A stretch of 64,000 bases of DNA, taken from contig NZ_CP036261.1 in the NCBI RefSeq assembly GCF_007741475.1, forward strand, positions 7,317,798 to 7,381,797. The letters run 5' to 3'. The notes beneath the pieces were generated by a model. It did no database searches. It had not been told where the DNA came from and saw nothing but the letters and a program-made list of their open reading frames with translations. Source of the DNA: Rosistilla ulvae (GTDB lineage Bacteria > Planctomycetota > Planctomycetia > Pirellulales > Pirellulaceae). This document shows, one piece after another, positions 1 through 64,000 of the stretch (positions are counted from its first letter, which is position 1; each line of letters starts with the position of its first letter). The translations under genes were made by a program, and so were the position numbers.

Positions 1-502
1 CGGTCGGTCCACCACCCACAACAACGAAGGTCATCAAGGCTTTGCGGGCTTCCGGATCCGTCTCCCGCTCCGCCGCTTCAAACGCTAGATAGATGCGGCG
101 GCGAATTTCGGTCGCATCGCCGATCGTTTTCAACCCCGGCGCGAACTCGGCCCACTGGTCGTTCCCGAAGTAGCTGTGCGTCGCTCCGGCGGCCACCACC
201 AGCGTGTCGTAGGTGAGTTCGCCGTCGGCCAACACCAAACGCTTGTTGGCGACATCAAAATCGGTCACCTCCGCCAGCAGCACCTGGCAATTCGCTTGCT
301 TCCGCAGAATCGCACGCAGCGGAGTGGCGATGTTTGCTGGCGACAAACCGCCGGTTGCGACTTGGTACAACAGCGGTTGAAACAGATGGTAATTGTGGCG
401 GTCGACAAGCGTCACGCGAGCGTTTGTCTTGCGGAGCTGCTTGGCGGCTTGTAATCCGCCAAAACCGCCGCCGACGATGACGACATGAGGTTGGGTGTTC
501 AT
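1..502 (-). CDS. ndh: Type II NADH dehydrogenase (NDH-2), C-terminal part outside window
   Basis: FAD-dependent oxidoreductase that passes electrons from NADH to quinone at the inner membrane without pumping protons. Reading the minus strand from the ATG at 502 gives 167 codons in one open frame that runs off the window. The N-terminus has a Rossmann FAD motif ([13 protein letters not shown], residues 8-20), the family segment [13 protein letters not shown] (near 40-52), and the start of the second dinucleotide motif (VVVGGGPT) at the window edge. The visible part matches the first third of a typical 430-residue NDH-2. It lies upstream of no other gene in the window; the nhaD gene on the same strand is about 80 bases upstream, so the two may share a transcript, linking NADH oxidation with Na+/H+ exchange. 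Family assignment is firm; substrate and quinone are inferred. Confidence 0.9.
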
Positions 503-580
503 CGTTAAAACTGCTTGGTCGATGGTTCAACAACGGCAACGCCGAAGACGTTGATTATCCGAAACACAATCGCCAATAGG

Positions 581-1927
581 TTAGCTGATAAACGTTTGCA
601 TCGCGACAACCACGGCCGCGCCGGCTAGGTAACCGATCACTGCCCAAGGGGCGATCCGTTTCAGGTACCACATGAAATCGACGTGCTCGATTCCCATCGC
701 CGCCACACCCGCAGCCGATCCGATGATCAAACAACTGCCGCCGGTTCCCGCACAATAAGCTAGCAACATCCAAAACGGATGATTCATCGGCAGGTCGTAC
801 ATCTCAATTCCCGCCGCGACCAACGGAACGTTGTCGACAACCGAAGAGACCAGCCCGATGACAACCGCCACCACGTCGCGATTAGGTAGCACCGAATCGA
901 GCCAAGTCGCGGCCGACGCGAGCGTACCGGTGGCTCCCAAAGCACCAACGGCCAACAAAATCCCGAGAAAGAAGAGGATGCTCGACATGTCGACTCGCCG
1001 CAGCGCAGGGAGCACCCCGGTACTCGAACGCGTCTGTTCATCCAACGTGTGCCCGACTAATTCCGAGACAACCCACAGCACCGACAGACTCAACATCATG
1101 CCCATGTAAGGGGGCAGATGCGTGATCGTTTTAAAGATCGGAACGCCGATCAGCCCCAGCACTCCCAGGATCAGAAACAACCATTGGTGCCAGGGGCGAA
1201 TGTCTTTGGCGACGTGCGATTCGTCGACCTCCGGCGGCTGAAACTTGCCTGGCATCGAACGGGCAAATCCGATCAGCGGAACGATCAAGCAGACAAGCGA
1301 TCCGACAAACAGTTCGCGCATCACTTCGACGGTCCCCACCTTGTGCTTGATCCACAACATCGTCGTCGTCACGTCGCCGATCACCGTCCAAGCACCGCCT
1401 GCGTTGGCGGCGATCACAACCAAGCCGACGAACCGTAACCGGTCCTCCCGGTCGCCGATCAGTTTCCGCAACAGCGAGACCATCACGATCGTGGTCGTCA
1501 GATTGTCGAGGATCGCCGAGAGGACAAACGTCAGCAGACCAACCGTCCACAGCAGCGTCCGCTTGTTGCGGGTCCGGATGCGATCGGTGATCAACGCAAA
1601 CCCTTCGTGCGAATCGACAAGCTCGACGATCGTCATCGCTCCCATCAGAAAGAAGAGGATGCTGGCGATCTCGCCGGTCTGGATCAGGTGCTGGGCATCG
1701 ATCGCATAATGCAGCCGCACATTCTCCACCTGTTCGGCGATCGCTTCCTGGCGAAACCAATCGGGAATCGCATCGCGAGGCAACAAGTCGTTGACCTCAA
1801 CCGTATAGATCGACCAACAAGCGACACCGATGAACAGAGCGCTAGCTGCCTTGTTGATCTTCAATTTGTGTTCAAACGCGATCGCTAGATAGCCGGCGAC
1901 AAAGATGCAGAGGATCAGAGTGAGCAT
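581..1927 (-). CDS. nhaD: Na+/H+ antiporter, NhaD family
   Basis: Multi-pass inner-membrane protein exchanging Na+ (or Li+) for protons. The sequence carries the segments that define NhaD: LDNLTTTIVMVSLLRKL, then NAGGAWTVIGDVTTTMLWIK, then SSVVDNVPLVAA, with about twelve hydrophobic segments. The open frame can begin at a TTG at 1954, but the ATG at 1927 places MLTLILCIFVAGYLAIAFE at the N-terminus, directly as the first membrane segment, so I chose it (448 aa, close to the family's length). No clear Shine-Dalgarno sequence precedes either start. The ndh-like gene follows about 80 bases downstream. Na+ export fits the marine or brackish habitat of most Pirellulales, which is an inference. Confidence 0.93.
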   Translation of the reverse strand: MLTLILCIFVAGYLAIAFEHKLKINKAASALFIGVACWSIYTVEVNDLLPRDAIPDWFRQEAIAEQVENVRLHYAIDAQHLIQTGEIASILFFLMGAMTIVELVDSHEGFALITDRIRTRNKRTLLWTVGLLTFVLSAILDNLTTTIVMVSLLRKLIGDREDRLRFVGLVVIAANAGGAWTVIGDVTTTMLWIKHKVGTVEVMRELFVGSLVCLIVPLIGFARSMPGKFQPPEVDESHVAKDIRPWHQWLFLILGVLGLIGVPIFKTITHLPPYMGMMLSLSVLWVVSELVGHTLDEQTRSSTGVLPALRRVDMSSILFFLGILLAVGALGATGTLASAATWLDSVLPNRDVVAVVIGLVSSVVDNVPLVAAGIEMYDLPMNHPFWMLLAYCAGTGGSCLIIGSAAGVAAMGIEHVDFMWYLKRIAPWAVIGYLAGAAVVVAMQTFIS

Positions 1928-2415
1928 AGATGGTGAAGCAGGTTCGTTGAGCAATGGTGAATGGGGACCGACAATCCAAATTCAGCACGTCGGTTGGTCA
2001 CTGGACTGTAGGCACTTGGACTCACGCCCTTTCCCATCGAATACCAAACCGTTCGCAGGCAGTACCGCGACGCCCGCGAAACAACTGGCGGGTGAGCCTG
2101 CGGAATCGCGACGGAAATGCGGCCCCTAGAAAACGCGTCGGTGGGAGGGGATTGTGGAACAAAAATTCCTAGCATCGGGGAAACGAAGCGGAGCTTCCAA
2201 AAGGAGACCGTCGTAAAAGGGAATGCCGCCGTCCACATAGGCACGATCCGTGCCAAACGCCACGCGATCGGTCCAATGGCATTAAAAGGAGAGAATTCCC
2301 GCTGTCGACCGCTGAACGACTGGGGACTATCTGCTCGCCACGACCAACAAATGCTCGCGGCCGATCTGCCAATGCCCTTGGGCTCGCCTGGAAGAGGAGT
2401 CACCGACCAACGAGT
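1928..2415. other. Intergenic gap of about 490 bp, no gene recognised
   Basis: Open frames exist here on both strands (for example minus 2403-1915 and plus 2117-2518), but they overlap one another, have no recognisable domain and have biased compositions typical of chance frames in GC-rich DNA. No terminator with a T-run and no convincing promoter was seen. The gap should hold the promoter of nhaD and the 3' end of the pgi transcript. Confidence 0.5.
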
Positions 2416-3699
2416 CTACACGTCGCGGGGCAACCGGGATTCAACGGTTGTGGCGAGCATCAGCATCTGGAACAGCTGTCCGAGCGAGTGCGTGTCGATC
2501 TCGGGCATCCGCAGCTGAGTCGTCGGGCATCCGGCGGCATGCAGTGCGGCGTCGATATCGGCGATCGCTTCGGTCATCAAGTCGGGCAGTTTGCGGTCGG
2601 ATAACGCGTTCAGCCCGTCGTGGTCGCCATCGCTCAGGCCGACCTGCCACGGGTCGGCGCGATGCTGTTGGACGATCAAATGATTGACGACTTTGCCCTG
2701 CAGGTTCGCTGGATCCAGGTGGTGCCCGTCGCGAGGGCTGACTGTTGTCAGCGGTAGCGTCTGGTTGCCCGAACCGGCGAACAGTTGGTCGTGCCAGAGG
2801 CCAAACGTTTCGAGCGCCGAGCCCCAGACATTCATCACGCGTCGATCGATCCCGCGATGCGTTTGCAGCAGATGATGGATGGCGACGTACTGCAGCACGA
2901 GGTTGGTTTCGGGAGGGGCGGTCTTGAAGTGTTCGTCCATCGCCGCGGCTCCTTCGAGCAGCTGGACGCAGTCCAACCCAAGCATCGCGGCGGGCAAGAC
3001 ACCGGCCGCGGAGAGGACGTTGAACCGTTCATCGATCGCCGCGGGGATCGGGAAGATCTCCTTGCAACCGATCGCCTGGGCTAGGTCGCGCAGCTTGCTC
3101 GGTTGGTCGGTCACGGGAAGGAGCAATTCGGGCAGCCACTGTGCCACGTCGTCGGCGAGCGATTCCTGCAGCGCCGGCAGGAACTGACGCAGCGCTAACG
3201 CTCGCTCTCGCGTTTCCCCCGCCGGATCGATCACGACCATCGCCCAACGTCGAACGACTGGATCGATCGCTGTCAGATCGCGGCCCAGCCGATGCAGCAG
3301 AGCACTCGACGCATCGTTGTCGAGATCGTTGCCGGTGAAATACATTCGCGGCTTGCTGCCACGGCCGCCGCGAGACAATTCGTTGTGGTAGGGATCGCAG
3401 CAGGCGTCGCGGAGCGCTTGGGTGCCGCGATAGGTGCCGCCGCCAGCGAGGACGACGACCGCATCGACTTCATCGTGCAAGCGATTGGCGACGCGGAAGA
3501 TCTGTCCCAGCGGGCTGTCGTCGCGAAGCTCGGTGTAGCCGTCCAGTAGTTCGCGCGGCAGCGAGGCGAACGGCGGCGCGACGTCGACGATCTGCTGTCG
3601 CAAGTCGAGCAACTTGGGGGCCAGGTCCGCAATTTGAGCTTCGGTCACGCCATAATCGGCGTCGACCGCACCCGAAAAATCAAATTGAATCAGACCCAC
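2416..3699 (-). CDS. pgi: Glucose-6-phosphate isomerase
   Basis: Interconverts glucose 6-phosphate and fructose 6-phosphate in the cytoplasm. The protein shows the sugar-phosphate isomerase core: AVVVLAGGGTYRGTQAL corresponds to the first phosphate-binding glycine motif, YFTGNDLDNDA to the next conserved strand, and the C-terminal part has a conserved helical segment with LGQLFQM. It is divergent from E. coli Pgi and shorter (about 428 aa against 549). The frame is open from a TTG at 3714, but a GTG at 3699 has an AAAGG ribosome site six bases upstream, so I prefer the GTG. It follows gpmI by 60 bases on the same strand, forming a two-gene glycolytic unit. What it is not: no SIS-domain glmS amidotransferase part is present. 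Confidence 0.8.
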   Translation of the reverse strand: MGLIQFDFSGAVDADYGVTEAQIADLAPKLLDLRQQIVDVAPPFASLPRELLDGYTELRDDSPLGQIFRVANRLHDEVDAVVVLAGGGTYRGTQALRDACCDPYHNELSRGGRGSKPRMYFTGNDLDNDASSALLHRLGRDLTAIDPVVRRWAMVVIDPAGETRERALALRQFLPALQESLADDVAQWLPELLLPVTDQPSKLRDLAQAIGCKEIFPIPAAIDERFNVLSAAGVLPAAMLGLDCVQLLEGAAAMDEHFKTAPPETNLVLQYVAIHHLLQTHRGIDRRVMNVWGSALETFGLWHDQLFAGSGNQTLPLTTVSPRDGHHLDPANLQGKVVNHLIVQQHRADPWQVGLSDGDHDGLNALSDRKLPDLMTEAIADIDAALHAAGCPTTQLRMPEIDTHSLGQLFQMLMLATTVESRLPRDV

Positions 3700-3759
3700 A
3701 AAATGCCTTTGCAAGAGATGTCATGAACCGCGGCGGGATCGTCCGCGGGGAGGCCCCGA

Positions 3760-5376
3760 TCAATCGATGGCGATCAACGATTCGCCGGTCATCTCTTCCG
3801 GCTTTTCCAAGCCCAGCAGGGCCAGAGCGGTCGGTGCGATATCGGCCAATCGGCCGCCGCTGCGCAGTTGCTTGCCGTCCAGGCCTGGTTCGACGACGAT
3901 CAACGGCACATCGTAAGTGGTGTGCGCGGTGTGCGGTCCGCCGGTTTCCGGATTGATCATCTGTTCGCAATTGCCGTGGTCGGCGGTCACGATCAGCGAA
4001 CCGCCCGCGGCCAATGTCGCTTCGACGATCTTGCCGACACATTCATCGACAACTTCGACCGCCTTGATCGCTGCGTTCAGGTTGCCGGTGTGGCCAACCA
4101 TGTCGCCGTTGGCGTAGTTCATGATGATCAGATCGGTCTTGCCCGCTGCGAGCTCTTGCAGCACGCGGTCGGTGATCCCGGCGGCCGACATCTCCGGCTT
4201 CTGATCGTAGGTCGACACGTCGCGCGGCGACTGCAACATCCCACGCTCTTCGTTTTCGAAAGGATCGTCGCGGTAGTCGTTGAAGAAGAAGGTGACGTGA
4301 GGATACTTTTCGGTCTCCGCACAACGGAACTGCTTCAGGCCCAAGGTGCTGATGTACTGGCCCAGGATGTTTGGCATCTTCGCTGGTTTTTCGAAGATCA
4401 CGTGGACGGGCAGGCCGGTTTCGTAGCCGGTCATCGTGGCGAAGTAGAGGTTGTCGATCTTTTCGCCGCGATCGAATCCGCCACCGTCGATGTTCGCCCA
4501 CTCGGTGTCGGAGTAGGTGAATGCTTTAGTTAGTTCGCGCGTTCGGTCGCCGCGGTAGTTCAAGAAGATCACCGCGTCGCCCGCTTTGACAAGCTGCTTC
4601 GGATCGACGGTGTCGGCGTCCGATACGGTGACCGGAGTGATGAATTCGTCGCCGGTACGATTCGATTCGGTTGGGTTGTCGTAATAGCTTTGGATCGCTT
4701 CGCTAGCTGTCGCTGCGATCTGATCGGCGCCGCGAGTCATCATGTCGTAGGCGAGCTTGACGCGGTCCCAACGCAAGTCGCGGTCCATCGCGTAATAACG
4801 GCCGATCACGCTGCCGACTTTCCCGATGCCCTCGGAGGTCAGGTTCTCTTGCAGCTTTGCCACGTAGCCCAGGCCGCCAGTCGGCGCGGTGTCGCGGCCG
4901 TCGGTGATCGCATGGACGATGTAGCGGTCGCCCGCCAAGCCGCTTCGCTTAACCAATTCGGTGACGGCAAACGCGTGTTCCAGGTCGCTGTGCACGCGTC
5001 CGTCGGACATCAATCCGACCAGGTGCAGCGAGCCGCCGGAAGCTTTGACGTGCGCGATCGCTTCTTGCAGCACGGGGTTCTCGAAGAACTCACCCTTGCG
5101 AATCGAACGGGTGATCCGCATCACTTCTTGATCGACGATCCGGCCGGCACCGATGTTCTGGTGGCCGACTTCGCTGTTCCCCATCACGCCGGCTGGCAGA
5201 CCAACATCTTCGCCCGATGTCTTGATCAGCGTGTTGGGATAGCTTTGCATCAAAGCGTCGGAGACTGGAGTCTTGCCCATGAGGACCGCATTGGATTGAT
5301 CCCATTTCGAAAAGGGATTTTGTCCCCAACCATCACGAACGATCACAACAACAGGTTTTCGGCGAACTTCAGTCAC
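3760..5376 (-). CDS. gpmI: 2,3-bisphosphoglycerate-independent phosphoglycerate mutase
   Basis: Mn2+-dependent alkaline-phosphatase-superfamily enzyme converting 3-phosphoglycerate to 2-phosphoglycerate. Visible motifs: the metal-binding Asp in VIVRDGWGQN at the N-terminus, the phosphoserine nucleophile in MGNSEVGHQNIGAG, DGRVHSDLEH, ITDGRDTAP, NYRGDRTREL, the metal site NYANGDMVGHTGN and TADHGNCEQM. About 538 aa, near the family's usual 510-550. The frame opens at 5406, but the GTG at 5376 has a GGAG site at about seven bases spacing and gives an N-terminus matching the family, so it is the likely start. It leads a pair with pgi. All catalytic residues that I can recognise are present. Confidence 0.96.
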   Translation of the reverse strand: MTEVRRKPVVVIVRDGWGQNPFSKWDQSNAVLMGKTPVSDALMQSYPNTLIKTSGEDVGLPAGVMGNSEVGHQNIGAGRIVDQEVMRITRSIRKGEFFENPVLQEAIAHVKASGGSLHLVGLMSDGRVHSDLEHAFAVTELVKRSGLAGDRYIVHAITDGRDTAPTGGLGYVAKLQENLTSEGIGKVGSVIGRYYAMDRDLRWDRVKLAYDMMTRGADQIAATASEAIQSYYDNPTESNRTGDEFITPVTVSDADTVDPKQLVKAGDAVIFLNYRGDRTRELTKAFTYSDTEWANIDGGGFDRGEKIDNLYFATMTGYETGLPVHVIFEKPAKMPNILGQYISTLGLKQFRCAETEKYPHVTFFFNDYRDDPFENEERGMLQSPRDVSTYDQKPEMSAAGITDRVLQELAAGKTDLIIMNYANGDMVGHTGNLNAAIKAVEVVDECVGKIVEATLAAGGSLIVTADHGNCEQMINPETGGPHTAHTTYDVPLIVVEPGLDGKQLRSGGRLADIAPTALALLGLEKPEEMTGESLIAID

Positions 5377-5561
5377 AGGTGACTCTCCAAATAATAAGTC
5401 AGGCAAACTCTGACAAACGACGGGCGTGGTCGCGAGATCGGACCAGCGGCCGGCAGCCAGCGAGAGGATCCATCGTACCGAAAACGTCTTTTTTTCGATA
5501 CCGGCCCGGCGCCAGCGGTTGCTCGCAAATCGAGCCGCTGGCGACGTTAACGCCGCAAAAA
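5377..5561. other. Short gap with a strong GC-rich hairpin
   Basis: Between gpmI and the HTTM gene. A hairpin with a nine-base outer stem (5510-5518 with 5535-5543) and a four-base inner stem lies just past the HTTM stop. It has no T-run on either strand in the expected position, so it is not a standard intrinsic terminator; it may stabilise the 3' end of the HTTM message. Confidence 0.4.
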
Positions 5562-6518
5562 TCAGGCTTTTGGTTGCCGTCGACAGAGCGTCTGCAAGAT
5601 CGCTGGCGGGATGAAGATTGCGTTAGCGATGATCATCGTCACGCCAAAGGTGATCATGCCCAGGAACAGAGCGATTCCGCCGTGGACCATCACCGCCGTC
5701 AACAGCACCCAGGGGCGAGTCAGCCGCGGCCAAACCAACGCACAGTAGAAGGTTTCCCAAAGGACGGTGGCGTGCGAAAGAGCGGCGAACAGGATCGGAT
5801 AGTGGACGATCCAAGTCATGTCCATCGATTGGTATTCGTAATTGGAAACCGCGAACCAGGTCGCCGTTCCATCCCACCACATCTCGCCGCGCATCTTGCT
5901 GACACCGCCAAACAGATAGATCACACACAGATGCAGTTGCAACAGCCGGGTGCCGATGTTGGCAGCGATCGAAGGGGATGCCGATGGCAACCACCAACGC
6001 GACGGTCGACCCGCGGCTTCACGGCGACGATGTAGCCAAGCGTCGACCGACCAGACCGATCCGCACGGCGTCAGCATCAGATACATCGTGATCATCGTCG
6101 TCATTTGGTCCAAGCCAAACAACGCGCCGGTCAGACGATGCATGTACATCAACTGAAGAAACCACGCCGCCGGAGCGGTCAGCCGCGTGAAGATCCCGCA
6201 GGTGAAACAGATCGTCACGGCGATCGTGACTAGGTGATGTGTCCACAGGATCGCTGGGCTATCGACGTACCAAAGATAGGACCAGGCGTAATCGTTTTCG
6301 TGCAGCTGGCGAACCGTGTCGGTCGTGACCCAGGCATCGGTGCCAACAAACGCAAGCAGTTGAGACGCCAGCACAAGGTGCGTGTACAGCAGCATCAACC
6401 CGATCGCGATCCGGATCGCGGCCAAGGTATGCGGGGCGGTGGGAGTGAACCAGAACCGATCCCACAGCGTGGTGAGTTCGGTGAAATAGCTGGCGATCCA
6501 GCGACGCGGTTTGTTCAT
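5562..6518 (-). CDS. HTTM-domain integral membrane protein
   Basis: Horizontally transferred transmembrane domain (HTTM) protein, related to the membrane part of vitamin-K-dependent gamma-carboxylase. The 318 residues have about six to seven hydrophobic segments. Family-like features are the N-terminal RFWFTPTAPHTLAAIRIAIGLMLL, the early LWYVDSPAILWTHH, the LQLMYMHRLTG region, the YLMLTPCGSVWSVDAW segment, and the later LQLHLCVIYLFGGVSKMRGEMWWDGTA stretch. Its ATG overlaps the upstream gene's TGA (ATGA), so the two are translated together and probably act together. Bacterial HTTM proteins are poorly characterised; carboxylase activity should not be assumed. Confidence 0.85.
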   Translation of the reverse strand: MNKPRRWIASYFTELTTLWDRFWFTPTAPHTLAAIRIAIGLMLLYTHLVLASQLLAFVGTDAWVTTDTVRQLHENDYAWSYLWYVDSPAILWTHHLVTIAVTICFTCGIFTRLTAPAAWFLQLMYMHRLTGALFGLDQMTTMITMYLMLTPCGSVWSVDAWLHRRREAAGRPSRWWLPSASPSIAANIGTRLLQLHLCVIYLFGGVSKMRGEMWWDGTATWFAVSNYEYQSMDMTWIVHYPILFAALSHATVLWETFYCALVWPRLTRPWVLLTAVMVHGGIALFLGMITFGVTMIIANAIFIPPAILQTLCRRQPKA

Positions 6519-7159
6519 GGTGCGATCCCATCGAAAGCCGGCAGGCCATCGGGCAGCGTCAGATACAGCCGCTCGTTTTGCAAATCGATCCGTTCCTCGA
6601 CGAACTCGGGGATGCCGGGCATGCGATGCTCGACGCGATCGATCTGCACCGCGCTACCGCCATGGACGTGTTGCAGATGATTGGCAAAACCGTCGCGGAT
6701 CATTTCATATCGATCGCGGCCGGACCGCCAATCGCGAAAGATCACGCTGTCGCGCGGCACGTCGGGCGGCAGCGACCGCGGTTCGTGCATGTTGTGCAAA
6801 AACTCGGTCAACATGAAGTGGCGGTGATACAGCAAACGAGGCCACTGGTTGTTGCGATCGGGAAACGTCTCGGTTTGCGGCTGGCCATCGGCATCGATCC
6901 AGCTGGCCGCAACGAGATGGCTGGGGCCGGGATCGGGAGCGAAAAACGCGTAGCCGTGACTTAAATAAAGGAAGTCGACGTAGCGACCGACCGGGGCGCG
7001 AAAGGCCGACGCAGCGGGTGAGGGACCGCCGGGACCACGCGTTGAAAAGCGGATCGGTTCGGCAACGACCGCCCACAGATGGACGACGACGGCGATGCTG
7101 ATCGCTATCTTCAACCAACGCGGCGGCGCGAAAGGGGGCGAGAGTGTGTCGTCGTTCAT
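6515..7159 (-). CDS. Membrane-anchored conserved protein coupled to the HTTM gene
   Basis: A 214-residue protein with one N-terminal hydrophobic segment (about 16-34, WLKIAISIAVVVHLWAVVAEP) and a soluble outer part. Notable stretches are YLSHGYAFFAPDPGPSHLVAASW and PRLLYHRHFMLTEFLHNM. Small proteins of this layout are often found beside HTTM genes (DUF5819-like); I recognise the layout but cannot confirm the family from sequence alone. The gene's stop overlaps the HTTM start (ATGA), which argues for a two-protein membrane complex. No catalytic motif is evident. Confidence 0.75.
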   Translation of the reverse strand: MNDDTLSPPFAPPRWLKIAISIAVVVHLWAVVAEPIRFSTRGPGGPSPAASAFRAPVGRYVDFLYLSHGYAFFAPDPGPSHLVAASWIDADGQPQTETFPDRNNQWPRLLYHRHFMLTEFLHNMHEPRSLPPDVPRDSVIFRDWRSGRDRYEMIRDGFANHLQHVHGGSAVQIDRVEHRMPGIPEFVEERIDLQNERLYLTLPDGLPAFDGIAP

Positions 7160-7189
7160 GCGTCAGAAGATAACCGCCCGCAGCGCACG

Positions 7190-7222
7190 AAAAAACCCGC
7201 GTTGGAAATTTCCAACGCGGGC
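7190..7222 (-). terminator. Intrinsic terminator of the TIGR03000 gene
   Basis: On the minus strand a near-perfect GC-rich hairpin (stem GCCCGCGTTGGAA pairing with TTCCAACGCGGG) is followed directly by six T. It sits about 30 bases past the stop of the TIGR03000 gene and just before the membrane-anchored protein gene, so it separates the two transcripts. Confidence 0.88.
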
Positions 7223-7252
7223 TTCTGGGTCGTGTCAGTGCGAACACATCGC

Positions 7253-8467
7253 CTAACGCATTGCAACGGTTTCGTCAGCGAAATCGAAGGTCAGTTCTGG
7301 CGTGCTGCCAGCCGACAACGAAATCGTCTTCTCTTCGGTCAACGTCCGTCCGTCGCGTTGGATCGCAACGGTGACGGTGTAGTCGTTCCAAACTTGACCA
7401 GCTTGCAATTGCTTGGTGCGGAAGGTACGCGTGGTGCCATCGGCATCGGTTGCGTTGCCAGCCAAAGTCACCTTGGCGTCAGCAGGCACGTTGACGGTCA
7501 AAACAGTTTCGACAACATCCGATTCGGTTGCTGGAGCGGCAACGTAAGCTGGCGCTTCAACCGCAGGTGCCGAATAGACCAACGAACGGGTTTCGCCACC
7601 GTGCAGGCGGACGACCTTCGATTCGCTGACCAATTGGCCGTTGACGGTGTGTTCGATTCGCACGTCGTACGAATAGGCATAACCAGGGGTCAGTCCACGC
7701 GAGACGAATTGGCGATGTGCGCCAGTGCTGCGGGTCTTGGTGCCGTTGACGAAAACGTCTGCATCGGCGGGAACTTCCATCGTCAACAACGCTTCGCTGG
7801 AAGATGTGGTCGATTGCGTTTGGTGATACGAAGCACCTTCGACAGGTGTTTCGATGATCGATTCGCCCTGCGACGATTCGATTACCGGTTCGCTGTAGAT
7901 CGGTGCCGATTCGTACATTGGAACCGAATACGATTCGACAGGTGCCGAGTAGTAGTTGGCGCTATACGATCCGCTGCTTCCGCCGCTGCTGGCGCTATAT
8001 CCGCTCGATCCGCCGCTGCTGCCATAGCTGCTGTAGGCGCGATACGAACCGTAGCTGCCGCCGCTGCTAGCATAGCTGCTGGTGCTATACCCGCTCGATC
8101 CGCCACTGCTGGCGTATCCGCTGTAATAACCGCTCGATCCGCCGCTGCTGGCGCGAGCTGCACGCCAAGCTTGGTGCCGGGCTTTGATTCGCTTCAGGAT
8201 ACCGAAGTGTCCCGAGCTGCCGCCGTAGGATCCGGAGCTGCCATAGCTAGCGCCCGAACTGCCGTAGCTGCTGTAAGAGGCCGAGTAACGGCCATAGCTG
8301 CCGCTGCTCGCACCCGAGCTGCCGTACGATCCGTAGCTGCCCGATGAGCCAGAGCTGCCCGATGATCCGTAACTACCAAAGGAGCCCCAGCCCGCGTGTG
8401 CGGCTCCCCCCATCAATGTCATCGCCACGGCGGCTGCTGCCACTGGCATAAAGTGAATTCGTCGCAT
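7253..8467 (-). CDS. Exported Gly/Ser/Tyr-rich protein with two TIGR03000 domains
   Basis: TIGR03000 is a domain of about 75 residues known mainly from planctomycetes. This 404-residue protein starts with a signal peptide (MRRIHFMPVAAAAVAMTLMGGAAHA), then about 190 residues of low-complexity repeats built from SYGSSGS/SSGGSSGY units, then two TIGR03000 copies. The first (about 225-305) begins LLTMEVPADADVFVNGTKT and the second (about 315-398) begins VLTVNVPADAKVTLAGNAT. Each resembles a PEGA-like beta-sandwich with a TRSTG or TDADG turn. The ATG at 8467 is preceded by GGGAGG. The repeat region is disordered and adhesive in composition, consistent with a cell-surface or envelope role; this is inference. 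A strong terminator follows. Confidence 0.9.
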   Translation of the reverse strand: MRRIHFMPVAAAAVAMTLMGGAAHAGWGSFGSYGSSGSSGSSGSYGSYGSSGASSGSYGRYSASYSSYGSSGASYGSSGSYGGSSGHFGILKRIKARHQAWRAARASSGGSSGYYSGYASSGGSSGYSTSSYASSGGSYGSYRAYSSYGSSGGSSGYSASSGGSSGSYSANYYSAPVESYSVPMYESAPIYSEPVIESSQGESIIETPVEGASYHQTQSTTSSSEALLTMEVPADADVFVNGTKTRSTGAHRQFVSRGLTPGYAYSYDVRIEHTVNGQLVSESKVVRLHGGETRSLVYSAPAVEAPAYVAAPATESDVVETVLTVNVPADAKVTLAGNATDADGTTRTFRTKQLQAGQVWNDYTVTVAIQRDGRTLTEEKTISLSAGSTPELTFDFADETVAMR

Positions 8468-9008
8468 GAGTTAGAACCTCCCGATTCTTTCCGACCTATC
8501 CCAAAATCTACATTAAGCGTGTTCGCGTTTTCGCGCCCAGAATACCCAGTTAGGATAATCTTCCCCAGCGGTGATTCAAGCTCGCTAGCTTCAATAATTT
8601 CAATCAAACCTTCGATTTAGGCTCAAGCGACGCAAATACAACGACTGCAAGGGCTCGCTTGGTTGCAACCAGACACTTCGGTTTCCGATGCAACGCAAAA
8701 CAGGATGGTGCACAAACGGGCAGATCTCCGGTTCCGTTCCACCAGCAATTGATGGACACAGACGAGGCATCCCAACGGCCGTTCCACCTGCCCCAAACGC
8801 GCTGTTAACAAAGAAGCGACCAACCGACCGACGACAGGACCGCTGCGGCAATCAAGTGTTTGTTCTTAGGCGAATTAGCCGGCACGCGCCAACACCCGCG
8901 TCCCCTGGAAAACCGGACTCTAACGCGCGCCGGCTGATACCTCAAATTGAAACACTGCTTAGCCCAGAGGAGGCTGTGACGAAAGCTCGCCAGAAGAGGC
9001 AATGTCCA
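8468..9008. other. Intergenic gap of about 540 bp, no gene recognised
   Basis: Short overlapping frames occur on both strands but none has a recognisable domain, a signal peptide or a ribosome site. The half nearest 8467 should carry the promoter of the TIGR03000 gene; I could not pick a convincing -35/-10 pair. The half nearest 9008 is the 3' flank of the methyltransferase gene. Confidence 0.5.
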
Positions 9009-10208
9009 CTATTTTTCGGGGGTCAGCGAGATCTCATCGAACTCGGCGACTCCGGTCGCACCAAACAGCCCGATTCGGACGATCGCTTCGCGAGTTGTCG
9101 GGGGGACGCGGAACGACCGCTGATGTTCGGTCCAATCTTGGGTCCCATTAAACGGGCCGATCCAAAACGTCCCCAGTTCACGACGTTTTTCGTCGTAAAA
9201 GCTGACTGCCAGAACGGGCAACCGGTCGGGGCGTCCACCGCTGTCAACGTCCTGTGCTCGGACCTTGCCGGCCAATCGGACGCGAGCGATCGCTCGCCCA
9301 TCCAACGCCAAGCCTTGCAGCAGGTGGGAATCACGACCGAGCGTTTCATTCTCAAAACGGACAAAGCTGCCCGCGCTCGTCGGATCGGGGACCAAAACAA
9401 ATTGCCGACCGTAATACCAACCTGGCACCTGCTCGGGGTCGTCCGAAACGGCATCAAAGCTGCCGTTGACCACCTCTGGGTTCTCCGGATCGGGCTGCTT
9501 CAATCGGCCGTCTTCGGCCGTGCCGGTCATCGGTACAAACAGAGTGGGCCGCAGCGAATGGCGGACGATCTTGCCATCCTTCTTTTCCATCAGATACAGC
9601 GTTTGTTGATACCGTTCACCAACGGGGATCACCATCCGGCCCCCTTCTTTTAATTGATCCACCAGCGGTTGCGGGACCGATTCGGGCGAACAGGTGACGA
9701 TGATCTTGTCGAACGGAGCCGCTTCGGGCCAACCTAAAAAACCATCGCCCACCTTTGCTGAAACGTTCTTATATCCGAGCCGCTTGAGCGTCGCAGCCGC
9801 CTTAATTCCCAGGGGCTCCACGATTTCAATCGTATAGACATGTTTGACCAACGGGCTCAAAACCGCGGCTTGATATCCGCTGCCGGTACCGATCTCCAAC
9901 ACGACGTCATCCGGTTTGCATTGCAGCACCTCGGTCATATGAGCGACGATAAACGGGCTGCTGATCGTCTGCGCATCGCCGATCGGCAGCGCCATGTCGT
10001 AATAGGCCTGATCCCACAGTCTACGAGGGATAAATTGATGGCGAGGGGTCGTTTCGATCGATTGCAAGACTCCCGGATCGGTCACACCCGCCGCCGCAAC
10101 ACGCTCTTTTACCAGCTTTTTGCGGGCCTCCTCATAAGGATCCTGAGCGTCGGCGGTCGTTGCCAAATTGGCGACAATCGACAGCAATAGACAACGGCAG
10201 AGAGACAT
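9009..10208 (-). CDS. Exported protein-L-isoaspartate O-methyltransferase-like protein with C-terminal beta domain
   Basis: Family role: methylates isoaspartyl residues in damaged proteins using S-adenosylmethionine. The 399 residues comprise a signal peptide (about 1-21, ending TTADA), a full PIMT domain (about 25-245) and a C-terminal domain of about 150 residues. PIMT motifs are RHQFIPRRLWDQAYYD, AQTISSPFIVAHMTE (81-93) and the SAM loop VLEIGTGSGYQAAVL (103-117). The C-terminal part (VVNGSFDAVSDDPEQVPGWYYG to EFDEISLTPEK) reads like a carbohydrate-binding-type jelly-roll. Usual cytosolic Pcm is about 210 aa with neither extension. An exported version raises the question of how it gets SAM; see findings. 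The ATG at 10208 has GGAG ten bases upstream. Confidence 0.9.
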   Translation of the reverse strand: MSLCRCLLLSIVANLATTADAQDPYEEARKKLVKERVAAAGVTDPGVLQSIETTPRHQFIPRRLWDQAYYDMALPIGDAQTISSPFIVAHMTEVLQCKPDDVVLEIGTGSGYQAAVLSPLVKHVYTIEIVEPLGIKAAATLKRLGYKNVSAKVGDGFLGWPEAAPFDKIIVTCSPESVPQPLVDQLKEGGRMVIPVGERYQQTLYLMEKKDGKIVRHSLRPTLFVPMTGTAEDGRLKQPDPENPEVVNGSFDAVSDDPEQVPGWYYGRQFVLVPDPTSAGSFVRFENETLGRDSHLLQGLALDGRAIARVRLAGKVRAQDVDSGGRPDRLPVLAVSFYDEKRRELGTFWIGPFNGTQDWTEHQRSFRVPPTTREAIVRIGLFGATGVAEFDEISLTPEK

Positions 10209-10426
10209 GCCGGGCGACTCCGAAGTGAAAAGTGAGACTTAGGATCGATCCACGTCGTCGCGGGATCCGATCGATTCAACAGGCCCGCAGCACCGCGAGG
10301 CCCCACTTACAGCCTACCACGTCCCATTGCGGAAGACACAAATTTGATCTTCCCCAGTCGACCTTCACGCCATTCGAAACACCACAATCGTTGCAACAGT
10401 GCGCCGGCCGCATCGCTACCATCGCG

Positions 10427-12007
10427 TTACTGTTCGGCGCGGACCATCACCCGCAAACCAAACACCTCTTCGAAGAGCGTGCTGTTTTGCCGGACCGCCA
10501 ATTGCTCCAGCGTGACATCTTCGACCCGCGGCACCTCGATCACCAACCGATCGCGCTGCTTGATGCATTTGAATTCCTGCACGCGGCCGGATCGCGAATC
10601 GTGCATCGCGATCGCCAACCGCAACAGCGCGGCCATCTTCGCAACCGCCACCCGCTCGCTGCGGCTGAGACTTCCGTAGCCCTCGTGCCCCGGTTGCGGA
10701 TGCGCGCGGCGATGGTATCGGGCAACCAATGCGACCAACAATACGTCCTGCCGACTGAGCCCAAAGATCTCGCTGTTGCGGATCAAATACATCGCGTGTT
10801 TATGGTTGCTGCGGACGTCGACAAACATCCCGATCTCGTGCAGCAGCGCCGCGACGTGCAGCATGACTTCGTATTTGGCATCCAGTTGATGTTCGGCCTT
10901 CAATTGTTCGAACAACAGGCTGGCCGACGCCGCCACATGTTTGGCATAGGGTTGATCAAAATCGCACTTCCGCCCCAGAGTCATCGCCGACCGCAGGATT
11001 TGATTGCGAAATTCCGCCGTCCAACGCCCCTCGCTGGCCATTTCCAACAGCAGGCCATCGCGGAGGTTGGTGTCCGAAACCAGCACGGTATCCAGCTGGA
11101 AGATCCTTGCCAGCATCAGGTTGCTCAACAGCGCCGGCCCCAGCGTGGTTGCGTCGGAGAAATTGACGTTCAGCTTTTGGACGATCTCGTCCTCGTTGTA
11201 TTTCAGCACCTCGTTGACCAACGCGTCCAAAGCGTCGACCGAGACACGCGCCAGGGTGCCGCCATCCCAATCGCCCAAGATGTGACTGGCGGCGAAACGC
11301 ATGTCGCCTCCCAACGCGATCAATTCGATTTTGCCATCCTCGGCAAACACCTGTTCGCGGATCCGCGCGACGGTTTGCCGGATCTGCGTCTCCATGATGC
11401 TGCGTCGCCGCATCCCCGGAGCGCCGAGACTTTCCAAGCGTTCGGCCAGTCGCAGCGAACCGAGCCGATGGGTTTCCGAAAACAGGACGTTGCCGCTGCG
11501 GACGACAAGCACTTCGGTCGACCCACCGCCAACTTCCACCACGACCGACTTGGCGACCGCCAGCTTGGGATCGCTGTCCAAATGCGGTTGGATGCCCATG
11601 TAGGTGATCCGATTCACCTCGGCTTCTTCGATCGATTCCACCTCCAGCCCAGTGGCGACGAAGACACGATCCAGGAAAGCGAGCCGGTTGGCAGCTTCGC
11701 GAACCGCGCTGGTGGCGACGACACGGATATCGACGGCCGATGTGATCCCGTATTCCAGCAGCACTTTTTGGTAGGATCGCAGGATCCGCACGCATTCTTC
11801 GATCGATGACCTGGTGATCTGTCGCGACTTGAAGACGTCTTCGCCCAACGTGATCTTGCGAGTCAGCGAATCGATCGTGCGGACCAGCCCCAGGTCGCTG
11901 ATTTCAGCCACCGCCATCCGGATACTGGTGGCACCGATATCGATAACGGCGACGGTTCGCGGCGGCATCAGGCCGGCCGAGGTGGAGCGTTCGGTTGTTT
12001 CAGACAC
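10427..12007 (-). CDS. ppx: Ppx/GppA exopolyphosphatase/pppGpp phosphatase with HD-like C-terminus
   Basis: Hydrolyses polyphosphate or pppGpp; member of the ASKHA ATPase fold. The N-terminal half has the phosphate-1 loop AVIDIGATSIRMAVAEI (20-36), RVVATSAVREAANR, EAEVNRITYMGI and the phosphate-2 loop VVVEVGGGSTEVLV. The C-terminal third (from about 355) looks like the HD-like domain of long Ppx proteins: HVAALLHEIGMFVDVRSNHKHAMYLI. At 526 aa it is the long E. coli type (about 500). The frame starts with GTG at 12007 without an obvious ribosome site; an ATG at 11968 just before PPRTVAVIDIG is the alternative. Whether it prefers polyP or pppGpp cannot be told from sequence. Confidence 0.9.
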   Translation of the reverse strand: MSETTERSTSAGLMPPRTVAVIDIGATSIRMAVAEISDLGLVRTIDSLTRKITLGEDVFKSRQITRSSIEECVRILRSYQKVLLEYGITSAVDIRVVATSAVREAANRLAFLDRVFVATGLEVESIEEAEVNRITYMGIQPHLDSDPKLAVAKSVVVEVGGGSTEVLVVRSGNVLFSETHRLGSLRLAERLESLGAPGMRRRSIMETQIRQTVARIREQVFAEDGKIELIALGGDMRFAASHILGDWDGGTLARVSVDALDALVNEVLKYNEDEIVQKLNVNFSDATTLGPALLSNLMLARIFQLDTVLVSDTNLRDGLLLEMASEGRWTAEFRNQILRSAMTLGRKCDFDQPYAKHVAASASLLFEQLKAEHQLDAKYEVMLHVAALLHEIGMFVDVRSNHKHAMYLIRNSEIFGLSRQDVLLVALVARYHRRAHPQPGHEGYGSLSRSERVAVAKMAALLRLAIAMHDSRSGRVQEFKCIKQRDRLVIEVPRVEDVTLEQLAVRQNSTLFEEVFGLRVMVRAEQ

Positions 12008-12086
12008 AGGAATGACTCAGCCCAAAGTCGTTTGGAAGCGTTTCGTTGCAACAGGAATCCGCTGCGAAGACCAATTGTAGCGGAAC

Positions 12087-12710
12087 TCAAACAAAACATC
12101 GGCACCCCATCGCGCGAAGATCTTCGATCAGCGTCGGCGTGTCGATGTAATGAATCGCTCGCCAACCGCACGCTGTCGCCCCTTGCACGTTTTCGATCCG
12201 ATCGTCGATGAACAAGATCTGGTCGGCGGCGCAGCCGGCGAGTTCGGCAGCGGCGTGATAAATCTTGGGGTCGGGTTTCATACACCCGATCTCATAACTG
12301 AGCGCCGCCGGCGTACCGATCAGCCGCAGCAGGCCGTAGTTCTGCCGCATGATCCAATCCCAGTGCGGGCGACAGGTGTTCGACAGAATCCCCATCGGAA
12401 CACCTTCGCTGACCAAGCGGGAGACGACCGGCAGCATCGATGTGTTCAAACGGAACATCGCGCTCATCGCCTCCAATACATCGGCCGCCGCGGCGCTGTG
12501 GCCGACCGAGCTGAACAAGCGGTCGAGAAACTCCGGCTCTTCGATCTGTCCCGATTCCAGCAGATCTTCGATCCCGCTGTCGTACATCGCAGCGCCGATC
12601 GTTTGCGAATCGGTCTGCAACAACTGGGCCACCTGGCGACAAGCGATCTCCGGATCAAACGTCACCAGCACTTTACCCAAATCGAAATAGACAAAAGACG
12701 ATGTCAGCAC
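12087..12710 (-). CDS. HAD-superfamily hydrolase, subfamily IA
   Basis: Probable phosphatase of the YihX/glucose-1-phosphatase type. Motif I reads SFVYFDLGKVLVTFD, where the catalytic Asp is followed by LG as in the FDLGNV subgroup; motif II is GILSNTC; motif III lies at GCMKPDPKIYHAA; motif IV is ILFIDDRIENVQGA. The frame stays open upstream to 12971, but that extension overlaps the divergent gene at 12957, is not HAD-like and lacks a start context. I therefore placed the start at the GTG at 12710 (208 aa), immediately before motif I; this start is uncertain. Substrate unknown. Confidence 0.8.
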   Translation of the reverse strand: MLTSSFVYFDLGKVLVTFDPEIACRQVAQLLQTDSQTIGAAMYDSGIEDLLESGQIEEPEFLDRLFSSVGHSAAAADVLEAMSAMFRLNTSMLPVVSRLVSEGVPMGILSNTCRPHWDWIMRQNYGLLRLIGTPAALSYEIGCMKPDPKIYHAAAELAGCAADQILFIDDRIENVQGATACGWRAIHYIDTPTLIEDLRAMGCRCFV

Positions 12711-12956
12711 GTTAACAACTTCAGCGGCAGGATCGATCTCATAATACGGGCCTTCACCGAATCGCAAAGCAGCCCATAACAACGGACGTTCAACATATCG
12801 CCGCAACGCAGACAGGCCAAGCCGCAACACCAGCGCTGCCCAACGCGACGGCACCGGTTCACCTCCGTTCGACAAATCGATGCCGCGTCGGTACAAAGAG
12901 AGCTTCGTATTAGACGTCGTCCGCCCGCTTCCTACGTATCCCTCCCGACGCATTCC

Positions 12957-13739
12957 ATGGTCATCGGCCACAGCATCAATCGCGTGTTAGACGCACTGAA
13001 GTGGCCGATTGGAGCGTTTGCCGTGCTGATGTTCGGCCCGTTGATGTACGCGATGTTGCGATTTGCACTGCGGATCTGGCAACACCCCTGGGGCCTAATC
13101 TGGTTCATCGCCGGAATCCTCGCGTACGCCCTCGCCTGGCGTCCCTTCATGCGACGTTGGCTGAAGACCGATTGGATGCTGACGGTCGAACACGAATTGA
13201 CCCATGCGTTGTTTGCGATTCTGACCGGGCATCGCGTGAAGAGCTTCCAAGTGACCCGCAAAGGGGGCCGCGTTGAAGTCGTGGGCGGTTCGAATTGGTT
13301 GATCGCCCTGGCCCCCTACTTTTTCCCGACAGCCCCGTTGGTCCTATTGCTGCTTGCAGTCCTGATGCCGCTGGGGACGCTGTTGCCCTGGACCGGATTG
13401 TTCTTGGGATTTGCGATGGCGTATCACGTTCGTTCGACCTGGATCGAAACCCACGGCGCGCAAACCGATTTCGATCAGGCGGGACGATGGTTCTCGGCGA
13501 TCTTTCTGCCTTCAGCCAATCTGTGCGCGATCGGTTTGATCGCCAGTTTTGCCGTCGGCGGCTGGGACGGCATGCAGCAATTCACCAGCGATGCCAGCGC
13601 CGCGATCCATTGGTTGGTGATGCTGGTCCCATCGGCGTTCAGCTGGCCGGTCGAAGATCCGCCACTGCTCACCCCCGCGCCAGCGATCGATGCCGCCGCC
13701 CCCGCGTCGGTCGACGGTTCGGTCTCCGCAGCTCCTTGA
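12957..13739 (+). CDS. Polytopic membrane protein with HExxH motif (M50-like)
   Basis: A 260-residue membrane protein with two N-terminal hydrophobic segments (about 15-60), then LTVEHELTHALFAILTG containing a metalloprotease-type HELTH motif (79-83), a short beta-like stretch (VKSFQVTRKGGRVEVVG) and further hydrophobic segments. This order resembles M50/M50B site-2-protease-like proteins, in which the HExxH helix sits at the membrane and a later Asp is the third zinc ligand; I cannot fix that third ligand here. The tail is Ala/Pro-rich. It is divergent from the HAD gene. It could be an inactive relative, so I do not assign a protease activity with certainty. Confidence 0.7.
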   Translation: MVIGHSINRVLDALKWPIGAFAVLMFGPLMYAMLRFALRIWQHPWGLIWFIAGILAYALAWRPFMRRWLKTDWMLTVEHELTHALFAILTGHRVKSFQVTRKGGRVEVVGGSNWLIALAPYFFPTAPLVLLLLAVLMPLGTLLPWTGLFLGFAMAYHVRSTWIETHGAQTDFDQAGRWFSAIFLPSANLCAIGLIASFAVGGWDGMQQFTSDASAAIHWLVMLVPSAFSWPVEDPPLLTPAPAIDAAAPASVDGSVSAAP

Positions 13740-13799
13740 CGCCCGATGGTGTCGCAATGACGCAAAACCTCGCTGCGCGACGTCGATGGCAGGTCGCGA

Positions 13800-15029
13800 T
13801 CAATCCATTTCGATGCCGCCGTATCTGCCAACGTGGGCCAACTGGCGAAGCAGTTCGCTGGGGGTCGCGAATCGGTTTTGTGGATCGGTTGCCAACAGCT
13901 TCATCACGACGTCGGAGAAGCGTTCATCGAGCCCCAGTTGAAGTTCTTGAGGAACCCGCGGGACGGAGTTACGTATCTTGTCCAACAGATCGCCAACGGT
14001 CAGTCCATAAAACGGCGGGACTCCCGTCAGCAGAGCGTACAGCGTCGCGCCAAGTCCATACAGATCCGACCGCCCGTCGACTTTGCCTGGATCCAACAGC
14101 AGTTCGGGCGCCATGTAGGGCAGTTGTCCCACGATGTCGCCTGGGCGGGTGATCTGCGCCGAATCGGTCACTTCCAAAGCGCGGGCGAAGACTAAATCGG
14201 ACAACAGATAGGCCTGGTCGGAGTTGCGGCGCAAGATGTTCGACGGCGTGATATTGCGATGGACCACGTGGTGCAACGACGCCTCCTGCAACGCGCGACC
14301 GATATGAACCGCCACGCGCCAAGCGTCCTTCCAGTCCATCATCCCTGCGACACCGATCTGTTGGATCAAGCGATCGACACTGATTCCGTCGATCCACTGC
14401 ATCGCTGCCCAACAGAAGGGACCGGTGCGGCCCGCTTTCCGCAGTCGCACAATATTGGGATGTTGGATCGGCAACATCGTTCGCATCGCGCGGATGAAGC
14501 GGTCCTGTTGCTGTTCGCTGGAGGTCATCTGCGGCTTCAAGACCTTCAACGCCACCTGGCGATTGCGACGTTGATCCCAAGCCCTGAAGACGGCACTGCT
14601 GGTTCCCGAGCAGACCAGTTCGTCCAACCGATAGCGGTAGATGACCTCACCGACCAATTCGTGCATCGCCCGCGGCGACCGATCGGGCATTGCGGACGCG
14701 TCGGTCGGCCGAATCGTCGAGGCATCCAACGCCGATCCGGCCTCGATCCGCAGCATCGTATCGCCGATGCGAAACGTGTCACCTCGCTGCATCGGGCGCG
14801 GTTGGACCAGCGGCACCGCGTCGACGAAAGTCCCCGCGGAGCTGCCGCGATCGGTCAACAGATACTTACCGTTTGCAACCACCAACTCACAGTGAATCCG
14901 ACTCAATCGTGGATCGCGGATCTTGGTATCGCTGTCGCTACCGCGGCCGATCACCAACGCTTGCGTCTCGGGAATCTCGAACCAGCGACCTTGATCGGGA
15001 CCTTCGATGATGAACAACTTGTCGCGCAT
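13800..15029 (-). CDS. FHA-domain protein with degenerate Ser/Thr kinase domain (predicted pseudokinase)
   Basis: 409 residues. FHA domain at about 5-97 (VIGRGSDSDTKIRDPRLSRIHCEL holds the phosphothreonine-binding GR, S and RxH residues), then a kinase fold at about 132-395. The ATP-anchoring lysine is present (VALK, K162) and the metal Asp is in SDLV (D278, for DFG), but the catalytic loop reads VVHRNITPSNIL (from H257): the catalytic Asp of HRD is Asn259 and the following conserved Lys is Thr. The glycine loop is also reduced (SGTSSAV). The APE-like motif YMAPEL and SDLYGLGATLY are kept. The family therefore predicts a binding or scaffold role rather than phosphotransfer. The start ATG lies four bases after the stop of the active kinase gene, so the pair is one operon. 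Confidence 0.92.
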   Translation of the reverse strand: MRDKLFIIEGPDQGRWFEIPETQALVIGRGSDSDTKIRDPRLSRIHCELVVANGKYLLTDRGSSAGTFVDAVPLVQPRPMQRGDTFRIGDTMLRIEAGSALDASTIRPTDASAMPDRSPRAMHELVGEVIYRYRLDELVCSGTSSAVFRAWDQRRNRQVALKVLKPQMTSSEQQQDRFIRAMRTMLPIQHPNIVRLRKAGRTGPFCWAAMQWIDGISVDRLIQQIGVAGMMDWKDAWRVAVHIGRALQEASLHHVVHRNITPSNILRRNSDQAYLLSDLVFARALEVTDSAQITRPGDIVGQLPYMAPELLLDPGKVDGRSDLYGLGATLYALLTGVPPFYGLTVGDLLDKIRNSVPRVPQELQLGLDERFSDVVMKLLATDPQNRFATPSELLRQLAHVGRYGGIEMD

Positions 15030-15033
15030 GCTT

Positions 15034-16524
15034 CTACTGGGGCTGAGGTTTAGAGATATCGAACCGAACCCGTTCGGCGTCGGTGAATCCGTCGGATGTT
15101 TCGGCTTCGGCGAGTTCTACAATTTGCAGGCCAGACAGATTGCCGGGATCTTCGCTACTCGAATCGGCGACCGCATCGCGCAACATCGCCAACAGCGATT
15201 CGGGAATCGGCAGACGAGCCTCCAACGCGACCCTTGCAGCGTGTACCGCCACGCGCAACGCCTCCTCCGGCTGCTCTTCGGCCAGCGCCCCAGCGATCTG
15301 CTGCCAGCGTTCGATGCGGTACCGCAGCACCGCATCGGCGGACGCATCGGTCCGTCGTACGTACGCCACCGCCGCGTTCCGTTCGGAAGCCAACTGACTC
15401 TGCAATTGCTCATTCTGCAGTGTGAGGTCCAGCATTTGCTTCCGAGCATCGTAAAACGCCACCGCCAGACAGACGCACAGCGTCGTGATCAGCAGCGCCA
15501 CCGACCCCGATACACTCGCCAACAGCAACTGCCGCCGGATCAAATGTGACGCCATCCGCAACAGCCCTGGCGGACGCGCCTGGATCGGGTCGCCATCGAG
15601 GTATCGCTGCAGGTCGTCGGCCAACGCGGCGGCTGATTGGTAGCGATTGCGAGGTAGTTTTTCGAGACATTTCAGCGTGATCGTTTCCAGGTCGCCGCGC
15701 AGCCGGGCATTCAACTGGCTCGGCCGTACCGGTGCTTGGCCAATCACTTGACCAACAACTTCGATCGCCGACGCCGCTTGGAACGGCGGTCTGCCGGTGA
15801 GCATCGTGTACAGAACCGCGCCGATCGAATAGACATCGGCGGTCGGGCCGATTGGTTCGCCGGTCGCATGCGCCTGCTCGGGAGGCATGTAGTGCGGCGT
15901 GCCGATCATTCCGCCGTTGGAGGTCAATTCCGCGGTATCGGGGGCGATCGATTTGCAGACGCCAAAGTCGGTGATCCGCGGCTGGCCACCGGGTTCCATC
16001 AAAATGTTCGCCGGCTTCAGATCGCGATGAATGATTTGGCGAGCGTGCGCAGCCGAAATCGCGCGGGCGACATCGCGGGCGATCGCTGCCGATTGTTGCG
16101 GCGACAACGGACCGTTCAACAGCATCGTCGACAAACTGTCGCCGTCGATAAACGCCATCGTGAAATAGGGCTGCCCGCGATAGGCCCCGACATCGAAAAC
16201 CGGAACGATTCCCGGATGATCCAGCTCCGCCGCAGCGCGCGCTTCGTTGGCGAACCGCATGCGATCTTCGATCCGGGTCCCTTCACCGGGCAACACCATC
16301 TTCAAGGCGACGATCCGCTGCAGACTGCGCTGCCGCGCTCGGTAGACGACTCCCATTCCGCCCCGCGCGATCTCGTCGATGATTTCATAATCATCGATGA
16401 TCGTTCCAGGCTGTGGCGGTGTGGGCATGCGAGTCGGCATTGCCGACGATTTCGGTCCGGCGATCGTTTCGGCATCCAATTCGTCGTCGGCAAACGAGCC
16501 AGATCGTGGATTGGTTCGATTCAT
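15034..16524 (-). CDS. PknB-type membrane Ser/Thr protein kinase
   Basis: 496 residues. Cytoplasmic kinase domain at about 46-310 with intact signatures: glycine loop IARGGMGVVY, VALK (K75), HRDLKPANIL (catalytic D168), DFG (186-188), and the bacterial APE variant GTPHYMPPEQ. A transmembrane helix follows at about 333-357, then a coiled-coil-like region (MLDLTLQNEQLQSQLASERNAA) and a C-terminal tail of about 120 residues without a recognised sensor domain. The downstream FHA-pseudokinase begins four bases later; its FHA domain could dock on phosphothreonines made by this kinase, which is an inference from gene order. Confidence 0.95.
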   Translation of the reverse strand: MNRTNPRSGSFADDELDAETIAGPKSSAMPTRMPTPPQPGTIIDDYEIIDEIARGGMGVVYRARQRSLQRIVALKMVLPGEGTRIEDRMRFANEARAAAELDHPGIVPVFDVGAYRGQPYFTMAFIDGDSLSTMLLNGPLSPQQSAAIARDVARAISAAHARQIIHRDLKPANILMEPGGQPRITDFGVCKSIAPDTAELTSNGGMIGTPHYMPPEQAHATGEPIGPTADVYSIGAVLYTMLTGRPPFQAASAIEVVGQVIGQAPVRPSQLNARLRGDLETITLKCLEKLPRNRYQSAAALADDLQRYLDGDPIQARPPGLLRMASHLIRRQLLLASVSGSVALLITTLCVCLAVAFYDARKQMLDLTLQNEQLQSQLASERNAAVAYVRRTDASADAVLRYRIERWQQIAGALAEEQPEEALRVAVHAARVALEARLPIPESLLAMLRDAVADSSSEDPGNLSGLQIVELAEAETSDGFTDAERVRFDISKPQPQ

Positions 16525-16968
16525 GGGTGGGTCATCTGCAAGACTTACGATCCAATATGTGGCGTCTTATCGTGGGCTGCGGACGGCACAATCAGTTCAT
16601 TGGGCGACGATCCCAACCACGTTCCCCGACATCCACACGACGCTAAACGCGAGTGGAACAACAATCCAATCCAACGACATCGCTCTGCCGGCGTGGACGC
16701 ATCGGCAGAGCGCCCATTTAATCAACTGCCCGCTAGCTTCCGCTGAAGAACCGATAAAGTTCCGATGAGCGTTTCGTGAACATTCGGGTCGACCGGGGGG
16801 GGAAGCCCACACGACCGACACATCACAACCCGCAGAACCGACGCAAACCTGCCACAGCCCGGCCAGCGAATTGAAAAAGCTGAACGATTGCCTCGATAGC
16901 TCGCAAAACCATGCCCTAGTTTTACACAACAACATCACAGGCGGATCGAATCTAGTTGAGATAAACAC
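16525..16968. other. Divergent intergenic gap of about 440 bp
   Basis: Lies between the kinase gene (minus) and the PilZ gene (plus) and must contain both promoters. A 159-codon minus-strand frame (17076-16597) overlaps the PilZ coding region and has no recognisable domain; I reject it. No clear sigma-70 hexamers or hairpins were found. Confidence 0.5.
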
Positions 16969-17478
16969 ATGTTCGGAATGGGGAAACGCAACCAAATCGA
17001 CGTGCGATGTGCGATGACAAGACTCATCAATCAAACGCTCGACTATTCCACAATGATTGCAACCGAGGAGGAACAACCACAGAACCGTTCCGAATCGCGA
17101 CTACGTCGCACGCTGCCAGTCATCGTGATTCCCTGCGATCCAGCCAAAGACGACGAATCTCCCGACATTCAATTCGGGTTCACCATCGATGTCTCCTGTT
17201 ATGGGCTGTCGGTGCTATTGCCGCAGACCGTCCACCTGGAAGAAGCGGTGCTGTTGATCGGAGATCCCACCCATCGCAAAGTCATGCGGGGAACCTGCCG
17301 CTACCGAAAGCCGCTGGGAATGGGAACCTGCCAATACGGAATCCAGTTGGACGAGGTATTGAAAGATCACGATTACGCGCCATTGCTGGAATATGTCGCA
17401 GCCTTGGAATCCAAGTCGGAACAACTGCTCAAACACAGCACCAACTTCGTTTCCCCCGACGCCTGCGCGACGGGATAA
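16969..17478 (+). CDS. PilZ-domain protein (putative c-di-GMP receptor)
   Basis: A 169-residue cytoplasmic protein. After a variable N-terminus the segment NRSESRLRRTLPVIVIPC carries closely spaced arginines as in the PilZ RxxxR element, and GFTIDVSCYGLSVLLP provides the DxSxxG element. Both are the usual c-di-GMP contacts. The remainder fits the small beta-barrel (GTCRYRKPLGMGTCQYGIQL). Start uncertain: ATG codons at 16969, 17014 and 17053 are in frame, and none has a strong ribosome site. A diguanylate cyclase-type protein is encoded at 24207, so c-di-GMP signalling is present in the genome. The partner or output is unknown. Confidence 0.75.
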   Translation: MFGMGKRNQIDVRCAMTRLINQTLDYSTMIATEEEQPQNRSESRLRRTLPVIVIPCDPAKDDESPDIQFGFTIDVSCYGLSVLLPQTVHLEEAVLLIGDPTHRKVMRGTCRYRKPLGMGTCQYGIQLDEVLKDHDYAPLLEYVAALESKSEQLLKHSTNFVSPDACATG

Positions 17479-17505
17479 CGACCGCGACACGACATCACCT
17501 GGCGG

Positions 17506-18159
17506 CTACGCCTTTTTGGTTTCGACAGGCTTTCGGCGGTTCGGGTAGAGCGTTGTACACAGTTCGCATCGCGTACCATCGCAGCCCCGCGCGGTGCAAT
17601 ATTCGCGACCGTAGAAGATGATCTGCAGATGCAGCGTGTTCCAACTCGACTCGGGAAACAACGCCTTGAGATCGCGTTCGGTCTGTTGGACGTTTTTGCC
17701 ATCGGTCAGTCCCCAGCGTTGGGCCAGGCGATGGATATGCGTATCGACGGGAAACGCGGGGTGCCCAAACGCTTGGCTCATCACCACGCTGGCCGTCTTG
17801 TGGCCAACGCCGGGCAACGATTCCAAACCTTCAAAAGTTTGCGGCACCTGGCCGTCGAATTCGTCGACCAAACGCTGGCTGAGCCCCGCGATCGCCGCGG
17901 CCTTCTTGGGAGCCAACCCCAGCGGTCGAATGATCTCGAGAATTGCATCGACCGATTGCTGTCGCATCTGTTCGGGCGTGTCAGCCAAATCGAATAACGC
18001 GGGCGTCACGCGGTTGACCATTTTGTCCGTGCACTGGGCACTCAACAGGACAGCGATCAACAGCGTGAACGGATCGCGATGGTCCAGCGGAATCGGCGTT
18101 TCGGGATAGAGTTCCGCCAGTCGCTTGAGAACGATCTCGGCGCGTTGTTGCTTGCGCAT
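17506..18159 (-). CDS. nth: Endonuclease III (DNA glycosylase/AP lyase) with unusual Cys spacing
   Basis: Removes oxidised pyrimidines and cleaves AP sites. 217 residues with the helix-hairpin-helix LPGVGHKTASVV (catalytic K121) and the catalytic Asp in FPVDTHIHRLAQRWG (D139), both intact. The C-terminal iron-sulfur segment is odd: cysteines are at 188, 193, 198 and 201 (C-X4-C-X4-C-X2-C), whereas E. coli Nth has C-X6-C-X2-C-X5-C; the position of the usual last cysteine is Asn207. The ATG at 18159 overlaps the last base of the rnc stop (TGATG), so nth is translationally coupled to rnc. Confidence 0.93.
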   Translation of the reverse strand: MRKQQRAEIVLKRLAELYPETPIPLDHRDPFTLLIAVLLSAQCTDKMVNRVTPALFDLADTPEQMRQQSVDAILEIIRPLGLAPKKAAAIAGLSQRLVDEFDGQVPQTFEGLESLPGVGHKTASVVMSQAFGHPAFPVDTHIHRLAQRWGLTDGKNVQQTERDLKALFPESSWNTLHLQIIFYGREYCTARGCDGTRCELCTTLYPNRRKPVETKKA

Positions 18160-19055
18160 CAGGGCATGTCACCCTGAAACGGTGGCTCCTTACCCGAGAT
18201 CTCCGCCAACGCGTTGGCTGCCGCTCGCTGTTCGGCGTCCTTCTTGCTGCGGCCCCAAGCGGGCGTTCGCAATTGGCCATCGACCAACACCGCAATCTGG
18301 AACTTCTTACTGTGATCCGGGCCGATGGCATTCAGCAAGCGATAGCAGGGTGTGGTGCTGAAATCGCGTTGCACCACCTGCTGCAGGTTCGATTTATGGT
18401 TCTCGTCGCCGCGACTGTCGATCCCTTCGGCAACCTCCTGCGCCAACCACTGATGCAACAGCTCGCGGACTTTATCGAACCCGCCGTCGAGATAGATCGC
18501 CGCGACGATCGATTCGAAGACATCGGAGGTCAACGATTTGGGAAAGCTGCGGTTTTTGCGAACTCCCTTGCCAACCAACAAACATCGATCCAAGCCCAAC
18601 CGCTTGGCAACTTTGGAACATGTCTGGCGGCTGACGACGTTCGATTTGATCTTGGTCAATTCGCCTTCGTTCAGATCGGTCCGTTCGTGATACAGCCAAT
18701 CGCAGACAACCGCCCCCAAGATCGCGTCTCCCAGGAACTCCATCCGCTCGTTCGATTTTAAGCGATGCGAAGCCCCCGACGCATGGGTCAAAGCTTCCAA
18801 CAACAGATCGCGATCTTTAAAACGATGGCCCACGATCGATTCGCATAGATCCAACCGCTGTTGTGTGGTCAGTTCTTCATTGGCTGGCAGTTCGGCCGCC
18901 GACAGGGGTTGAACCGCAGCGACCTCGGCAGCGGCAGAACAATCCGCGGAAGGATCGATCCCCGTCGGGCGATCGCAACATTCGTCGCCGTCACTCGATG
19001 TCGCTGGCAAAATCGCCTTTTGATCCTGCTTGTTTGCAGGCAATTCATCATTCAT
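18159..19055 (-). CDS. rnc: Ribonuclease III
   Basis: Double-strand-specific endoribonuclease for rRNA and mRNA processing. 298 residues: a non-conserved, Asp/Glu/Ala-rich N-terminal extension of about 60 residues, the endonuclease domain with the signature NERMEFLGDAIL (102-113, metal-binding Glu and Asp) and DVFESIVAAIYLDGG, then the C-terminal dsRNA-binding domain (about 222-290: NHKSNLQQVVQ to KKDAEQRAAANALAEI). Typical Rnc is about 225-230 aa, so the extension is unusual but the start ATG at 19055 is the only good one. It overlaps nth by one base. Confidence 0.96.
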   Translation of the reverse strand: MNDELPANKQDQKAILPATSSDGDECCDRPTGIDPSADCSAAAEVAAVQPLSAAELPANEELTTQQRLDLCESIVGHRFKDRDLLLEALTHASGASHRLKSNERMEFLGDAILGAVVCDWLYHERTDLNEGELTKIKSNVVSRQTCSKVAKRLGLDRCLLVGKGVRKNRSFPKSLTSDVFESIVAAIYLDGGFDKVRELLHQWLAQEVAEGIDSRGDENHKSNLQQVVQRDFSTTPCYRLLNAIGPDHSKKFQIAVLVDGQLRTPAWGRSKKDAEQRAAANALAEISGKEPPFQGDMP

Positions 19056-19307
19056 AGCGCAAGGTTAGCCCTCAGGTGCCAAGTTGTTGGTCCAGTGAGA
19101 AACTAACCCGAGGCGTCAGCAAGGTGGGATTGCAATGCAAGCAATTCGCCTCAATGACGTTTCGGGTTGGAATCATCGCTGTTGCTCCTGCGGCGTCCTT
19201 TTTGGTACGCATTGCTGAACAACCGTGATCTCCCGATTCTAATCCCTTTGCCCGTCGTTGCATAAGGGATTGGTGTCGCCCGCTGTAAAATCCTGGGGAC
19301 TACTGTC

Positions 19308-19811
19308 ATGACCAGCCAAGATCCATCGAATCTAGAGCATTCCGATCCTGAAATCCGCCGCCAAACACTGCAGTCGATTATCGACGAGAGTCCCCGCTTA
19401 GCCGATTGGACGATTCAGTTGCTGCGCGCTTCGTGCGACCCGCATGCTTCGGTCAGCGAATTGGCGATCGCAACGCTCGAAGACATGGGCGCCCCCGACG
19501 CGTCGCAGGTTAGCGAGATCGTTGGTTTCGCTCAGCGGCCGGCTGACAGCGAAACGGTTTACTGGGCCACCACACTGATTGGCCGAATCGGTCCCGCCGC
19601 TGCCGATGCGGTGCCAACCCTGGCGGGCGTGCTGGCAAATTCGTCGTTCCTGCACGTACGCGAAAAGGCGGCCTGGGCACTGGGACAGATCGGTCCCGCA
19701 GCGATTGGTGCCACCGCCGTGCTGCAATCCGCGGCCGAACAAGGCCCGCCGCGACTGCAACGCCTCGCCGCCAAAGCATTGGCTGCGACCGCTAGCAGCG
19801 CCGCCGCTTAA
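19308..19811 (+). CDS. Small HEAT-repeat protein
   Basis: 167 residues built from helical repeats: DPEIRRQTLQSIIDE, ASVSELAIATLEDMG, ETVYWATTLIGRIGPAAADAVPTLAGVL, LHVREKAAWALGQIGPAAIGATAVL and PRLQRLAAKALAA. These match the HEAT pattern (PBS-lyase-like or armadillo-like scaffold). No signal peptide, so probably cytoplasmic. It precedes the EEP gene on the same strand by about 55 bases and may be cotranscribed with it. Function is a binding or scaffold role at most; no specific partner can be named. Confidence 0.85.
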   Translation: MTSQDPSNLEHSDPEIRRQTLQSIIDESPRLADWTIQLLRASCDPHASVSELAIATLEDMGAPDASQVSEIVGFAQRPADSETVYWATTLIGRIGPAAADAVPTLAGVLANSSFLHVREKAAWALGQIGPAAIGATAVLQSAAEQGPPRLQRLAAKALAATASSAAA

Positions 19812-19865
19812 CGACCGTTCCCGATCCGCTCTTCTCAAGTTGCACAGCAGGCAAGGAGGCCTGAC

Positions 19866-20906
19866 GTGGCCACCCGACGCAAGAAACTCACTAGTCTCCC
19901 CATCGGCCGATTCGCCGGGCCGCCGCTGACCATTGTCCTGTTCCTCGTCGTGGGTTACCTGGCGCTGACCGGAAGGCTGAGCTTCCTGACCGGAGGCGGA
20001 GATCAAACCGCATCGTCCGACACCGAAGCCTTCCCCGGCTTGGGCAGCCCGTTGCAACTGGCCTCCACCGGCGATGCGCAGGGCAAACCCAGCGAGACGT
20101 TGGCGATCGCGACCTTCAACATCCAGGTCTTTGGCGTTAAGAAGGCCGAAGATCTCGAGGTGATGCAATATCTGGCGTTGATCCTTCGCCAATTCGACGT
20201 GATCGCAGTCCAAGAGATCCGCAGCCTCGATCGCGCCCCGGTCGACCAATTGTTATCGCTAGTCAATTCGACCGGTGAACAATATCAAGTGGTGCTAAGC
20301 GAACGACTGGGCCGCACCGACAGCAAGGAACAATACGCCTACATTTGGGACAGCCGCCGGGTCGAGATGGTCGAAGGATCCAATTACCTGGTCAACGACG
20401 ATGCCGACTTCATGCATCGCGAACCGTTTGTCGCCAGTTTCCGCGCGCTGCAAGCCGGGGCGGTCGGTGCCCAACCGTTCAGCTTTACGATGATCAACGT
20501 TCACACCGATCCCGATGAGACCGATCAAGAATTGAATGTCCTCGACGACGTGTTCCAAAGCGTGCGGGCTTACGAATTCTCCGAAGACGACTTTATCTTG
20601 GCTGGCGATCTGAATGTCGAAACGATTCAACTGGGCGAACTGGGCCAGATCCAAGGGGTCGAATCGGTCAACCGCGAACAAACCAACACCGCCGGCAGCC
20701 GATCGATCGACCATATCCTGATCGATCGCACCGTGACAACCGAGTTCCGCAGCGCTGGGGTGATCAATTACGAACGCGATTTGAAACTGCCCCGTGAACT
20801 AGCCGACCGAATCTCTGACCATCGCCCTGTGTGGGCCGTCTTCGACAGCAGCGAACACGCCCCGCGAGGCGTGATCGCAGCGGTTCCGGGCACGACGGCC
20901 CGCTAG
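19866..20906 (+). CDS. Membrane-anchored endonuclease/exonuclease/phosphatase-family protein
   Basis: DNase I-like (EEP) hydrolase, metal-dependent phosphodiesterase fold. 346 residues: one N-terminal membrane segment (about 20-36, PPLTIVLFLVVGYLAL), a short linker, and the EEP domain from about 80. Motifs: IATFNIQVFG, the Mg-binding Glu in VIAVQEIRS, INVHTDPDETDQE, the catalytic LAGDLNVE, RSIDHILI and the final SDHRPVWAVF. The GTG start at 19866 follows AAGGAGG at the right distance. Substrates could be nucleic acid or phospholipid; the sequence does not decide. The domain probably faces the periplasm. Confidence 0.9.
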   Translation: MATRRKKLTSLPIGRFAGPPLTIVLFLVVGYLALTGRLSFLTGGGDQTASSDTEAFPGLGSPLQLASTGDAQGKPSETLAIATFNIQVFGVKKAEDLEVMQYLALILRQFDVIAVQEIRSLDRAPVDQLLSLVNSTGEQYQVVLSERLGRTDSKEQYAYIWDSRRVEMVEGSNYLVNDDADFMHREPFVASFRALQAGAVGAQPFSFTMINVHTDPDETDQELNVLDDVFQSVRAYEFSEDDFILAGDLNVETIQLGELGQIQGVESVNREQTNTAGSRSIDHILIDRTVTTEFRSAGVINYERDLKLPRELADRISDHRPVWAVFDSSEHAPRGVIAAVPGTTAR

Positions 20907-20929
20907 ATCGGCAATCGATCGCCGCCGGA

Positions 20930-22342
20930 CTATTTCACCGACGGCTTACCAACCGACTTGGCGTCGGCAACCTGTTTCGCCGGGTCGGCCGCCGATTTGT
21001 CGATCGCGATAAATCGAAAGCCTTCGGCGAACTGATGGTCGCCACCACCAAATTGTTCCATCTGTTCATCGGCCAACGTAAAGATCGCTGCCGAACGGCG
21101 TCCGTCGTCGTTGGACAAGTGCAGATAGATCCACTGGACCGGGATCTTTTCGACCGAACCCTGGGCGACCACTCGCAACAGTCTCAGCTCTCCGCTGGTC
21201 ACCTTCTCCTCGGCTTCCAAGAACTCGCCAAATCGGTCCCCTAGGGTCCGTTGAATGTCGTCTTGAAACGCTTCCAGCGTCAATTGATGACCCGCTTTCA
21301 GTTCGGGCATCGTGCGGACATCACACTGCGAAATCACGCGATCGTTGTCGATCATCCGCAACTGAGCGAAGCGGTCGTTGGCGTTGATCAGATGCCAATT
21401 GCGATCGCAGAAGACCGAAAACCCGCCCTGTGGACTGCGGATATCGATCAACAGTTTGTCCTCGCTTGGCTTGGTCGCCAAATCGATCGACGCACTGCTG
21501 TCGATCGCATTGGGCTTGGCCAGCGGCTGGCGAATGACACGGATCTGCGCCGCGACGTCGAACCCCGGCTTGGCTTTCCCCAGTTCGCGATCCTCGTGGA
21601 CCGCCAATGCCAACCAAGTCACCGTTTGCTGTTTGCGATCATAGGTCAACTTGCCACGCAACTGAATCGATGTCGGCACGCCGTCGACCGAAGCGCTGAT
21701 CGAACCCAACAATTGAATCTTTGCGGTCGCATCGTCAAAGGAGGCCAGCGTTGCGTTGACGTCCGATTTTTGCACCGCGTCCATATCGAACAGCGTTGCC
21801 AAGACATCCTCCTCGACCGCCCACGATCCGTCCACCTCGACCTTTTTGTTAGGCAACAAGCGATCGATGGCCAACGAATTAACCGGGACCTTCAGCAATT
21901 CCAATTCATCGACAGTGAACTGGGTCTGAGATGCGTAGACAACCGATCGGGTCTGGTCGACATGCAGGACCGCGTGCCGCGCTTCGGATCGCAACCCCGA
22001 CTTGACGTCGTTCGTTTGCACCTGGCCTTTGGTTGTCGCTTCGTAGTAATACCGCTGGGCGGCCTGGGCGAGACCGTGCGAATCGCGAAACAGACGCTCT
22101 TCGTAATCGATCACCGAATCGGCGGTGACCGGCAACTGCCGCGTTGCATCGACCGAAAGATTCGTCTTAGGAACCTTGGCGTTCCCTTTGACACCGACCG
22201 TCATTCGAACGCGATAGATCGATTGGCTGTCGTTGCTGTACAACGGCACCCCGCCGCGGTCAGCGGCCGCCAACGGCGACGCGGCGCAAACCGCTAAAGA
22301 AAGTCCAGCCAACAAGTCGCGTCGCGTCAGTTTGCAATCCAT
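20930..22342 (-). CDS. Exported planctomycete-type protein of unknown function
   Basis: About 470 residues with an N-terminal Tat-like or Sec signal (LTRRDLLAGLSLAVCAASPLAAA). The body shows alternating beta-rich stretches and no motif I can name. The frame stays open to 22438, but the ATG at 22342 puts the twin-arginine signal at the N-terminus and is preferred. It lies 150 bases downstream of the halogenase-like gene on the same strand. A late segment (LTLEAFQDDIQRTLGDRFGEFLEAEEKVTSGELRLLRVVAQG) looks like a fold that monitors peptide or lipid adducts, but I do not assign it. Unknown function. Confidence 0.7.
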   Translation of the reverse strand: MDCKLTRRDLLAGLSLAVCAASPLAAADRGGVPLYSNDSQSIYRVRMTVGVKGNAKVPKTNLSVDATRQLPVTADSVIDYEERLFRDSHGLAQAAQRYYYEATTKGQVQTNDVKSGLRSEARHAVLHVDQTRSVVYASQTQFTVDELELLKVPVNSLAIDRLLPNKKVEVDGSWAVEEDVLATLFDMDAVQKSDVNATLASFDDATAKIQLLGSISASVDGVPTSIQLRGKLTYDRKQQTVTWLALAVHEDRELGKAKPGFDVAAQIRVIRQPLAKPNAIDSSASIDLATKPSEDKLLIDIRSPQGGFSVFCDRNWHLINANDRFAQLRMIDNDRVISQCDVRTMPELKAGHQLTLEAFQDDIQRTLGDRFGEFLEAEEKVTSGELRLLRVVAQGSVEKIPVQWIYLHLSNDDGRRSAAIFTLADEQMEQFGGGDHQFAEGFRFIAIDKSAADPAKQVADAKSVGKPSVK

Positions 22343-22494
22343 CGCAGGAACCCGCTCCATGGTGTTGTCGCTAGATCGAAATGCTAGCGACACAGATGGT
22401 GTTGATCGTCGAAGGGCGAATACACGAACAGAGCCCAACCCTTACAGAGGGATCGTCTGTTCGCCGTCCGACAATTCAGCAGATTCGGAAAAAC

Positions 22495-23748
22495 TCAGCC
22501 TTCTCGCATCGACATCGCAGCCCGTTTGTCGGCCTCGATCGCAGCATCCATGTCATCGAAGATCGCGCCGGCTTGATCGTGGAAGATCCGCCCGATCAAC
22601 AGATCGGTCAGATTACCGCTGTGCTGTGGATGGGCTTTCATAAACCGGCCAAAACTGAACTCGTTGGTGTAGTAGGCATGCACCAGCTTGCGAATCCAGC
22701 TCGAGCCATCTTTGAAGTCATCGGCCCACTTGGCCAACTGTGCCCCGGAAAGGTCCTGTTTGGCAAAGCCTTCGTTGATCGCGTCGGCCGCCCGCACACC
22801 CGTCTCCAACGCAAAATAGACACCCGACGAATAGATCGGATCGATGAAGCCGAATGCGTCGCCGATCAACACCCACCCCTGGCCGGCATGCCGTGTCGTG
22901 GTGTACGAAAACTCTTTGGCAACGCGAATCTCTCCCTGGAACTCGGCCCCCTTAAGACGGTCTTGCAGTCCCGGACAGATACTCAATTCGTGTTCGTATT
23001 TCGCTTCGGGTTTGAGCCCCTGTTTGAGCATGTAGTCGTTGTTGCCAACGCATCCGATGCTGGTGATTCCATTGGACAGCGGGATGAACCAGAACCAGGA
23101 ATCTTTGTTCTGAGTCTGCATGATGATCGTTGCCCCCTCGTTTTCGCCGTCGTCTCGGCGGGCATCTTTCCAGTAGCCCCAGATCGCCGCCTTCTTCAAG
23201 TCGGGATTGATCTCCTTCAGTCCCAATTTGTTGGCGATAAACGACTGCAACCCCGTCGCATCGACGACGACGCGACAGGAGATCCGATGCTCCTCTCCCT
23301 GGGCGTCGCGAACCCGCACGCCAGTCGCACAATCGTTGTCGTCGATCTCGACATCCAACAACCGCGTTTGGTCGTAACAATCGGCTCCCAATTCGGCGGC
23401 GCGTTCAAACAACATCTGATCGAACCGCGACCGTTCGACCTGCCACGTGCTGCTGCTCTCCCGCGGATCGTGCTGACGAAAATAGAATGGCGAGGATTCC
23501 TTGCCGTTGTTAGTGACAAATTGCACACTCAACTTCTTCTGGAACCCCAGCTCGTCCATCCGATCGATCACCCCCAACCGCGACAGCGGCCAATAGACCT
23601 CGGGCATCAACGATTCGCCGATATGAAAACGTGGCATCGATTCGCGCTCGATCAGCAGCGTGCTGTGCCCTGCCGCAGCAGTCAACGCCGCAGCCGAACT
23701 ACCACCGGGTCCACCACCAATCACAACGACGTCGTAGTTCGCTTTCAC
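22495..23748 (-). CDS. FAD-dependent oxidoreductase resembling flavin-dependent halogenases
   Basis: 417 residues. FAD Rossmann motif VVVIGGGPGGSSAAA (7-21), the segment MPRFHIGESLMPEV (38-51), the second FAD motif GWVLIGDAFGFIDPIYSSG (291-309). Two features typical of FADH2-dependent halogenases are present: SWFWFIP (WxWxIP, 218-223) and the F-x-x-P-x-x-S-x-G element in FIDPIYSSG (301-309). A lysine pair (K71-K72) lies in the region where some family members carry the catalytic Lys. The alternative is a geranylgeranyl-reductase/lycopene-cyclase-like enzyme of the same superfamily. GTG start at 23748. The neighbours do not form a recognisable biosynthetic cluster. Halogenase function is an inference. 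Confidence 0.85.
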   Translation of the reverse strand: MKANYDVVVIGGGPGGSSAAALTAAAGHSTLLIERESMPRFHIGESLMPEVYWPLSRLGVIDRMDELGFQKKLSVQFVTNNGKESSPFYFRQHDPRESSSTWQVERSRFDQMLFERAAELGADCYDQTRLLDVEIDDNDCATGVRVRDAQGEEHRISCRVVVDATGLQSFIANKLGLKEINPDLKKAAIWGYWKDARRDDGENEGATIIMQTQNKDSWFWFIPLSNGITSIGCVGNNDYMLKQGLKPEAKYEHELSICPGLQDRLKGAEFQGEIRVAKEFSYTTTRHAGQGWVLIGDAFGFIDPIYSSGVYFALETGVRAADAINEGFAKQDLSGAQLAKWADDFKDGSSWIRKLVHAYYTNEFSFGRFMKAHPQHSGNLTDLLIGRIFHDQAGAIFDDMDAAIEADKRAAMSMREG

Positions 23749-24206
23749 AGTCGGATACCTAACCTAATTTGGAGGGGGGCGAAAACAATTGTTCGATAGA
23801 GCGCGGGGGCGGGTGGAACCGGGGCGGATTGAACTTCACGCAGCGGTTCGCATGCAAAACTTTAGCGACAGGTCAAACCAGCATTCTAACCTAAGTCGAC
23901 AACAAGTCCCCTAATCCTTTATAGGGAACTGTCGATAAACGACCAATCGCCGATCGGGGCAACTCGGATTCGAATCGGCGATGCGACCTGCAGATCCAAT
24001 GGCTCGCTCAACGCAGAAGGGGGCCCGAACGGCCGATTCCGCAATTTGACAGCGCTCGCGGCGTGACGTAGAGAATTATACCGAGTGTTGTGCGAACCGA
24101 TCCAATCTTGACCTGCGAATGGCCAAGAAATGCGTCTTTACGCCGCACACGGCTAGCGTGCGGAGAACAATGCACCATTAGTAGGTATCAGCAACGGTTG
24201 TGAGGC
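23749..24206. other. Divergent intergenic gap of about 460 bp
   Basis: Separates the halogenase-like gene (minus) from the GGDEF gene (plus). A perfect TTGACA lies at 24046-24051; 17 bases on is TAGAGA, a weak -10, so it is only a possible promoter for the GGDEF gene about 130 bases away. No gene or hairpin with a T-run was seen. Confidence 0.45.
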
Positions 24207-25646
24207 ATGGGAATTGAATTGGTTGCGTTGATCGCACTCAGCTGCGGCTGCTCTGGGCTGCTGTGTGGGTGGTTGCTGCGAGATCCGGGATGCAGCACTC
24301 CGCAACCGGGACGTGCAGCGGATGCGGAAAAGAATCGGACCGAACGCGATCGGTTGGAAAAAATCGCCGCCCAGCTTCGGAAGGTGACGACCAGCGTGGC
24401 CGCCGAAGTCGATGCCCATCAAACAAAAATCCAAGCCGTCTCGGACAGTTTGACCGATTCGGAAGATTCGTCCGACCAAGATCAAGTTTACGATGCGGTC
24501 ACCAGCCTGATCGCCGCCAACGCGCTGATGCAGCAGCAATTGGGCGAGGCGCAAAATCAGATTCGCAGCCAGGCGCAAGCGATCGAGACGGCCGAGGAAC
24601 TGGCGCTGACCGATGGGCTAACTGGCCTGAACAATCGCCGTGCCCTCGACCGCCAGATGAAAGAACGGCACGCTTTGGGCGACACCGTCGCCAATCCGAC
24701 CACTTTCATGCTGATCGACGTCGATCACTTCAAGAACTTCAACGATCTGCATGGTCACTTGACCGGCGACGAAGTCCTCAAGCATGTCGGTCGCCTGCTG
24801 ACCACCAGTCTCTCGGATGTCGGCTTTGTCGCCCGTTACGGCGGCGAGGAGTTCGCCGTCTTGTTTAACGATATGAAAGTCGCGGAGATCAAAGACCGCG
24901 CCGACAAGGTTCGCGAGACGTTTGGCGAACAAGAGTTCTTCGTCGATGACCAGTGCCTGCAAGTCACCGCCAGCGCCGGCCTGGCCCAGCTGGAACCGGG
25001 CGAGACGATCGAATCGTGGATCGAACGGGCCGACAACGCGCTCTACAACGCAAAAGACGAGGGCCGCAACCAAGCCTATTGGATGGACGGCGACGTCGCC
25101 TTTCCGGTCAAAGAGGAGGAAGAGGAAGAGGAGCCGTCCGAAGCCGATGCGGTCCCCGAGACAGCGGTTGATACCGACGACGAGACCCCCGATCTCAGCG
25201 GGCCCGCGACCGATAGTTTGGCCCCTTTGAACTTGCCCAACTTCGAAACGCTCTCCGAAAACGTCGGCAGCGGTTTCCGCAAGCTGCAAGTCGAACGGAT
25301 TCCGTTCTGCTTGATGGCGATTCGCGTCCAAGCCGATGCCGCCGAAGAGGTTTGGAAGCAAGCGACGCTGTCCAGCATTCAAGCTTCGGTTCGCGGCATC
25401 GATGCCGATCGGATCGGATTCGATGGCGAACAAACGTTTGTCGTCTGCTTGCCGAGCACCGATGAATCGATCGCCAAGGAACGGGCCAAATTGATCCGCC
25501 AGAACATCGACGCGGCCAGCGAATCGGCGTGGCACCTGCAGATCGCAACCGCCAGTGCCACAGCGACCGAAACGTTTGAAGAAGCGTTGCAACGGACGGT
25601 TGAAAAGAACACACAAGTCGGCCAGTCCGAACCGGCTACCGCGTGA
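24207..25646 (+). CDS. Diguanylate cyclase with a second degenerate GGDEF-like domain
   Basis: 479 residues. N-terminal membrane segment (about 4-24), coiled-coil linker (about 45-130), active GGDEF domain (about 132-300) with TDGLTGLNNRRALD, LIDVDHFKNFND and the active-site YGGEEFAVLF (211-220), then an acidic low-complexity linker (EEEEEEEPSEAD) and a C-terminal domain (about 355-465) that reads like a degenerate GGDEF: IPFCLMAIRVQADA, then RIGFDGEQTFVVCLPSTDESIA in the place of the GGDEF loop. The first domain keeps the residues needed for c-di-GMP synthesis (GGEEF is functional in the family). No RxxD inhibitory site was identified with confidence. A PilZ protein is encoded at 16969. Confidence 0.93.
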   Translation: MGIELVALIALSCGCSGLLCGWLLRDPGCSTPQPGRAADAEKNRTERDRLEKIAAQLRKVTTSVAAEVDAHQTKIQAVSDSLTDSEDSSDQDQVYDAVTSLIAANALMQQQLGEAQNQIRSQAQAIETAEELALTDGLTGLNNRRALDRQMKERHALGDTVANPTTFMLIDVDHFKNFNDLHGHLTGDEVLKHVGRLLTTSLSDVGFVARYGGEEFAVLFNDMKVAEIKDRADKVRETFGEQEFFVDDQCLQVTASAGLAQLEPGETIESWIERADNALYNAKDEGRNQAYWMDGDVAFPVKEEEEEEEPSEADAVPETAVDTDDETPDLSGPATDSLAPLNLPNFETLSENVGSGFRKLQVERIPFCLMAIRVQADAAEEVWKQATLSSIQASVRGIDADRIGFDGEQTFVVCLPSTDESIAKERAKLIRQNIDAASESAWHLQIATASATATETFEEALQRTVEKNTQVGQSEPATA

Positions 25647-25686
25647 ACCTTCGCTTGCCCCAGCCTAGCCAACGGGGCGGCACACC

Positions 25687-26340
25687 TTAATCCGCCAACC
25701 GTTGCGAGATCGCCGCGGCAACCTGTTGCGCCAGATAATCCGAACCGGCCGATGTGTAGTGCAAATCTTGGGGCCGGTGCAGTTCGTCGAACCGCGGCAT
25801 GATGTAGCCGTGTAGATCGTTGATCGGCACATCCAGTTCGGTCATCACACGCGCCGCGATCTCGTTGTAATGCGTCTCGTCGCCAAAGGTCCGGTCGGGA
25901 TTCAGCTTGCCCTTGGGAATCGGTGTCGTCGATGCCCAGATCAACTTCGCCCCCGTCGCTTTCATCTTGGCCACCAACAACCGCAAGTTCTTTTCGTAAT
26001 CGGCCGGTTCGACCTGCCGCGTGCCATCGGCTTGGTGCTTCAAATCATGGATGCCCCAATTGAAATGGATCACATCCCAGTTCCCATCTCCAAGCCATTT
26101 GTCGATATTCGCCAGCCCTCGGAATGTCGGTCCGCCGTTCGCCGGGATCCGATGGACGTTCGCTTTGTCAGCCAACAGCTTCCGCGTCGGTTGGGTGTAA
26201 CCCATCGAGATCGAATCGCCAATCAACAGCACCCGCGGCAGCCCCGCGCGATCTTTGATCGGCTCCAAAACGCCCTTCTGCCCAAAGCCAGAAGCACAAC
26301 AGACGAGCGACAGGAGTGCAGTACAACAGATTCGATGCAT
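25687..26340 (-). CDS. Exported SGNH/GDSL hydrolase
   Basis: Serine hydrolase of the SGNH fold (esterase, lipase or carbohydrate deacetylase). From the ATG at 26340 the protein is 217 residues with a signal peptide (MHRICCTALLSLVCCASGFG), then block I VLLIGDSIS (Ser nucleophile), a block II region NGGPTFRG, block III HFNWGIHDLKH and block V DLHYTSAGSD with the catalytic Asp and His. All four blocks are visible. The frame extends upstream to 26397 without a better start. The substrate is unknown; polysaccharide esters are a common target of the family in planctomycetes. Confidence 0.9.
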   Translation of the reverse strand: MHRICCTALLSLVCCASGFGQKGVLEPIKDRAGLPRVLLIGDSISMGYTQPTRKLLADKANVHRIPANGGPTFRGLANIDKWLGDGNWDVIHFNWGIHDLKHQADGTRQVEPADYEKNLRLLVAKMKATGAKLIWASTTPIPKGKLNPDRTFGDETHYNEIAARVMTELDVPINDLHGYIMPRFDELHRPQDLHYTSAGSDYLAQQVAAAISQRLAD

Positions 26341-26434
26341 GATGAGTCTCGCAGAGGGTGAAGCTGGAAGGTCCGGTTGAGATCGACCAGTATACACGCT
26401 CGGCCAGTGGTTCAGACGACTCCGCCAGCATCCT

Positions 26435-27205
26435 TTAGGGAGCGGGCAGCGGCGTCGGCTTCGACGTTTCTTGGGCAGCCGGTAGCCGCGTTGCCACGCG
26501 GGCCGACGGCTTGGTTTGTTCGGGCATCCGCGCCAGTCGCTGTTGGAACGAACTGGGCAACGGGATCGTTGTCGTTTGCATCGCGCTGTTGGCGTTCAGT
26601 CCCTGATGCGTTTCGGTGCCGCCGAGATAGTGGCCGACTTGGCGAACCGCCGGCACCGCGGGCCGCTTGGCTGCCGTCAGGTCGACCTTGCGACCGGGCA
26701 ACAAGACCATCGCCGCTTCGCTTTGCACCACCTTGCCGCCGGTCGTTTTGAAGGTCGACATCAGCGACAGTTTCTTCTGGTCGCCGCCGGCAGCATCCCA
26801 CGGGATCCAGATGCTGTACGACGCACCGAGATCCGATTCGCTGAAGTGCGATGTGAATTGTTCGGCGGTGAACCGGAACCGCTTGATGCCATCGGATTGC
26901 TGCGCCGTTGCCAACGCTTCATCGAAGCCGTGGATCGTCAGCTCACCCTCGACCGGCACCGCTTGGCTGTGGTCGTTGTAGAAGTAGACTCGCCCGCCGA
27001 ATCCACGTGTCGGTGTCCGTCCTGGTTGCACGAGAATATCGGGCGTCCAAGTGACTGCCATCTTCACCGGGTTGGGATACGGTTTGGGTGGTTTATCTTT
27101 GTTCCAAGGCAACTTGGCCGACCAAGATTCACTCTTGGGGGCCGTTGCACAACCCGTCGCGATTGGACATGCCGCGATGACCAGAATGAAGAGGATTTTT
27201 TTCAT
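26435..27205 (-). CDS. Planctomycete lipoprotein downstream of the secretin
   Basis: 256 residues. The ATG at 27205 gives MKKILFILVIAACPIATGCA, a clear type II signal peptide with lipobox IATGC, so the frame's earlier start at 27232 is rejected. Body: TPDILVQPGRTPTRGFGGRVYFYNDHSQAVPVEGEL and RFTAEQFTSHFSESDLGASYSIWIPWD look like a conserved beta-rich fold; the tail is Pro/Ala-rich. It follows the giant secretin gene by 140 bases on the same strand. Secretins often need a lipoprotein pilotin, so such a role is possible, but the protein does not resemble known pilotins. Confidence 0.78.
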   Translation of the reverse strand: MKKILFILVIAACPIATGCATAPKSESWSAKLPWNKDKPPKPYPNPVKMAVTWTPDILVQPGRTPTRGFGGRVYFYNDHSQAVPVEGELTIHGFDEALATAQQSDGIKRFRFTAEQFTSHFSESDLGASYSIWIPWDAAGGDQKKLSLMSTFKTTGGKVVQSEAAMVLLPGRKVDLTAAKRPAVPAVRQVGHYLGGTETHQGLNANSAMQTTTIPLPSSFQQRLARMPEQTKPSARVATRLPAAQETSKPTPLPAP

Positions 27206-27345
27206 CGGAGAACTACCCAAGAAGGTTTTCACTGCGAGATCGGGTTGCGAATCGCCCGTGTCGGACGACTCTTGGAGCTTTCAATTCAACCGTCCCGGCA
27301 AAGCGGGACAGCTTGATTCGGATCGCCATGGCGACCGATCGGTAT

Positions 27346-30300
27346 CTAGCGGCGAGGCGTTCCGGGAGCCGGGGCGGCCATCGGAGCGCTGTATTGCACC
27401 GGAGTCGCATAACCTGGCGGCATCGCGTATTCGCTGGGTGTCGCTTCGTTTTGCATCGAGAAGACTTCCATCGGAACGCGTTGCTGCGGCTGCATGTTCA
27501 TCGCCGATTCGGTCGCTTGGATGGGAGACGCTTGTTCGATCATCCCCGCCGGCTGCGGGATCGCGGGAACATTGCCACTCGATTCGTAAGGGACCGTTTG
27601 CACCGGTTGCTGGCTTGGATCGATAGGATGCTGTTGCATGCTGCCAGGGACGATCTGTTCCCCCGGACCCAGCAATGGATCTTGTGGGGCGGTTGGGAAG
27701 TGGTCGACGGTTGGTTGCATGTCGGGATAGATCATCGCTCCGACCGCGGGACCCCAGAGACCGTATCCGCCACGCAAGCCGGCGTCGCCATGTAGCTCGA
27801 CTACGTCGGCCAGACAGTAGCTCATGCGGCTCGATTCGGCATCGTTGATCAATTGAATGTCCTCTTCGCCGTTGACGACTCGCGGTGTCAGCACGATCAA
27901 CATCTCGGTTCGCTCTTCGATCTCTTGGTCGAATCGAAACAACTGGCCCAGGATCGGAATGTCCGAGACGTAGGGAACACGTCGGCTGAACTGACGACGA
28001 CTCTTCGTGATCAATCCACCAAACACCACGGTCTGTCCCGACATCGCGGTCACGGTCGATTGAGCTTGCGTGATCAAGATCTGTGGCGAGATGATCGGAT
28101 TGTCGTTGCTGTCGGTCGCAATCGGCTGACCATTGTTTGGGTTCGGATCGACGTTCGACCGTTGCGCGTCGACATTCATCACGATCAACCCATCCTGGCC
28201 GACTCGCGGCGTGACCCGCAGGATCAGCCCCAAGTTGATGTCTTGGGTTGCGATCACGGTGCCCGAGTTGGCGTTGCCGGCTTGCACCGATTCGATCCGT
28301 GGAAACAACGAACCGACCTGAACGTAACCCTCGGTACCGTCGAGCGTCATGATCTGCGGACGGCTGAGGATCTGAGCCCGGCCCGAATCTTGCAACATCC
28401 GTAGCAACAGGTTCACCGATTCACTGGCTGCCGAAAGAACAAATCCACCGTAGCCAAACTCGCTGCTTTGACGCCCCAGAGCAAAGGCGGAAGCGACTTG
28501 CCCAGCAAGATTTTCTTGGTCGTAGGTATTGTTGTTTGGCAAGCCTGGCGACGAATTCGGAAGGAAGTTGAAGCCGGGCGTGCTCGAGGTCGCGCCTGCC
28601 ACGCCGCGATCGAATAGCACCGAATCTTGCAAACCGAGTTCGGTGCCAAATTCAAATCCGTCGGTCAGGGTGACCTCGGCCAACACAACTTGGATCATGA
28701 TCATCGGCGGGCGTCGATCCAATTGATCGATCACACGGCGAACGTCTTCATACAGTCGGGGCGAAACACTGATCACCAGACTGTTGGTACGCGCTTCGGG
28801 CACGACGACGAGGTCGCGTTCGGGCAGGTCGTAGGGGCCAAGGCTTTGGCTGAAAAATTGGTTTCGCGATTGCAATTGCGACTGTTGGTTGACAAAGTCT
28901 TGCAGCGCGGTCGCGACGTCCGCGGCGGCGGCGTTTCGCAACCAGATCGTCTCGGTGATCCGCGACGAAAAGCCTTCGGTATCCAACCGGATCAACAAGC
29001 TCTCGACAACTTCCAGATCGGTCGCACTGCCGCTGGCAATGATGCTGTTGGTCCGGATGTCGACGGCAAATCGCAGCGCGATCAACGAAGTCTCGCTGTT
29101 GCTGGTCTGCGTCATTGCGGCCAGGTTTCCGACACCGCTGTTGTTGGTCTGCCCCTCGGCGGCAAACAACTCTTGCAGCGAAGTCGTCAATTGCGTGGCG
29201 TCGCCGTTGACGATCGTAAAGACCTTGACCACGCTTTCGGCACCCGGCAATTGATCCAATTGGTCGATCAATTCGCCGATCAACGGCATGCTGGCTGCAG
29301 GAGCGCGAACGATGATCGCGTTGACGTTGGCATCGGCGGTGACGACAACTCCCGACAGGATTCCCGAATCGAGCGTCTTGTTCCCTTGCGCGTCGACCGA
29401 CAGGATCGACAGCGTGCTCGAAGGGATCGTGGTGTTGTCGGGAACGTCTTCGGGTTGCCCCGAAATCGCCGCTTGCAGAACCGGTTGCAGGTCTTCGGCG
29501 AAGGCGTTCTTCAGTTTGAAGACCTTCAATTCGCTCTCGGCACCGGTCGCGGGAGCATCCAACTGTTGGATCATCCGCTCGACTTCCAACATGTCCCGAG
29601 GCGACGCCTGGGCGATGATCGAATTGGATCGATAATCGGCGATAATCCGCGCCCTAGCGCCCAAGCCGGGGCGAAGGTCTTCGTTGCCGCTGGGTCGGTC
29701 GACAAAGAAACCTTGCACGGTGGCTTGGACATCCAGGGCGGATGCGTGTTTCAAATTAAAGACGCGAAATTGCGAAGCGACATCCACCGGTTGATCGACT
29801 TTTTTGATCAGATCGATCACCCCGGCAACCGCTTCGTCGCGGCCGATCAATAGGATCGCATTGGGTTTATCCAACGCGGTGATGCTGACTTGGCCTTGGC
29901 GAGGTGCCAAAACCTGTTCGTACAATTGGTTCACGATCTCCGCGACGGCATTGCTGTTCGCATGCTCCAGCGCGACAACTTCGACCTTCGGTTGGGTGAC
30001 CGCGCTCTGTTCTTCGATCTGTTTGATAACTTCCATCACGCGTTGGACATCGCGTTTGGCACCGCGAACGATGATCACGCCCAACTCCGGGACAAATTCG
30101 ATCTGCACGTCGCCAAACAGGCCGTTGAAGGCATCGTCGCCAGCGGCATCGCCAGCTTGTCCATCGTCGCCCCCGGCTTGCCCATTGCCGGCTGCGGCTT
30201 GGCGTTGCATGACCGCCCGCAACAGTGGATTATCGCGACCACCACCGGCCACACCGATCGTGTCGTCCTCTTGAGCGACAACCGGGCGAATGTCCGATAG

Positions 30301-31149
30301 CAATCGCACGGCCCGGCGGATCGGTGCTTGTTCGGCATTTTGGATTCGCATCAATTGCGTCGCCACGCCGGAGCGATTGTCTTGGCGATCGATCGTTTCG
30401 ATGACACGTTGCCATCCGTTGATCGATGTCTTCGGCGCGATGACTGTCACTTTGTTGTCGCGGCGATCGATTTGCACTTTGGTGGTGCCAGCGTGTTGGC
30501 TGATGATATCGAAGCTGGCAAGTTCGCCGTTTCGCTGCGTCGTGACTGGCAATTTGCGTCCCGCCAAGCGAGCCAGACCATCTTCAAAGTCGCGCCATGA
30601 AGCGTTGTGCAGCGCGAACTGAGCGCGTACCGGTTGGCCGACTTTGGCGCTTACCTGTTGGATCTCTGGCGATCCCTTGACCGCTTGTTGTACGTTCCGT
30701 TGGATCTCATCGTGAAGCCCAGCCGGTGCCATCACCAACAACTGGCCTGTTTTTTCGTCACCGGTGATGCGGACGTCGACGTTCTTGCGATATTGCAAGC
30801 CGACGTTGCGTTCGACCTCGTGCAACCGAGCCGCCGGGACGGGCAAAGCGCGAAGCACAGGTTTGTCGCTTGCTGTCGTAACTTGGACAACATCCAAAGC
30901 CGCGATCGATTCAGCCGCCACGCGCTGCGCCTCCGGACCGCCGCGAACGATCAGACGGTTGTTCGTCCGATCGATCACAACCTCGGCCGCCTGGCTCGCT
31001 TGCGCCAGCATCTGCCGAACGCGTGGCGCCAATTGCCCCGCGGGACCGTTCTGCACCGGATAAACGTTCCCGGCGACAGGGGCTTGGGCAATCGCCGGTA
31101 TCGCTAGCGTCAACACAAGAATCAGCAACAGCGCGGTTCGGTTCGGCAT
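27346..31149 (-). CDS. Oversized secretin (GspD/PilQ family)
   Basis: Outer-membrane ring of a type II secretion or type IV pilus-like system. 1267 residues: signal peptide (MPNRTALLLILVLTLAIPAIAQA), a very long periplasmic part with about eight to nine N1-like repeats, the secretin core (about 820-1091: PPMIMIQVVLAEV, RAQILSRPQIMTLDG, LGLILRVTPRV, VVFGGLITKS and RVPYVSDIPILGQLFR), and a Pro/Gln/Met-rich tail of about 175 residues. Repeat units show the pattern V(F/K)xLKxAxAxDVxxxL and a TNSIIxxASxxD strand (for example near 395, 465, 555, 660 and 750). PulD and PilQ have two to four such domains in about 650-750 residues. No other secretion gene is in the window. The partner lipoprotein gene follows. 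Confidence 0.95.
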   Translation of the reverse strand: MPNRTALLLILVLTLAIPAIAQAPVAGNVYPVQNGPAGQLAPRVRQMLAQASQAAEVVIDRTNNRLIVRGGPEAQRVAAESIAALDVVQVTTASDKPVLRALPVPAARLHEVERNVGLQYRKNVDVRITGDEKTGQLLVMAPAGLHDEIQRNVQQAVKGSPEIQQVSAKVGQPVRAQFALHNASWRDFEDGLARLAGRKLPVTTQRNGELASFDIISQHAGTTKVQIDRRDNKVTVIAPKTSINGWQRVIETIDRQDNRSGVATQLMRIQNAEQAPIRRAVRLLSDIRPVVAQEDDTIGVAGGGRDNPLLRAVMQRQAAAGNGQAGGDDGQAGDAAGDDAFNGLFGDVQIEFVPELGVIIVRGAKRDVQRVMEVIKQIEEQSAVTQPKVEVVALEHANSNAVAEIVNQLYEQVLAPRQGQVSITALDKPNAILLIGRDEAVAGVIDLIKKVDQPVDVASQFRVFNLKHASALDVQATVQGFFVDRPSGNEDLRPGLGARARIIADYRSNSIIAQASPRDMLEVERMIQQLDAPATGAESELKVFKLKNAFAEDLQPVLQAAISGQPEDVPDNTTIPSSTLSILSVDAQGNKTLDSGILSGVVVTADANVNAIIVRAPAASMPLIGELIDQLDQLPGAESVVKVFTIVNGDATQLTTSLQELFAAEGQTNNSGVGNLAAMTQTSNSETSLIALRFAVDIRTNSIIASGSATDLEVVESLLIRLDTEGFSSRITETIWLRNAAAADVATALQDFVNQQSQLQSRNQFFSQSLGPYDLPERDLVVVPEARTNSLVISVSPRLYEDVRRVIDQLDRRPPMIMIQVVLAEVTLTDGFEFGTELGLQDSVLFDRGVAGATSSTPGFNFLPNSSPGLPNNNTYDQENLAGQVASAFALGRQSSEFGYGGFVLSAASESVNLLLRMLQDSGRAQILSRPQIMTLDGTEGYVQVGSLFPRIESVQAGNANSGTVIATQDINLGLILRVTPRVGQDGLIVMNVDAQRSNVDPNPNNGQPIATDSNDNPIISPQILITQAQSTVTAMSGQTVVFGGLITKSRRQFSRRVPYVSDIPILGQLFRFDQEIEERTEMLIVLTPRVVNGEEDIQLINDAESSRMSYCLADVVELHGDAGLRGGYGLWGPAVGAMIYPDMQPTVDHFPTAPQDPLLGPGEQIVPGSMQQHPIDPSQQPVQTVPYESSGNVPAIPQPAGMIEQASPIQATESAMNMQPQQRVPMEVFSMQNEATPSEYAMPPGYATPVQYSAPMAAPAPGTPRR

Positions 31150-31331
31150 GACAGTTCACTCGTCGAGCGGAAATTGGATAGACAATCGATCCAATCGTCA
31201 CAGTCCGCAGGACCAGAGCAACCAAACCACCCCAAAACCACTACCACCGCAATTCACCGGCGTCACAAACTACCTAAACTCGCACCCCCGCACCGACAAG
31301 CAAAGGTCACCAAGGCTTGCCGACAAACACT

Positions 31332-33239
31332 TCAGAACCACCGGTCACCCCAAAGGATGGTGTTAGCGAGCGGCCAGTGCCAGCTGGCCAGATGGCTCGG
31401 CAGACGACACAGCTCGTCGAGTGCTTCGCGGCGGAACAGTTGTTGCGCGAACGGACTCGTTCGATACAGCTCCTGCAACCATGGCTGCCATTGTCCGCCC
31501 AACCAGTGAGGGACCGGTGTTGGGAAGCTTGCTTTGGGACGCTGCGCAAGTTCGGCCGGCAGCCGATTTCCCGCCGCCGCGCGCAACAGTCGCTTGCCGC
31601 GCAGCGACCCGTCCGCGGCCAAGGCGCTCGCGGTGCGATGCTGCAGCGCTTCGCCCGGGGCAACATCGATGCAGTAGCCGATCGGTTGGCGGAACATCTG
31701 TTCGACGAAGTGATGGTCGGTGTACGGGACCCGCGATTCCAACCCAGCCGTCATCGTCGCGCTGTCGAGACGCGATAGCAAACATTCCAAATTAACGCGT
31801 AACAACAACTGCGCCGTTTTTTCCACTCCCGACAGATCGCCCAGCTGGCGGAACTGGCGATCGTAAAAACGCTCCACGCTGCCGTCGGCAAACGCCGCGG
31901 GCCAGGTGGCGTCATGAAACAGCGAAGCCTGCGTGGCTGCCGAGATCAATCCGTTGGCCGACAGATAATGGTCTCCCGCCGAAGCAAACGTGGCCGTGCC
32001 GTATTGCTGCATCAAGCTGTCGCGAGCCGTCTGCGCCGACGCGGGTGCTAGCGAATCGAGCGCTCGCGAGAGATCAAAATCGTTCCCCGACCAATGTGGA
32101 ATCAAGTATCCGCAACAAGCTTCGTCGGCCCCTTCGCCGCCGAGCGCCACGCCGACCTGTTGCTTCAACTGTTGGGCGACGCGATAGATGATCGCGTCGG
32201 TCGGTGTCGAGATCGGCGTCTCGTAAGCCGCGATCAATTCCATCCAGGTCCGATGGTAATCGGTCGCCGAAACCGTGACCTGATCGAAATCGAAACCGAC
32301 GTGCTGGGCACAGCGCCGCGCGTACTCAAAATCATTCCCCGCCGAGTCCAGTTCCGGGTCGATCCCGCCGCCGCACCGCGCGGTCATCGAAACACCTTCG
32401 TTGCGATGCAGCAGCGCTGCTAGCAGATTCGAATCGACACCGCCCGAGAGCATCATCCCGACGGGGACGTCGCTGCGCAGCCGGATCGAGACCGCTTCGC
32501 TGATCGTTTCCTCGAACCGATCGACAGCGTCGTCGAACGCCAGCCCCGTCGTCTCGCGCGGCGGAGGAGTCCAATAGATCGAGGATGTCAGTTTGTCGTC
32601 TGCCAGCGTCAACGTCTCCGCCGGACGGACGGCCTGGATGCCCGCGAAGACGGTTTCGGTATCCAACGTGATCCGAAACGTGCTCAAGTAATGACGGATC
32701 GTCGATAGATTCGGTTGGGGGCGGAAGTTGGGATGGGCGGTGATCGCGGCGATCGAACTGGCGAAGACAAACTGTTGCCCCAGTTCGGCGTAGAAGAGCG
32801 GTTTGACGCCGAAGCGATCCCGCGCGATGAACAGCTGCCGCTTTTGGAAATCGTAGACGCCAAAGGCGAACATCCCGCGCAGCTGTTCGACACACTTTTC
32901 ACCCCAGTGCAGCCAAGCGGCCATCAGGACTTCGGTATCGCACTGCGTGCGGAATCGAAACCCGTGAGATCGTAACGTGTGTCGCAGCACATCGTCGTTG
33001 TAGATCTCGCCGTTGTAAACCAACGCACACGATCCGTCTTCGGAAACCCAAGGTTGCCGACCGGCATCGGGATCGCGAATCGCCAACCGGCGGTGGGCGA
33101 GGATCAGATTGTCGCGACGCAGCAGCGTGGCATCATCGGGGCCGCGTGCAGCCATCCGATCGCGGATCGCGATCACTTGCGGATCGGTCAGCGTCGGGGC
33201 GGCGCCGCTGCGATCGAGGATGCCCAAAATTCCACACAT
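31332..33239 (-). CDS. asnB: Asparagine synthase (glutamine-hydrolysing)
   Basis: Amidates aspartate, or a related acid, with glutamine and ATP. 635 residues: class II glutamine amidotransferase with Cys2 nucleophile (MCGILGILD), RGPDDATL, NGEIYND, then the synthetase domain from about 230 with the PP-loop VGMMLSGGVDSNLLAALL, GGEGADEACCGY and ESRVPYTDHHFVE. All the motifs I look for in AsnB are present. ATG at 33239 preceded by AAGAGGGATCC. Members of this family also build cell-surface glycan or amidated peptide products; the adjacent genes do not show a biosynthetic cluster. An intrinsic terminator sits just upstream (see the 33302 entry). Secretin follows 180 bases downstream. Confidence 0.93.
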   Translation of the reverse strand: MCGILGILDRSGAAPTLTDPQVIAIRDRMAARGPDDATLLRRDNLILAHRRLAIRDPDAGRQPWVSEDGSCALVYNGEIYNDDVLRHTLRSHGFRFRTQCDTEVLMAAWLHWGEKCVEQLRGMFAFGVYDFQKRQLFIARDRFGVKPLFYAELGQQFVFASSIAAITAHPNFRPQPNLSTIRHYLSTFRITLDTETVFAGIQAVRPAETLTLADDKLTSSIYWTPPPRETTGLAFDDAVDRFEETISEAVSIRLRSDVPVGMMLSGGVDSNLLAALLHRNEGVSMTARCGGGIDPELDSAGNDFEYARRCAQHVGFDFDQVTVSATDYHRTWMELIAAYETPISTPTDAIIYRVAQQLKQQVGVALGGEGADEACCGYLIPHWSGNDFDLSRALDSLAPASAQTARDSLMQQYGTATFASAGDHYLSANGLISAATQASLFHDATWPAAFADGSVERFYDRQFRQLGDLSGVEKTAQLLLRVNLECLLSRLDSATMTAGLESRVPYTDHHFVEQMFRQPIGYCIDVAPGEALQHRTASALAADGSLRGKRLLRAAAGNRLPAELAQRPKASFPTPVPHWLGGQWQPWLQELYRTSPFAQQLFRREALDELCRLPSHLASWHWPLANTILWGDRWF

Positions 33240-33301
33240 TGGATCCCTCTTAATCGATCGCTCGCGGCACTACAAAGTTGCCGACCGTTGGGTCGGCGCA
33301 T

Positions 33302-33367
33302 AAAAAAAGCTCCCGGATAGTACGAGTCCCAGGGGGGCGGAGGACAGCGCGCTATGGATCCGGGAGC
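33302..33367 (-). terminator. Terminator-like hairpin upstream of asnB
   Basis: On the minus strand a perfect ten-base stem (33358-33367 pairing with 33309-33318) encloses a GC-rich loop of about 40 bases and is followed by seven T (33308-33302). It is directed toward asnB, whose ATG is about 65 bases further on. It either ends a small RNA from the promoter at 33562-33591, ends read-through from the pseudouridine synthase gene, or attenuates asnB. Confidence 0.8.
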
Positions 33368-33555
33368 CGGTGGTTCTTTGCGTTAGCAATCGGCAGGCAT
33401 CCTTGCCTTTCAATCACCAACGTTGTCTTCGCGACGAGCCGATTATTAATCAATCTTCATCCTTGAAGAAAGAGCAATTTTCGTGTCCGCAGGACAAATG
33501 TCCCAGTGCTGGACCGCTCAATCGCTTGGCCGTGTTGGCTAACCATCACTGCCAT
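33302..33555 (-). ncRNA. Candidate small RNA or asnB leader
   Basis: A stretch of about 255 bases bounded by a sigma-70-like promoter (-35 TTGACC, -10 TATTCT, spacer 18) and a hairpin-T7 terminator on the minus strand. It also contains a 32-codon frame beginning ATGGCAGTGATG close to the predicted start, and short palindromes such as GGACATTTGTCC. It does not match RNase P, tmRNA, SRP RNA or 6S RNA as far as I can see. It could be an independent sRNA, a leader peptide/attenuator, or coincidence of two signals. Confidence 0.45.
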
Positions 33556-33561
33556 GGCGGG

Positions 33562-33591
33562 AGAATAGAGGCAACCGCCGACATGGGTCAA
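33562..33591 (-). promoter_or_regulatory. Sigma-70-like promoter upstream of asnB leader
   Basis: Minus strand: TTGACC (33591-33586), an 18-base spacer, and TATTCT (33567-33562). Both hexamers match the consensus in five of six and four of six positions. Expected start near 33555. Confidence 0.6.
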
Positions 33592-33622
33592 GGTTGGTTT
33601 TCGACTTTCCTGAGAAATTCGC

Positions 33623-34798
33623 TCATGCTCGGTTTTCGCTAGGGTTTAACGAGCGCAAGCACTTCAAAACCGCTTCGATATCGTCGGGGACGGGAGCTTC
33701 GAAGACCATCCGTTTGCCGCTCTGCGGATGATCCAATTCCAGCCGCTGCGCGTGCAGTGCTTGCCGCGTTAACAACGGCTCGATCGTCTCCCGTTGTGCC
33801 GAGGGTTGCGGATGATAATTGCCCGCCAGATCGTCGGCAGTGATCCGCGAACGACCGCCATAAAGTTTGTCGCAAAGGATCGGATGCCGCAGGTGATCCA
33901 AGTGAACTCGCAATTGATGCGTCCGGCCGGTCTTGGGAAACAACCGCACATAAGTGAAGCCGCGAAACCGCTCGATCACTTCATAAAAGGTGGTCGCTTC
34001 TTTGCTGGTCGCATGATTGGCGCGGATCGCCATCTTCTCGCGTTGATACGGATGGCGTCCGATCGGGCGATCGATCTGATCGCGGTCGCGGCTGAGCACT
34101 CCGCACGCGACGGCGACGTATTGCTTCTTGACCGTCCGATCGGCGAACTGAGCGGCCAAGTTCATGTGGACCGCATTCGTCTTGGCGACCACGATCACTC
34201 CGCTAGTGTCGCGGTCCAATCGATGGACGATCCCCGGCCGCGTCGGGCCACCGATGTCCGAGAGCGATTGGAAATGATAAGCCAGCCCGCTGGTCAACGT
34301 CCCCGACCAGTGGCCCCGGGCCGGATGGACGACCATCCCCGGCGGCTTGTTCACGACGACCATCCCGTCGTCTTCGAAGACGATATCAAGCGACATCGGC
34401 TCCGGAATCGTGCCATCTTCGGGAGGCTCGGGCATCCGAAAGCGGATCTGTTGGTTGGGCCGCAGCCGAAAGCTGGGGCGGACCGTCCGGCCATCGACCT
34501 GAGCTCCCCCCTCGTGCACTAGCATTCGCATCTGATTGCGGCTGACCCCATCCAAGACCTGAGTCAGATACATGTCGATCCGCTCCCCCTGAGCGCTCTC
34601 GGGGACATGGATCGATCGATAAGTCGTCTCGGCAGCGGATTCCTGATCGTCCGAAGTCGCTTCGTCCAGGAGTTCTTCGTCGACAGGTTCTTCGTCGGTG
34701 GAGTGATCGTTCAAAGCAGGCTTTTGATGGAGGTTGCTGTCGAATTGGGGGAGAGGAGCCAGCGGCCTGGCGCCCCTCGGAGCGTCATTGTAACGCAT
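33623..34798 (-). CDS. rluD: RluD-like 23S rRNA pseudouridine synthase
   Basis: Isomerises uridines in 23S rRNA. From the ATG at 34798 it has 391 residues: a Asp/Glu-rich N-terminal extension (about 30-58), an S4 RNA-binding domain (about 70-120, RIDMYLTQVLDGVSRNQMRMLV) and the RluA/RluD catalytic domain with HRLDRDTSG (catalytic Asp195), VVNKPPGMVVHPARG, KKQYVAVA and GRTHQLRVHL. The S4 domain points to RluD or RluC-like rather than RluA. The frame stays open to 35041, but this upstream part runs into repetitive DNA and is probably not coding. Target positions cannot be decided here. Confidence 0.92.
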   Translation of the reverse strand: MRYNDAPRGARPLAPLPQFDSNLHQKPALNDHSTDEEPVDEELLDEATSDDQESAAETTYRSIHVPESAQGERIDMYLTQVLDGVSRNQMRMLVHEGGAQVDGRTVRPSFRLRPNQQIRFRMPEPPEDGTIPEPMSLDIVFEDDGMVVVNKPPGMVVHPARGHWSGTLTSGLAYHFQSLSDIGGPTRPGIVHRLDRDTSGVIVVAKTNAVHMNLAAQFADRTVKKQYVAVACGVLSRDRDQIDRPIGRHPYQREKMAIRANHATSKEATTFYEVIERFRGFTYVRLFPKTGRTHQLRVHLDHLRHPILCDKLYGGRSRITADDLAGNYHPQPSAQRETIEPLLTRQALHAQRLELDHPQSGKRMVFEAPVPDDIEAVLKCLRSLNPSENRA

Positions 34799-34904
34799 CT
34801 CGATTTTCCGGGACCTCGCCGCCCCGGCAATGGGGCTGCCGCAGATCGGCGGCGAAAAGCCACGATTGCGAACCGACCAACACCGCCCGGCGAAGCCAGC
34901 AGGG

Positions 34905-35130
34905 CCGGAATTTTGTAGTGGCGAAGCCACGGCATGCAACAGCCTGGGACGCAAGTCCCAGGGAGGCCGAATTACGCCCCCCCCAATGACCGACAGTCGC
35001 GAAGCGACGACATGCGATAGCCCAATCAACCGCGTCGCCATGCCGTCGCTTTCGCGACTGAGATGCTCCGCTGCGCTCCAATTTCCTGGGACTTGCGTCC
35101 CAGGCTATTCGCATGCCGTCGCTTTCGCGA
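34905..35130. repeat. Palindromic dispersed repeat segments
   Basis: Two copies of a 20-base palindrome-like block (CCTGGGAC, a four-base GCAA or TTGC centre, GTCCCAGG; near 34943 and 35083), and several copies of the short motif GCCGTCGCTTTCGCGACT or its inverse. Such GC-rich hairpin units commonly flank planctomycete genes; here they sit just 5' of the rluD-like gene. Confidence 0.75.
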
Positions 35131-35141
35131 CTGTGGCAGCC

Positions 35142-35613
35142 CGGCTGGATCGAGCACGATCGCTTGGCGCCGGCGGACGCCCCTCCCCGAACTTCGCTGC
35201 GCTGGTTCGACCCTCCCCTAAACTACGTTTCGGGAAGGGTGAAGTGACGGCTGCATACACCCGCCCAGCGAAGCTGGGAGGGTCGGAAAACGAGCGTTTA
35301 GCGAGTTTTCCGGGGAGGGTTTTGCGGCTGGATTGAACACGATCGCTTGGCGCCGGCGGACGCCCCTCCCCGAACCTCGCTGCGCTGGTTCGACCCTCCC
35401 CTAAACTGCGTTTGGGGGAGGGTGAAATGACGGCTGCATGCACCCGCCCAGCGAAGCAGGGAGGGTCGGGAAACAAGCGTTTAGCGAGTTTTCCGGGGAG
35501 GGTTTTGCGGCTGGATTGAACACGATCGCTTGGCGCCGGCGGACGCCCCTCCCCGAACCTCGCTGCGCTGGTTCGACCCTCCCCTAAACTGCGTTTGGGG
35601 GAGGGTGAAGTGA
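35142..35613. repeat. Tandem repeat, unit about 183 bp, 2.5 copies
   Basis: The marker ACGATCGCTTGGCGCCGG begins at 35157, 35339 and 35522, giving units of 182 and 183 bp, with a partial third copy ending near 35613. Each unit contains an internal hairpin (CCTCCCC.AAAC pairing with GTTT.GGGGAGG) and a GGGGAGGG motif near its end. Copies differ at few positions. It is dispersed: a related copy lies near 54208-54450. Confidence 0.92.
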
Positions 35614-35654
35614 CGTGCGGCGCCGCGGGGGCGGGCAACAAGCATCGAGCGCAT

Positions 35655-35692
35655 TAAAAAAGCCCCGGGGACCAACTTGGTTCCCGGGGCTC
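35655..35692 (-). terminator. Intrinsic terminator of the TPR membrane protein gene
   Basis: On the minus strand a long GC stem (AGCCCCGGGAACC pairing with GGTCCCCGGGGCT, with a small loop) is followed by six T. It lies about 28 bases past the stop of the TPR gene (stop near 35720). Confidence 0.92.
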
Positions 35693-35719
35693 GATTTGAT
35701 TTCGATTGCGAATCGCAGA

Positions 35720-36547
35720 CTATTCGGTCTTCGCTGGCTCTTCGGCAGCTGCGTCTTTCGCTTCGGTAGCCTCTTCCTTTGGAGCTGCTGCCGCCTCTTC
35801 TTTGACTTCCGCTTCGGGAGCGTCGCTAACTTCGACATCCTTCAAATCGGGAGTCTCTGCCGGTGGCAAACCTTCGGCGGGGCCGTCGGGCAGGTCTTCT
35901 AGGCCGGGCAATCCGGGAGCGATCGAGGCCATGGCGACCGGTTGGTTTTCGCGGAACCATGTGTAGAAATCGCGAACGTCGTCGGTCCCCAGCAGGCGGA
36001 TTCGCTCTTTGGCTTGTTCGGCCAAAGCTTCGGAGCTGGTGTTGTCCGCGACGATCTCATAAGTCGCGATCGCTTGGTCCAGGTCGCCTTGAGCTTCGTA
36101 GGCTTTGGCCAGCCCCAGGTTGGCTCGCGTCTTCAACAACGGGTCTTTGGCCGTTGCGAGCACGCTCTTGTAGTTTTCGGTGGCAGCTTCCAAAAATCCG
36201 GTCGCTTCATCGCGGTCGACAAACATCGACTCGATCCCCGCACCCAGATTGTGATCGGCTTGAGCGATTTGCGCCCACTGGCCAGGCATCGTGTCGGCGA
36301 AGTCTTGGCTGACTCGCTTGAACGATTCGGGGTCTTCGTTGCTGGTTGCTAGCAAGAAGTCGAGGCTCGCTGTCGCGTCGTGAGCTTGATTGCGCATGCT
36401 TACAAAGTTGTACGCGAACACGATCACGATCAACCCAATCACGCCGATCACGATCGCGCGAAGATAGGGCGTGATGCTTTGGATACCGCTTCCTAAAGCA
36501 TCCGCAAGTTCGTTTTGCTGCAATTGGTGCCGCTCTTCGCTCTTCAT
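35720..36547 (-). CDS. TPR-like single-pass membrane protein
   Basis: 275 residues from the ATG at 36547 (MKSEERHQLQQNEL). Short cytoplasmic N-terminus, a membrane segment (about 30-52, AIVIGVIGLIVIVFAYNFVS), a helical tetratricopeptide-like region (AQIAQADHNLGAGIESMF, NYKSVLATAKDPLLKTRANLGLAKAYEAQGDLDQAIATYEIVAD) and an Ala/Glu/Lys-rich tail ending EEPAKTE. The topology (N-in, TPR outside) resembles YfgM-type periplasmic helper proteins that assist protein folding at the secretion machinery, but that function is an inference. Followed by a strong terminator. Confidence 0.85.
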   Translation of the reverse strand: MKSEERHQLQQNELADALGSGIQSITPYLRAIVIGVIGLIVIVFAYNFVSMRNQAHDATASLDFLLATSNEDPESFKRVSQDFADTMPGQWAQIAQADHNLGAGIESMFVDRDEATGFLEAATENYKSVLATAKDPLLKTRANLGLAKAYEAQGDLDQAIATYEIVADNTSSEALAEQAKERIRLLGTDDVRDFYTWFRENQPVAMASIAPGLPGLEDLPDGPAEGLPPAETPDLKDVEVSDAPEAEVKEEAAAAPKEEATEAKDAAAEEPAKTE

Positions 36548-36682
36548 CAGTTCTTCCGATCCGGTGGATTTAATTTGTTGTCGGCGACACACCTGGACTG
36601 CGTTCGTCGCTCGGGGGGATTCGCCCCGAAGTATAGGAAGGGGAGGGATTTAGCGTCAATACGCGATCGCCGCCCCGCAGCT

Positions 36683-37051
36683 TCAACCGTCGGCTGCGTG
36701 CGCCTGCAGAACTTCCAAGTCGATAAATTCTAGCGTCGAGATATGGGTGGCGTCCAGAACGACCGGCGGAGCCATCCCGGCCTGCCACGCTTCTTTCCAC
36801 CGCAACGCACACAAACACCAACGATTTCCCGGCTTCAGACCGGGGAAACCGTATTCGGCGACCGGCGTGCTGAGATCGTTGCCGACCGATTTGCTGAACT
36901 CCAGAAACTCGGCAGTGACCTGCGTGCAGACGATGTGCAGCCCCACATCCTCGCGCCCCGTATCGCAGCAACCGGTGCGATAAAATCCGGTCATCGGGTC
37001 GACGCTGCAAGTTTGCAGCGGTGTGCCCAAGACGTTCTTTGCCTTGCTCAA
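36683..37051 (-). CDS. DUF2237-domain protein
   Basis: 122 residues matching the DUF2237 family of uncharacterised bacterial proteins: KNVLGTPLQTCSVDPMTGFYRTGCC, VGLHIVCTQVTAEFLEFS, GNDLSTPVAEYGFPGLKPGNRWCLCALRW, and a C-terminal VVLDATHISTLEFI. Several conserved cysteines (in TCS, GCC, VCT, CLC) suggest a metal or redox role. The frame opens at 37255, but a TTG at 37051 has an AGGGAACGAG ribosome site and yields a domain-length protein, so it is preferred. The UvrD gene begins divergently at 37371. Confidence 0.85.
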   Translation of the reverse strand: MSKAKNVLGTPLQTCSVDPMTGFYRTGCCDTGREDVGLHIVCTQVTAEFLEFSKSVGNDLSTPVAEYGFPGLKPGNRWCLCALRWKEAWQAGMAPPVVLDATHISTLEFIDLEVLQAHAADG

Positions 37052-37370
37052 AGCTCGTTCCCTGTGTGTTCTATGCGATCCCAACGACAACCACTGCGTC
37101 CCCAGTGCCCGGAGATCGGGTGCCGTTTCTCGATGGCCGAAGCGTCTATTGTGCCACCAACCCTCGATGTCCGAAAGCTCACGCGATTGGGCTTTCCTCA
37201 CTAGCCCACGGTTTTGCTGGCAGCGACGCGTCGCGATCGGCCGCAACCGTCGCAAACATCGGCTCGGGGTCGTCGCGATCCCATTTTTGCTTTAACCTGA
37301 AATCACCACCGGGCCAACCGCACCAAGCCCGCTCGCGATGCCAAATCGATAGCAGATAAGAAGGCGTTTG
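37052..37370. other. Divergent gap of about 320 bp
   Basis: Lies between the DUF2237 gene and uvrD and holds both promoters. Frames here are the antisense or N-terminal overlap of the DUF2237 frame. I did not see a convincing -35/-10 pair. Confidence 0.45.
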
Positions 37371-39686
37371 ATGGACTTAATTCTCGACAACTTGACCGAC
37401 CCGCAGCGAGCCGCGGTCACGCACATGGATGGTCCGATGTTGATGCTCGCCGGCCCCGGCAGCGGCAAGACCCGCGTGGTCACCCATCGGATCGCGCATC
37501 TGTTGCGGGAAGGAGTCCCCGCGTCGCAGATCCTGGCGTTGACGTTCACCAACAAAGCGGCGGAGGAGATGTTGGCCCGCGTCCAACAACTCGCTCCCGG
37601 CGAACCGGTTTGGATGAGTACGTTCCACCGCTTTTGCGCCCGCATGTTGCGACAATATTCGTCGCTGGTCGGGCTGCAAGAGAACTACTCGATCTACGAC
37701 ATGGCCGACGCCAAGGCGACGATGAAGCGGGCGATCGAGGTCTCGGGGATCTCGCTGAGTCACACGTCGCCCGATCAGATCGCCAACGCGATCAGCCACT
37801 TCAAAAATCAATTGCTGACGCCCGAGTCGATGGAAGGGGTGAATCTGCCAGCGGGCAAAATGCTCGCCGCCAAGGTCTATCCTTATTACCAACAGTTGCT
37901 GTTGGTCGCCAACGCCGTCGATTTCGATTGCATGCTGCTGCACGTCGCCCGGATGCTGCGCGAGAACCCCGAATTGCGAGAAGCCTTGGATTCGCGGTTC
38001 CGCTACATCATGGTCGACGAATACCAGGATACCAACCTGGCTCAATATGCGATCGTCCGTTCGCTGTCGGTCGTCCACCAGAATCTGGCGGTGACGGGGG
38101 ATCCCGATCAATCGATCTACGGTTGGCGTGGAGCGAATCTGAACAACATCCTCGACTTTGAAAACGATTACCCGCAAGTCAAAACCGTTCGGCTGGAACA
38201 GAACTACCGCAGCACGCCCAACATTCTGCGGGTGGCCGATCAATTGATCACCAACAACACCCGCCGCAAGCACAAGGGGTTGTACACGCACAATCCCGAA
38301 GGAGCGGCGGTGCGGTTGCGGATCTACGCCAACGGTTATCAGGAAGCGGACGACATCGCCGATCAGATCGTCGAACAGATCCAGAATCACGGCCGTAGCC
38401 CCAAGGACTTTGCGATCCTGTGCCGGATGAATTATCTGACCCGATCGTTGGAACATTCGCTCCGCTCCCGCGTCGTCCCCTACACGATCGTTCGAGGCGT
38501 CGAGTTCTATCAGCGGAAAGAGATCAAGGATCTGCTCTCCTATCTGCAACTGATCAACAACCCAGCCAACGACGCTGCGCTGTCGCGGATCGTCAACACG
38601 CCGGCTCGCGGGATCGGCAAGACGACGATGGACCGAGTGATGTTATACGCCGCTCGGCACCGGATTCCACTGTTCGAAGCGATCTGCCGCTGCGATGAAA
38701 TTGAATCGATCAAACCGCGAACCCGTGGGCTGTTGAAACGTTTTGTCGGAATCATCGACGCGCTCAGCCGCAAGGCTTCGTCCAGCCTCGAGGATCTGTT
38801 GCGGTTCGTGTTGGAGCAAACGCAGTACAGCGATTACCTGCGGTTTTCGACAGTCGAAGGAGAGGATAACGACGCGCTTGCGAACGTCGACGAATTGGTT
38901 TCCGCCGCCGTCGAATTCGATCGCCAGCATCCCGACGATGGATCGCTGGAAACCTTCCTGGAGCAGGTCGCGTTGATCTCCGATACCGATGCGTGGGAAG
39001 AATCGAGCGATCGCGTGACGCTGATGACCCTGCACGCCGCCAAGGGGCTCGAATTCCCTTGCGTCTATATCATCGGTGTCGAGGATCAAGTGCTGCCGCA
39101 CCATCGCAGCCACGATGATCCGATGCAGTTTGAAGAGGAGCGGCGGTTGCTGTTCGTGGGGATCACGCGAGCTGAACAGACGCTGCAGTTGAGCATGGCC
39201 AAGCTGCGATCGGCCCGCGGTAGCATGCGGCCCGCCGCGGCCAGCCCGTTCCTGTTGGAACTGCCTCGCGAAGAGATGCAGGTGATCGATGCCCATCAAC
39301 CGACGCAATACGGCGACGACAACGACTTCGATGTCGACGTCGAATATCCCGAGGCATGGGATATGCACGCTGATCACGACGACGATCTGAATCAATTGCC
39401 GCCCGAAGAACGGACGCCCGAAACCACCTCCACCCCGCGAACCGCTCCGATCGCATCGGTCACGACCGCCGCCCAAATGCTCGAACAGCAGATGGCCAAC
39501 ACGATCGATCCCGAGATCTATACGGTAGGGATGATCGTCAGCCATCCCGAATATGGCAGCGGCCGGATCCAGAGTCTGTCCGGTTCGGGAGGCAAGCGGA
39601 CGGCGACTGTCAACTTCTTTGTCGACAGCATCGAACGCCGCTTCCGACTCTCCCACGCCCAACTGACGATCGAAAGCGAAGATTAG
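37371..39686 (+). CDS. uvrD: UvrD/PcrA/Rep-type superfamily I DNA helicase
   Basis: 3'-5' DNA helicase of repair or replication restart. 771 residues: Walker A in LAGPGSGKTRVV (motif I, near residue 28), motif Ia LTFTNKAAEEM, motif II VDEYQDTN, motif III VTGDPDQSIYGWRGA, motif IV QNYRS, motif V near VTLMTLHAAKGLEFPCV and motif VI GITRAEQ. The C-terminus has an acidic stretch (DDNDFDVDVEYPEAWDMHADHDDDL) and a short beta domain ending RFRLSHAQLTI (a Tudor-like PcrA tail: VSHPEYGSGRIQSLSG). The ATG at 37371 has AAGG upstream, and the TTG at 37368 just before it is a less likely start. Length is typical (720-770). Confidence 0.95.
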   Translation: MDLILDNLTDPQRAAVTHMDGPMLMLAGPGSGKTRVVTHRIAHLLREGVPASQILALTFTNKAAEEMLARVQQLAPGEPVWMSTFHRFCARMLRQYSSLVGLQENYSIYDMADAKATMKRAIEVSGISLSHTSPDQIANAISHFKNQLLTPESMEGVNLPAGKMLAAKVYPYYQQLLLVANAVDFDCMLLHVARMLRENPELREALDSRFRYIMVDEYQDTNLAQYAIVRSLSVVHQNLAVTGDPDQSIYGWRGANLNNILDFENDYPQVKTVRLEQNYRSTPNILRVADQLITNNTRRKHKGLYTHNPEGAAVRLRIYANGYQEADDIADQIVEQIQNHGRSPKDFAILCRMNYLTRSLEHSLRSRVVPYTIVRGVEFYQRKEIKDLLSYLQLINNPANDAALSRIVNTPARGIGKTTMDRVMLYAARHRIPLFEAICRCDEIESIKPRTRGLLKRFVGIIDALSRKASSSLEDLLRFVLEQTQYSDYLRFSTVEGEDNDALANVDELVSAAVEFDRQHPDDGSLETFLEQVALISDTDAWEESSDRVTLMTLHAAKGLEFPCVYIIGVEDQVLPHHRSHDDPMQFEEERRLLFVGITRAEQTLQLSMAKLRSARGSMRPAAASPFLLELPREEMQVIDAHQPTQYGDDNDFDVDVEYPEAWDMHADHDDDLNQLPPEERTPETTSTPRTAPIASVTTAAQMLEQQMANTIDPEIYTVGMIVSHPEYGSGRIQSLSGSGGKRTATVNFFVDSIERRFRLSHAQLTIESED

Positions 39687-39738
39687 GGGTTTGTCAAACT
39701 TTGATTTTAGGATTGGTGGGAGTGGGCGAGGTCACGAG

Positions 39739-39994
39739 CTGTTGATTACCCACAAGTCGCAACTACGCCGACGGCGTGGCAGCCATTAGCCGGTGGTTGA
39801 GCGAACGCGATACCACCGGAATGACACGAGACGCGAACGGCCGACCGCGAAGGCGGTCGCAGCGCAACTGCATGGGATTCTGCGACCGCCTTCGCGGTCA
39901 ACTTAGCGAGTTACGTTCGATACCGTAGGTGGCGCTGCGCTTACCTACGGCTAATTGCTTGATTCCCTTCGGGAAATTTGTGGGTAACCGACAG
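39739..39994. mobile_element. MITE-like element, 256 bp, 17-bp terminal inverted repeats, 11-bp target duplication
   Basis: The left end CTGTTGATTACCCACAA (39739-39755) pairs with the right end (39978-39994), whose inverse is CTGTCGGTTACCCACAA: 15 of 17 match. Immediately outside both ends is the identical 11-base sequence GAGGTCACGAG (39728-39738 and 39995-40005), the signature of an insertion. Inside, a perfect 19-bp inverted repeat (39843-39861 with 39881-39899) forms a large hairpin. There is no open frame of useful length, so it must rely on a transposase encoded elsewhere. The ends share 11-12 of 17 bases with the Tn5/IS50 outer end (CTGT, TTA, CACA), which suggests an IS4-family parent. 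No copies elsewhere in this window. Confidence 0.9.
39843..39899. repeat. Perfect 19-bp inverted repeat inside the element
   Basis: GACCGCGAAGGCGGTCGCA at 39843 is exactly inverted at 39881-39899, with a 19-base loop. It could form a hairpin of very high stability in RNA or single-stranded DNA. Confidence 0.9.
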
Positions 39995-40324
39995 GAGGTC
40001 ACGAGTCCCCATAATTTCTGGCGCGAAAGGATTCGTGACCTCGTCCACTACGCTGAATTCAAATGTGGATGAAGCACTAGCAGCGGTTCGGCTAGCCGAG
40101 CGTCGTTTGCGAGCGAGGCTCTTTAAGAAAAAGGACTGAAGGGAGGGAGCCACAATTCGCTACATTCCCCAGTCTCTGGACGCTAGCAGTCGCTGCGGCG
40201 GTTGGTTTCGGCGTTTTCATCAAACAACCCAGCCGAAGGGTAAGGTTGACCGCGGCGATTACCGATAGAACCGATGTCGATCGTTGCTCGCGCTCCTGCC
40301 TTCCTCGCCTGAGAGAATGTCTTG

Positions 40325-41392
40325 ATGAAAGTTCTCGTTTGCCCTCAACTTTTGCTGATGTCGATGCTGATGGCTGCCCCAGTGTTTGCACAAGTGGTGC
40401 CGGGCACCGGAACGAAGATCGATTATGTGGGTGACGATTTCGAGGAACCGGGTTGGGAATTTGTCCACAACATGCCCAAGGGTTCGCACGAAAACAACGA
40501 GCGCCGCAACGGGCCGTCGGGATATTCGAAGAACCGCCGCTTTATCGAAGGGCCCGAGCGCGGCCAGCCCGATCACATGCAGATCATCCCGACTCCAGCC
40601 GGCGGTCTGCCGCACAGCAAGAACGCGTTGTGGGTTTCGACGTTGCACAGCGGCATCCCCGGGCAAAACACCCGGACCGTCGAACAGGATGATTTGATCG
40701 TCAGTTGTCCCTCGCGATTGGGAACCAGTTTCCGACCCTCCGAATCGCCCAACTGCATGGTCCGGGTCTACTTCCCCGAAGTCGATCGCTGGGAAAAGCG
40801 AAACGGGCCGCATTTCGGATTCCGCTTGGGATGTTCGACCACCGCCGAACAGGAGCGTGAAGGCTTTCTGGCCTTTGGAACCGAGATGGGCCCCGAGCCG
40901 TATTGGCCTGGAATCTGGGTTCACTATCGCCACACCGCGGACCAACGCGGCCCCGCCGGTTCGGCTTATCTGGCAGTTCGCGGCGATAACCGCGGCCGCG
41001 ACTTCCGCGTTGCCGAGATGGAGCAGTTTGGTTGGTGGACGTTTGGAATCAGCGTCACTCCCGACGGACGCATCCACTACTACGCCAGCCCCGGCGTCGA
41101 TCCGCTCACGCCACAAGATCTGCTGACCAGCCAAACGCCTTACGGCTTTAACGCCGAACGCATCACGTCGTTCTTCTTCAACTTCTGCAACGTGAACGAC
41201 GGCCGCACCTGGTCGACCCCGGTCGTGATCGACGATCCCGAGATGTACCTGGTCAACGCGTCGCGTGTGATGCAGTTCGTGCAACGCAAAGAAGCTGCTG
41301 AGGCGAAACGACAAGCGTACGCAAAACGCCGCGCCGAGATGATGGCCGAGCGCAACGCCCGCTCGCAAAACAACAGCCGATCGAGCCGTTAA
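40325..41392 (+). CDS. Exported protein of unknown function
   Basis: 355 residues with a signal peptide (MKVLVCPQLLLMSMLMAAPVFA). The central part (SGYSKNRRFIEGPERGQPDHMQ, FGFRLGCSTTAEQEREG, PGIWVHYRHTADQRGPAGSAYLAVRGDNRGRDFRVAEM and GWWTFGISVTPDGRIHYYASPG) looks like a lectin- or jelly-roll-type beta sandwich and is followed by a C-terminal Arg/Ala/Glu-rich helix (RKEAAEAKRQAYAKRRAEMMAERNAR). The ATG at 40325 has GAGAGA upstream. The last base triplet shares TTAA with the stop of the opposite gene at 41389. I know this type only as conserved planctomycete proteins of unknown role. Confidence 0.78.
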   Translation: MKVLVCPQLLLMSMLMAAPVFAQVVPGTGTKIDYVGDDFEEPGWEFVHNMPKGSHENNERRNGPSGYSKNRRFIEGPERGQPDHMQIIPTPAGGLPHSKNALWVSTLHSGIPGQNTRTVEQDDLIVSCPSRLGTSFRPSESPNCMVRVYFPEVDRWEKRNGPHFGFRLGCSTTAEQEREGFLAFGTEMGPEPYWPGIWVHYRHTADQRGPAGSAYLAVRGDNRGRDFRVAEMEQFGWWTFGISVTPDGRIHYYASPGVDPLTPQDLLTSQTPYGFNAERITSFFFNFCNVNDGRTWSTPVVIDDPEMYLVNASRVMQFVQRKEAAEAKRQAYAKRRAEMMAERNARSQNNSRSSR

Positions 41393-44300
41393 TCGATCGA
41401 ACGTGACGTCACGATCAGCTCACCTTGCAGCGCGTCGGCTTGTTCATCGCGGCCGGCGGCCCGCAGCGCTGGGATCAACTGTTCGCCGTTTTGCGGATCG
41501 ATGCGGTTCAGGATTAACATCCGGTCGATGTGCTGTTGAGCTTTCTCGAAATCGCCAGCTTCGATCGCCGCGGCGGCTCGCATTCGATGGATTCGGTGCA
41601 GCGAGGCTAGATCGGAGAGCGGGATCTCTTCGGTCCAGCCGCCAGCGAATTGCAGCATCGTCGTCTGCAGTAGATCGGCGACCGTGGCGGGATCGGTTTC
41701 CAGATCGGCTCGCCGTTGGCAGGACTTGTACCATGTGAAGCTGCCGATCGGCGAAACCGCCTGCAACAATCGAGCTTCTTCGGCCGCCAACGGTTGAGCT
41801 CCCAGTTCGCGCAAGCGATGCGTGAGCGCGTTGCGGATGCGAAAGTTGACAGCCATCATCGATGCGGTTTGCATCTGTTTGGCTCCCGCTTCGCGATCGC
41901 CGCTGCGAGCTACCGCGTCGGCGGCGAGATAGCGGAATTCGAGTTGCAGGACGTCGTTCTCCCACGCCTGTTGAAACGCTTCGGCCGCTTCAGCCCACTT
42001 GCCCAGCCGCCGGTAGATGATCCCGGCCTGCGCCGCTGGCAACTCGGTTTCGCGTTGCTGCTGCATCAAATCGAACGCCTGCTGCGTCTGATCGAACCGC
42101 AGCATCGTCCCAACAAAAGCAGACAACTGCTCCGCCGTCAGCGTCGTCTCCTCCAGCTTCTTCAACTCACCCGCCAGATATTCTTCCGGCGACATCGTTT
42201 GACTATCGATCTCGACAGTCCCTTCGCCAGAGAGCATCGCATCGACGTTCTGCAGCCGCTGCAACAATTGATCGTCGGCGTTGCCCGGCGACTTCGCTTC
42301 GAAGTGGCTCCACCAACCGTCGAATTCGGTGACGAGATCGGCGATCGCCGGCTGGAGAATCCGCGGTGTGTTCAGGTATCCCATCCGTTCCAATGCACGC
42401 CGAGACGCCGTCGTATGCTGGCCCATGGGTCCGAAGATGTAAAAACCATTGGCACGACCGATTCGCTTTGTTTCGTCGAGCAAGGGTTCTACCGCTAGCG
42501 CCATGCGCCCGCTGCTTCGCAGAGTGCGAAACAGTTCCTTCTGGTGCAGGAGATTGCTGCGGCGCGGATCTTTCTGCTGCGAGTGAATCTGTTCCGCCAG
42601 CGCTGCGTAAAGAGCATCGGCTTGATCGGCTGCTTCCCGCTGATCCAAGATCCAACCGACCTTTGCAACGATCTGAACCGCTTCCATTGGGATCGTTTGC
42701 TGCATGTCGACATTCAACCGCTCAGCAACCCATGCGGCCGGATCGTCCGACTTCCAAGCGACAGCTTGTAGTGCAGCGTCGTAGTCGCCTCGAGCCCGCA
42801 GCAGTTCGAAGTGCGTTTGCGGCGCATGCGTCTTGGCGATCTCCAACGCGCGATCGACCCGATCGTTAACCAACAGACAATTCATTAGCGCGATCTGCGC
42901 CGCAGGCGTTGCGATCGTCTCCGCCAACCGTGCCACCTGCCCCAAGGTCTGGTCACAGTCGGCCGCGCGTCCCGCCTGATGTTGGTAACTGGCCAAACCG
43001 CACAGCACGCTCAACCGCAGCATTTCGTCATGGATTGCCGCCGCGACAAGCCCGTCGAAGATCTGCCGTTGTTGATCTGCCGCGCGGTCCCAACGCCCTG
43101 CGCCGGCGTCGATCCAAGTCGCCAGCGGGATATTCTTTTGCTCCCGCGCCCACTGGGCTGCTTCTTCGGGTTTCCCATTGGCACGCAACAGAAACGGCAG
43201 TAGAGGTGAATCCTTGTGTTCGGCAATCCGTTTGGACAAGAGACCTCGCTGCAACCAAAACGCAGCCAGGTCGCTCCGTCCAATCTCGCTGGCGGTGTTT
43301 TCCTGCAACAACCGCTCCGCCTCGTCGAATTTGCCATGAGCGATCTTGTGCGCGAGCACGCCGGCATCGGAATAGATCAGTTCTTTTCGAAACACGGCGG
43401 CGCTAGACAATTGATCGATCATCTGCAGCAACGTTTCATAATGACCATATTCCAACAGACGCCAACGAACTTTCGGATTGGGAACGATTCGCTGCGTAAA
43501 CATCTGGCGATCGGGGACCGGAACCTTCTGCAGAATTTGCAACACGAACTCCGCAGCGCGCTTCGATCGAAGCGACTCTTCCGAACGCATGCTGGCTAGC
43601 TGAATGAACGCTTTCATCTGTTGTTCGGTGAGCGAAGCGCGCAGCCGATCGACAGCCGCTGGCGTCGCGTTATCGATCCAGCCTGCCAGCGTGTTTGGCG
43701 AAAGGATCCATCGCTGCACCAGTGCTGAGCCCATCGTTGCGGGGAGTTTTTCGACAACGTCCATCATCGGATCGAGTCCGCCATTGCGGGCGATGCATTC
43801 GATAGCACCGCGAAGGTGGATCCCCTCGCTCAACAGCCGATACTGCTGTCGCGGGTCGCCCACTTCGACCAATGACTTGACCAATTCGTCTTCCCGCTTT
43901 TCACTCTCCAGTACCTCGATACAGATCGGTTGCGACAAGAACTCGAACAACAACGCCGGTGCACCGCCGCGCGACCTCGCCGATGGCGACTGCCCCGACG
44001 CCTTCACCCACTGGGCTAACGTGTCGAAGTGTCCCTCTTGAATCGCCAAGCGAATCAGATGCTTACGCCGCATCACGCTTCGCAGCGCATCGTCTCGCTG
44101 CGAATTCCCTTCGACGGAAAAGAGTTCCTTCAGCCAGGGGCGAATCTGGGTTTCCCGGTCCAGGCGTTCGGCCATGGCGGGCGACTGCAATAACACCGTT
44201 CGCAACGCGGACCGCTGCGGCGACCGATTGCAAGCCTCGATCAGAGCTTCCAACAACTTGGCCTCATGTAACGCAGCGACGGTTTCGGGCTGCGTCGTCA

Positions 44301-47300
44301 ACATGGCCACGGTCGATTGAGGCAAAGCGTGGTCTTTGATCAGGTCGGCCAACAGGTCGGTCCGCCCCGCTTGCACGATCGTTGTCGGCCCAGCCGCACT
44401 GACCAGCCGCGTGCTCCACAGCTTCGCGACTGCGGAATCGGTCTGCTGGTCGATCCACCGGGCGATCTGCGTGACATGCGACTGCCGGCTTTCGGAATCA
44501 TCACTCAACACAGCCCCAGCCAACACGCCAATCGCTTCGTGGCGAATCCGATTTTCCGCCAGTCCATCGATCGCGGCGTACAACGGTTGCAGCTCGCCAT
44601 CCCACGCCGGCGAATCGTCCACCGCGGCTGCTAAGACATAGCTGTGCAACAACGGCTGCATCTCTTGCGATGCCTCGGTTTGGATCAATTCCCACAGCGG
44701 TTCAAACTGGCCCGCCTGGATCAGTCGCGAGATCGAATATCGCTGAACAACCATCGCCCTGAGAATTGTTGATTTGTCGTCGGCGTTCGGCTGCGACTTG
44801 ATGGCTCGATACAAAACATCGATCTGTTGAGTTTCCAACAATTGATTCAACAAAGTGGTCGAGGTGAACAATCCTTGCCCTCGCCGCGCGACCGATAACT
44901 CTCGACGATCCTCTAGCGCGGCCTCGACAAGATCATTCATCCGCATCGCATCGGTAAACGCCTGCAACGCGTCTCGGTCGTTCATCAGCCCCCGGACGGC
45001 CGGATCGCTCAACCCATCGCGATGCAATGCCATATCAAACGTCTGCAGCAGCCACCCCTGTTTTTCGAAGCCGCGCCTCATGCCTTTCCCGGCCAAAACT
45101 TGGTTCGCCAACGCAGCGGCCACCGAAGGCGGAATGTCCGACTGCAGCAGTTCGTGAACGTCCTCCAGCTTGTCCTCTTTTTCGATCAACCGAACAAACT
45201 GCCAACAAAACAAACGTGACGCCAGGTGCTGTAATGCCGCTGTCGGCCAATCCTCCTGGGCAATCGCCACAATGTGCTTCGAGAGGTTGTGTTGGACCAA
45301 ATGAGTGAGCACCGCGGAATTGCCCAAGAACTTCGACAACGACTGGTTCTGCTGTGGCGTCGGCGGCGATTTCAGCAGTTCGATCAATGGTCCCAGCCGA
45401 TCGGCTTCCAACAATTGCTGCAGTCCAATTTTGTTCGCCACGATGGCGTCGAAAATCTGCAGTTTGTGGTTCGGTTCCGGTAACTGCATACCGATCTCGA
45501 TCAGCCGCGCAACACATTCCGGCTTGGCGATCTCGTTTTGGGCTTCGCGTGACTGCAGCATGCGGGATATCACTGCGACGCTTGGTTTGGGATCGAGCCG
45601 ACAGAACTGAGCTGTCAGCGTTGCGAGATGTCCCGCATCCAAGATCGCCTGGCGAAAGGATTGATCGGTCGAAATCAATGTAGAAAACGTCGCCAGCGTC
45701 TTTTTGTCGACGCTCGGCAACCGATCGACCAGGGCTTGCAAGTCCTGCGGTTCGCGAACCACAGACGATAGCGCCCGCGATTGAAGGACCGCTTCAATCG
45801 CTGCATCGCGCTGATCGTCGGGCGTTTCATGCAGCAGTCGCGAAACGAGTTGCCGCGCCATCGCCGGGTCCAGCCGCAAGCGGCCGAGCGCCGCCAGATA
45901 GCTGGGACGATCCTCCGCTGGCAATCGATCGACGGTCTGCCACAACAATGCCATTCGCTTTGCCGGATCGCGCTGCCACGTCGCCATCTTGCTCACCAAT
46001 TGCCCCAACACGCGAGTGCGGTGTGGTTCGGGGACGTCGCAGTGGATCGCGACCAATTTATCGATCAGGTCAGCGTTACTAAGGAATCGCATCAGATCGA
46101 CGTTGTGGACCAAAACCGGCAGCACGTTGGGTAACAGGTTCTTGTCCATCGTGCCGATCATTTCCAGCAGGCTTTCCGCCGCGGCGCGATCTTTAATTAA
46201 CTCCGTCAAATTGGGGATTCGCACCATCCGTAGGATCGCATCGTGCTGCAGCGTAGGATCCTCCGACGCTTCGATTCGACGCCACAGATCTTTCACCATC
46301 GGCATCGCATCGGCAGCCGCCAACGTGTTCAAGATGTTCGCTTTAACGATCGCCTTCAGGTAAGCCAACCGCCGCGCGTCGTCGGGTTGCTCGGTCGCTA
46401 GATCGAGGATTTTTCCCAGCTTGTCTTCCGACTTCAGTTGCGCGATCACCGTTCGGTTCGCGACGATCATCGCCAACGCACTCACGCGATCGTCGGGATC
46501 TTCGATCTGCTGCGACAGCCTTAATAAACCATCGAAGCCCGATCGCGTTAAGATCGCCGAGATCGTCGCCGATTGCCGCAGCACCACCTGCAGCAACGTT
46601 TGCATCGTCGCGTCGTCGACATGGTTTGGCAGTTCGCCGAGAGAGTCGATCAATCCGCCGCGCTGAGCCAGCCCCTGGGTGACTTGTTGTTGTGAGAACA
46701 GCCGCAGCGCCAACGTGTTGCGGCTGGAGGGATCGGTTTCGTGTTGCAGCATCTTCAACAGAAAGCCATGCCGGCTGGCTTGGACCAGAATCTGGAGACT
46801 CGTCGGATTGGTGTAGAACGCCGCCAGATAACGCGAGCGGTCTTCCGGTTTTAGTGCGGCGACAAATTGGTCCAGCTGATCGAGCTGGTCGTCTTTGGCT
46901 AGCGTGGAAACCAACAGCGGAGAAAAGACGAGCGATGCCGTCGTGTCGCGTTGCCAACCGGCATCTTGATCGCCGCCGACACGCTGGACCAAGTCGACCA
47001 TTTGCTGTGGGCCCGCATAGTCGTCGATGATCGCCGGGTCGGACACCAATTGGATCAGGTAGGCGGTTCGCAGTGGAGCGTTCGGTTCCAGCGAGATCAG
47101 GTTTTCGAGCACCGCCAACGCCCGTTCGCCACGCAATCCCTCCATCGCCTCAAATCGCTGCTTGCCTCGCCCGTCGCGAAACTTGCCGATCAATTGACGC
47201 AGCCGCGGCGGAGTCGTTGGCAGCACGCCGTATTGAAAATCTCGCAGCACGCAGCGGGCGCGCATCTGGGCTTCGGAGCCCCCCTCGGCGACAAGCTGTT

Positions 47301-47511
47301 CCAGTTTCTCGCGAGCTGGCAAGCCGATCTGCCACAGTTCGCGCATCGACCGCTCGCGAACATCGAAGCGGGGGGAACTGAGTCCTTCGGCTGCTGTGGC
47401 GATCGCTGCGGCCTGTTCCGGTGTCGGCGACTCTTCCTGCGAAAAAACTGTCGCCGCGGTGAATCCGATCGTGTAGAGCAAGAAAAGAGAAGCACTGCGG
47501 GCTGCTATCAT
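41389..47511 (-). CDS. Giant exported HEAT/TPR-repeat protein
   Basis: 2040 residues with a signal peptide (MIAARSASLFLLYTIGFTAATVFS). The N-terminal part has HEAT-like helices (PRFDVRERSMRELWQIGLPAREKLEQLV, RLRQLIGKFRDGRGKQRFEAMEGLRGERALAVLENLISL), the middle is a long series of irregular helical units (for example LIDKLVAIHCDVPEPHRTRVLGQLVS), and the C-terminal part turns into TPR-like units (LPAAQAGIIYRRLGKWAEAAEAFQQAWEN, AGDFEKAQQHIDRMLILN). No catalytic motif found. The ORF occupies over 6 kb uninterrupted. Its stop and the stop of the plus-strand gene share the bases TTAA. It is one of several planctomycete-type large exported proteins; scaffold or cell-envelope role is only inference. 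Confidence 0.88.
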   Translation of the reverse strand: MIAARSASLFLLYTIGFTAATVFSQEESPTPEQAAAIATAAEGLSSPRFDVRERSMRELWQIGLPAREKLEQLVAEGGSEAQMRARCVLRDFQYGVLPTTPPRLRQLIGKFRDGRGKQRFEAMEGLRGERALAVLENLISLEPNAPLRTAYLIQLVSDPAIIDDYAGPQQMVDLVQRVGGDQDAGWQRDTTASLVFSPLLVSTLAKDDQLDQLDQFVAALKPEDRSRYLAAFYTNPTSLQILVQASRHGFLLKMLQHETDPSSRNTLALRLFSQQQVTQGLAQRGGLIDSLGELPNHVDDATMQTLLQVVLRQSATISAILTRSGFDGLLRLSQQIEDPDDRVSALAMIVANRTVIAQLKSEDKLGKILDLATEQPDDARRLAYLKAIVKANILNTLAAADAMPMVKDLWRRIEASEDPTLQHDAILRMVRIPNLTELIKDRAAAESLLEMIGTMDKNLLPNVLPVLVHNVDLMRFLSNADLIDKLVAIHCDVPEPHRTRVLGQLVSKMATWQRDPAKRMALLWQTVDRLPAEDRPSYLAALGRLRLDPAMARQLVSRLLHETPDDQRDAAIEAVLQSRALSSVVREPQDLQALVDRLPSVDKKTLATFSTLISTDQSFRQAILDAGHLATLTAQFCRLDPKPSVAVISRMLQSREAQNEIAKPECVARLIEIGMQLPEPNHKLQIFDAIVANKIGLQQLLEADRLGPLIELLKSPPTPQQNQSLSKFLGNSAVLTHLVQHNLSKHIVAIAQEDWPTAALQHLASRLFCWQFVRLIEKEDKLEDVHELLQSDIPPSVAAALANQVLAGKGMRRGFEKQGWLLQTFDMALHRDGLSDPAVRGLMNDRDALQAFTDAMRMNDLVEAALEDRRELSVARRGQGLFTSTTLLNQLLETQQIDVLYRAIKSQPNADDKSTILRAMVVQRYSISRLIQAGQFEPLWELIQTEASQEMQPLLHSYVLAAAVDDSPAWDGELQPLYAAIDGLAENRIRHEAIGVLAGAVLSDDSESRQSHVTQIARWIDQQTDSAVAKLWSTRLVSAAGPTTIVQAGRTDLLADLIKDHALPQSTVAMLTTQPETVAALHEAKLLEALIEACNRSPQRSALRTVLLQSPAMAERLDRETQIRPWLKELFSVEGNSQRDDALRSVMRRKHLIRLAIQEGHFDTLAQWVKASGQSPSARSRGGAPALLFEFLSQPICIEVLESEKREDELVKSLVEVGDPRQQYRLLSEGIHLRGAIECIARNGGLDPMMDVVEKLPATMGSALVQRWILSPNTLAGWIDNATPAAVDRLRASLTEQQMKAFIQLASMRSEESLRSKRAAEFVLQILQKVPVPDRQMFTQRIVPNPKVRWRLLEYGHYETLLQMIDQLSSAAVFRKELIYSDAGVLAHKIAHGKFDEAERLLQENTASEIGRSDLAAFWLQRGLLSKRIAEHKDSPLLPFLLRANGKPEEAAQWAREQKNIPLATWIDAGAGRWDRAADQQRQIFDGLVAAAIHDEMLRLSVLCGLASYQHQAGRAADCDQTLGQVARLAETIATPAAQIALMNCLLVNDRVDRALEIAKTHAPQTHFELLRARGDYDAALQAVAWKSDDPAAWVAERLNVDMQQTIPMEAVQIVAKVGWILDQREAADQADALYAALAEQIHSQQKDPRRSNLLHQKELFRTLRSSGRMALAVEPLLDETKRIGRANGFYIFGPMGQHTTASRRALERMGYLNTPRILQPAIADLVTEFDGWWSHFEAKSPGNADDQLLQRLQNVDAMLSGEGTVEIDSQTMSPEEYLAGELKKLEETTLTAEQLSAFVGTMLRFDQTQQAFDLMQQQRETELPAAQAGIIYRRLGKWAEAAEAFQQAWENDVLQLEFRYLAADAVARSGDREAGAKQMQTASMMAVNFRIRNALTHRLRELGAQPLAAEEARLLQAVSPIGSFTWYKSCQRRADLETDPATVADLLQTTMLQFAGGWTEEIPLSDLASLHRIHRMRAAAAIEAGDFEKAQQHIDRMLILNRIDPQNGEQLIPALRAAGRDEQADALQGELIVTSRSID

Positions 47512-47715
47512 CTCGGCACCTCATTCGCTAGCCGATGAACGTCGCCGTCGGCAACGTGAGGCCGATCGCACGTTGCATGATAGCACAGACGCAACAAAAC
47601 GCATCCGTTTTGGCACGTTGCATGCCAGGGTCGAATCGATTTTCAGCGATGGTGTCAGCTGCCACTCGCTAGCGTTCGGGCCTGCTGGCAATCTCACCCG
47701 CGGTTCACGTGTCGC
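47512..47715. other. Short gap, no feature recognised
   Basis: 204 bases between the giant protein gene and the DUF1080 gene, both minus. No hairpin with a T-run and no promoter hexamers were recognised. It holds the promoter region of the giant protein gene. Confidence 0.4.
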
Positions 47716-48357
47716 TTACTTCAACCGCTGGATGCGGATGTTGCGATAGGAGGCGACTGCGGGTTTACCACCATGAATCTGCAACGCGATGATCCCCGTT
47801 CGCTCGATCTGCGGATCGGTTTCGGTGTAGTCGACGGTCTGCAGATCGTTGAGCCAGATCTGGATGCGAGCCCCCTGGCAGCGGATGCGGATCCGATTCC
47901 AGTCGTCCGTTTTCAGTACCTCCTCAACCGCTGCCGGATCGGGGACGGCCAACATCTTATTGCGTCGCGATTCGTCGTACAGCGAGCCCCAGATCGGCTT
48001 CCCCCCCGCCGTCCCCATATCGGCTTGATAGCCCGAAACCTCGTGGTGGTTGGGGATTCGCTGGGTGCGGAACTGGACCCCCGCGTTTTGCCCCGCCCCA
48101 ACCAGCTTGGCTTCCAACCGCAGCTCAAAATCTTCGTACTGCTCAGTCGTGGCCAGGAAGAAGTTGTTCGGGATCGTTTCGCTGGCCGAACCGGCCACGA
48201 TCGCACCGTCGTCGACGCGGAACCAGTTCGCGTCTCCCTCCCATCCCTGCAGCGATTTGCCATCGAACAGCGGCGTGAAGCCCGATTCGGGGGCTGGCGA
48301 TTGAGCGACAGCAACGATCGGGAAAAGCAGCAAAAAACAGGCGAACAGGCGGCGCAT
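47716..48357 (-). CDS. Exported DUF1080 (3-keto-disaccharide hydrolase) protein
   Basis: 213 residues from the ATG at 48357 with signal peptide ([18 protein letters not shown]). The DUF1080 domain is a jelly-roll; the sequence has the opening [16 protein letters not shown], the strand run [23 protein letters not shown], then [13 protein letters not shown] and a late [25 protein letters not shown], all typical. These proteins are abundant in planctomycetes and are thought to act on oxidised sugars. The upstream extension of the frame (to 48471) is not supported. It is divergent from ilvD. Confidence 0.92.
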
Positions 48358-48604
48358 CGGGAGGTTCTCCAGAGAGTTGGGGTCGCAATTGGGGGGACGG
48401 AATCGGGATCGCAGCCGATTCGAGCGGTCGCTCGCCACCAGCCCCAGCATTGCTCTGCCAATCCCACCCATTCATAATTCGATACTCACAGATCATAATC
48501 GAGCCCCTTGCGTTTGTCGTGGTTTGGCGACCGATCTCCAAAATCGCCACCATGCCCTCTGCCCCTTACGGAACTACCCCCACAGAAGAAGAACCGCCGC
48601 GATC

Positions 48605-50284
48605 ATGAATGCTCCCCTTAATAAGTACAGCAGTCGAGTCACTCAACCCAAGAGCCAAGGCGCTTCGCAAGCGATGCTCTACGGCACCGGAATGACCTCC
48701 GAAGACATGAACAAGGCGCAGGTGGGGATCGGCAGCGTCTGGTACGAAGGCAACACTTGCAACATGCACCTGTTGGACCTCGCCAACGAAGTCAAGGAAG
48801 GCGTCCGCGCCGCCGACATGGTTGGAATGCGGTTCAACACCGTCGGCGTCAGCGACGGGATCTCGATGGGAACCGAGGGGATGAGCTTCTCGCTGCAGAG
48901 TCGCGATTTGATCGCCGACAGCATCGAAACGATCATGGGTGGCCAGTGGTATGACGGCTTGGTCGCGCTGCCCGGTTGCGATAAGAACATGCCCGGATGT
49001 CTGATCGCGATGGGACGTTTGAACCGCCCCAGTATTATGGTCTACGGCGGCACGATCCGAGCCGGCAAGTGGAACGGACAGAAGCTGGATATCGTCAACG
49101 CGTTCCAGTGCTACGGCCAATACCTGTCGGGCGATATCGATGAATCCGAACGCCAGAACATCGTCAAGTGCAGCATTCCGGGCGCTGGTGCTTGCGGCGG
49201 TATGTATACAGCCAACACGATGGCGACCGCGATCGAAGCCCTCGGCATGACGTTGCCCTATTCGGCTAGCATCCCCGCCGAAGATCCCGCCAAGAAAGAT
49301 GAATGCCGCCGCGCCGGTGCCGCGATCCGCGTCCTGTTGGAACGGGACATCAAGCCCCGCGACATCATGACTCGCCAAGCATTCGAAAACGCGATGGCTG
49401 TGATCATGGCGGTCGGCGGCAGCACCAACGCCGTGTTGCACCTGATCGCGATGGCTCGCGCTGTCGACATCAATTTGACGATCGACGATTTCCAAGCGGT
49501 CAGCGATCGCGTTCCTTATATCGCCGACCTCAAGCCGAGCGGCAAGTTCGTTCAAGAGGATCTGCACAGCGTTGGCGGAACGCCCGCGTTGATGAAGTAT
49601 CTGTTGGCCGAAGGAGTGATCACCGGCGACTGCATGACTGTCACCGGCAAAACCCTCGGCGAAAACCTAGCCGACGTTCCCGATCTCGATCCCGGTCAAG
49701 AGATCATTCGCCCGCTGGATAAACCGATCAAAGCCAGCGGTCACATCCGCATCTTGCGCGGCAACCTGGCGCCCGAAGGAGCTGTTGCCAAGATCACCGG
49801 CAAAGAGGGGCTGCTGTTCACCGGCACCGCCCGCTGCTTCGACAGCGAAGAAGAGATGCTGACGGCATTGGAAGAAAAGAAGATCGTCAAGGGTGACGTG
49901 GTGATCATTCGTTATGAAGGTCCTAAGGGTGGCCCCGGCATGCCGGAGATGCTGACCCCAACCAGCGCGATCATGGGTGCCGGTTTGGGCGCCGACGTGG
50001 CGTTGATGACCGATGGACGCTTCTCGGGCGGGTCGCACGGATTTATCGTCGGCCACGTTACTCCCGAAGCTCAAGAGGGCGGACCGATCGCTCTGGCTCG
50101 CGATGGCGACAAGATCACGATCGACGCCGAAAAGCTGGAGATCAACATCGACGTCAGCGACGAAGAACTGGCCAAGCGACGCGAGGAATTTGTCGCGCCA
50201 CCACTGAAAGCAACACGCGGCACGCTTTACAAGTACATTAAGAATGTAAAGAGTGCCTCCGAAGGTTGCGTCACCGACGAGTAG
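48605..50284 (+). CDS. ilvD: Dihydroxy-acid dehydratase
   Basis: Fourth enzyme of branched-chain amino-acid synthesis (dehydrates 2,3-dihydroxyisovalerate and the 3-methylvalerate analogue). 559 residues. Three cluster cysteines are visible: in [12 protein letters not shown] (near 50), [10 protein letters not shown] (near 125) and [12 protein letters not shown] (near 197); this set fits a [2Fe-2S] enzyme. The C-terminus has the family box [26 protein letters not shown]. The ATG at 48605 was chosen because the extension to 48377 is not conserved and overlaps the opposite gene. No leucine/isoleucine leader was identified. Length is typical (about 560). Confidence 0.97.
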
Positions 50285-50304
50285 TCGTCGGCTGGCAACC
50301 GAGG

Positions 50305-50410
50305 TCGTTCTATTGGTCGCCTTTCGCGCCGCGAAAGTGCGGTCGGCTGGACGCGTTTTCTCGCAGCGAGAGACGCGTCCAACCAGCCGATCGCGACCAT
50401 CGTTCGAACT
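50305..50410. repeat. Palindromic intergenic repeat (same family as the 57.9-kb array)
   Basis: Contains TCGCCTTTCGCGCCGCGAAAG followed by a hairpin-forming block (GGCTGGACGCG and its inverse CGCGTCCAACCAGCC). The first block matches the flanks of the array at 57940-58530 with one base changed. Located between ilvD and the next gene. Confidence 0.75.
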
Positions 50411-50467
50411 CGCAGCGATGCTGGTTGGAGGGGCTGTCCTTCTATAAATCCAGATCGGAGTTCGAAC

Positions 50468-51379
50468 ATGAGTCTATCGCGACGTAATCTTTTGGCCGCC
50501 GGCGGGGCGGCTCTGGCGGCAGTTGCCACGCGGCAAACGGTTTCCCGTGCCGAGGATGTTGCCAAGGAAACGGCCGCTCGCGATTCGAGCCCCGCGATCA
50601 CGAAGGGGCGGATTCACCAATCGGTGATGGGGTGGTGCTTCAAGCCGATGCCGTCGATCGAATTGGCTAAGCACTGCAAAGCGATCGGCATCGAAGCGAT
50701 CGAGGGGATTCCCGCAAGCGACTATCCCGCCGTCACCAAGCTCGGCCTGAAGATCTCGCTGGTCGGCAGCCACGGTTTCCAGGCGGGACCGCTTGATCCC
50801 GAAAACCATGCGATGAATGAGGCGAAGCTGCGCGAAGCAATCGATACCGCCGTGAAGTTCGGCGCCCCCAGCGTGATCACATTTACTGGGATGCGAAAAA
50901 CGGGAATCGACGACCGCCAGGCGACAAAAAACTGCCTGGACCTCTGGAAACGTGTTCTTCCGTACGCCGAAGCGAACGATATCACGCTGGTTCTTGAACA
51001 TTTGAACAGTCGCGACGACACGCACCCGATGAAGGGGCATCCGGGATACTGGGGAGACGACGTGGAACTGTGCGTCGACCTGGTCAAACAGCTCGATTCA
51101 CCGCGCTTCAAGCTGTTATTTGACATCTATCACGTGCAAATCATGAATGGGGATATCATTCGCCGTATCAGGGAGTATCATCCACTTATCGGTCACTATC
51201 ACACCGCTGGCGCTCCGGGTCGGGGTGAGTTAAACGACGATCAAGAGATCAATTACCCAGCTGTCATGCGGGCGATTCTGGAAACTGGATATTCTCAATA
51301 CGTCGCGCAAGAGTTCATCCCGACTAGCAATGACCCAATCGCCTCCCTTCGTGAGGCTGCAAGGGTGTGCGATGTGTAG
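50468..51379 (+). CDS. Tat-exported TIM-barrel sugar isomerase/epimerase-like protein
   Basis: 303 residues, beginning with a twin-arginine signal (MSLSRRNLLAAGGAALAAVA). The remaining part is a hydroxypyruvate-isomerase/xylose-isomerase-like TIM barrel: VMGWCFKPMPSIELAKHCKAIG, LVLEHLNSRDD (Glu metal ligand), LLFDIYHVQIMNGD (Asp/His), IGHYHTAGAPGRGEL and QEFIPT with the late Glu. These residues are the metal and substrate set of the family. Tat export fits planctomycetes, which have many exported oxidoreductases and isomerases acting in polysaccharide turnover. Exact sugar is unknown. A hairpin (AGCAAAA pairing with TTTTGCT, near 51390) follows. Confidence 0.88.
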   Translation: MSLSRRNLLAAGGAALAAVATRQTVSRAEDVAKETAARDSSPAITKGRIHQSVMGWCFKPMPSIELAKHCKAIGIEAIEGIPASDYPAVTKLGLKISLVGSHGFQAGPLDPENHAMNEAKLREAIDTAVKFGAPSVITFTGMRKTGIDDRQATKNCLDLWKRVLPYAEANDITLVLEHLNSRDDTHPMKGHPGYWGDDVELCVDLVKQLDSPRFKLLFDIYHVQIMNGDIIRRIREYHPLIGHYHTAGAPGRGELNDDQEINYPAVMRAILETGYSQYVAQEFIPTSNDPIASLREAARVCDV

Positions 51380-51387
51380 CTAACGCG

Positions 51388-51475
51388 AAAGCAAAAACAA
51401 GCTTTTGCTCCAGGACGGAACCTGCCGATAGATTGCGCTGTCTATAATCGAGGGGAAGGCTGTACACTTCCCCGC
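51388..51475 (+). promoter_or_regulatory. Hairpins and possible promoter before the 894-codon ORF
   Basis: A short AT hairpin (near 51390-51410), then a TATAAT at 51443-51448 without a clear -35, and a perfect seven-base stem GGGGAAG/CTTCCCC at 51452-51473. The order fits the end of one transcript and the start of the next. Confidence 0.4.
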
Positions 51476-51548
51476 CGCTCGCGTCGCAACCTACCTTCGA
51501 AAGATTCGTTTGACGGGCGATTTGCTGCCTGTTTCAATTACTATCGCC

Positions 51549-54194
51549 ATGGCTACCCGTACCATAGAACGAATCGACGAAACCCATTCCGTCGGACCTC
51601 GTGTTCGCGTGGATGATTTTGTTCGATTGGGGATCGGTGTTCGCGAGGCTCGCGTCGGAGTGATTCGTCGCGCCGCTGGCGATGCAACGGCGGCGGTTGC
51701 GTTGGACGAACCGACCGATACGCGGCATGGCTTCGACGATCGAATCGCCAGCATCGCGGCGTCTACCTATCGCTTGTTAGACCCTCGCGGTCGCAACGAG
51801 TTGATGCAGCGGGTCCAGTTATTGCAGCTGGAATCTCCGCCAGCCCAAGTCAAACCGTGGTGGAAACCGCGGCACGCCACCGTCGTCACTCAAGACGAAC
51901 TCCGCGACCGCTTCGATCCCTCGGCCGCCGACGACACCTACCTGCCGGTTGGCCTGCAAGCCGAAGCGGGCTGGAAAACTGTCGCCCGGCGAATGGGGCT
52001 GTTTCCATTTTCACGCCGCGCCGTCTGGGTTGCATCGGCAATGGCTAGCGTCTCGATTTTGATCGTGCTGCCGATCGTGATCGCGATGTCCTCCGCCGAC
52101 GATCCGCCCAGCGGAGAACTGACAGCCGCGGCGACGACGGTCTCGGCCGCTCCCGAACCGATTGCTCGACAGCTCGGCAGCGCGGCTCCTTCGCCTCAGC
52201 TGACGACTGATTTTCCGGTTGCCGAAGTCGACGAACCAGCTCCGGCCGCCGAGCCAGTCAGTCCCTTTGCCGAAGCGTTTGTCGTGCCGTCGGAATCGGA
52301 CGGTTTGAAAGCATCGCCGTCGGAAAGCGAGCCGATGCCCGTTCATCGGTCGTTGCCCGGAACCGCTCCATCGTCGGCGGACCCGTTGGTGTTTGTCCCC
52401 AACGTCGAACCGTCGGCAACGCTCGAAGACGCCCCAAGTGTCGCTCCCGAATCGCCGTCGACTCCCGCACCGATCACCGACCCGGAATCGACTGAACCGA
52501 AGTCATTGGAATCCGAATCGACTGAACCGATGCCAGCGGACGCTGCCAGTTCGGACAGCCCGATGCCGGCGGCTGACGTGCCAGCTGATACGGCCGATCC
52601 GATGCCGTCAGTTACCGCGACGCCAGCGCCGATCGCAACTCCTGCCGCTCCTCCGGCGGCAGCTGCCGATCCGGCGGCCGATCCGGCTGTCGATCCCTTT
52701 GCACAAGTTGATCTCCAGCCCGCAGTCGAAGCCGACGGCGGTCTGCAGGATTCGCGGTTTCCCAAACCTTCAGCCGATGAGGTCGCGGTGGCGACCGAGC
52801 GGCTGGCTCGTTTGCGAGCCGATCTGCCGGCGGCTAATACCGATGCCGATCTCGTTTCCAATATTCGCAAGTTGTTGCAGACGGCGACCGAGAGCGAACC
52901 GGGGTCGGCCGATCGCTGGGTGCTGTTGTTGGAATCGTCGCAGCATTTGTTGATGATGGGCCGCGGTGCCGATGCGCAACAGGCGCTTCTGCAGCTGACG
53001 AGAGAATACCAGGCGAGCGAGGTCCAGTTGCGGCAGTTGCTGCTGGAACCGTTGATCAATGGTGCGCAGACGATCACGCAAAAGGAACGTGTGATCGGTT
53101 GGGCGCTGTCGACTAGCGAACTGTTATTGCGAGCCGAGGAGTTTGATTCGGCCGCCACCACGCTCCGCGGAGCGACGACGCTGGCGGTCAAACTGGGTGA
53201 CAGCGATCTGCGGTTGCGGATCAACTTGCAATCCGATGCGATCAAACAGGCCAAGCGGATCGCGCCGCTGGCGACCAAAGCGTTGGCCGAATCGACTCCG
53301 GCCACCGCCTCCGCTTCGGCTGCCAATTCGGTCGGGCGATATCTCTGCTTGTACCTCTACGATTGGCCGCAGGGATTGCCTTGGCTGAAGCATGCGTCGA
53401 CGCCCAAGTTGGCCAAGGTCGCGCAGATGGAAATCGATACCGCCGCAGCTCCCGACAGCACCTTGGATCTTGTCAACAGTTGGATCGAGTGTGCTGCGGA
53501 TGTCCGCGGCCGCGGTGGCGAATCGATCTTGCTGCACGCTCGCGATCTGGTTGCCGAAGCGATGCTGGAGAGTTCGGGCTTAAAAGCCAAGGACCTCGAG
53601 CGGAAGTTGGCCGAGCTCGATGCGATGCTTCCAGCCGACCTGCGGACCGTCGCGCCGACACCTTCGATAGCCGCCGCGCCCGCCGCCGCCATGCCCGCGG
53701 GGAACCTGACCGGCATGCTCGGGCGATTGAAGGCCGACGGATTGGATGTCAGCGCCCTGATCCGCTACGACGCCGGACTGAACCTTACGCACGACGCCTT
53801 CTCGCAGATCCTCGACCAATTGGGGATCCAAGCCGGGACGATCTCGCTCGAGTTTGTTGGCCTGATCGATCTCCCCGAGAACTCGACGATCCGGTTTGTC
53901 ACCAGCACCGGAACCGATAAAGCGGATGCGGTTGTCGTTGCGGTCAACAACCAAACGGTCCCGTTGTCGGTCGAAGGGCAGCGGAATCGCAAAGCGGGAA
54001 CCGTCGACTTGCCCGCTGGCAGCCATCTTGTCCGCTGGCAGTTTGGCGGCAAACAACTCGCCACATGTCACCTGGTGGTTGAGGACGATCGAGCGAAGAA
54101 GCCGCTGACGCTCCGCCATACGCCTGCTCTCTTGGAACAAGTCCTCAGCGTCGCGCCGGCTCGCTTGCGAGTCAACGTAGTCCGCGCCAACTAA
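51549..54194 (+). CDS. Large single-pass membrane protein with Pro/Ala/Ser-rich linker and helical repeats
   Basis: 881 residues from the ATG at 51549 (the frame opens at a TTG at 51510). N-terminal cytoplasmic part (about 1-155) has a segment typical of a J-like or TPR-binding region (DDRIASIAASTYRLLDPRGRNELMQRVQLLQL). A membrane helix is near residue 157-180 (AVWVASAMASVSILIVLPIVIA), followed by a linker of about 230 residues rich in Pro, Ala, Ser, Glu and Thr. After this come helical repeats and the block YLYDWPQGLPWLKHASTPKLAKVAQMEI, which I recognise from other planctomycete proteins (an x-GLPxLxxxSxxxL motif). The C-terminus is beta-rich. Function unknown. Confidence 0.82.
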   Translation: MATRTIERIDETHSVGPRVRVDDFVRLGIGVREARVGVIRRAAGDATAAVALDEPTDTRHGFDDRIASIAASTYRLLDPRGRNELMQRVQLLQLESPPAQVKPWWKPRHATVVTQDELRDRFDPSAADDTYLPVGLQAEAGWKTVARRMGLFPFSRRAVWVASAMASVSILIVLPIVIAMSSADDPPSGELTAAATTVSAAPEPIARQLGSAAPSPQLTTDFPVAEVDEPAPAAEPVSPFAEAFVVPSESDGLKASPSESEPMPVHRSLPGTAPSSADPLVFVPNVEPSATLEDAPSVAPESPSTPAPITDPESTEPKSLESESTEPMPADAASSDSPMPAADVPADTADPMPSVTATPAPIATPAAPPAAAADPAADPAVDPFAQVDLQPAVEADGGLQDSRFPKPSADEVAVATERLARLRADLPAANTDADLVSNIRKLLQTATESEPGSADRWVLLLESSQHLLMMGRGADAQQALLQLTREYQASEVQLRQLLLEPLINGAQTITQKERVIGWALSTSELLLRAEEFDSAATTLRGATTLAVKLGDSDLRLRINLQSDAIKQAKRIAPLATKALAESTPATASASAANSVGRYLCLYLYDWPQGLPWLKHASTPKLAKVAQMEIDTAAAPDSTLDLVNSWIECAADVRGRGGESILLHARDLVAEAMLESSGLKAKDLERKLAELDAMLPADLRTVAPTPSIAAAPAAAMPAGNLTGMLGRLKADGLDVSALIRYDAGLNLTHDAFSQILDQLGIQAGTISLEFVGLIDLPENSTIRFVTSTGTDKADAVVVAVNNQTVPLSVEGQRNRKAGTVDLPAGSHLVRWQFGGKQLATCHLVVEDDRAKKPLTLRHTPALLEQVLSVAPARLRVNVVRAN

Positions 54195-54207
54195 GCTCTC
54201 TTTCATC

Positions 54208-54450
54208 CGCCCAGCGAAGTAGGAAAGGAAGAGCAGGAAGTTTTCCGGCGACGGGTCTTCCAAACTCCATCGAGCATCATCGCTCGACTCCCCTCCCCGA
54301 ACTTCGCTGCGCTGGTTCGACCCTCCCCGCAAACTGCGTTTGGGGAGGGTGAAGTGAAGGTTAGCTTCACCGCCTCGATTCCGTCTTCACCCACCCGGCA
54401 AAAACGGAAGGGTTGGAGAACAAGAGTTTAGCGAGTTTTCCGATAAGGGT
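54208..54450. repeat. Dispersed copy of the 183-bp repeat
   Basis: The block CCCCTCCCCGAACTTCGC and the hairpin-forming CCCTCCCCGCAAACTGCG match the array at 35142-35613, with about one-tenth of bases changed. The second half is more diverged. It lies between the 894-codon ORF and the MoxR gene. Confidence 0.85.
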
Positions 54451-54537
54451 CGTCGACAGGCTCGAACACCGCGGACTCGGGGCGGCAGACTCCTCGGCGA
54501 CTGCCCCTTCTCGCTTTCCTTCCTAGTCGGCCCGGTA

Positions 54538-54543
54538 TAATGT
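54538..54543 (+). promoter_or_regulatory. Possible -10 element (TATAAT) of the MoxR gene
   Basis: Exact TATAAT about 60 bases upstream of the ATG at 54605. The -35 region (CTTTCC or GCTTTC) is weak, so the promoter is a guess. Confidence 0.4.
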
Positions 54544-54604
54544 TCCTGTACCCGCCTGCGTCATCCGTCTCTGCCTCAATCGAATCCCCAGGTCACCGAT
54601 CTGC

Positions 54605-56029
54605 ATGAGTACCCCAAGCGAAGTCCCCTCCATTTCGAATCTCAGTGAACTGCGCCAATCGGGCTGGAAATCGAAGACCGTCAAACACGAGCTGCGCGAT
54701 AACTTTCTGGTGGCGTTGCAGGCTGGCGACGAACTGTTCCCCGGCATCGTAGGCTACGACGACACGGTCATTCCCGAGATCAATCTGGCGATCCTGGCGG
54801 GGCACGACATGCTGTTCCTGGGCGAAAAGGGACAAGCGAAGAGCCGCATCATGCGGATGTTGGTCCGCTTTCTCGACGAGTGGACTCCCTACATCGATCA
54901 TCCCGAATTGCCGGTCCACGAAGATCCGATGGACCCGATCACCGCCTTGGGGAAGCGTTTGGTGAAGGAACTGCCCGAGGATCAGATCAAGATCGCTTGG
55001 TGGCATCGCAACGATCGGTACAGCGAACGGTTGAGTCCCGGGACAAAGTTCGCCGACATCATCGGTGAGATCGACCCGGGCAAACTGACAAGCGGTGTCA
55101 GCATGAACGCCGAAGCGGCACTCGCGTTTGGCTTGATTCCACGGATGCACCGCGGCATCTTTGCGATGAACGAATTGCCCGAACTGGATGATCTCGTACA
55201 GGTCGGTCTGTTCAACATCCTCGAGGAACGGGATGTCCAGATCCGCGGCTATCCGATCAAATTCGATCTCGATGTGATGATCCTCTTCTCCGCCAACCCC
55301 AGCACCTACAACCGCTCGGGCAAAGTGATTCCACAGTTGAAGGATCGGATCGGGTCGATCATCCAAACGCATTACCCCAGCGACCGCGACCAGGGGATTG
55401 CGATCTTGCAGCAGGAAGCCAACGACGATCTCGGTGGACCGTTCCCCGTCCAGGTGCCGTATTTCATGTACGAAGTGGTCGAAGAGATCACCAACCAGGC
55501 GCGGCGCAGCAAGTTCATCGATCATCAATCCGGCGTGTCGGCGAGGTTCTCGTTGGCGAACTTCCGCACGATGGTCGCCTCGGCGCGGCAGCGTTCGGTC
55601 GTCCTCGGCGAATCCCCCGCGGTGCCGCGGATCAGCGACCTCGGTCACATCTACAGCAGTGCCCTGGGGAAGCTGGAGCTGGATCTGATGGGCAGCCATC
55701 AAATGAGCGAACGCCAAGTCCTGGACGCCGTCGTCGCCGAAGCGATTCAGGTCGTCTTCCAGAAATATGTCGAACAGCATGGCACCGCAGAGATTGGCGA
55801 GATCTTCAAGAAGGGAGTGCGCGTCGAGGTCGGCGACATGTTGCCCTCTTCGGTTTATGCGGAACGGTTGAAGCGAGTGCCTCCGGTTTGGGAGAAGGCG
55901 TTTGAAGTCAACGCCAGCGCCAGCGAGCCGGTTCGCGCCAGCTGCGTCGAATTTGTGCTGGCGGGCTTGTACAGCATGGATCACATCAGCCGGTCGCAGC
56001 GACACGGATCGATCGAATACGAAATCTAA
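54605..56029 (+). CDS. MoxR-type/ChlI-like AAA+ ATPase
   Basis: 474 residues. AAA+ domain with Walker A GEKGQAKS (73-80), a Walker B-like strand [14 protein letters not shown] in which Asn replaces the first acidic residue of DE (hhhhNE), and the sensor region [13 protein letters not shown]. The C-terminal part (from about 310) has the lid helices and a further conserved segment ([21 protein letters not shown]). The closest described relatives are MoxR and the magnesium-chelatase I subunit. The VWA gene begins about 200 bases downstream on the same strand; MoxR-type ATPases act with VWA proteins in folding or metal-cofactor insertion. Chelatase function is not implied. Confidence 0.92.
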
Positions 56030-56050
56030 GCCAGCCTGCAAGGAGACTTT

Positions 56051-56130
56051 TCGTTTAACCGCGTGGGCATCCCCCCGCGTTTTTGAAGAGGCTTGTCGTT
56101 TAACCGCGTGGGCATCGCCCCGAGTTTTTT
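56051..56130. repeat. Two direct repeats between the MoxR and VWA genes
   Basis: TCGTTTAACCGCGTGGGCAT begins at 56051 and again at 56096, followed each time by CCCC and a run of five to six T. The period is 45 bases. The unit itself (GTGGGCATCCCCCCGC) can fold. It could be a terminator-like or regulatory element in the short operon spacer. Confidence 0.8.
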
Positions 56131-56233
56131 ATGGGCAGGGCGGCCCGATGGCGGTGAAACGAAAAAATGCAATGCGACCTGCTTAAGTCAGCAACTGCGC
56201 CGTAACGGGGCCTGTAGCAACAAGAAGATCATT

Positions 56234-57934
56234 ATGAAAAAACGTCCTGGCGGGATCATCCATTCGTATCAGAAATTTGATCCGGCGCAATTCCCCAGCC
56301 CGACGCAGCCGCCTCCCGATTTGGTCTCGTCGGCGTTTGAACACGCGATGATGTTCGGCAACTATCGCGAGTTGTCCGAAGAGGAGTTGGCCCGCGCGGT
56401 GCGACTCGATCCCAGCCAGATCGCCGGCCTGGGGCCGAGCATCGACATGTTGCGCCAGATGCTCGAAGAGCGGAAACGCAAAATCCTGGAGACCTACGAA
56501 ACCGCAGCGGCTCAAAAGCGCGCCCGCCGTGCGTACCAACAGAGTGCCAGTGCTGTCCGTCCGCCCAAAGATCTGGAGAAGGCGTACCGCCGCGGGATCG
56601 CCGAAGAACAGCCGTATGATCTGGAACGGCTGTGGTATCGGGCCGACAGCGATCACTCTCCTTTTGCTCTCGGTTTGCTGGGCGTGATGCAGCGGATGAA
56701 CGACAAGCTGCAGATCGCTGAACTTGTCAGCAAATATGAGTTCACCGGCCGGGAACCGATGTCGGTCCCCAAGGCGTTGGAGATCAAGGAGGAGTTGGAG
56801 AAGATCGATGAACTGCTGCGGCAGCTCGAAGAAGCTGCCAAGACGGCGCAGATCGGGATCATCGATATGGATCTGTTGCAGGAGTTCACCGAGCCGGGCG
56901 ATTTGAATCAACTGGAAGAACTCCGCCAGCAGGTCGAGAACTACATGCGCGAACAGGCCGAACGGCAGGGGCTCGACCGCGATAACAAAACCGGCAACTA
57001 CCGACTGACACCGCACGCCTACAAGCTGTTCCAGGGAAAACTGCTGTCGCGGATCTTCAGCGACCTGCAAGCCTCTCGCAGCGGCCGGCATCCCGACGCG
57101 GTCGAAGGGGACGGAGCGGTGGAACTGCAGCAGACCAAGCCCTACGAATTCGGCGACAGCGTTGCCAACATCGACCTCCCGCAGACCGTCATCAACGCCC
57201 TGTTGCGGCATGGCGACACGCGGCCGCTACAGTTGCGCAGCGAGGATATCGAAATCCACAAGACGCGGAACCATCCCAAGTGCGCCACGTGCGTGATCAT
57301 GGATATGAGTGGTTCGATGCGGTACGACGGGCAATACATCAACGTCAAACGGATGGCCTTGGCGCTGCAGGGACTGATCACCAGCGAATACCCCGGCGAC
57401 TTCCTGCGGTTTATCGAAATGTACACCTTCGCCAAGATGCGGCACGCCAGCGAGTTGATCGAACTGATGCCCAAGCCGGTCACGATCCACGATCCTTGGG
57501 TGCGGTTGAGAGCGGATATGAGTCGCGAGGATATCAGCGAATCGCAGATCCATCCTCACTTCACCAACATCCAACGCTCGCTGCAATTGGCTCGGCAGAA
57601 TCTGGTGACGACCGACACGCCCAACCGTCAGATCGTATTGATCACCGACGGCCTGCCGACAGCCCACTTCGAAGACAACAACCTGTTCATGCTCTACCCG
57701 CCCGATCCGCAGACCGAACAAGCGACGATGCGTGAAGCGATGCTCTGTCATCGCGAGGGGATTACGATCAACATTTTCTTGATCCCCAGTTGGTCGCAGA
57801 GCGAAGCGGACATCCGGTTTGCGTATCGATTAGCCGAAAGCACCAAAGGCCGGGTGATCTTTACCAGCGGCAAAGACCTCGATCGCTTCGTCATCTGGGA
57901 TTACGTCAGCAACCGCCGCGAGATCATCGGTTAG
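56234..57934 (+). CDS. VWA-domain protein, ChlD-like partner of the MoxR ATPase
   Basis: 566 residues from the ATG at 56234. The N-terminal part is helical and rich in Arg, Gln and Glu (including IKEELEKIDELLRQLEE, a coiled coil near 175-190). The C-terminal von Willebrand A domain (about 345-540) carries the metal-ion site DMSGSM (357-362, DxSxS), the later Thr/Asp positions in ITDGLPTAHF. In the same arrangement as ChlI-ChlD or RavA-ViaA, the AAA+ and VWA partners form a complex. The earlier part of the frame, back to 56093, contains repeat DNA and is not coding. No signal peptide, so cytoplasmic. Confidence 0.9.
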   Translation: MKKRPGGIIHSYQKFDPAQFPSPTQPPPDLVSSAFEHAMMFGNYRELSEEELARAVRLDPSQIAGLGPSIDMLRQMLEERKRKILETYETAAAQKRARRAYQQSASAVRPPKDLEKAYRRGIAEEQPYDLERLWYRADSDHSPFALGLLGVMQRMNDKLQIAELVSKYEFTGREPMSVPKALEIKEELEKIDELLRQLEEAAKTAQIGIIDMDLLQEFTEPGDLNQLEELRQQVENYMREQAERQGLDRDNKTGNYRLTPHAYKLFQGKLLSRIFSDLQASRSGRHPDAVEGDGAVELQQTKPYEFGDSVANIDLPQTVINALLRHGDTRPLQLRSEDIEIHKTRNHPKCATCVIMDMSGSMRYDGQYINVKRMALALQGLITSEYPGDFLRFIEMYTFAKMRHASELIELMPKPVTIHDPWVRLRADMSREDISESQIHPHFTNIQRSLQLARQNLVTTDTPNRQIVLITDGLPTAHFEDNNLFMLYPPDPQTEQATMREAMLCHREGITINIFLIPSWSQSEADIRFAYRLAESTKGRVIFTSGKDLDRFVIWDYVSNRREIIG

Positions 57935-58530
57935 CCAAAGGTCGCCACCAAAAATACGGGCGAGAAATACCAGCACGAAGCGCAAGCGAGTGAACTCTCG
58001 GCAAACAATCACTCGCTTGCGCTTCGTGCTCGTATGGGCCGCACGCACTTTCGCGGAGCGAAAGGCGACCAACCAACCGATCATCCGTCACCAAGACAAC
58101 ATCGCTCGAGGAAGCGACCAAGGCCGGAGGCCGACACATCTCCTGCCGGGGTCGTAAGGCCCCGGTGCCTTGCAGGTAGGAAGCGAGCGATGGTCGCCTT
58201 TCGCTCCGCGAAAGTGCGTCCGCGCCACATCCTCTCTCACGAATCGCCGCCAAAAACACGAGCACGAAATACTAGCACGAAGCGCGAGCGAGTGAACTCT
58301 CGAGAGAAACAATCACTCGCTTGCGCGTCGTGCTAGTATGGGCGATGGTCGCCTTTCGCTCCGCGAAAGTGCGTCCGCGCCACATCCTCTCCCCTAAATC
58401 GCCGCCAAAAACGCGAGCACGAAATGCCAGCACGAAACGCAAGCGAGTGAACTCTCGAGAGAAAAATCACTTGCTTGCGCTTCGTGCTGGTATGGGTACG
58501 CACTTTCGCGGAGCGAAAGGCGACCAACTT
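57935..58530. repeat. Array of palindromic repeats, three large hairpins
   Basis: Three copies of a hairpin whose arms contain AGCACGAAGCGCAAGCGAG and its inverse. In the first copy the arms (57973-57994 and 58010-58031) are perfectly complementary over 22 bases; the second (58273-58335) and third (58428-58490) have one or two changes. Between them lie blocks TCGCCTTTCGCTCCGCGAAAG, which are in turn inverted copies (near 58043-58073, 58189-58235, 58344-58390 and 58497-58527). The array fills the gap between the VWA gene and the RND gene. No gene is supported. Confidence 0.92.
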
Positions 58531-61500
58531 TTACGACGCGATGCTGCTGGCGGAGTCGACCCGTGCGGGTTCGTTCTTGGTCGGCTTCATCAACCAACCG
58601 GGCAGCTTGCCCAGGTCGTCGAAGAAGGTGTACAGCACGGGGATCGCCAGCAGCGTCAGGATCAACGACAGCGTCTGGCCGCCGGCCGCCAGCACGGCGA
58701 TCGAACGCCGCTCCTCGGCTCCCGGCCCCGTTGCGATCAACAGCGGCAGCAGGCCGGCGACAAACGAAACCGTCGTCATCAGAATTGGACGCAAGCGGTC
58801 GCGGTTGGCTTGCATGATCGCATCGTGCCGGCCGATCCCTTGCGATCGCAGCGCGTTGGTGTGATCGACTTGCAAAATCGCCGCCTTCTTGACCACGCCA
58901 AACAGCACCAAGATGCCAAGCGCCGAATAAAGGTTCAACGTCTCGCCCCCCCAATACAGACTGATCAAACCAAACGGAATCGCCAGTGGCAGCGACAGGA
59001 GAATGATCAGCGGGTAGACCATGTTCTCGTACTGAGCCGCCAGCACGATGTACATGAAGATGAACGACAACACAAACGTCCAACCGAAGTCGGTGATCGT
59101 TCGTTCCAGCTCGCGGCCGCCGCCGAGGATCTCATAGTTAAAGCCTTCGGGCAGACCGATTTCGTTTGCCACCTGCTCCATCGCTTCGATCCGGTCGGCC
59201 AACGCGTAACCGTTGGCGATGTTTGCTCGCACCGACACCATCCGCTGGCGACTCAATCGGTCGATTCGCGACGCCGCCTGGCTGTATTCGAAATCGACAA
59301 CGTTATCGATCCGCGTCATCGAACCACTCAGCCCCGTCTCGATCGCCGCGACGACTAAATCGTTCGCCGACGTGGTCGGCAGCATCGGATTGGTCCGCAC
59401 GTACAATTGAGAGATCGATTGGATGTCGTTCCGGTCCAGGCCGACAAGCCGCAGTTCGACATCGTATGCGTCGCCTGCCGATTGATCCAAGTATCGCGAG
59501 ACGCGGTCGTCGCCGCCGACGGCCACTCGCAGTGTATCGGCGATCTCACGCACCTCGACCCCAAGCGCCGCCGCCCGTTGGCGATCGATCGATACCAGCA
59601 GTTCGGGGTTGTTGATCTGCAGCGTCGAATAGACGTCGACGATTCCCGGGATCTCTTTGACCCTGGCCTTCATCTTGTCGCTGAATTCCAGCAGCTTCTC
59701 GGCGTCGGGGCCCATGATTGCAAAGTCGATGTCGACCGGGGCTCCCTGCCGCAGCGAGGTCAGGTTGCGGACCGATAGCCGCAGATCTTTGATCGGAGAC
59801 AATCGCTTACGGATCTCTCCCATCTTTTCGCGTTGAGTGAAGTTTCCACGAAACGCAGCCTTCGGATCACCGGCCAGCAAGCCGTCCCAGAGTCGCCCGA
59901 ACGAAAACGTTCGCTCGCGACTGTCCTGCAGACGGATATACATCTGCGCCCGATTCACATCGCCGTAGCCGCCGGTTCCAACGGTGGTCATCACCGTCTC
60001 GATGCCATCGATCTTCCCCAGTTCCGCCTCCACGCGATCGATCGTCTCCCGCATCGCCAGCAAGCTCGCCCCCGGTTTCGCCTCCGCTCGAATCTCAAAC
60101 TCCGATTCGTCGACGTTCAACGGGATGTAATCGCGGCGCACCCATTGGCTCAGCGGAATGTTCGACGCGATCACCAACACCACGACGACTAACACCAGCC
60201 AACGGAACCGCAACGCCCGGGCCAGCATCCATAGATAAGCTCCCTCGATCCAGGAGTAGACGCCGCCACGCGATTTGACAGCCGCACTCTTTTTCGACTT
60301 GCCGGACTCGTCTTCGGTCGGCTTGTCGATCGGCCGCAACAACTTGCTGCACATCATCGGCGTCAATGAGAAACTGACAAGCATCGAGATCAGGATCGCC
60401 ACGGTCGCCGTCACGCCAAACTCGAACAACAGTCGCCCCGTGACGCTCGACAGAAACGAGACCGGCAGGAAGACGATCACCAGCGAGATCGTCGTCGCCA
60501 GAACCGCCAGGCCGATCTCTTTGGTTCCCGTAACGGCGGCTTCTGCCGGCGCCATCCCCTTCTCTTCGATGCAGTGGAAGACGTTTTCGAGTACCACGAT
60601 CGCATCGTCGATCACCACGCCAACCATCAACACCAGGGCTAGCATCGTGACGTTGTTTAGCGTGAAGCCAAACCATTTCATAAACGCAAACGTCGCGATG
60701 ATCGATGCCGGGATCGCGACCGACGCGATGATCGTCGACCGCCACGACCGCATGAACAACATCACCGTTAGGCAGGCGAGGATACTTCCGGAGATCAGGT
60801 GGCGTTCGATCTCGTGCAGCGCTTCGACGATGTATCGCGATTGGTCCTGGATGACTTCGACGCGGATGTCGTCGGGCAGCAACTCCTGGCTGCGCGGCAA
60901 TTGCTCTTTGATCGCATCGATCACCGCGACCGTGTTCTCGCCGCTCTGGCGTTGGATCTCCAACAGGACCGCCGGCTCGCCGTTGAGTCGCGCCAGCGTG
61001 CGGACCTCTTTGGTTCCGTCGGTCACTGTCCCCAGTTCGCTCAACCGCACCGCGGTGTCGCCGACCGTGGCGACGGTTAAGTCGGGAAACCGATGCGATT
61101 CGGAGATTCGCCCCAGCGTTCGCAGCGACCGTTCGCGTTGTCCTTCGTTCATCAATCCGCCCGGCACCTCGGCGTTTTGACGCACCAGGGCGTCGCGAAC
61201 TTGCAGGATCGACAGCCGGTGTGCCGCCAATCGGCGGGCGTCGATGTCGACCTGGATCGCCCGGTCGGCCGCTCCGGAGATCTTCACCTCGCCGACGCCG
61301 CTGGAGGATTCGATCACGTTTTTGACATACCGATCGGCCATCACGTACAGTTCGCGAGCCGACCGCGGGCCCGAGACGGCCAGCGTCATGATCGGCGATG
61401 AATCGAGATCGCGTTTCTGCACGATCGGTGGATCGATCCCTGGTGGCAACAGGTTGGCGACTCCCGCCACCGCATCGCGAACGTCTTGAATCGCCGCGTC

Positions 61501-61806
61501 GATGTCGCGATCCAGTTCGATGGTGACGATCACAAACGAGCGACCGTTGGCCGAGATCGATCGCAGTTCGTCGATCCCCGCGACCGTCGCAACCGCGTCT
61601 TCGATGACGCTGCTGACCTCCGATTCCACCTCCTCTGCCGCCGCGCCGAGATACGTCGTGCGGACAAAGACCTGCGGCATGTCGAGGTTCGGGAACCTGT
61701 CGACGCCCAGCTGTGGAAACGCAACAGCTCCAGCGACGACCAACGCAGTGATCAACATCAAAGCGAAGACCGGACGCTTCACGCAAACTTCAGCTAGCCA
61801 ATACAA
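58531..61806 (-). CDS. RND-family inner-membrane efflux transporter
   Basis: Proton-driven exporter of drugs, solvents or other small molecules across both membranes. 1091 residues with the HAE1-like layout: a first membrane helix (RPVFALMLITALVVAGAVAFPQLGV), a large periplasmic loop (porter and docking), helices around 340-480, a second loop, and helices to the end. Conserved family features include LPPGIDPP, the helix with VVIDDAIVVLENV (the two Asp residues of the proton relay), LEFSDKMKARVKEIPGIVDV and LFGVVKKAAILQVDHTN. The TTG start at 61806 has AGGGAACGAGAG upstream and gives MYWLAEVCVKRPVFAL. It follows its adaptor by 120 bases. No outer-membrane factor is in the window. Substrate cannot be told. 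Confidence 0.94.
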   Translation of the reverse strand: MYWLAEVCVKRPVFALMLITALVVAGAVAFPQLGVDRFPNLDMPQVFVRTTYLGAAAEEVESEVSSVIEDAVATVAGIDELRSISANGRSFVIVTIELDRDIDAAIQDVRDAVAGVANLLPPGIDPPIVQKRDLDSSPIMTLAVSGPRSARELYVMADRYVKNVIESSSGVGEVKISGAADRAIQVDIDARRLAAHRLSILQVRDALVRQNAEVPGGLMNEGQRERSLRTLGRISESHRFPDLTVATVGDTAVRLSELGTVTDGTKEVRTLARLNGEPAVLLEIQRQSGENTVAVIDAIKEQLPRSQELLPDDIRVEVIQDQSRYIVEALHEIERHLISGSILACLTVMLFMRSWRSTIIASVAIPASIIATFAFMKWFGFTLNNVTMLALVLMVGVVIDDAIVVLENVFHCIEEKGMAPAEAAVTGTKEIGLAVLATTISLVIVFLPVSFLSSVTGRLLFEFGVTATVAILISMLVSFSLTPMMCSKLLRPIDKPTEDESGKSKKSAAVKSRGGVYSWIEGAYLWMLARALRFRWLVLVVVVLVIASNIPLSQWVRRDYIPLNVDESEFEIRAEAKPGASLLAMRETIDRVEAELGKIDGIETVMTTVGTGGYGDVNRAQMYIRLQDSRERTFSFGRLWDGLLAGDPKAAFRGNFTQREKMGEIRKRLSPIKDLRLSVRNLTSLRQGAPVDIDFAIMGPDAEKLLEFSDKMKARVKEIPGIVDVYSTLQINNPELLVSIDRQRAAALGVEVREIADTLRVAVGGDDRVSRYLDQSAGDAYDVELRLVGLDRNDIQSISQLYVRTNPMLPTTSANDLVVAAIETGLSGSMTRIDNVVDFEYSQAASRIDRLSRQRMVSVRANIANGYALADRIEAMEQVANEIGLPEGFNYEILGGGRELERTITDFGWTFVLSFIFMYIVLAAQYENMVYPLIILLSLPLAIPFGLISLYWGGETLNLYSALGILVLFGVVKKAAILQVDHTNALRSQGIGRHDAIMQANRDRLRPILMTTVSFVAGLLPLLIATGPGAEERRSIAVLAAGGQTLSLILTLLAIPVLYTFFDDLGKLPGWLMKPTKNEPARVDSASSIAS

Positions 61807-61928
61807 AGCTCTCGTTCCCTATGAGCGACTATTTTGAGTTGGGGGATTAGCCCCAGAGAAATTTCACGGCGGGCGGGATTCCGAAGAGCGTTGAAAAACA
61901 TCGCCCACCGGTTGATCGTCTTGTTAAG

Positions 61929-63164
61929 TTAAGGCTTGATCTTCGCGATCCGACCCTGCGACGCATCGCGTAAGATCACGTCTCCCGATTGCAGCCCTTG
62001 CAGAACTTCCAGCTGCCCGTCGCGGCGTTTTCCGATCAGCACCTCCTGCTCGACAAGCGCACCATCGACAACCTTCCAGGCCTTCTCAGCTCCCGCGAAT
62101 TCGTTGATCGCCGATTGCGGGACGACCAAGCCGGTGGCGTCGTCGTCGACCACGATCTCCGCTTCGGCAAACAGCCCGCCTCGAAGCTCTTGTCCCTCGT
62201 TTTCGATCTCCGCCTCGAAGACCAACGAACGACTCTGCTGATCCAACATCGGGCTGATCCGCGTGATCGTTGCCGTCCGCGGTTCTGGGACCGATTCGAT
62301 TTGCAGCCGCACCTGTTGGCCCAACGAAAGTGCCTGAGCGCGTCGCTCGGGAACCGAGCTGCGGAAACGCAGCGGCGAGGTGCGGACGACGACAGCGATA
62401 CTCTGGCCTACCGAGATGTAGGACCCCGGTGCGGTCAGCCGCTGGTGAATGAAGCCCTCCAGCGGTGATCGGATGATCGCGTCGGTCAACTGATTGCGAG
62501 CGAGCGATAGTTCGGCTTGGTAGCTGCCGATCGCGGCGATCTTTTCGTAGACGCCGTTCAGTGCTGAAGCGTATCGAGCTTCGGCGACCCGTTCCGCAGC
62601 CGCTGCGAGTTCGTATTCCCCTTCGGAGACAGCCTTCTGAACTCTCAGGCTCTCGAGTCGCTTGAGGCTGCTTTGCGTCTCTTCCCACAGCGCCCGCTGC
62701 TGGCGAACCGGCGGAGCGTTTTCGGGATTTAGTTCGGAGACCGGCACGCCAGCCCGCAACCCAACCGCCGCGCGGGCTTGTTCCAATTGAGCTTCGGTCT
62801 GGTCGACCTTCAGTTGAAATTCGGCTTGGTCCAGCGTCACCAACGGATCGCCGACGTTGACATAATCGCCCAGGTCGACATGCACCTCCGCCACGCGGCC
62901 GGCGACCTTCGCCCCCACGACCGATTCTTCGTCGGCATCCAAACTCCCCTGGCTGCGGACGATCGTCGGCCAGGGCTGCAGCGCCACCGTGATCAGCTCC
63001 GCCTCGATCGTCTCCATCGGCTCCGGCTTCGGTTCGGACTTCATCGCCGCTGCCGGGGAATCGCAGCCCGTCGCTGTTAATAACAGCCAAGGGACCAGGC
63101 AGGCGGCAGCACCGATGTAATGCGCGCGACGGGAAGCAGTAACTAACGACGTGGGACTTTGCAT
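61929..63164 (-). CDS. Periplasmic adaptor (membrane-fusion lipoprotein) of the RND pump
   Basis: 411 residues from the ATG at 63164, giving a lipoprotein signal ending in LTATGC; an earlier ATG (63200) or the frame start at 63221 would only lengthen the N-terminus. After it come the barrel-sandwich half (TIVRSQGSLDADEESVVGAKVAGRVAEVHVDLGDYVNVGDPLVTLDQAEF), a long alpha-hairpin (about 120-220: QTEAQLEQARAAVGL, SSLKRLESLRVQKAVSEGEYELAAAAERVAEARYAS), the second half (RSPLEGFIHQRLTAPGSYISVGQ) and the beta-barrel (SVPERRAQALSLGQQVRLQI). This is the usual adaptor fold. It is the first gene of the pump operon. Confidence 0.92.
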   Translation of the reverse strand: MQSPTSLVTASRRAHYIGAAACLVPWLLLTATGCDSPAAAMKSEPKPEPMETIEAELITVALQPWPTIVRSQGSLDADEESVVGAKVAGRVAEVHVDLGDYVNVGDPLVTLDQAEFQLKVDQTEAQLEQARAAVGLRAGVPVSELNPENAPPVRQQRALWEETQSSLKRLESLRVQKAVSEGEYELAAAAERVAEARYASALNGVYEKIAAIGSYQAELSLARNQLTDAIIRSPLEGFIHQRLTAPGSYISVGQSIAVVVRTSPLRFRSSVPERRAQALSLGQQVRLQIESVPEPRTATITRISPMLDQQSRSLVFEAEIENEGQELRGGLFAEAEIVVDDDATGLVVPQSAINEFAGAEKAWKVVDGALVEQEVLIGKRRDGQLEVLQGLQSGDVILRDASQGRIAKIKP

Positions 63165-63665
63165 GGTAGGCCGGTGGGAGCGAGGCGGGGGCTTTGTCAT
63201 TTTAACGGATTCGGTGGTCACCTTTGGCGTGACAACCGGCGGCGAATCCCTGCGGAAGGCAATTGAGTAAAACCCCGCAAGACGTAAATCGGATCGCGCA
63301 AAAACTCAAAAATGGCAGAAAGCGAACCCCTATTTAAATCGTTGGTGGGCGATGAAGCAAGCAAATCCTGCAGCGAACTTCTACAGTTCTCCCCGCCTTT
63401 TGCTAGCGAGCCCCCCCGGAGCGGAACATCGTCGATCCGCGAGCCCGTCAAAGCAGCAAAAATCACGATTTCTGCGAACCGCGTGCCCCGCAATGTCTCA
63501 TGGATTCACAGACGACCCGGGCGGTTCCGGCTAGGAGCAGCCGATCCGGAGAGCAATGGCGGGCATTACGGCAACGGGCGCTGCAAGAAAAGCAGAATTG
63601 AGTCCCAGAACTTCGAGTCCGGCTTGCCAGCGTAAATCAAAAAAGCTATGCTTCATCGCAGCAAC
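63165..63665. other. Gap of about 500 bp upstream of the tRNA gene
   Basis: Holds the promoter of the adaptor-RND operon and of the tRNA. A 107-codon plus-strand frame (63312-63635) overlaps a minus-strand one and has no domain; I do not call it. The tRNA promoter is listed separately. Confidence 0.5.
63624..63652 (+). promoter_or_regulatory. Sigma-70-like promoter of tRNA-Arg
   Basis: TTGCCA at 63624-63629 and TATGCT at 63647-63652 with a 17-base spacer. The predicted start is only a few bases before the mature tRNA. Confidence 0.75.
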
Positions 63666-63739
<74 letters not shown>

Positions 63740-63766
63740 CTCGACTTACGTCGATTCTCCATCTGA

Positions 63767-63798
63767 AGTGTATCCAATTTTTTTGGGTACACTTTTTT
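63767..63798 (+). terminator. Intrinsic terminator after tRNA-Arg
   Basis: AGTGTATCC (63767-63775) pairs with GGGTACACT (63785-63793; one G-U pair), followed by five or more T. It lies 28 bases after the tRNA. Confidence 0.85.
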
Positions 63799-63885
63799 CA
63801 TAGGGCGATTGCCTGCCCTGTTCTTCGCTCTGTTTCGCGCGAAGCTTCTGCTCTTTGGATTGTTCTCGCATTGAGCTCGATCCCC

Positions 63886-64000
63886 ATGCCTGATGAGTCG
63901 GCTTGGGCGGATGTTCAATCGCGCGTCCGGCAGCTCCAGAACAAGAAGATCTCGCCGCAGAAGACGGGCCTATCGCGGGTGCGTTTGGTTCTGCGTTCGT
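63886..64000 (+). CDS. Start of an unknown ORF, truncated by window end
   Basis: An open frame from the ATG at 63886 for 38 codons to the window end (MPDESAWADVQSRVRQLQNK, then basic residues KISPQK and LSRVRLVLRS). Too short to assign. It begins after the tRNA and its terminator. No strong ribosome site. A gene inserted next to a tRNA could be of mobile origin, but nothing here shows it. Confidence 0.4.
   Translation, partial: MPDESAWADVQSRVRQLQNKKISPQKTGLSRVRLVLRS

Follow-up and report, generated by a model that had tools for sequence, protein, structure and literature searches.

The transposase of Tn5 is the standard random-insertion enzyme, its target preference being only loose and its insertion almost random. 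To our knowledge, the way in which the Tn5 fold chooses its target is little understood. The IS50 subgroup of the IS4 family is described by the end signature CW------Y---CA-A--W-, with a direct repeat of 8-9 bp for IS50 (PMC2266710). The same account places the insertion sequence (IS) ISRm22 in the IS4Sa subgroup, and gives the IS231 group duplications of 10-12 bp, target specificity and ends that start with CAT (PMC2266710). ISRm22 is the nearest precedent for a REP-directed IS of the IS4 family: all ten of ten copies in S. meliloti lie in REPs, with 6-bp repeats at the palindrome axis, and ISs directed to REPs have been described in several families, IS3, IS110 and IS4 among them (PMC1525189). 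REPs tagged with GTAG, which form dimers and clusters, are reported also from Planctomycetes (PMC3733652).

Here we describe a 256-bp MITE in a 64,000-nucleotide stretch of the Rosistilla ulvae genome (the window), and a 1543-bp IS of the same genome (G000; one contig of 7,475,804 bp). The IS is like IS50/Tn5 in its transposase domains, its PDB match, its size and its ends, but it duplicates 11 bp rather than 8-9 bp, and its target is near-strict where the preference of Tn5 is loose. Like ISRm22 it is an IS4-family element found in REPs; it differs in being IS50-like and in duplicating 11 bp off the axis. It shares with the IS231 group a 10-12-bp duplication and target specificity, but its ends start with CTGT. 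Its target resembles the GTAG-tagged REPs in tag, dimers and clusters, but neither G000 nor a second genome, G002, yielded a RAYT accompanying the unit. In the open-access literature, surveyed by titles and the openings of abstracts, we found neither this element nor any IS50-like element with REP specificity. What is new is such an element, with an 11-bp instead of an 8-9-bp duplication, and its MITEs.

A MITE in one arm of a palindrome

The element occupies positions 39739-39994 of the window (forward strand). Its left terminal inverted repeat (TIR; 39739-39755, forward) pairs with the right one (39978-39994, reverse) at 15 of 17 positions, and GAGGTCACGAG stands exactly on both flanks, at 39728-39738 and 39995-40005 (both forward). 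These features, and the lack of a gene inside, are as the original prediction from the sequence had described them: no ORF of at least 80 aa was found within the 256 bp. The predicted inner inverted repeat is also present and perfect, although it is 20 bp long and not 19 (39843-39862, forward, and 39880-39899, reverse), and the element folds far better than its shuffles (z -8.9). Exact 11-bp repeats that lie 150-2000 bp apart around an inverted repeat of 15/17 or better are found a single time in the window, and in none of 20 windows with shuffled two-base blocks. Rfam gave no match at E <= 0.1 for the region 39500-40300.

The left 11-mer is part of one arm of a palindrome. This arm is a REP-like 23-mer unit on the forward strand, the first 20 bases of which lie at 39719-39738 (two mismatches to the motif described below), whereas its closing TCC is found at 40006-40008, the unit being split by the MITE and the duplication. 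The opposite, right arm is a second unit matching the motif on the reverse strand, at 40029-40051.

Identical MITEs and a full-length IS in the same genome

A 278-bp query consisting of the element and its flanks matched two more full copies with 11-bp flanks in G000 (100% and 99%), one copy at 93%, and diverged copies. The MITEs at 5684285 and 5784238 match that of the window at 256/256 positions, making three identical copies in total. There are also two longer relatives, of 400 and 440 bp, with the same type of ends. Searching G000 with the 16-bp end (<=3 mismatches) revealed nine full-length ISs, which measure 1543 bp in eight cases and 1534 bp in the ninth. The copies differ pairwise at 0-7 positions, or 19-22 where the 1534-bp copy is compared, and the coding frame is 481 aa in 8/9 copies and 413 aa in the 1534-bp copy. 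The left ends of MITE and IS share 22 identical bases, and the right ends 17/20. Thus the proposal of a non-autonomous transposon, for which a full-length IS4-like transposase gene with the same ends had been expected in the genome, holds. The copies had also been expected to carry different 11-bp flanks; this expectation failed, the flanks being nearly identical at most copies, because the target is one REP-like motif.

The window element is short and non-coding, carries the TIRs of an autonomous IS and a target duplication, and is present in several copies; its identification as a MITE with IS4-family (IS50-like) ends is therefore supported. The shared ends and the shared target suggest that it is moved in trans by the IS transposase. 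A recent insertion had been proposed because the duplication is still exact, which alone is weak evidence; recency rests better on the three identical MITE copies and the low divergence of the ISs. In a separate region of G000 (3286000-3290000), there are two copies of the initial 167 bp of the IS, 472 bp apart and next to masked N.

The transposase is IS50-like

The IS encodes a single-ORF DDE transposase of 481 aa, in which YVARWPIEVFFRVFK provides the Y(2)R(3)E(6)K motif of the IS4 family. It scores above cut-off with PF14706 (72.4 bits) and PF02281 (57.8 bits), the Tn5-type N-terminal and dimerisation domains of the IS50 subgroup, and below the cut-off of 23 with PF01609 (20.9 bits). It also matches NCBIfam NF033590 (358.7 bits) and, in the PDB, Tn5 transposase (E about 1e-28). 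Both ends of the IS and of the MITE agree with the published IS50-subgroup signature at 7/7 positions, which bears out the IS4-type ends of the original prediction, and 1543 bp lies inside the 1350-1550 bp of the subgroup. The duplication, an exact 11 bp in 29 of 35 elements and 8 bp in one, corresponds to the roughly one helix turn of the IS4 family, but not to the 8-9 bp of the subgroup. Because of these 11 bp, we file the IS as IS50-like within the IS4 family and not as a plain member of the IS50 subgroup.

A scan across contigs of other organisms turned up a single relative, a partial one, which belongs to Roseimaritima sediminicola (Pirellulaceae). Distant relatives of the transposase are 54% (G001), 40% (G066), 36% (G016) and 35% (G061, with two stops) identical, and neither a REP unit nor an end pair was found at these four loci. 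The relative in G001 (2251980-2253347) has an open frame, in a locus with no REP unit or recognised end pair.

The target is a dispersed REP-like unit

The target is a GTAG-tagged REP-like 23-mer, GTAGTGGAC-GAGGNNACGAG-TCC, dispersed in the genome. At up to two mismatches, GTAGTGGACGAGGNNACGAG has 95 arms in G000 and 0 with a reversed-pattern control. The arms group into 52 loci, in which empty inverted pairs span 62-76 bp. At 15 of these loci an IS or MITE either interrupts or borders the repeat, two truncated IS ends included. The unit starts with GTAG and is found singly, in inverted dimers or in direct arrays, in agreement with the tag, copies, dimers and clusters of GTAG REPs. The REP dimers, that of the window (about 39687-40080) among them, are embedded in larger repeats of at least two kinds.

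Among 60 genomes of the family, the motif has a match in 20, many with only 1-9 hits and some not above the control. It is abundant (at least 21) in G000, G002, G012, G014, G053 and G066, and is counted 152 times in G001. In G012 and G014, the IS was unmatched as DNA and its transposase at 1e-40; hence the repeat is not dependent on the IS.

Insertion at one bond in three species

We collected 35 full-length elements from three species of the genus: nine ISs and six MITEs in G000, 17 ISs in G002 and three MITEs in G001. We left out two truncated IS left ends abutting a REP in G000 (3287964 and 3288436), as well as a G001 element of which one end is poor (2076062). The same bond of the 23-mer was used by 30/35 elements, and by one more on one side, and 4/35 were elsewhere. 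An exact 11-bp duplication is present in 29/35. The segment duplicated at the unit is GAGGNNACGAG, the two variable bases of which (NN) differ between copies. The elements off the unit are two ISs in G000, one with a different exact 11-bp duplication and one with 8 bp, and two of the three G001 MITEs. Two REP insertions have unequal duplications (L003 and L158), and one is broken on one side (L160). In G002, the end sequences pair only at 1543 bp, giving no MITE with those ends and only partial interior matches; in G001 there are MITEs but no close IS, only the 54% transposase relative. Judging from these junctions, joining occurs at a fixed bond with an 11-bp stagger, in both orientations and in both arms of dimers.

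The 11-mer by itself has 125 sites in G000, compared with 42 for the reversed-pattern control. Among the 50 of these sites that were listed, 11 lie outside REP units and elements, and 0/11 border an element. We rejected the 11-mer alone as the target on these small numbers; the flanks of the unit therefore seem to matter.

Recognition could instead depend on a hairpin or cruciform formed by the REP dimer. Most targets are indeed inverted dimers, these fold strongly (z about -11), and other REP-directed ISs have been linked to palindromes (PMC1525189). However, the stem of a single unit is only 4 bp long, and three units tested singly were no more stable than their shuffled counterparts (z 0 to -0.65). 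Moreover, no inverted partner lies within 150 bp of two targets, a solo unit (L067) and a unit in a direct array (L144); a third (L161) is also in a direct array. Since L067 and L144 lack a partner, the palindrome seems not to be required. We therefore regard recognition of structure as unlikely, and recognition of the sequence of the unit rather than of the palindrome as more likely, on few cases.

We also think it rather improbable that a helper, such as a REP-binding or RAYT-like protein, brings the IS to the unit. The three genomes contain 17 Y1_Tnp matches, one of which (L181, in G001) has a REP dimer nearby; this is the only one of the 17 with a unit near it. No unit lies within about 1.5 kb on either side of any of the seven matches in G000 or the five in G002, and a fixed bond would suit direct reading better.

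Homologous recombination or gene conversion between repeats that contain REPs, in place of targeted transposition, would account for the location of REP dimers in two kinds of larger shared repeats, and for two MITE copies in another genus (G092) whose long common flanks look like those of one duplicated locus. As an explanation of the set as a whole it is very unlikely: insertions are found in either arm and in either orientation (12 ISs opposite to the unit and 11 in the same orientation), the NN bases vary between copies yet agree on both sides in 28/30, and direct arrays are also targeted. Recombination could nonetheless be how some copies spread, given that the dimers are embedded in larger shared repeats.

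Orthologous sites with and without an element

At the window locus, G002 has a palindrome with an intact left arm and a single 11-mer, that is, the empty site of the MITE; the comparison with a relative thus establishes that the predicted target duplication is a true one. A full IS is present at the same locus of G002, a sister species; the palindrome there is locally rearranged and the IS sits in a second copy of its right arm, so that the MITE of G000 is in the left arm and the IS of G002 in a neighbouring one. G001 has neither palindrome nor element at this locus, the whole REP-containing composite being absent. Elsewhere in G000, an intact palindrome with a single 11-mer and flanks about 96% identical corresponds to the G002 IS at 6820383, and an empty palindrome corresponds, on the left flank, to the G001 MITE at 2052019. 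One orthologous site carries the IS in opposite orientations (G000 2111573 and G002 3705772), which may reflect two insertions or an inversion between the TIRs. At window positions 57933-58530, about 600 bp of hairpin-rich repeats are found where the orthologous place in G001 holds a 256-bp MITE.

That the shared 11-mer belongs to a longer element, with no target duplication, has next to nothing in its favour beyond the nearly constant 11 bp flanking most copies, and is ruled out by the single 11-mer of the empty sites, in addition to REP units without an element in G000 and other genomes and two IS copies with other flanks, in one of which another 11-bp sequence is exactly repeated.

Two further genera show insertion at this same bond of the unit. 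An IS remnant in G053 (346 columns, 83% DNA identity) stops precisely at a REP unit, and in G092 a 72% relative of the MITE lies in a REP unit, the duplication being GAGGCGACGAG; the two G092 copies, which share long flanks, were counted as one event.

Proposed mechanism and significance

We hold with considerable confidence that the 256-bp MITE is mobilised in trans by the 1543-bp IS50-like IS, and that both join one bond of the REP-like 23-mer with an 11-bp stagger, in either orientation and in either arm. By analogy with Tn5, the DDE transposase would pair two ends starting with CTGT, cut the element out and join it to target DNA, and repair of the 11-bp gaps would create the duplication. 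The transposase of the IS would act on the MITE in trans, and would itself, rather than a helper, select the REP unit. Counting against this reading are the four of 35 elements off the unit, the three unequal or one-sided REP insertions, and the distant transposase relatives whose loci have no REP unit. Landing in an intergenic repeat may spare genes.

A broader proposal is that a transposase of the Tn5 fold with no extra domain (its 481 aa make it as long as Tn5 chains) recognises about 20 bp of target DNA by their sequence, makes an 11-bp stagger, and has kept this specificity across genera of one bacterial family. We consider the case for it evenly balanced. If true, target choice by the Tn5 fold can evolve from near-random to site-specific. 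A natural relative that targets one bond in a 23-mer would offer a direct comparison for locating target recognition, the MITE has the same target habit as its IS, and the REP-like repeat is a landing pad for an IS50-like lineage.

Related MITE interiors

Three loci in G000 (109664, 158584 and 6972722; L009, L010 and L012) have related MITE interiors with different ends, which we take to resemble the Tn5 outer end. L012 has a 10-bp duplication, GACTCGCGTC, and the flanking repeat of L010 is inverted, not direct. Relatives of the MITE interior at three further loci (L007, L011 and L166) lie beside another GTAG-like repeat (GTAGTGGATCTTG / CAAGATCCAC), which is perhaps a second target. At 104694-108032 of G000, hairpins resembling the ones within the MITE adjoin an IS200-type (Y1_Tnp) gene.
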